A stretch of DNA of 22,378 bases from Mikrocytos mackini (taxonomy: Eukaryota; Endomyxa; Ascetosporea; Mikrocytida; Mikrocytiidae): the NCBI GenBank assembly GCA_030180075.1, contig JASNJN010000282.1:1-22378 (forward strand), read 5' to 3'. Shown here one piece after another: positions 1 to 22,378 of the stretch. Each line of letters opens with the position of its first letter. The stretch's first letter is position 1. Below the pieces are notes generated by a model, which was given only the letters and a program-made list of their open reading frames with translations, did no database searches and was not told where the DNA came from. A program made the translations under genes and the position numbers.

Positions 1-2
1 TT

Positions 3-3000
3 TATTGGAAACTGAAACACACAGAACTCACTGACTTCACTTCTGATTACTCACAGAATACACAACCCTCTTATGATTTCTCAAACAATGATGCCAACAT
101 GGACAATCAAATGAATTTAAGTAGCACTTCTTCTATGTCCGCAAGCCCAACAAATTTTGCGCCCGATTCACAACTAGATAACATGTTAAGACAGGGTCAA
201 ATTCAAGAGGCCATTCAATTTGTTATCAGGTCAGGAGACCAATACAGAACTGTTGATACGTTAAACAGTTTCAAAAACTGCCCTTCAACAGACAAAATTC
301 CTCCGGTTATACGGTATCTTGTTGAGCTGGTTACCAACAACACGCTAAAAGACTTTGAATCTACAGAACTGGCAATCAAATTTATTGAAGCAAGAAAGAC
401 AGAAGCTTCAAGATTCTTAAACGATTGGTTCAACAAAAACAAACTTACACCGTCTGAAGAATTGGGTAACGTAGTAAGAGATATCGACAATACATTGGCA
501 CTAAAGGTATACATAAAATCGCAAGCCCATACAAAAGTCTGTGGTTTAATTCTTCTCATGAACCAATTAGACAAATTAGTCCCTTATGCACAGAAAACAG
601 GCTTCCAACCAGACTACGACATAATATGCTGCAAAATGTATGATTTGGTTTCCGAAAATAAAATACCTAAAGAGAATGCGAAATCATTCATTGAATCATT
701 AGTAAAGAACAATCCTCCCCTCCTTCAAGTACTTCGTGCAGCCGAAATAGCATACCAAAGCGGCGACTATGCTACTTATTTTTCTATCGTCATTCAGCAC
801 CTCAAGACTGCGGGAGACAGAGCCCAAGACGACGAAATTCAGACAAACTTCTTGATGGCCCTTGCCAGACACAAACCAGAGCTTCTACCAACCATACTTT
901 CAGGGAAAGAACTGAATCTCAGTCATTTCGACAGAAATGTAGTTGGGTCTTATTTAGAAGAGATAAACATGGCCTACCTTTCTTTGCTTTGCTACAAAGA
1001 GATGGATAGTATTAAAAGAATATTAGCGGCTTCATTAATTAGTAGTTACGTTTCAGAAAAAAACATTTTCGGACCTAAACAATTAATAGGTTTCTTAAAA
1101 GGACAGCTCAAGAAAGGGAATGAAATAACTTCTTTAATCATGTCGATTGTCGACTATAACAGGAATGAACAAAACTTAATTTCACAAGGAAAACCCCCTG
1201 AGACAATAAGAGCTTATGTCAACTCGGTACTTTCTGAAGTCATGCTTGATCTCGTAAAATCAGAACACAACCAAGATAAACTTGACTGGTTCAAAATTGT
1301 AAGCACAGTTGAAGAAAACGGAGATTACAAATGCGCTTTCGCAATTATGTCCACAATAGTTACCATACCAGGCGTTGCACTCGATACTAACAAAGTAATG
1401 GTCTATTTAAAAGCCTGTGTTTCTAGCGGTGAACACAAGGAAGCAGAGAGGCTTATAAAAGAAGAGAAGGAAGAGCATTTGGACAAAGAACAAATACTAA
1501 GTTATCTTATGAACGCCGATTTGGCAGATCCCAGACCTTTCATTTTCTTCTGTGATAGGTTCCATTTCTACACTGAACTTACAACTTTCCTAGTTAACAA
1601 TGACAAAACTAAATTCCTGGTTGTGTATGTTACAAAATTCAACCCATCTGCAGCACCTGTGATTGTCGAGACGATGATACTCAATGCGTATTCTGACCAG
1701 CAAATAAAGGACTTAATATCACAGCTTGATCTTAAACAAAGCAACGTTTCCAAGCTGATTGAAATCATGTTAGAAAAGAACAAGGTTGAACTTATAAAAG
1801 AGTACTTGGAAAAGGAAGATCAAAACAACAGAGAAATATGCACAGCTTTGGCTAAAATTTACATTTACTCAAACCCAACTTTTGCAGCTAGTTATTTGAA
1901 AAGTAACCACGGCAACATTGATCTTGAAAGCATAGCGGATTTTGCTTTACATCTGGATTCATTTACTGCATTCATAGCTTACTCGTTATGTGACAAAGAT
2001 GACAAGGTTATTGAGATGGGACAGAACAAAGGATGGTTCAAAGAAGTCGCAGAATATTTGGTAAGAAGATCAGATGAAAGGCTCTGGGTTAAAGTGCTGG
2101 ATGAACATAACGAATATAGAGGTGAGCTGGTGTACAACGTTGTTCACGTAATAATACCAACGGAAACTAACACCGATAAAGTATCTCTCGTAGTGCGTGC
2201 TTTCATTAAAGCAAATATATCAAAGGATCTACTTGAGTTACTTGAACAAATTATAATAAAAAACAAAAACAGTACACTTTGCAGGGATAAAAACTTGCAA
2301 AACTTATTAATTCTGACTGCAATTAAATCAGATAAAGTAAAAGTCGAGGAGTACATAAGCACATTAAACAATTATGATTACAAATCAATCGGAGAAATGG
2401 CGCAGAAATATGAGTTAAATGAAGAGGCGGTTACTATTTTCACAAAAGGAAACTTGCTAACCAATTGTTTCAGTGTTTTATTAAATAGACAGCATGATTA
2501 CAACCGAGCATATTTAGTTGCTAGTGATAAGAATAACCAAGGGATGCATGATGCGTTCCGATTACTGATAGAAGCAGCTGTTGGAAGCAACTTTGTCAAA
2601 GAAGGTATAGAATTGGCGACTGAAAAGAAAGAGATCAGAGTTTTGAAAGCAATCATGAATTTGAGTATAGACAGCAACAAATATAATGACGAGATACTTA
2701 CTTATTTGGAAACAATAAAGAACGTCACCAGAGACAACATTGTTATTGACAGCATTCTAAAAATACTAGCAAAGAAGCAGGACATTGTTAAATTAAACAA
2801 ATTTTTGGCTGAGAATCCAAACGTGGCCATTGAAAGGATTGCAAACGACTGCTTTGCTGAACGAAGTTTTGAAGTTGCCGCTGTGTTATTTGAGAAGTTA
2901 AATAGACATGAGAAGACCGGGTTATGTTACATTGAAATCAAAGACTTTGTAAGGGCTATGGAGTCAGTTGAGAAATCAGGATCAAAAGATTTAATGAAGA

Positions 3001-4301
3001 AACTATTAGAAGTAACATTGAAACATAAGGAAGTAAAGATAGCTGTTAAACTAGGCGGCAAAATGGCCATTTCCGTCGATCTAGTGGAGTACGTTGTAAT
3101 GAAGTTTGAGTATTACAGGTTTGTGAATGAGTTGGTTGACTTGATGATAAAGGCGTCAACAAACAGCAAAGCACAACAGATTGTGTTCACTCAGTTGGGA
3201 ATATTACTTTGTAAGTACAGAGTGGATAAATTGGAGGATTATATAAAGGATAATTGGAAGAACATTCTAAACACACAGCTTCTAAAAGTTCTCAATAAAT
3301 ACGGGTGCTATAATGAAGTCATCGTGCTTCTAATGTGTTACAAACAGTACGACAATGTGCTGAAGACAATAGTTGAACATGGTCCTATTTGTTTTGACTT
3401 GAAGGACTTTGAAAAGGCTGCTTTGAACAGTGTCTCATCTGAAGTTTTGTTCACTTCGATACAGTTCTTGTTGGAATACTACCCACAACACTTTGAAGAG
3501 GTTTTGTTAACATTGGGAAACAAGATTGATTTTAGAAAGGTTGTTAAATTGGCACAGGATAAAAACTGCTTGTTTTTGATAACGGTTTACTTGGAAAAAC
3601 TTAGCGTCACAGGGAAGAACAGATTTGTAGCTGAAATGTTGTGCAACTTATACATAGAGGAAGAAATGAAATCGGAGTTGTTGAGATTTATACAATCAAA
3701 TGAATTGATTAACCATAGAGCACTTGGAAAGAGGTTGGAGAACCATGAAAGAGTTGACTTTAGAAAGATAGGGTCAAGGATGACTTACAAAAGCGGGGAT
3801 GTTCAGAAAGCTATTAGTACAGCTGAGAAAGACAATGATTACATGACAATGAGTGAACTGGTTGGGTTGAGTAAGAACAAGGTAAAGATAATGGAATTTT
3901 TAGAAGAATTAAAAGAAAAGGGATTGGAATTGTTTTCGATCATTGTGATGGCTAATATGGGAGATTGGTGTTCTGAGTCGTTTATGTTTAATGTGGCAAA
4001 TATGACGGGAAATGAAAGCACATTGATGTGCTTCTTGGGCGAGGTAATAGAGAGGCAAGAAAAAGAAATAGAGAAATTGAAGGAAAAGGTGAACGAGTTA
4101 TCTGGAAGTGTATTTGCAAATATGAAAGTAAACAAGGAGGAAAAGGAGAAGAGCAAAGGCGTTGCAGCAAGTCAGGACAATTATAACGCGAGCAGATTGG
4201 CGCTGGAAGGAAAGAATATTCAGAGAAACAAGAGTAAGGATAGTTTGTTTGGATCTGGAACTGGTAGAAGTAATCCAAAGGGAAATGAGTACGGATTCTA
4301 G
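3..4301 (+). CDS. Clathrin heavy chain, 5' end outside the window
   Basis: Clathrin heavy chain is the three-legged scaffold of clathrin coats on Golgi, endosomal and plasma-membrane vesicles. The frame is open from base 3 with no stop before it. The first in-window ATG (99) is therefore probably internal, and the N-terminal beta-propeller lies off the left edge. From that ATG, 1400 residues follow. A Ser/Asn-rich linker (about 1-30) leads into alpha-helical heavy-chain repeats that run almost to the end. Family-typical stretches are ELGNVVRDIDNTLALKVY (about 141), PFIFFCDRFHFYTELTTFLV (about 479), YLVRRSDERLWVKVL (about 650) and NLQNLLILTAIKSDKV (about 732). A short coiled coil near 1315-1340 fits the trimerisation region. 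I do not see the animal QLMLT Hsc70-binding motif in the tail. An AATAAA lies 10 bases after the stop. The identification is firm; the true start is unknown. Confidence 0.93.
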   Translation, partial: YWKLKHTELTDFTSDYSQNTQPSYDFSNNDANMDNQMNLSSTSSMSASPTNFAPDSQLDNMLRQGQIQEAIQFVIRSGDQYRTVDTLNSFKNCPSTDKIPPVIRYLVELVTNNTLKDFESTELAIKFIEARKTEASRFLNDWFNKNKLTPSEELGNVVRDIDNTLALKVYIKSQAHTKVCGLILLMNQLDKLVPYAQKTGFQPDYDIICCKMYDLVSENKIPKENAKSFIESLVKNNPPLLQVLRAAEIAYQSGDYATYFSIVIQHLKTAGDRAQDDEIQTNFLMALARHKPELLPTILSGKELNLSHFDRNVVGSYLEEINMAYLSLLCYKEMDSIKRILAASLISSYVSEKNIFGPKQLIGFLKGQLKKGNEITSLIMSIVDYNRNEQNLISQGKPPETIRAYVNSVLSEVMLDLVKSEHNQDKLDWFKIVSTVEENGDYKCAFAIMSTIVTIPGVALDTNKVMVYLKACVSSGEHKEAERLIKEEKEEHLDKEQILSYLMNADLADPRPFIFFCDRFHFYTELTTFLVNNDKTKFLVVYVTKFNPSAAPVIVETMILNAYSDQQIKDLISQLDLKQSNVSKLIEIMLEKNKVELIKEYLEKEDQNNREICTALAKIYIYSNPTFAASYLKSNHGNIDLESIADFALHLDSFTAFIAYSLCDKDDKVIEMGQNKGWFKEVAEYLVRRSDERLWVKVLDEHNEYRGELVYNVVHVIIPTETNTDKVSLVVRAFIKANISKDLLELLEQIIIKNKNSTLCRDKNLQNLLILTAIKSDKVKVEEYISTLNNYDYKSIGEMAQKYELNEEAVTIFTKGNLLTNCFSVLLNRQHDYNRAYLVASDKNNQGMHDAFRLLIEAAVGSNFVKEGIELATEKKEIRVLKAIMNLSIDSNKYNDEILTYLETIKNVTRDNIVIDSILKILAKKQDIVKLNKFLAENPNVAIERIANDCFAERSFEVAAVLFEKLNRHEKTGLCYIEIKDFVRAMESVEKSGSKDLMKKLLEVTLKHKEVKIAVKLGGKMAISVDLVEYVVMKFEYYRFVNELVDLMIKASTNSKAQQIVFTQLGILLCKYRVDKLEDYIKDNWKNILNTQLLKVLNKYGCYNEVIVLLMCYKQYDNVLKTIVEHGPICFDLKDFEKAALNSVSSEVLFTSIQFLLEYYPQHFEEVLLTLGNKIDFRKVVKLAQDKNCLFLITVYLEKLSVTGKNRFVAEMLCNLYIEEEMKSELLRFIQSNELINHRALGKRLENHERVDFRKIGSRMTYKSGDVQKAISTAEKDNDYMTMSELVGLSKNKVKIMEFLEELKEKGLELFSIIVMANMGDWCSESFMFNVANMTGNESTLMCFLGEVIERQEKEIEKLKEKVNELSGSVFANMKVNKEEKEKSKGVAASQDNYNASRLALEGKNIQRNKSKDSLFGSGTGRSNPKGNEYGF

Positions 4302-4423
4302 AGTTAATTAAATAAAGGAGTAAATAGAAAAACATAAATCATTTGTAACATTTATAAAAAATATAAAAGCTTAAATAATTTTAAAATCATAATCTTAAAT
4401 TCTAACAGTCTTATTGGATATTA
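4302..4423. other. Convergent 3' intergenic region with AATAAA
   Basis: These 122 AT-rich bases separate the convergent clathrin and TAF2-like genes. AATAAA at 4311-4316 is a plausible poly(A) signal for the clathrin mRNA. The 14-mer ATCTTAAATTCTAA (4392-4405) also occurs at 7466-7479, beyond the other end of the minus-strand gene. No ORF or RNA gene is apparent. Confidence 0.5.
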
Positions 4424-7400
4424 TTAATTAAGGAAGAAGTGTATTGGATCAATGTTGTCGAGAGTAACACTGTTATCTTTTGTTTTCCAGAATTTTCGAA
4501 TTCGCTTCTTTATTCTCTTCATACTTTTAATCCCTATTATTCTATTGAAGTCACTTAACCATTCAAAATACGTGGTTTTATTAAAGTAATGTTTTATGAT
4601 AACAAGAATTCTGTAAAAGTAAGCTACTTCAATTTTGCTATCATATTCCAAATCCTCGAGGAGCTTTTCCATCACCTTGAGTTTATGCTCGAGTTTTTCT
4701 ACCTTTTCTTTTAACTGAGCTATTTTCCCGTTCCTATTGTAATACGCTAATTTTTTGATGTCGTATTCGACCAACTCGAGTGCCTTTAGAAGAAACTTAC
4801 TTTTGTAACTTGCATTAAGTTTAAAGAACAGCTCTTTGGTCTTTATAACAAACCAACTATCTAACTGGGTAAGCTTTTTAGTCAACAAAACCGATAGTTT
4901 GAAATATGCATACTCGAAGTCTGCAACATCAAAACAGTCGTTTGTCATTGTCCCTTCTGATAAAACATTTATTGTCGATATTATTTCCTCCTTGTTCAAC
5001 TCAAAGTTAACTTTCCTTAAAAATATAATGTAGTCACAGAACACCTTTACCAACAATGTTGCGTTGTAGAATCCGCTTATGTTAAGAATGTAATCTTTTA
5101 CAAAGCCCTTCATTACACCTCTCACTTCGGCTATGTAAGGTTCCTTTCTTATCTTTAGAATACACTTTATAATAACTCTAATAGATTTGCTGTTGTCGAA
5201 TTGTATATCTGTTTTATGGAATTTAAATAATTCTAAAAGGAATCGTACAAACCGGTCTTTGTGAAGAAACTGATACCTATCGCTGTAGATTACCTTCAAT
5301 ACTGACATATGAAATTTATAGACGCGAATATCATCGTACCAATGTCTCCGTACGATATCTGCACGGTTTACAAAGCAATCTTTTAGGAGTTTGTAGACTA
5401 GGCCATCCCTATATTCTTCCAACTCCTTCTTGTAGCCCAGCTTCTCGAATTCAAGATTGCACATCGTGGTTAAAGCATCACAGCGTATTTTGTAATAGTA
5501 TTGTTTGTCTATAATCCTTTTTTCCAACACTTTAATAGCGTGTTTGTTTTTCGCAAGCAAAAGTTCTTCATTGATTTCGAATATAGGGCAGTTGTTTTGA
5601 TACAGTGTGATTCCATAGTTCCGTAGACATTGGTAGTTAACGTCGTTTTCATAAAACTTCAATCTTTTGTAGCTTAGTTTGTTGGATTTAACAACACAGT
5701 TTTCGTTTACTTTGACCACCAAATTGTCGTTCTCAGTCTTCTTCTGCTTTGTTTTTAGTACTCTTAACAGATTGTTGTTTGTGTTAACGTTTATTTCCAA
5801 GTTCTGAAAGTTGAACAGAATATTTTTGATCGAATGTGAAGAATTCATGTTGTGGATTATTAATGTGAAGTTCGTTATGAATGTATTGTAATTAACATTC
5901 AGATTATTATAATTTCCACACATTAAATAATCTAAATGCGTGCCTTCTTCTGTTTTGGTTTTGTTTTTCTTAAAGTCCACTTGTTTGTGCAAAGAAAGTT
6001 TATAGTTTGTTCCGTTCATATTAATGCTCTTGTGTTTTATAACTTCACATGTCTTTTCTTTGTAATCTAAGTTGATAGGAGTAGAAAGTATCTTTTGTAC
6101 TTTGTTTATATTGAACAGTTCTATTTCTGTGCCGTTTTTATAGCGATTTAAATACTCTATTATATTCACAGGCAAAAAGAAATTCTTCTTTACATTCTTT
6201 TTAAACGTATTAAAACATAAATTCACACTTTTACATGCCTTTTCAAAACAATATGAAACAGAGTGGTGCTCTTCGAAAAAGAAATTCACAAACGTTTCGA
6301 CATTGCTTTTATTATTAACACAGTGGTCTATTATAAAGTAGGCATAGAATGACAACAAATTTCTATACACACTTTCGTTAAACCCTGAAAGAAGCCTTTC
6401 GTACTTGTTTAAAGAAAGGGGAAGACTAGTAATTTCCAACACCTTTTTCTTCACAAACTTATTCCTTTTATAGTCAATATAGACATCTCCCATAAATATT
6501 CTTAAGATACAAAGATGTATCAAATGAACCATGATTTTGGTGTATTTGTTTTCTTTGTAGCCTTGCAATTTGCGCTGGGAAATTAGCATGGAAATCTGCT
6601 TAATGCACTTATAGAACACAACGTTATTGCTTTCCTTAATCAATAGACTGCTATTCAGAATGAACATTCCTTTTACTGCTTTTACGGCATTCTTGTAAGA
6701 TATTCTTGTTCTAGCGAAAATAAAACAAGCTCTGTTTTGTCCTGATTCGTTCCCTATGTTTATTTTCTCGTTTATTTGTTGTAGTATTGAACTATAAACC
6801 AAATAGTTTATTTTATTATTTGGCTGGATTGATTTAGTTGGTATAAAGAAGTTTACATCGGGCAAATAATCTATCTCTTCATAGCTGTCAAAAACTAGGA
6901 ATACGTCCTTTATCTTCTCGATATTTTCTATGTTCAATGATTTGTCGGTTAGTTCGTAGTTAAGCCTTGAAATGCCTTCCTTATTGGGACAGTCATCAAT
7001 TCGAGGCGCTATGGGTCTGGTAAAAGGATTTACAAGGAGGAGATTATGTGGTTGTTGGCCTTGTTTGTAAAGTAGTGCAACTGTTATCTTGAACTCCATT
7101 GTTCGTTGAAATAGCAAAGCCTCCAAAGGCATAATTTCCTTGAGAAGAAAGAACACAGAGGGTTGGAAGAAGGATATGTCAGTTGAAAAGTAAAACAATC
7201 TGATACGAATATCGCCAACTGGAAAATGGCCTAACAGTTGCAAGTTTGTCTTCTTAACAGCGTATTTAAATCCTTGTATTTTACTGCAGGAAGTCACCTT
7301 TTCAATCTCAAACCTATTCTTCCTTTTGAAGAAAATTTTGATACAGTTGGACTCCTTTTCATTGTTTAAGGTGAAATCGTAAATGAATTTGTGCTTACCC

Positions 7401-7462
7401 TCAAGTGTATTAGAGACCCAGTACAGTTCGAAGTGTTTTATTGAGTAAATGGAATCGTTCAT
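4424..7462 (-). CDS. Large protein with TAF2-like C-terminal half (tentative TFIID subunit)
   Basis: A single open frame of 1012 residues, rich in Lys, Asn and Phe. It resembles TAF2, the TFIID subunit built from a catalytically dead M1-aminopeptidase-like module followed by helical repeats. The evidence is the pattern in the C-terminal half: a YYYKIRCDALTTMCNLEF block (about 668-685), then helices, then RFVRFLLELFKFHKTDIQF (about 762-780). These correspond in order and spacing to the YRVR-type and FLLDLLKYNDN-type blocks of TAF2. I see no HEXXH zinc motif, which is expected for TAF2. A Lys/Glu-rich coiled coil spans about 910-945. The N-terminal half is too diverged to assign by eye. The start has AAGATTTT directly before it and sits 33 bp from the divergent CCCH gene. 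The ORF is certain; the function is an inference. Otherwise it is a lineage-specific hypothetical. Confidence 0.6.
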   Translation of the reverse strand: MNDSIYSIKHFELYWVSNTLEGKHKFIYDFTLNNEKESNCIKIFFKRKNRFEIEKVTSCSKIQGFKYAVKKTNLQLLGHFPVGDIRIRLFYFSTDISFFQPSVFFLLKEIMPLEALLFQRTMEFKITVALLYKQGQQPHNLLLVNPFTRPIAPRIDDCPNKEGISRLNYELTDKSLNIENIEKIKDVFLVFDSYEEIDYLPDVNFFIPTKSIQPNNKINYLVYSSILQQINEKINIGNESGQNRACFIFARTRISYKNAVKAVKGMFILNSSLLIKESNNVVFYKCIKQISMLISQRKLQGYKENKYTKIMVHLIHLCILRIFMGDVYIDYKRNKFVKKKVLEITSLPLSLNKYERLLSGFNESVYRNLLSFYAYFIIDHCVNNKSNVETFVNFFFEEHHSVSYCFEKACKSVNLCFNTFKKNVKKNFFLPVNIIEYLNRYKNGTEIELFNINKVQKILSTPINLDYKEKTCEVIKHKSINMNGTNYKLSLHKQVDFKKNKTKTEEGTHLDYLMCGNYNNLNVNYNTFITNFTLIIHNMNSSHSIKNILFNFQNLEINVNTNNNLLRVLKTKQKKTENDNLVVKVNENCVVKSNKLSYKRLKFYENDVNYQCLRNYGITLYQNNCPIFEINEELLLAKNKHAIKVLEKRIIDKQYYYKIRCDALTTMCNLEFEKLGYKKELEEYRDGLVYKLLKDCFVNRADIVRRHWYDDIRVYKFHMSVLKVIYSDRYQFLHKDRFVRFLLELFKFHKTDIQFDNSKSIRVIIKCILKIRKEPYIAEVRGVMKGFVKDYILNISGFYNATLLVKVFCDYIIFLRKVNFELNKEEIISTINVLSEGTMTNDCFDVADFEYAYFKLSVLLTKKLTQLDSWFVIKTKELFFKLNASYKSKFLLKALELVEYDIKKLAYYNRNGKIAQLKEKVEKLEHKLKVMEKLLEDLEYDSKIEVAYFYRILVIIKHYFNKTTYFEWLSDFNRIIGIKSMKRIKKRIRKFWKTKDNSVTLDNIDPIHFFLN

Positions 7463-7495
7463 AAAATCTTAAATTCTAAAAAATAAAATTTTGAA
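7463..7495. promoter_or_regulatory. 33-bp divergent promoter / start-signal region
   Basis: Only 33 bp separate the two start codons, so both promoters and both 5' leaders must fit here or overlap the neighbouring coding sequence. On the plus strand AAAATTTTGAA (7485-7495) abuts the CCCH-gene ATG. On the minus strand GAATTTAAGATTTT abuts the TAF2-like ATG. Both are AAATTT-like motifs of the kind described next to microsporidian start codons. There is no room for a long 5' UTR on either side. Confidence 0.6.
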
Positions 7496-8146
7496 ATGGA
7501 CAATGCAGTACCAAATGAGTTCTCAAGGAAAGAAAAATCGCAGTATTTGCTGAAAACATCTGTTTGTTCCAACTTTATGAGAGATGGTGTCTGTAAATAC
7601 GGGCTATCCTGCCAATTCGCCCATGGGGAACATGAATTGAGAGAAAGACATAAAACAAGAAACTTCAAGACCAAACTTTGTCGGAATTTAGCGTTAACAA
7701 ATAACTGTCCATACGGAGACAAATGTACATTTCTTCACGATCCTAAAGAAATTGAAAATACAGCCAACGACGAAGCATATCTACCAAAACACTTCGAACC
7801 AAACAAATACAAAACCAAACCATGCATGAATTATTTCAACTTTGGATTCTGCCAATATGGGGACAGATGTACATTCAGCCATGAACTCAAAGATCAGGAT
7901 AAGAGGGCGGAAAAAGCTCCGACCATTTATATCGAAGCTTATCAAGACTTTGTTGACATAGATTGGGTAGATGAAGAACTTTTAAACGAATTAAGAGCGA
8001 AGGAACAAATGTATTTTGAAAGAAAATTGGATTGGTTGAACGGATATGGGAGAATACCATTGGAAAAAGATCATTATGTAGAAGACGAAAGTGTTTACTA
8101 TTTTAGTAAAAAGAACAATAATAAAGGAACGGGAAATCGGATATAA
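7496..8146 (+). CDS. CCCH zinc-finger protein with three tandem fingers (TIS11/tristetraprolin-like)
   Basis: A 216-residue protein with three complete C-x8-C-x5-C-x3-H fingers: C24-C33-C39-H43, C62-C71-C77-H81 and C110-C119-C125-H129. The gap between fingers 1 and 2 is exactly 18 residues, as in the tandem fingers of the tristetraprolin/TIS11 family, which bind AU-rich mRNA elements and promote decay. Lead-in sequences FKTKLC (57-62) and YKTKPC (105-110) also resemble that family. The third finger follows after 28 residues. The C-terminal 75 residues are acidic and aromatic with no domain I recognise. The likely role is cytoplasmic RNA binding and post-transcriptional control; the targets cannot be told. 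AAAATTTTGAA sits directly before the ATG. The family is firm, the specific role inferred. Confidence 0.9.
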   Translation: MDNAVPNEFSRKEKSQYLLKTSVCSNFMRDGVCKYGLSCQFAHGEHELRERHKTRNFKTKLCRNLALTNNCPYGDKCTFLHDPKEIENTANDEAYLPKHFEPNKYKTKPCMNYFNFGFCQYGDRCTFSHELKDQDKRAEKAPTIYIEAYQDFVDIDWVDEELLNELRAKEQMYFERKLDWLNGYGRIPLEKDHYVEDESVYYFSKKNNNKGTGNRI

Positions 8147-8366
8147 TTAAAATAATGTTGAAAATGTAAAATAAAAATAAAGTAATTAAGTGAAATATAA
8201 ATAAAAACCTTTCCTTTCACACATATTAAATATATTTGAAAAACATTTAAAATATTATTTGGTTAATTTCAAATTAAATGTTATTTTAAAGTGACAAATA
8301 GTATAAAATAATTCTCGATTGACTTAGAGTATTTCAGTTAATAATATAATTAATAAGTGCTTGGGT
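8147..8366. other. AT-rich convergent intergenic region
   Basis: These 220 bases lie between the 3' ends of the CCCH gene and the EF-2 gene and are very AT-rich. AATAAA-type hexamers near 8170-8180 could serve the plus-strand mRNA. I see no gene, repeat or structured RNA. Confidence 0.45.
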
Positions 8367-10982
8367 TTATAGACGATCGTGGTAAGAAAGATACGTAGGT
8401 ATTTCATCACTCATTCCCTTTCTCTTTCTAATCTCTAATACCTTCTCTTTAGCAGAAGAACTGTAATCTGCTTTCTCACTTATTACTTTTCCTTCTACAG
8501 GTTGCCACTGATCCATTTTAAGAACAGGGAATGCCTTTCCAGCTGTTCCGCTTCTTAACTTGCTTGCAAACCCAAATGATCTTGCTACCGGTAATTGGGC
8601 GATCAGCTTGTAGATTGGGCTGTGAGGCTCTATTATTGTGTTCAGATGGATACCCTTAACTTGGTTCAGGACCTTGATTGCGTTTTCGCTCTGGCTATCT
8701 GGTACTTGAATCTCACAACTATAAACTGGCTCGATAAGTCTTGGGTCTTTAGCCAAGTGGGATGCTGCTAAAGCTCTCCATGCGCAATATACCATTTGGT
8801 TACTTCCTCTGTGTGTACTGTCAGAGTGTAAGGTAGCATCCATCAACTCAAATTGCACTCCTCTTAATGGCTCTCCACACAAAGCAGCTTTCTCAGTGTA
8901 GTCGATGAAAGCAGCGACGATACTGTCCTTAACGTCGTTTAAGTTTTGAATACTCTTGGTACAGTCCACTAAAATGTTGGACTTGGGGCTTTCCTTGCTT
9001 CCTAAACTCCATATTTTCCTTCCGAGTCCTTTGGCCCAGTCATGGTTAAGCTGTAGGAACCTGGCCCTTTCTTTAGGATCTTGCTCCATGGTTATCTTAT
9101 CATTAATCAGATCTTCGACTAATTCTTCGCTGATGGGACGTGCCCTCATAAACAATCTGTTGTGTTTGTTTGCAGATTTACTGCAGACTATCTTACTTGG
9201 CTCAGGGTCGTCATCACTAACTCCCTCACAATATGTAACGATAGGATTGCTCATGTGGATAGGAACTCCCTTACAATACTCTTCTTGTAAGTCCTTGAGA
9301 CATATCTCTAAATGAAGTTCTCCTGCACAACAGAGAATGTGCTCTCCCGTCTTCTTATCGCTGATGATCTTGAGCAATGGGTCAGATTTGCTTAATCTTG
9401 TAAGTCCTTCCAACAACTTGACTAAGTCGCTTCCTTTCTTCACACAAACAGCTTGTCTGACTACCGGGGCCACCGAGAATGACATTGATTTGAATGGTAT
9501 GGTATCAGGCTTTCTGCAAATTGTGGCTGTCTTTAAAATAAATTTATCAACCCCTGTTAAGCCTACCATATTTCCAGCAGGACAACTAGAAAGTGTTTCT
9601 GTGAATCTTCCCATCATTAAACTGACCTTTTGGATCTTTGTCTTAATTGCCTTTCCTTCCTGCCCATCAGGTAACACATAAACATCTTCTCCGCTAACAA
9701 CTGTACCACTATAAACTCTTCCGAATGCGTAGAACCTTCCTGGCTCACTGGCAGGAACCATTTTACTGATGAAGATCATCAAGGGGCCATTTGGATCGCA
9801 AGTTAATATTCCCTTGTTTTCAGGAGTATTTTTGAATTGGGCTAGTGCTTCCTTGTGTTTGTTGGCTACTTCCTCATCGTCATCATCCACGTTATCCAGA
9901 CTCAAACCGTACACTCTCTCGCTTCTGTACTTCTGGGCATCACGAGGGTTGGGTAGCTTCCAAACTATCATTTCTAACAAAGATTCGCCTGCAGGCATCC
10001 AACTGTAGAACAATGTCTTCACCTTTTCCTTTGTAGTCTTTGCATTAAGTAATTCTCTAGAGTTTTCGATTTTGTACTTGTTTAACAATTCCATCCTCTC
10101 TGCATCTCTTTTCTTATCTGGCTTCTCTTCTGTCCACCTCTCATAGAAGTCGATCAATGGGCCCATGACGAAGTGGTTGAACCCGCGAACTCCTTCGGAA
10201 GCCTTCTTACTCCACTTCTTTGTCTCGGGGTTGTAGAATCGATCTCCCCACAACATTTTAGCAGCCATCCTCGCTTTTTTGGGGTCATCATTCCAGTTCT
10301 TTCTATAGAAGTATTCAAGGGTGAACGCCCAAGCTTGAAGGCCAGACCCAAACCCAACCGTACTGGCTTCGGGATTAACTTCTAGTCCTCCCATCTCCTT
10401 TTCAACCTGTTGGTCTTTAAAGGTGGATATTATGACGTTAGTGTTCTCTATAACTTTTCGGAATGTGTTATAGGTTTGCTCCGGTGTTAGCTTTAACTCT
10501 GAAAGGACTCTATCCACTTTGTTCAAAAACAGCACAGGCTTAACTCGCTCGATCAAGGCTTGTCTCAGCACCGTCTCGGTTTGTGTGCAGACTCCTTCTA
10601 CACAGTCTACAACGACCAAGGCTCCATCTGTGGTTCGAAGTGCAGTGGTGACTTCTGAGGAGAAGTCAACGTGTCCTGGACTGTCGATTAAGTTTATCAA
10701 GTAAGGCACTTTCTCCTCAGCTTCAGCTGTGGGCTTGAAATCATAAAGAAGCGAGACCGATGTGGACTTGATGGTGATGGATCGCGCTTGTTCGTCTGCT
10801 CTGGTATCCATAAATCTTGCATCACCTTGTTTTGCTCTGGCAATCAGCCCAGCTTTTGAAATTAACGAGTCGGTGAGTGTCGACTTACCGTGGTCGACAT
10901 GTGCAATAACCGACATGTTTCTGATATTTTCTATCTTGTCCATAATCTTTCGGACTTCTGCGACTGAGAATTGTCTCGCCAT
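8367..10982 (-). CDS. EFT2: Translation elongation factor 2 (eEF2)
   Basis: The 871-residue GTPase drives ribosomal translocation in the cytosol. The start is placed by the N-terminus, which matches the family (FSVAEVRKIMDKIENIRNMS). GTPase motifs are all present: P-loop AHVDHGKS (27-34), switch I with RSITIKST (67-74), DSPGH (100-104) and NKVD (154-157). The diphthamide loop is intact, with target histidine at about 724 in DATLHSDSTHRG. The protein is roughly 30 residues longer than the yeast form. Two local oddities: the switch I glycine of the usual RGITI is Ser, and the first threonine of the FTDTR phosphorylation site is Met (FMDTR). On the coding strand AAAAATTTAT lies 8 bases before the ATG, again an AAATTT-like signal. 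It is divergent from the proteasome gene. The identification is certain; the gene symbol follows yeast usage. Confidence 0.98.
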   Translation of the reverse strand: MARQFSVAEVRKIMDKIENIRNMSVIAHVDHGKSTLTDSLISKAGLIARAKQGDARFMDTRADEQARSITIKSTSVSLLYDFKPTAEAEEKVPYLINLIDSPGHVDFSSEVTTALRTTDGALVVVDCVEGVCTQTETVLRQALIERVKPVLFLNKVDRVLSELKLTPEQTYNTFRKVIENTNVIISTFKDQQVEKEMGGLEVNPEASTVGFGSGLQAWAFTLEYFYRKNWNDDPKKARMAAKMLWGDRFYNPETKKWSKKASEGVRGFNHFVMGPLIDFYERWTEEKPDKKRDAERMELLNKYKIENSRELLNAKTTKEKVKTLFYSWMPAGESLLEMIVWKLPNPRDAQKYRSERVYGLSLDNVDDDDEEVANKHKEALAQFKNTPENKGILTCDPNGPLMIFISKMVPASEPGRFYAFGRVYSGTVVSGEDVYVLPDGQEGKAIKTKIQKVSLMMGRFTETLSSCPAGNMVGLTGVDKFILKTATICRKPDTIPFKSMSFSVAPVVRQAVCVKKGSDLVKLLEGLTRLSKSDPLLKIISDKKTGEHILCCAGELHLEICLKDLQEEYCKGVPIHMSNPIVTYCEGVSDDDPEPSKIVCSKSANKHNRLFMRARPISEELVEDLINDKITMEQDPKERARFLQLNHDWAKGLGRKIWSLGSKESPKSNILVDCTKSIQNLNDVKDSIVAAFIDYTEKAALCGEPLRGVQFELMDATLHSDSTHRGSNQMVYCAWRALAASHLAKDPRLIEPVYSCEIQVPDSQSENAIKVLNQVKGIHLNTIIEPHSPIYKLIAQLPVARSFGFASKLRSGTAGKAFPVLKMDQWQPVEGKVISEKADYSSSAKEKVLEIRKRKGMSDEIPTYLSYHDRL

Positions 10983-11215
10983 GTTTTTTTATAAATTTTT
11001 TATTTTTGAAAAAATCATGATATACTCTTGACAAACACAGGTATATTGCCCAATGATGTCTGGCGCCATGATAAAGCCGTGTTTTATTTTCCCCATCTGA
11101 AATTTTTTGAACCGAAATTATAAGAACCATAAGCTTTCCTAAAGACCACAACACCAAAATAGCACATTTTCTTAGCAATGTTACTTTTACTTGGTTTTCA
11201 AAATAAAATTTTAAA
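10983..11215. promoter_or_regulatory. Divergent promoter region between EF-2 and proteasome alpha4
   Basis: This 233-bp spacer must drive two housekeeping genes in opposite directions. AAAATTTTAAA (11205-11215) abuts the proteasome ATG, and AAAAATTTAT in minus orientation (10991-11000) lies close to the EF-2 ATG. In EF-2 orientation a GGGG run (11091-11094) is a possible GGG-type microsporidian upstream element, though it lies about 110 bp from the start codon. No ORF of its own is credible. Confidence 0.5.
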
Positions 11216-11977
11216 ATGTCATACGATTCTTCTATCACTCTGTTCTCTCCGGACGGTCACCTATTTCAAATAGAATACGCCAATGAGGCTGTAAAACGGG
11301 GCGCATCTGTGCTTATCGCTAAAACACTCGATACTATCTTCTTATCCTTTGAAGAGGAATCTAACCGAATTTCTCTAGTTGAAACACCACATAAGCCATT
11401 TATAAAACACAACGACCCCTCTATGAAGACATCTGGAAGTGCGACGAAATTATGCAAGATAAATGAGACAACTTTCTGTACGTTTTCTGGTTTAAAAGCT
11501 GACGCAAATGTTTTGGTGTTTAAAATGCAACAAGAGGCACAGAACATCTATCTAAAGCGAGATATGTCTGCCACCACAAGACAAATTGCGGATTATATTG
11601 GAAATGAAGTTCTAATTGCAACGCAGAGGAAAGGAATGAGACCATATGGAGTTAGTTTACTGTTATTTGGAAACAATGAACTTCAACAAAAACAGGAAAT
11701 ATTTGAAGTTAAACCATCGGGATCTGTTTATGAATGGAAGGCTACTGCAATTGGGAAAGGTCAAGAAGAGTTAGTTAAGAAATTAGAAAACACACATTCA
11801 CAAGCACGAAGAGAATGTTATACAGAAAACAATAGCGAACTTTTTACGCTATTTAAAGAGATAGATAAGAAACCCGAAAATGAAAACGATGATGCTGAAG
11901 ATACGGGAGATGTTAAAATTAATAGAAGATTTTTTAAATTAGAAAAAGGGAGGAATGAAATTGTCGAAATTATTTAA
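11216..11977 (+). CDS. 20S proteasome subunit alpha4 (PSMA7/Pre6-type)
   Basis: This is a non-catalytic subunit of the outer alpha ring of the 20S proteasome, in cytosol and nucleus. The 253-residue protein opens with SYDSSITLFSPDGHLFQIEY, the alpha-subunit signature, in the form typical of alpha4. Further matches are NEAVKRGASVLIA (about 23-35), TTFCTFSGLKADANVLV (about 85-101), RKGMRPYGVSLLLFG (about 139-153) and PSGSVYEWKATAIGKG (about 166-181). About 16 extra residues lie between the early beta strands (about 57-75, HKPFIKHNDPSMKTSGSA) relative to animal and yeast alpha4. The C-terminus is acidic then basic. The start is fixed by the N-terminal signature and by AAAATTTTAAA directly before it. 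It is divergent from EF-2 and is the last intact host gene in the window. The alpha4 assignment is likely; proteasome alpha is certain. Confidence 0.93.
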   Translation: MSYDSSITLFSPDGHLFQIEYANEAVKRGASVLIAKTLDTIFLSFEEESNRISLVETPHKPFIKHNDPSMKTSGSATKLCKINETTFCTFSGLKADANVLVFKMQQEAQNIYLKRDMSATTRQIADYIGNEVLIATQRKGMRPYGVSLLLFGNNELQQKQEIFEVKPSGSVYEWKATAIGKGQEELVKKLENTHSQARRECYTENNSELFTLFKEIDKKPENENDDAEDTGDVKINRRFFKLEKGRNEIVEII

Positions 11978-12101
11978 ATATAAAAAAGAGTTGAAAATTT
12001 ATTATTCCGTTGTTATAGAAGTTGTTTGGTCCATATCCGTATCTGGTTTGGAATTGTTTTTTTTGTTATTTTAAAACAAAGGTGAGTATTTGTCTTTTTT
12101 T

Positions 12102-12133
12102 GGTACCGACCCGATTTTCGGCTGGTCGGAACC
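12102..12133. repeat. GC-rich hairpin upstream of the non-LTR fragment
   Basis: GGTACCGAC (12102-12110) pairs with GTCGGAACC (12125-12133) with one mismatch. An inner stem CCGA/TCGG (12111-12114 and 12118-12121) caps it. It shares the CCGACCCGA core with the palindromes near 15,385 and 19,755. It sits 45 bases before the retrotransposon-like ORF, at the transition from AT-rich host spacer to GC-richer mobile sequence. It may mark an element end. Confidence 0.5.
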
Positions 12134-12178
12134 TAATGCCAACCAGAACAATTTTTGTTTAAATTCTTGTGATAAAAA

Positions 12179-12694
12179 ATGGGCAGACGTGTGGACAGAA
12201 GACTTGGCAATTTCCAGTTAATCCTCGACCAAAGGGTCTGGGTGGAAGGCGACGGAAAATTGCCCCACTCTTTGCTTCCGGACATAATTGCGGTTGACCA
12301 CAGTAGAAGGACAGTCGAACTGTTGGAAGTGGCGGTGCCTAGTGAAGACCTCATCGAAGAGAGTGAAATCCAGGAAAAGGATAAGTATCTCGAACTCGTT
12401 GAAACCCTAGGTAAACAATACGGAGGGTTCAGAGTCACCATTGGGACGTTTGCCATGGGCCAGCTAGGTTTGTTGTCACAGCAAGCTGTAGACAACTTAC
12501 ACTGGTTTATGCGCCTCACCTGCCATCGTCCCGCCCGGCGGGGCAGGACGACCCACAGGGGTCGTACCCTTGCAGTCCTCCTCAGTAAAATACAGGTGGT
12601 AGGTCTTAAAGGGTCACTGAACATCTACAAGTGGTTACGGTGTAGTGACAAAACGACAATTGAACCCGATGAGGTGGGTAGGAGTGACGTATGA
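12179..12694 (+). CDS. Non-LTR retrotransposon C-terminal (endonuclease-like) domain fragment
   Basis: An intact 171-residue ORF with GC content well above its surroundings. The core PDIIAVDHSRRTVELLEVAV (34-53), followed by EIQEKDKYLELVETLGKQYG (63-82) and a VTIGTFAMGQLG block (86-97), has the layout PD-x(n)-[DE]VAVP...EK..KY..L...G.LG. That layout is seen in the terminal domain of many LINE-like elements and resembles a PD-(D/E)XK nuclease core (P34 D35, E50). No reverse transcriptase domain is present. In-frame TGA and TAA codons lie directly upstream of the ATG, so this is a 5'-truncated copy, not a piece of a longer live ORF. Two bases after AAAA precede no strong host-type start motif. 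LINE elements of the Dong/R4 type have been reported in Microsporidia. The assignment rests on pattern memory and is moderate. Confidence 0.55.
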   Translation: MGRRVDRRLGNFQLILDQRVWVEGDGKLPHSLLPDIIAVDHSRRTVELLEVAVPSEDLIEESEIQEKDKYLELVETLGKQYGGFRVTIGTFAMGQLGLLSQQAVDNLHWFMRLTCHRPARRGRTTHRGRTLAVLLSKIQVVGLKGSLNIYKWLRCSDKTTIEPDEVGRSDV

Positions 12695-12895
12695 AACAGG
12701 AGAAATTTAATTAATTATTTTTTATTTCCGTGTTTAAAAAGGTGTTAAAAATTATGGGTATTTAATTTGTTTTCATATAAATGTATTGTAGAGAGTTATG
12801 ATTGACTAAACCTAGTAAATTGGAACTCTCCAATATTTTTAATAAAGGTAATATTTGAAATATTAAACATAAAAACTTGACCTCTATATCTTTAT
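12695..12895. other. AT-rich spacer, possible retrotransposon 3' UTR
   Basis: This is AT-rich sequence between the two GC-richer ORFs. A loose stem GAGAGTT/AACTCTC (near 12,792 and 12,823) is the only structure seen. It could be the 3' untranslated tail of the upstream retrotransposon fragment or the 5' leader of the next ORF. Confidence 0.3.
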
Positions 12896-13375
12896 ATGGC
12901 AACATCAAACTCACCAGCTGAGCATCTGGAACTACTGCTTGAAGCAATGGAGGACACCCTCCTCGCAGAGACTCTGATCCAACTCGGATACAAAGAGATC
13001 AGTCTTGCCACAAACCCGGAGTGGAAACAGGCATTCAAAGCCGACTTCGAGGCAAAAGCAAAACAGTTCAAAAGTATGAATCTGTTAGACCTAGTACGCG
13101 AAGCAGGTCACAAAGGGATAGAGCTACTACCCTCAGTTACCAAGCCCACAGTAATAGACGAGCTAACGTGGTACTGGTTAAACGCGTTCGAGGCATGCAT
13201 GAAGAAAGCCCGAAGGTTCACTCTGATTTTGCCACAAATTTTGTACTTTTTTCACAAAAATTCGATTTCGTCACAAATTTGTGTATGTTGTCACATTTTT
13301 AAATTCCATAATCTGAAGTACAATGTCAGTTTAGGTGGAATTAAACATGCTACCGATTTTTTTATTTGCATTTGA
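12896..13375 (+). CDS. Unidentified GC-richer ORF, interrupted by the foldback element
   Basis: The ORF has 159 codons, but only about 111 (12896-13228) belong to the original gene. After the codons for ARRFT the sequence turns abruptly AT-rich and continues by chance into the foldback element. The genuine part is helical and acidic at first (SPAEHLELLLEAMEDTLLAE) with Trp and charged residues later. I recognise no domain. Its base composition matches the preceding non-LTR fragment, so it may be the N-terminal (gag/ORF1-like) part of a related retrotransposon. Deleting the element together with one GATT copy would keep the frame open to TGA at 14753-14755, which supports insertion into an ORF. 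It is not a functional full gene as it stands. Confidence 0.45.
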   Translation: MATSNSPAEHLELLLEAMEDTLLAETLIQLGYKEISLATNPEWKQAFKADFEAKAKQFKSMNLLDLVREAGHKGIELLPSVTKPTVIDELTWYWLNAFEACMKKARRFTLILPQILYFFHKNSISSQICVCCHIFKFHNLKYNVSLGGIKHATDFFICI

Positions 13376-13436
13376 AACAAATTCCGCTGTTTTTGGATAA
13401 TTTTAAAATTATGAACACAAAAATGTCATTCATTAA

Positions 13437-13955
13437 TGAGAAAAAATTTCAAATATAAATTTCCTAATAAAAAAATTCTGAAAATCAAATTTTTTCTGGA
13501 TGAAAACAGCGTTTTTATGTTCTAATTAAAAATTTTGAAAAAAAAATTTTTTTGGATTTTCNAAGGGGGTGCATCAGGTGGTTTTCAAAAAATGTCGGAC
13601 CACAAAAACTCAAAATTCTGCATGAATTTTTTTTTGAAATTTATCTAGCAAACGTATTTTTGAGAGATCTACAAAAAATACTTTCCAAAAATTTCATAGA
13701 ATTTTCAATCAATTTAATATGAAAATTTTCGAAATTTAGGTCAAAATTCGCCTTTTTTGAGCCCTCAAGATATCAAGTATTTTTTCGAAATTTTTTCTCA
13801 AAATTGTTTTATCGTTAAGATTTCGCCCGTTAAAAGCTGTAAAAAAATTTTCAGAAAAATTTTTGTATAAAAATCATACATTTTCGTTTGCGACTTTTTG
13901 AGCCAAAATCAAAATTTTTGGTACAAAAAATTCGAAAATTTTTTTTGATAAAAAT
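13437..13955 (+). repeat. Left arm of long inverted repeat
   Basis: This arm of about 519 bp pairs with 14032-14555 in inverse orientation, with few mismatches and single-base indels. Example: GCCCTCAAGATATCAAG (13761-13777) has its exact reverse complement at 14211-14227. One 3-bp indel lies in the G run near 13,565. The ambiguous base at 13562 is within this arm. Confidence 0.9.
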
Positions 13956-14031
13956 CTCAATTTAAACACTATACATACTAAATTAACATGCCACTTGAGT
14001 TATAAAATGATTCTTGGTGAAATTTTTCGAA

Positions 14032-14555
14032 ATTTTTATCAAAAAAAAATTTTCGAATTTTTTGTACCAAAAATTTTGATTTTGGCTCAAAAAGTCGCAA
14101 ACGAAAATGTATGATTTTTATACAAAATTTTATCTGAAAAATTTTTTACGGCTTTTAACGGGCGAAATCTTAACGATAAAACAATTTTGAGAAAAAATTT
14201 CGAAAAAATACTTGATATCTTGAGGGCTCAAAAAAGGCGAATTTTNACCTAAATTTCGAAAATTTTCATATTAAATTGATTGAAAATTCTATGAAATTTT
14301 TGGAAAGTATTTTTTGTAGATCTCTCAAAAATACGTTTGCTAGATAAATTTCAAAAAAAAATTCATGCAGAATTTTGAGTTTTTGTGGTCTGACATTTTT
14401 TGAAAACCACCTGATGCCCCACCCCCTTCGAAAAATCCAAAAAAAATTTTTTTTTCAAAAATTTTAATTAGAACATAAAAACGCTATTTTAGCAAAAAAA
14501 ATTTTTTGTTCCGAAATTTTTTTATTAGGAAATTTGTATTTGAAATTTTTTTCAT
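14032..14555 (-). repeat. Right arm of long inverted repeat
   Basis: This is the inverse copy of 13437-13955, separated from it by a 76-base unpaired spacer (13956-14031). Transcription across both arms would give a hairpin RNA with a stem of about 520 bp. The arms are rich in AAAATTTTT runs and have no coding potential. The ambiguous base at 14246 lies in this arm. Confidence 0.9.
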
Positions 14556-14755
14556 GGTCAAAAATTCAATTTTTGAAAATCACAAAAAAAAATTTTTTTT
14601 TGCTCAGAAAATTGAAATTCAATGAAAATGGAGAAATTTTTTCAAATTCAATTTCAAAATCTGTGGCAAAAAAAATTTGTGGCTGTCAGGATAATTTGTG
14701 GCAGATTGAATTCCAGCCTCAAAAATATCTTGAAATACTAAAAATTAAAAAATGA

Positions 14756-15328
14756 ATGTATTTCGAACAACAGCATGTAATCCTGGAAAAACGTTAAATC
14801 CTATTCCAATAATTCAGCCAATTTCAAAATTTAATTTTTACACCATAAAAAGCAATGAATATTCGTAAGTATAATCTCAAATTAAATGGCAAGTAAACAT
14901 ATTCCCATGGGGAAAATTTATGCACTTAAATGGTATAACTCACTCGAAAACTCGACCCGACAAATAAACCAGAACTTAAACCCGAGTTTTTTAACAACTC
15001 GTGCTTCGTATAACTATAGTCATGGTTAGTTTCACGGCCGTATTAAAACTTCCCACAAGTATTTCAAATTTCACACAAAACTTCAATTTTCCCACCATTC
15101 TTAAATATTTCCAAAATTATAATTGGATATTTATTGATATGTGATATCCATATGCTTTTTTAATGACATGATAAACTTTATATTGTTGCGCTGTGCAAAG
15201 ATTTACTATAATATAACGTCTTTATCAATATATATTTATAAAAACATGACATATGAGTATACATGGGTTAGAAATTCAAAATTCACCCAAATATTATCCT
15301 TGTAAATATAAACTATGGATAACATACT
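14756..15328. other. AT-rich non-coding stretch
   Basis: No credible ORF. The only structure is an imperfectly isolated hairpin, AAAACTCG (14947-14954) with CGAGTTTT (14983-14990); its loop contains ACCCGAC, the motif shared with the palindromes further right. The rest looks like neutral AT-rich sequence, possibly the upstream flank or left part of the hAT element. Confidence 0.35.
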
Positions 15329-15405
15329 TAGACTAATTTAAAATTTAAATTAGTCTACCCGACCCGCCCGCCCGAACCCGACCCGATCGGGTCGGGTTCG
15401 GGCGG
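15329..15405. repeat. Two adjacent perfect palindromes, one AT-rich and one GC-rich
   Basis: The first is TAGACTAATTTA (15329-15340) with TAAATTAGTCTA (15346-15357) around a 5-base centre. Ten bases later comes a 38-bp perfect palindrome (15368-15405) centred on GATC: left arm CCGCCCGAACCCGACCC, right arm its exact complement. It lies 184 bp before the hAT transposase start and may belong to the subterminal region of that element. Repeated CGGGTCGGGTT-like motifs are, from memory, common near the ends of some hAT families. Confidence 0.75.
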
Positions 15406-15573
15406 AAGAAGCCAAGTTTTATTGCTTTTTTGCTCATAAAATGCAAATCATTAAAAATGGATATTTTTTGGTCTTTGAAAGCAATCTATTGTTTTCTATT
15501 AACATTGCAATAATATAAATAACTTACACACTTATATGACTTTGTTTTAGTTTAACATTATACTTTCTATTTT

Positions 15574-15589
15574 CAAATTTTAAAATTTT
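15574..15589 (+). promoter_or_regulatory. AAATTTT-type start-site motif of the hAT ORF
   Basis: CAAATTTTAAAATTTT directly abuts the ATG at 15590. It matches the host-type signal before the proteasome (AAAATTTTAAA) and CCCH (AAAATTTTGAA) genes, which suggests this transposon is adapted to microsporidian expression. Confidence 0.5.
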
Positions 15590-17379
15590 ATGAAAGAACT
15601 AAACGGTGTAAAAATTCTGCCTGGCCTTTATCTTACACAGTTACAGATCGATAAATTAACACTTTATAAACCCAGGTCTTCAAGCCAGGCTTGGATTAAA
15701 TTCTCATTGATTACTGGCTATGATATAGCTATCTGTGATTCATGCAACAAATTGTTCTCATATGACAGCAAGCGTATAGGTACTTCATCTATGTTATCTC
15801 ATTTGTGCAATACAGCTACAAATACACCTTCTATATTGCATTATGTCAAGGAATCTCAATTAACCCAGGAAAACAAAAAGAAATTAAACGACATCATATT
15901 TAAATACATTCTGAAAAGCTGATGCCCCCTGCGCCTTGTAGAAACCCACGAATTTTCTAATTTCTTGAAATAACTCTCCGTCTTTGTTTTCAAGAATCGC
16001 AATATAATACAGAAAGATCAAATATTTCACAGAACTACATATTCCAATATGATTCTTTCTTGCTACGAAAAAGAAAAGTCAAAGTTTATTATTTCAGTAC
16101 ATCGCCTTAAGAACTTTTCTTTATACTTTGATATTTGGACGCAGCCTGCGACTACAACCAAATATCTCTCTTTGTTTATTTCCTATATAGACGACAATTT
16201 TGAATTCAAAACTAAGAATTTAAGCACATCTGATCTTAGTATTGCAACCAAGGCCGAGATTAAAATACATATAAAAGATATTTTAACCGAATTTAACTTG
16301 AATTACAACAGTATTTCTTCTGTTGTCACTGATGCTGGATCTAATGTGAAAGATTTATTCGAAAACAAATTTAATCTTATTTGTTTTGCTCACCGAATAA
16401 ACACTGTTATAAAGGGCATTTTTGATGTTGATAACAACAAAATACATTCACTTATGAAAGCCTGTACAAACGTGTCACATATGAGTAAATTTTCTAGGTT
16501 TAAAGAAGTTGTGGGGAAAAAACTACCTTCATTGGTAATTACTCGGTGGAATTCGAGGTACATGCTATTGGTGGCTGTTCTGGACAATATAACGTTGATA
16601 AAGGAATATCTGCAAACAGAAGGACATTTTAATTTGATAAACATTCTTGATGAAATTTTAATTTCTAATTTGATAAAATTTTTGAAACCCTTCTATCTAG
16701 CAACAAAAGACGTAGAGATGCTAGACTATTCCCTATATCTTATACAACCCATTCAACATTCACTTACTACTCACATTAGGAAATCAAAGAACAGTGACGA
16801 CCGACAAATTAAGAAATTGGCAGATGAAGCAGAAAATATCTACAGGAATAAAATGAGTGTATATGACAACTGGAATTTTGATCTTCTCATGGCAACTTTT
16901 CTTCATCCTGAATATAGCAATCTTACTTGGCTTCCTAAATGGAAACAGAATGATTTTTTTAAGGCCTTGAACGTGAAAATGAAAACCATTTATCTCAAAG
17001 ACATGTCAACAGGAACTCAAGATACCGGAGATAGGAATATGGAAGTTTTAGACAATGATAATAAAGACGACGGCGAATATTTAACAAGTTTGAAAAATTC
17101 ACGATCAAAGGTTATAAAATGTAATGAAATACAAGAATATATAGCCTTAACACAAACAGTTCCCGAGGGATTGTTAAAAAGTAGCCTTACATTCTGGAAA
17201 ACATATAAAAAGACATTCCCAATTCTTTCTCAGTTATATTTAAAAGGGCGAGTGTTATGGCTTCTTCCTGCATAGTTGAAGGGCATTTCAGTAAACTAGG
17301 ATACTATCTAAATGCCAGGAAATCAAACCTGAACAAAGAAAAATTGAAGGCATATTCCTTCCTAAATGACAATAGATAA
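15590..17379 (+). pseudogene. hAT-family transposase pseudogene
   Basis: A cut-and-paste transposase, about 595 codons if read through, broken by three lesions. The first part (15590-15919) has a BED-like zinc-finger region (CDSCNKLF with GTSSMLSHLC). It ends at TGA 15920-15922. The same frame then gives PLRLVETHEFSNFLK, a conserved hAT block, and meets TAA at 15971-15973. It continues open from there to 17275 (ATG at 16049). This section has FDIWTQPATTTKYLSLFISY, VVTDAGSNVKDLF with a catalytic-type Asp, CFAHRIN, and LVITRWNSRYMLL, all in hAT order. Near 17,230-17,254 the frame shifts. The dimerisation tail (VEGHFSKLGYYLNARKSNLN) then reads in another frame to TAA 17377-17379. Host genes nearby are unrelated. 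The family is confident; the copy is inactive unless the stops are sequence errors. Confidence 0.88.
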
Positions 17380-17602
17380 ACCTTCTAGCAAACAAAATAA
17401 ATATTTATATTCTAATATTATTTGTTTATTATGCAAAACATGTATATTTACAGATTTAATTTTTTTTAAAAGATAGTTTGGTAAATTTTCAATAAAAGTT
17501 TAAAATTTAACAAAATTCAAATTGAATATTATTTATAATTAATTTATAATTAATTATCGCCATCTCGGAAAACCCCTGGTTTATCGGACACAGTAATACA
17601 TT
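17380..17602. other. AT-rich 3' flank of the hAT pseudogene
   Basis: Non-coding AT-rich sequence. I looked for a right-hand counterpart of the GC palindrome and found none, so the right end of the hAT element is not defined here. Confidence 0.3.
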
Positions 17603-17866
17603 TCATACTTCCATGTTTTGTAAGTTTGATTCCTCTTTCCAATATAATGATGGTGTCATTTTAACTGTTATCAACATTTGTTTTTTATTTTCCGCGTCTG
17701 TCTTCGCTTCTATATTGGCATAGTCTTCGAAACTTAGCGAAGAATCCCCTTGCTCGTTTGTGTAATAGACAACGTATTTATGTTAGATCTCTATATCCTC
17801 AAAGTTCTACTAAAACCCGCCATTGATGCTAACTGTGAAATTAAAGTAATGTATATCCTGGGACGA
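17603..17866 (-). pseudogene. Unidentified decayed coding remnant
   Basis: On the minus strand a frame of 59 codons is open from 17782 to the TGA at 17603-17605. It has protein-like composition (VVYYTNEQGDSSLSFEDYAN and later MTPSLYWKEESNLQNMEV) but no N-terminal ATG. The same frame continues upstream to about 17866 with interspersed stops (HYFNFTVSINGGF, then two adjacent TAG codons, NFEDIEI, TAA). This is what a gene degenerating by point mutation looks like. I recognise no family. It could be a transposon gene or a dead host gene. Confidence 0.35.
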
Positions 17867-17880
17867 AATGTTAAATAACT

Positions 17881-17953
17881 CGTTTAATAGTAAAAGTTAT
17901 CGCGTTTAATAGTAAAGGTTATCGCGTTTTATAGTAAAGGTAATTGCGTTCAA
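17881..17953. repeat. 22-bp tandem repeat, about 3.3 copies
   Basis: The unit CGTTTAATAGTAAAGGTTATCG is repeated at 17881, 17903 and 17925, with a partial fourth unit at 17947. Copies 1 and 2 differ by one base; copy 3 has four differences from copy 2. There is no coding potential. The array is too short for a satellite and is best called a minisatellite. Confidence 0.85.
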
Positions 17954-18506
17954 TGAGAACACATGTGCACTTTTCCAAATTCAGTCGCTATCCTGTGTTT
18001 TCTGGCTTCATTTAGATGTTACTATAAGGCCTCATATGGCCCTTGGTAGCTTGTAAACTTACCCAACTGTAGAATACTTTTAGACCACTTCATTTCTTTT
18101 CCAGGGTAAGGTTTCGTATAAGTAAGTTCTGAAAGAGTGGGTATTGTAATTAATAGCTATTTCTGTAATAATCTAATACTGTACTTTTAATATCTTTGTA
18201 GGTTTACGATTGTTACCTTCGTCTATTCTCTGTGGCAACATATCAGAAAATAAAATTTAAAATCTGGAAATATTATATTTCAAATTTTGACGATATCATA
18301 CATCTATCTGTTTTGAATTTGAAGTTAAAGCTAGAATGTTTGAGCCTATTCACACCTCATATTCGAAATTTTTATAAGGGTTAATTTTCAATTTATTAGG
18401 GCATTCAGATGTTTATAAAGCATAACAACTTGTTTAAATGATTAGAAGTCCTTTTGGTGTTGTTCTGGCTCTTTCGGCATTTCCCCACAAAATGGATGGG
18501 AATTTT
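17954..18506. other. AT-rich non-coding stretch
   Basis: I see no gene, RNA or repeat in these 553 bases. The sequence ends at the TTAA that starts the piggyBac-like element. Confidence 0.35.
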
Positions 18507-19614
18507 TTAACACTTTACCTACCACAGGGGTCAATGCGACCCATAGGCCTTTCCGAAAAATGACCACATGGGTCACATTGACCCTCAGTTTCAAGGATCT
18601 GCAGACCACATGGGTCAATGTGACCCACGAAATGCTATCTGTTGCAGACGATATGGGTCATAATGACCCATATAACTTTCCATGAAAATACTAGATGGGT
18701 CATTATGACCCACAGAATTCCATCTGTTGCGGACCATATGGGTCAATATGACCCNTGTGGCAAATAATTAATTTAAATGATTTTGAACAGGCGTTTCATC
18801 TTTTAAAGGTGGAATATCACTTTGAATGAGTTAAATATACTCTTAATTTGAAAGGCATATGTGATATAAGCCCCTAGTTAGTGAATAAAACAATTATATG
18901 TGTTATTGAAATTTAACTTTCTGAAATAGCAAATTTGAAAATTGTATAGAGGCAATTGCAATATTTCTATACCAATGGCCATACCTATCAAAACTAAAGT
19001 ACGAAGTTTTGTTCTCGACCTTTTATAAAATATGAGAATTTCAAAGATAACACAGAGGAATATACACGCTCCCTTCGAACACAGCGTTTAAACTTCAATA
19101 AATCAACCATTGGCACCAAAACAAAGCGATCATCATAACATAATAATAAAGATTGTTCATTGTGTACTCTTCTGCCGTGCAGTTACAATAAATTACACAT
19201 TTTATGACGGATTTACTGCAAATGGGGATATGTGATGCGAATCCGAACAACACATGGGCATGTTGAGTTTTACAGTTTAACGGGGAAGTATTGACCATAT
19301 CCAAGGATTTAGGAATTGTGTACATAAAATTTTGTGAGATACTAGGACAGAGAAACTAATTAAATAATATATATTGAATATAACATATAATTAACTTGTT
19401 TTTGCATAAAATGGAAACATGTTTTTTGTTATTAGATTTTATTGGTTTTTAGATTTATGTTACAAAACTGAAAAAAAATCCCTGCAATTTTCTTATTTTG
19501 ACATTTATGAAAAACCCAAATATTCGATATGTCTCATTTAAGATCACTACAACACTATGGTATGTTTGGTTAGACTCTCGGAATGCTATATTTCTGTAGT
19601 CCGTAAAGTGTTAA
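18507..19614. mobile_element. Putative piggyBac-like non-autonomous element
   Basis: TTAACACTTTACCTACCACAG at 18507-18527 is matched in inverse orientation by CTGTAGTCCGTAAAGTGTTAA at 19594-19614 (18 of 21 positions, the first 12 identical). Both include TTAA, the piggyBac target site, followed by a C-rich CACTTTAC start resembling piggyBac termini. The span is 1,108 bp. It holds the dyad array at its left end and otherwise no convincing ORF, so it would be a deleted or MITE-like copy. An alternative right boundary is the TTAA at 18768-18771, which would give a 265-bp element consisting almost wholly of the dyad array. piggyBac elements have been reported in Microsporidia. The assignment is by inference. 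Confidence 0.5.
18528..18754. repeat. Array of six GGGTCA-N3-TGACCC dyads
   Basis: Six 15-bp inverted repeats start at 18528, 18570, 18612, 18655, 18697 and 18740. Five are perfect GGGTCA-N3-TGACCC; the first ends in CGACCC. Start-to-start distances are 42, 42, 43, 42 and 43 bp, close to four DNA helical turns, so all dyads face the same side of the helix. The N3 centres and the linkers vary. Linkers are of two loose types; the ATCTG-TTGC-GAC type recurs 85 bp apart (18637 and 18722). This looks like an ordered binding-site array or a palindrome-based minisatellite. Confidence 0.92.
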
Positions 19615-19658
19615 ACATTTAAAACTCTCCCATATTATTTTAAACAAAAAATAAGGCT

Positions 19659-20096
19659 CTAGAAAAAGCAAATCTGAGGTGAATTAAAACTAAAACGCTT
19701 CCAAATATATATCAACATAACATGTCGGTAGACCCGAAACCGCCCGACCCGATTCGGTTCGGGTCGGGTCCAGAAAACGTCGAAAATACTCATGTCTGCC
19801 TTAAACACACATCCGAGTTTCTTAGTAAATGTGTTTCTACCATTCCCTTTCGTTACATACTCACGACATCCATACTCACATGTTAGCGTCAAATTGTAGT
19901 ACTTTAGACGGGCTCTAGTAGCCTCAATATCGCTTACTGTGCTCGGTATCTTCCTCATCGTCTGGAATGGCTTACTGTTTTTCTTCTCTAACCGTATGTT
20001 CTGTTCCTTCTCATACACCTTTACATGGTCTTCAAGTTTTTTATAAGAATCAAACTTAGCCCCGAGCGTAAACCATTCATTTGTTATGTCAATCAT
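19659..20096 (-). pseudogene. Truncated N-terminus of a Mutator-like (MULE) transposase
   Basis: The frame has 145 codons, of which about the first 107 (20096 down to about 19776) look like transposase. FDSYKKLEDHVKVYEKEQNI (about 15-34), ATRARLKYYNLTLTCEYGC (about 60-78) and GRNTFTKKLGCVFKADMSIF (about 86-105) follow the FAR1-like/MULE N-terminal DNA-binding pattern: F-x-SYxxLE, LKYYxLxxxCxxG, then a GCxFxI-type end. The following residues are encoded by the CCCGACCCGA palindrome and AT-rich sequence, so the real gene is cut there. The catalytic DDE domain is absent from the window as far as I can see. ACGTTTTAAATTTT abuts the ATG, a host-type start signal. It is a dead fragment. The family assignment is reasonably strong. 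Confidence 0.65.
19743..19768. repeat. CCCGACCCGA palindrome within the MULE remnant
   Basis: CCCGACCCGA (19743-19752) and TCGGGTCGGG (19759-19768) are exact inverse copies around TTCGGT. It is a second member of the GC-rich palindrome family seen at 15368-15405, and it interrupts the minus-strand transposase reading frame. Confidence 0.8.
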
Positions 20097-20138
20097 AAAA
20101 TTTAAAACGTAACTCAGCCTCTTCGAACGAATTGGAAG

Positions 20139-20336
20139 GTGATTAACAAAACAAAATTTTTCAGAGCTAGGAACCCCAGACTCGAAATAATAGAATCCTG
20201 GAACTTACTAGGTTCGATCACACATCCTCCAGCTTTCTACAGAAAACTCTGGTATTCATACGCATATAGAGACCATACTCAGCCCAGTAGTCTCTGGCTT
20301 ACATCTAAACTATATGAAAACATACAGGGGTTATGA
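20139..20336 (+). other. Protein-like open frame without ATG, possible coding remnant
   Basis: A 65-codon frame that is GC-richer than its flanks and would need a GTG start, so it is not a complete gene. The translation (FRARNPRLEIIESWNLLGS, then WYSYAYRDHTQPSSLWLTSK) has real-protein composition, but I recognise no family. It lies divergent from the MULE remnant and may be a piece of a mobile-element ORF. Confidence 0.25.
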
Positions 20337-22378
20337 ATGAGCATTGAAATGTGTATACTACCCTGAGGTATCAAGCCGAGCAGGTGTCGGTTCTTGCAAA
20401 GCTCATCGCCCCTTTATTCTACATCACCCCGAGCTTCAGCTACATTGGAATAACAACGTCCTGTTAGAACCAAAGTGTAATAACATGATATTAAAATAGT
20501 TATATTTATCAACGAATACTTAAACAATTGCCCTCCATTTCTAGGATGTGTACAAAATGATCAATGTATTTCTCAGCAAATTTTAAAATAATTATCATAA
20601 TTTGAAACAAACAATTATTCAATAAATTAATTTTTATTTAATAATGTTTATGCAATATTTCGTAATAAGGGTTGATCATAATTATGGAAGTAATAAGTTA
20701 AATTATTTATAAATCGGTAAAATATATCTTTATAAATTTTTGTAATTTGCCATTTGTCATATATATACTTTATACAGAAATACATTTTACTCGCCATAAT
20801 TCAAATACTTTGTTTCTATCCACAAAGCGCGCCAAATTTCAAGTTACGATTTGTATTCCCTCTTCATTTCCAATATAACAAACCATCATTCAAATTTTTG
20901 TATATTGATATGTTTATGATTTTATATCCCTATTAAAATCAGAACTCAGAGAAAAATTCGCTTTTATAGTGTTTGGGGCAACCTATTCATTAGCCTCCAT
21001 TCAAGTATTTGTTTTAATCTAATGTCACTTCCCTAATATTCCAAAGTCTTAGATTATCCAAAACTAATATAAGTTTCAAGATTTTGTGTATTATTCGCCC
21101 ATAAACCAAACATCTACAAATGCATTAACTAGATTGAATTCCTAATGCTAATAATAGAAGTATATTTGTTTCTGATCTCACTTGGCTCTATCCAAAGAAC
21201 TAAACCAAGAATGCTTTGATGCCGACACAAACTAGTTGGCTGTCTTCCAAAGTAAATATGGAGAGCACTTCCACGTGTATAAATCCCTGGTCTACTCGTT
21301 GTAAGTCATGGAAACTGAGAATCCGGCTTTGTAATCGCTATGATTATTGGAAAATCTGTTCAAACATAAGCATGCCCCGGAGTCCAAACACGGGTTCATA
21401 ATCATCTATATCTATAAGTAGGTTCTAGAATGGCCATTTATCGAATTTCCAGGCAGTTTGAGACTGTGTGTTATGATTCCTCTTTTAACATTTAATGGAT
21501 TGGATGTCTCGGGTAAGTACGCTTAGAGGGGTTAATCTGGTAGGAATCCGCCGTATGTCTGTAGTGAAGTAAAAATGCGTTGGTAATAATTTTTTGGATT
21601 TTAAAAATTAACTTTCGAAAATACACGCTTCATCTATGCAACATCGATAGATAAAGATATAAACGATATGGAACCATTAATTTGGTGAGTTGATCAACAA
21701 GATTGTTTTAAAATAAAATATAAATACCAAATAAAGAAAAAACCGTGCGTGCGTATAGATATCACCGTGCTTTCCTATTTTGTTTTTGTAGTCACACGGG
21801 CACTTAGGTGGGTTAAATGATATTCCAATGTACACTTTCTTTTCCCCATTTAACACTTTCTGTACGGAGCACTTTTTTTGAAATTTTTTTACATATTATT
21901 AACGTATGATGTTTATATATATAAAACATATATTTGGTTGTCTTAAAACTGACTTTATCAAAAATAATCCTAGCAAATTTTATAAATTTTTAATTTTTCA
22001 AAATTTTTTTAATTTCAATGACATAATTATGTTATATGTTAATTTGTTGTTACACACTAATTTTTGATGAGTAAAAACACCTGTAAGTTCCATTATTTTT
22101 TAAATCTTATAGTGGGAAAATAACTTTTGAAAATACAAAATTATATTTTTGGGAAAAGCTGAGGGGGTTATGAAGACTAAAACTGAACATGATTCAATTT
22201 AATAGTGTTTAATCGATGTTTCTAGATCTTGTATCGATTCTAATAGATGTTATACATTTTGGTATAAAATGCAAAAAATTTAGCAAAAAACCATCATACA
22301 TGTCGTTAATTTCTTTATAATTTATAAAATGACACTTTGATACATAATCGCCATAGAACGAACCAATAATTAATTATC
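20337..22378. other. AT-rich terminal 2 kb without an intact gene
   Basis: Mostly AT-rich non-coding sequence. A GC-richer patch at about 21,190-21,420 gives short protein-like pieces in one plus frame (KELNQECFDADTN, then LAVFQSKYGEHFHVYKSLVY) separated by stops, so it may be another decayed ORF. TTAACACTTT at 21850-21859 repeats the piggyBac-like end motif. No RNA gene was recognised. Confidence 0.35.

What the first reader, a model, noticed from the sequence alone, without database searches (positions are those of the whole stretch)
18528..18754. Six GGGTCA-N3-TGACCC dyads phased at four helical turns
The dyads start 42, 42, 43, 42 and 43 bp apart. The core is kept in all copies while the N3 centre and the linkers drift. 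That pattern suggests selection on the dyad and on its spacing, as for cooperative binding of a dimeric protein along one DNA face. A simple minisatellite would be expected to conserve linkers as well as cores. A nuclear-receptor-like half-site (GGGTCA) in a genome that lacks such receptors points to a transposase or an unknown DNA-binding protein.
Basis: partly seen in the sequence, partly recalled or inferred. Interest (0 to 1): 0.85.

Follow-up and report, generated by a model that had tools for sequence, protein, structure and literature searches.

The report
Phased transposase sites at piggyBac end
Six evenly spaced mirror-image DNA motifs are very probably docking sites for pairs of "cut-and-paste" enzyme molecules at one end of a small piggyBac-type jumping gene, and the same array, with up to ten sites, recurs on related elements in this oyster parasite's genome.

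Summary
Six GGGTCA-N3-TGACCC dyads (five exact, one with one mismatch) start 42, 42, 43, 42 and 43 bp apart. They lie just inside the left end of a 1,108-bp non-autonomous piggyBac-type element, TTAA-CACTTTAC...GTAAAGTG-TTAA, window 18507-19614. A 98.8% copy elsewhere in the genome has the same TTAA boundaries. Its right end has no dyad.

In the held genome the arrays recur: 31 arrays (some near-identical copies), 147 dyads, 114 of 116 spacings 42 or 43 bp. In 29 of 38 arrays or single sites the outer dyad starts exactly 17 bp after TTAA, so its centre is bp 25, where the cysteine-rich domains of piggyBac transposase bind their palindrome. A relative with the same kind of left end, C8:9415-17021 (7.6 kb), carries an open 572-aa piggyBac transposase.

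Best reading: each dyad, with a conserved GGAC-like motif before it, seats one transposase dimer, as in piggyBat's three 44-bp units, but here in longer arrays. Binding itself is untested. The organism is probably Mikrocytos mackini. New variant of a known kind.

The parts
18507..19614 (+). Whole non-autonomous piggyBac-type element, 1,108 bp counting both TTAAs; no ATG-started ORF longer than 76 aa
   Evidence: 98.8% copy C107:38404-39508 with the same TTAA boundaries; different flanks; ORFs
18507..18510 (+). TTAA, left target-site copy
18511..18527 (+). Left tip, 17 bp (CACTTTACCTACCACAG)
   Evidence: 14 of 17 identical to the right tip (by eye)
18528..18542 (+). Dyad 1 (one mismatch), bp 18-32 from the tip, centre bp 25
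18570..18584 (+). Dyad 2, exact
18612..18626 (+). Dyad 3, exact
18655..18669 (+). Dyad 4, exact
18697..18711 (+). Dyad 5, exact
18740..18754 (+). Dyad 6, exact; followed by one unresolved base N at 18755
18561..18565 (+). GGAC-like motif (-9 to -5) before dyad 2; the same relative place before dyads 3-6: 18603-18607, 18646-18650, 18688-18692, 18731-18735
   Evidence: A at -7 in 23/23 and C at -6 in 19/23 linkers of the non-redundant set (two of the 23 are not independent)
18755..19593 (+). Interior without evident coding capacity; its right part (19073-19615) is 80% like C580
19594..19610 (-). Right tip, 17 bp (CACTTTACGGACTACAG read inward): GGAC at bp 9-12, no dyad within 300 bp (best candidate has 5 mismatches)
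19611..19614 (+). TTAA, right target-site copy

Best explanation
The six dyads are the left-end transposase-binding array of a non-autonomous piggyBac-type transposon. Shown: element boundaries at TTAA, fixed position of the outer dyad, fixed 42/43-bp spacing, better preserved cores than linkers between subfamilies, no dyad at the right end of the window element, and a related element with an open piggyBac transposase. Inferred: each unit (GGAC-like motif for the transposase core, then the 15-bp dyad for a pair of C-terminal cysteine-rich domains) seats one transposase dimer. Four helical turns put the dimers on one face of the DNA. The outermost dimer sits over the cleavage site and is catalytic. 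The inner dimers are non-catalytic and help capture the dyad-less right end, as the inner dimer does in piggyBat; surplus inner sites may instead damp activity, as piggyBat's third site does. The window element would be mobilised in trans by the C8-type transposase or a relative.
For: TTAA on both sides with matching inverted tips and a 98.8% copy at another locus ending at the same TTAAs. Outer dyad 21 nt from the start of TTAA in 29 of 38 arrays or single sites, 20 nt in 2, 46 nt in 1, no TTAACA within 60 nt in 6. 114 of 116 spacings 42 or 43. Lined up from TTAA: core 7/60, N3 9/15, all linker sites 44/109 changed, C8 vs window element. C8:9415-17021: dyad left end, TTAACACTTT right end, open 572-aa ORF hitting PF13843 at 6e-78 and the PDB piggyBat and piggyBac transposases at 4e-45 and 2e-31, with the D residues of the catalytic motifs aligned. 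T. ni piggyBac: CRD dimer on bp 17-33, minor groove narrowed at about bp 25, TGCGTAAAATTGACGCA in its left-end oligonucleotide; 5 bp inserted into the right end lowered activity by about half (PMC7351741, passages). piggyBat: motif plus palindrome at 44-bp intervals on the left end, no palindrome on the right (PMC11707139, passages).
Against: No binding or transposition data. Only one element family (C8 with its copy C484 and partial copies C112, C136, C4) joins dyads and transposase. C484's homology to C8 stops before the array and its open frame is shorter (458 against 574 aa). I found no autonomous partner for the other subfamilies, but not every contig was read. In C8 itself five of six dyads have 1 or 3 mismatches. 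Between very close copies the cores are not protected: C394 vs C418 has 5/60 core and 0/109 linker changes (p 0.005), three of the five in the fifth dyad, next to where the C394 array ends; C253 vs C107 1/60 and 0/109. C394:20021-20509 has dyads beside tips at both sides, so 'left end only' is not universal. The transposase's cysteine-rich tail matched neither solved CRD in PDB at E up to 1. Near-identical units and whole-unit losses show that unit copying explains part of the regularity. The arrays were found by their dyads, and the reduced indel rate rests on few independent pairs.
Confidence: 0.86

Rival explanations
1. An ordinary minisatellite that arose by slippage inside a transposon end, with no role for the sites; spacing is kept only because units are copied whole.
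For: Near-identical units in C59, C446 and C514, and whole-unit losses between close copies: C95 3 vs C428 5, C456 2 vs C547 5, C197 4 vs C125 5. No protection of cores between the closest copies (C394 vs C418).
Against: Between subfamilies, cores are much better kept than linkers in arrays lined up from TTAA (families A, C and D, family B not included). Of 24 linkers non-redundant by my rule, 23 give 42 or 43 bp; two of them repeat C125, leaving 21 of 22. Same-length pairs of linkers average 45% identity (123 of 276 pairs). Indel events per substitution: 26/403 in eight element-interior alignments against 6/526 in 19 array alignments, those six all in the three pairs with C464. The motif at -7/-6 is conserved.
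Confidence: 0.08
2. The dyads bind a host or regulatory protein (for example a repressor of the transposase gene or a chromatin factor), not the transposase; the element spreads with them as passenger sites.
For: The binding protein is unidentified. In C8 the array lies about 3.2 kb beyond the transposase stop codon, so nothing ties it physically to the gene's own product.
Against: The outer dyad has a fixed register to the TTAA that coincides with the piggyBac CRD site; the window element keeps the array without a gene; the dyads read here lie mostly beside TTAA tips.
Confidence: 0.04
3. The palindromes act as hairpins or cruciforms (structure rather than sequence recognition).
For: Perfect 6-bp arms; piggyBac-like inner inverted repeats have been discussed as possible hairpin or cruciform formers (PMC12324416, passage).
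Against: Arms keep their sequence: in the non-redundant set 22-23 of 23 dyads have the same base at 11 of 12 arm positions and 19 at the twelfth (dyads were found by sequence, so this is biased), and single-arm changes without compensation occur, for example in C8. The fixed four-turn spacing is not needed for cruciforms.
Confidence: 0.02

Closest known systems
Trichoplusia ni piggyBac (LE35/RE63)
   Same: TTAA target, short inverted tips, palindrome within bp 17-33 (about bp 25) bound by a dimer of C-terminal cysteine-rich domains (PMC7351741, passages). The piggyBac 15-mer GCGTAAAATTGACGC, read on its other strand, agrees with GGGTCAATATGACCC at 11 of 15 positions (compared by eye).
   Different: piggyBac has one such palindrome on each end, asymmetrically placed; here 1 to 10 stand at the left end in 42/43-bp steps and none in the right ends scanned (window, C107, C8, C184), though C394:20021-20509 has dyads beside both tips. 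An added left-end site about doubled piggyBac integration in cells (same paper).
piggyBat of Myotis lucifugus
   Same: Left end made of repeated units, each a core motif a few bp before a palindrome (44-bp steps, three units); no palindrome on the right end (PMC11707139, passages); nearest solved transposase by sequence.
   Different: Palindrome and motif sequences differ; six or more units instead of three; step 42-43 instead of 44. Removing piggyBat's third unit raised activity about 6-9 fold (same paper).
Human PGBD3 and its MER85 derivatives
   Same: Palindrome 3 bp inside the 5' tip needed for transposase binding; short non-autonomous copies keep it (PMC3459987, passages).
   Different: 16-bp palindrome of another sequence; three palindromes far apart in PGBD3, one in MER85, not in a phased array.
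Subterminal repeat arrays of other superfamilies (Tol2, Tag1, Ac, Tn7; seen only as cited in PMC11707139)
   Same: Several transposase sites inside the ends, thought to help synapsis.
   Different: Unrelated families; short repeats not in the form of dyads at a four-turn step (recalled).

Membership tests
piggyBac superfamily | Insertion at and duplication of TTAA | tested here: met
   TTAA at both ends of the window element and of C107, with different flanks; same for C8
piggyBac superfamily | Short terminal inverted repeats | tested here: met
   Tips CACTTTACCTACCACAG and CACTTTACGGACTACAG, 14 of 17 identical
piggyBac superfamily | DDE_Tnp_1_7 transposase encoded by the element | tested here: not met
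   The window element has no ORF over 76 aa, so it is at most a non-autonomous member; the related C8 element does encode one (PF13843 6.4e-78)
piggyBac superfamily | Catalytic DDD in the related autonomous element | tested here: met
   D in IDES, TDNF and GVDVSD of C8 aligns with the piggyBat and piggyBac chains; residue numbers of piggyBat from PMC11707139 (passage), mapping by eye
piggyBac superfamily | C-terminal cysteine-rich domain | tested here: inconclusive
   C-x2-C...C-x2-C...C-x2-C-F pattern in C8, but the profile of nine tails did not match the solved CRDs at E up to 1
piggyBac superfamily | Seamless excision | tested here: inconclusive
   C310 is a related site without the element; left flank 82% alike up to TTAA, right flank alike only from about 24 bp beyond the right TTAA
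piggyBat-type left end | Core motif plus palindrome repeated on the left end at a fixed step near 44 bp | tested here: met
   GGAC-like motif and dyad at 42/43 bp
piggyBat-type left end | No palindrome on the right end | tested here: met
   No dyad with fewer than 5 mismatches in the first 300-400 bp of four right ends, two of them copies of one element; exception in the family: C394:20021-20509 has dyads beside both tips
piggyBat-type left end | Transposase dimers occupy each unit | not testable with these tools
   Needs purified protein
Minisatellite without function | Linkers conserved like cores | tested here: not met
   Between subfamilies. Exceptions: near-identical linkers within C59, C446, C514, and the closest copies C394 vs C418, where linkers are better kept than cores

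The most novel reading that the evidence does not exclude
The left-end array works as one unit: six to ten transposase dimers on one DNA face, each bending the DNA the same way by the 40-60 degrees reported for piggyBac and piggyBat, so that the bends add up to most of a circle. The left end would be spooled into a near-closed arc that presents the single catalytic dimer to the dyad-less right end, and the number of dyads, which changes by whole units between copies, would set activity or self-limitation.
Probability: 0.25. Interest if true: 0.72.

Novelty: new variant of a known kind. Interest (0 to 1): 0.52.

Why it matters
piggyBac-type transposons are used as gene-delivery tools, and how many transposase sites an end should carry is unsettled: an added left-end site about doubled piggyBac integration, while the third left-end site depresses piggyBat. 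Here one genome holds a natural series of the same kind of end with 1 to 10 sites in a strict four-turn step, in several subfamilies. That series makes the question testable by comparison, and shows which features (dyad core, GGAC-like motif, register to the tip, spacing) are kept while linkers drift.

Tried and rejected
Microsporidian origin: my first guess from gene content, dropped when the window's eEF2 proved identical (871 aa) to GAHX01000192.1, GAHX01 being listed as the Mikrocytos mackini transcriptome (PMC9998036, passage).

Automatic pairing of TTAA ends around 30 transposase loci gave mostly AT-rich chance pairs and nothing used; comparing near-identical copies gave the boundaries instead. 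C184 was first taken as a second autonomous element (dyads and an open transposase on one contig), but a TTAACACTTT end 1,239 bp from its left end suggests that the dyads belong to a short element. A right end for C8 at 1,324 bp was considered and dropped when copies proved to match well beyond it.

Searches outside: the dyad pair at 41-44 bp was found in 1 stretch of viral contigs and 3 of prokaryote genomes. These are single pairs, L103 with a third site 301 bp on; one search found no TTAAC or GTTAA from 150 bp before to 250 bp after them. I take them as unrelated. The CRD profile against PDB gave nothing usable. Structure prediction was not attempted: proteins from genome-search loci are not on that tool's list.

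Paper searches: 31 papers held one of four strings, 20 were listed, and each of those held only the tip string, no dyad string. Searches (20 of 25 listed; 20 of 24; 6 of 6; 20 of 28; 11 of 12) listed no report of phased dyad arrays in piggyBac ends that I recognised from titles and abstract beginnings. The main texts of two papers on Ascetosporean genomes contain no 'piggyBac'. No paper was read whole.

Limits of my counts. The 95% core identity is biased because dyads were found by their core; searches are the fairer comparison, though the arrays themselves were found by dyads and family B was left out. The 116 spacings include near-identical copies. Two of the 24 'non-redundant' linkers repeat C125 (C197 with unresolved bases; C394 the same linker read from the other side, seen by eye; for C197). 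In one search the four array pairs of the indel test were chosen by me and leave out C464, which has a 1-bp deletion; other 1-bp changes seen are C313 and C523 (tips), C259 and C59.

Full report
WHAT IS THERE. The six dyads are real and placed as stated: starts 18528, 18570, 18612, 18655, 18697, 18740; five exact, the first with one mismatch; 7 matches in the window with up to 2 mismatches against 0.35 expected. The seventh, at 12540, lies outside the array.

WHERE THEY SIT. Inverted sequences 18501-18527 and 19594-19620 bracket the array and hold TTAA at 18507-18510 and 19611-19614. A 98.8% copy at C107:38404-39508 begins and ends at the same TTAAs and has other flanks. So the array is the left end of a 1,108-bp TTAA-bounded element. 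The tips, CACTTTACCTACCACAG and CACTTTACGGACTACAG, are alike in 14 of 17 positions. The right end has no dyad: the best candidate in 300 bp has 5 mismatches. The element has no ATG-started ORF over 76 aa. A related site without the element, C310, is 82% alike up to the left TTAA, but its right flank is alike only from about 24 bp beyond the right TTAA, so it is weak support for an insertion.

THE SAME ARRAY ELSEWHERE. The own genome (13.6 Mb, 733 contigs held) has 163 dyads with at most one mismatch against 5 for the reversed control, and 88 exact ATA/TAT-centred ones against 0. I read 38 arrays or single sites, not all 163 sites. In 29 of 38 the outer dyad begins 21 nt from the start of TTAA, in 2 at 20 nt, in 1 at 46 nt, and in 6 no TTAACA was found within 60 nt; of those six, C259 and C288 have a tip in place behind a changed TTAA (by eye). 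In 31 arrays with 147 dyads (102 exact, 34 with one mismatch, 11 with two or three), the 116 spacings were 43 (61), 42 (53), 44 (1) and 35 (1); near-identical copies are included, and the last two involve dyads with three mismatches. Arrays hold up to ten dyads (C59). Subfamilies mostly share TTAACACTTT or TTAACACTAT and the dyads but differ in tip and linkers.

SELECTION ON CORE AND SPACING. Arrays lined up from TTAA without gaps differ as follows: C8 vs window, core 7/60, N3 9/15, linkers 44/109; C59 vs C446, core 1/48, linkers 27/84; C253 vs C394, core 4/60, linkers 24/109; C125 vs C288, core 1/60, linkers 8/108 (Fisher p 9e-5, 1e-5, 0.01, 0.16). Family B was not included in that test. Twenty-four linkers non-redundant by my rule give 42 or 43 bp in 23 cases; two of them repeat C125, leaving 21 of 22. 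Same-length pairs among them average 45% identity (123 of 276 pairs). Indel events per substitution were 26/403 in eight element-interior alignments and 6/526 in 19 array alignments, all six in the three pairs with C464. These pairs share sequences and are not independent. A second motif precedes the dyad: A at -7 in 23/23 and C at -6 in 19/23 linkers of the set. The window and C8 right tips carry GGAC at the same distance from the end (bp 9-12; sequences).

AGAINST. Between the closest copies the cores are not protected: C394 vs C418 shows 5/60 core and 0/109 linker changes (p 0.005). Three of the five lie in the fifth dyad, next to where the C394 array ends, so a junction may be at work, but two do not. 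C253 vs C107 shows 1/60 and 0/109, C8 vs C136 1/60 and 1/109. This fits neutral change after insertion only loosely, and is the plainest result against my reading. Units in C59, C446 and C514 are near-identical, and close copies differ by whole units: C95 3 vs C428 5, C456 2 vs C547 5, C197 4 vs C125 5. Unit copying therefore occurs and preserves phase by itself. C8, the only element with a transposase in cis that I found, has rather worn dyads (1 or 3 mismatches in five of six).

THE TRANSPOSASE. The genome has 66 matches to PF13843, fragments included. C8:9415-17021 (7,607 bp) has a dyad left end, a TTAACACTTTCAGGACTATAA right end and an open 572-aa transposase. Its copy C484:1804-9117 is 99.5% alike and stops within 3 bp of the same right TTAA; its homology ends 48 bp before the array, and its open frame is shorter (458 against 574 aa). 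C112, C136 and C4 share the left end at 99.4-99.6%. The protein hits PF13843 (6.4e-78) and, in PDB, piggyBat (4e-45) and piggyBac (2e-31) transposases. Its tail has the cysteine pattern C-x2-C...C-x2-C...C-x2-C-F, but a profile of nine such tails found neither solved CRD at E up to 1. Database relatives, as far as listed (120 of 280), are mostly unnamed and, where an organism is given, insects, at 30-41% identity.

HOW IT PROBABLY WORKS. In T. ni piggyBac the two CRDs of a dimer bind a palindrome within bp 17-33, narrowing the minor groove at about bp 25 and bending DNA about 40 degrees. Five bp inserted in the right end, meant to disturb phased binding of two dimers, lowered activity by about half, and a further left-end site about doubled integration (PMC7351741, passages). 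Here the outer dyad occupies bp 18-32, centre bp 25. In piggyBat the left end has three units, each GCGGGA and, a few bp on, a palindrome, 44 bp apart; the right end has no palindrome; two units are best and the third restricts activity (PMC11707139, passages). Its transpososome is a tetramer with a catalytic outer and an inactive inner dimer (preprint PMC13405395, passages). The anatomy here is the same plan with more units, and I infer the same mechanism: one dimer per unit, all on one face, the outermost catalytic, the inner ones serving synapsis or restraint. That step is inference; the anatomy is shown.

ORGANISM. eEF2 in the window is identical over 871 aa to GAHX01000192.1, and GAHX01 is listed as the Mikrocytos mackini transcriptome (PMC9998036, passage). 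That species (Rhizaria, Ascetosporea) has a transposon-rich genome (PMC10245619, passages); the word piggyBac does not occur in the main text of that paper or of PMC11069148.

CURIOSITIES OF THE FAMILY. At C394:20021-20509 five dyads lie between two inward-facing tips, each 17 bp from its nearest dyad, and about 260 bp of other DNA interrupt the third dyad. C288 looks like a sibling without the interruption. C511:9358-9414 is a 57-bp palindrome, perfect but for its three central bases: TTAA, 17-bp tip, one dyad, the same tip inverted, TTAA. The right flanks of these three loci are alike and the left ones are not (by eye), so whether they are miniature elements or parts of a larger one is unresolved.

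VERDICT. An ordinary kind of object, a non-autonomous piggyBac-type end, with an unusual and informative build: long, strictly phased arrays of presumed transposase-dimer sites. New variant of a known kind.

Noticed in passing
G000 C511:9358-9414 (locus L095): A 57-bp palindrome (perfect but for its three central bases) made of two TTAA-tips sharing one dyad; possibly a very small derivative of the family or a relic of an aberrant event.
   Followed up: partly
G000 C394:20021-20509 (locus L076) and C288:19127 onward (L073): Five-dyad array with inward-facing tips on both sides; in C394 the third dyad is split by about 260 bp bounded by TGTCGG...CCGACA, with ATATT on both sides.
   Followed up: partly
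G000 C394:5559 and C418:4682 (loci L041, L038): Near-identical left ends whose differences fall in the dyads (5/60) and not in the linkers (0/109); unexplained.
   Followed up: partly
window 13436-14555: Large foldback: 382-nt arms 98% complementary with 95 nt between; related sequence in C15.
   Followed up: no
window 15590-17275: Two adjacent ORFs that look to me like a degraded hAT-type transposase (only a weak Dimer_Tnp_hAT hit, E 0.048, for the second).
   Followed up: no
window 15360-15405 and 19726-19769: GC-rich ACCCGACCCGA-type sequences 4.3 kb apart in inverted orientation in an AT-rich region; unexplained.
   Followed up: no
window 19659-20096 (-): 145-aa ORF with a sub-threshold ZSWIM3_N match (E 0.00088); perhaps a remnant of another transposon.
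   Followed up: no
window 17881-17954: Short tandem repeat, 22-bp unit, 3.4 copies.
   Followed up: no
loci L102, L103, L104 (bacteria) and L101 (viral contig): Single pairs of the same dyad 41-44 bp apart without TTAA tips; L103 has a third site 301 bp on. Probably unrelated; chance was not computed.
   Followed up: partly
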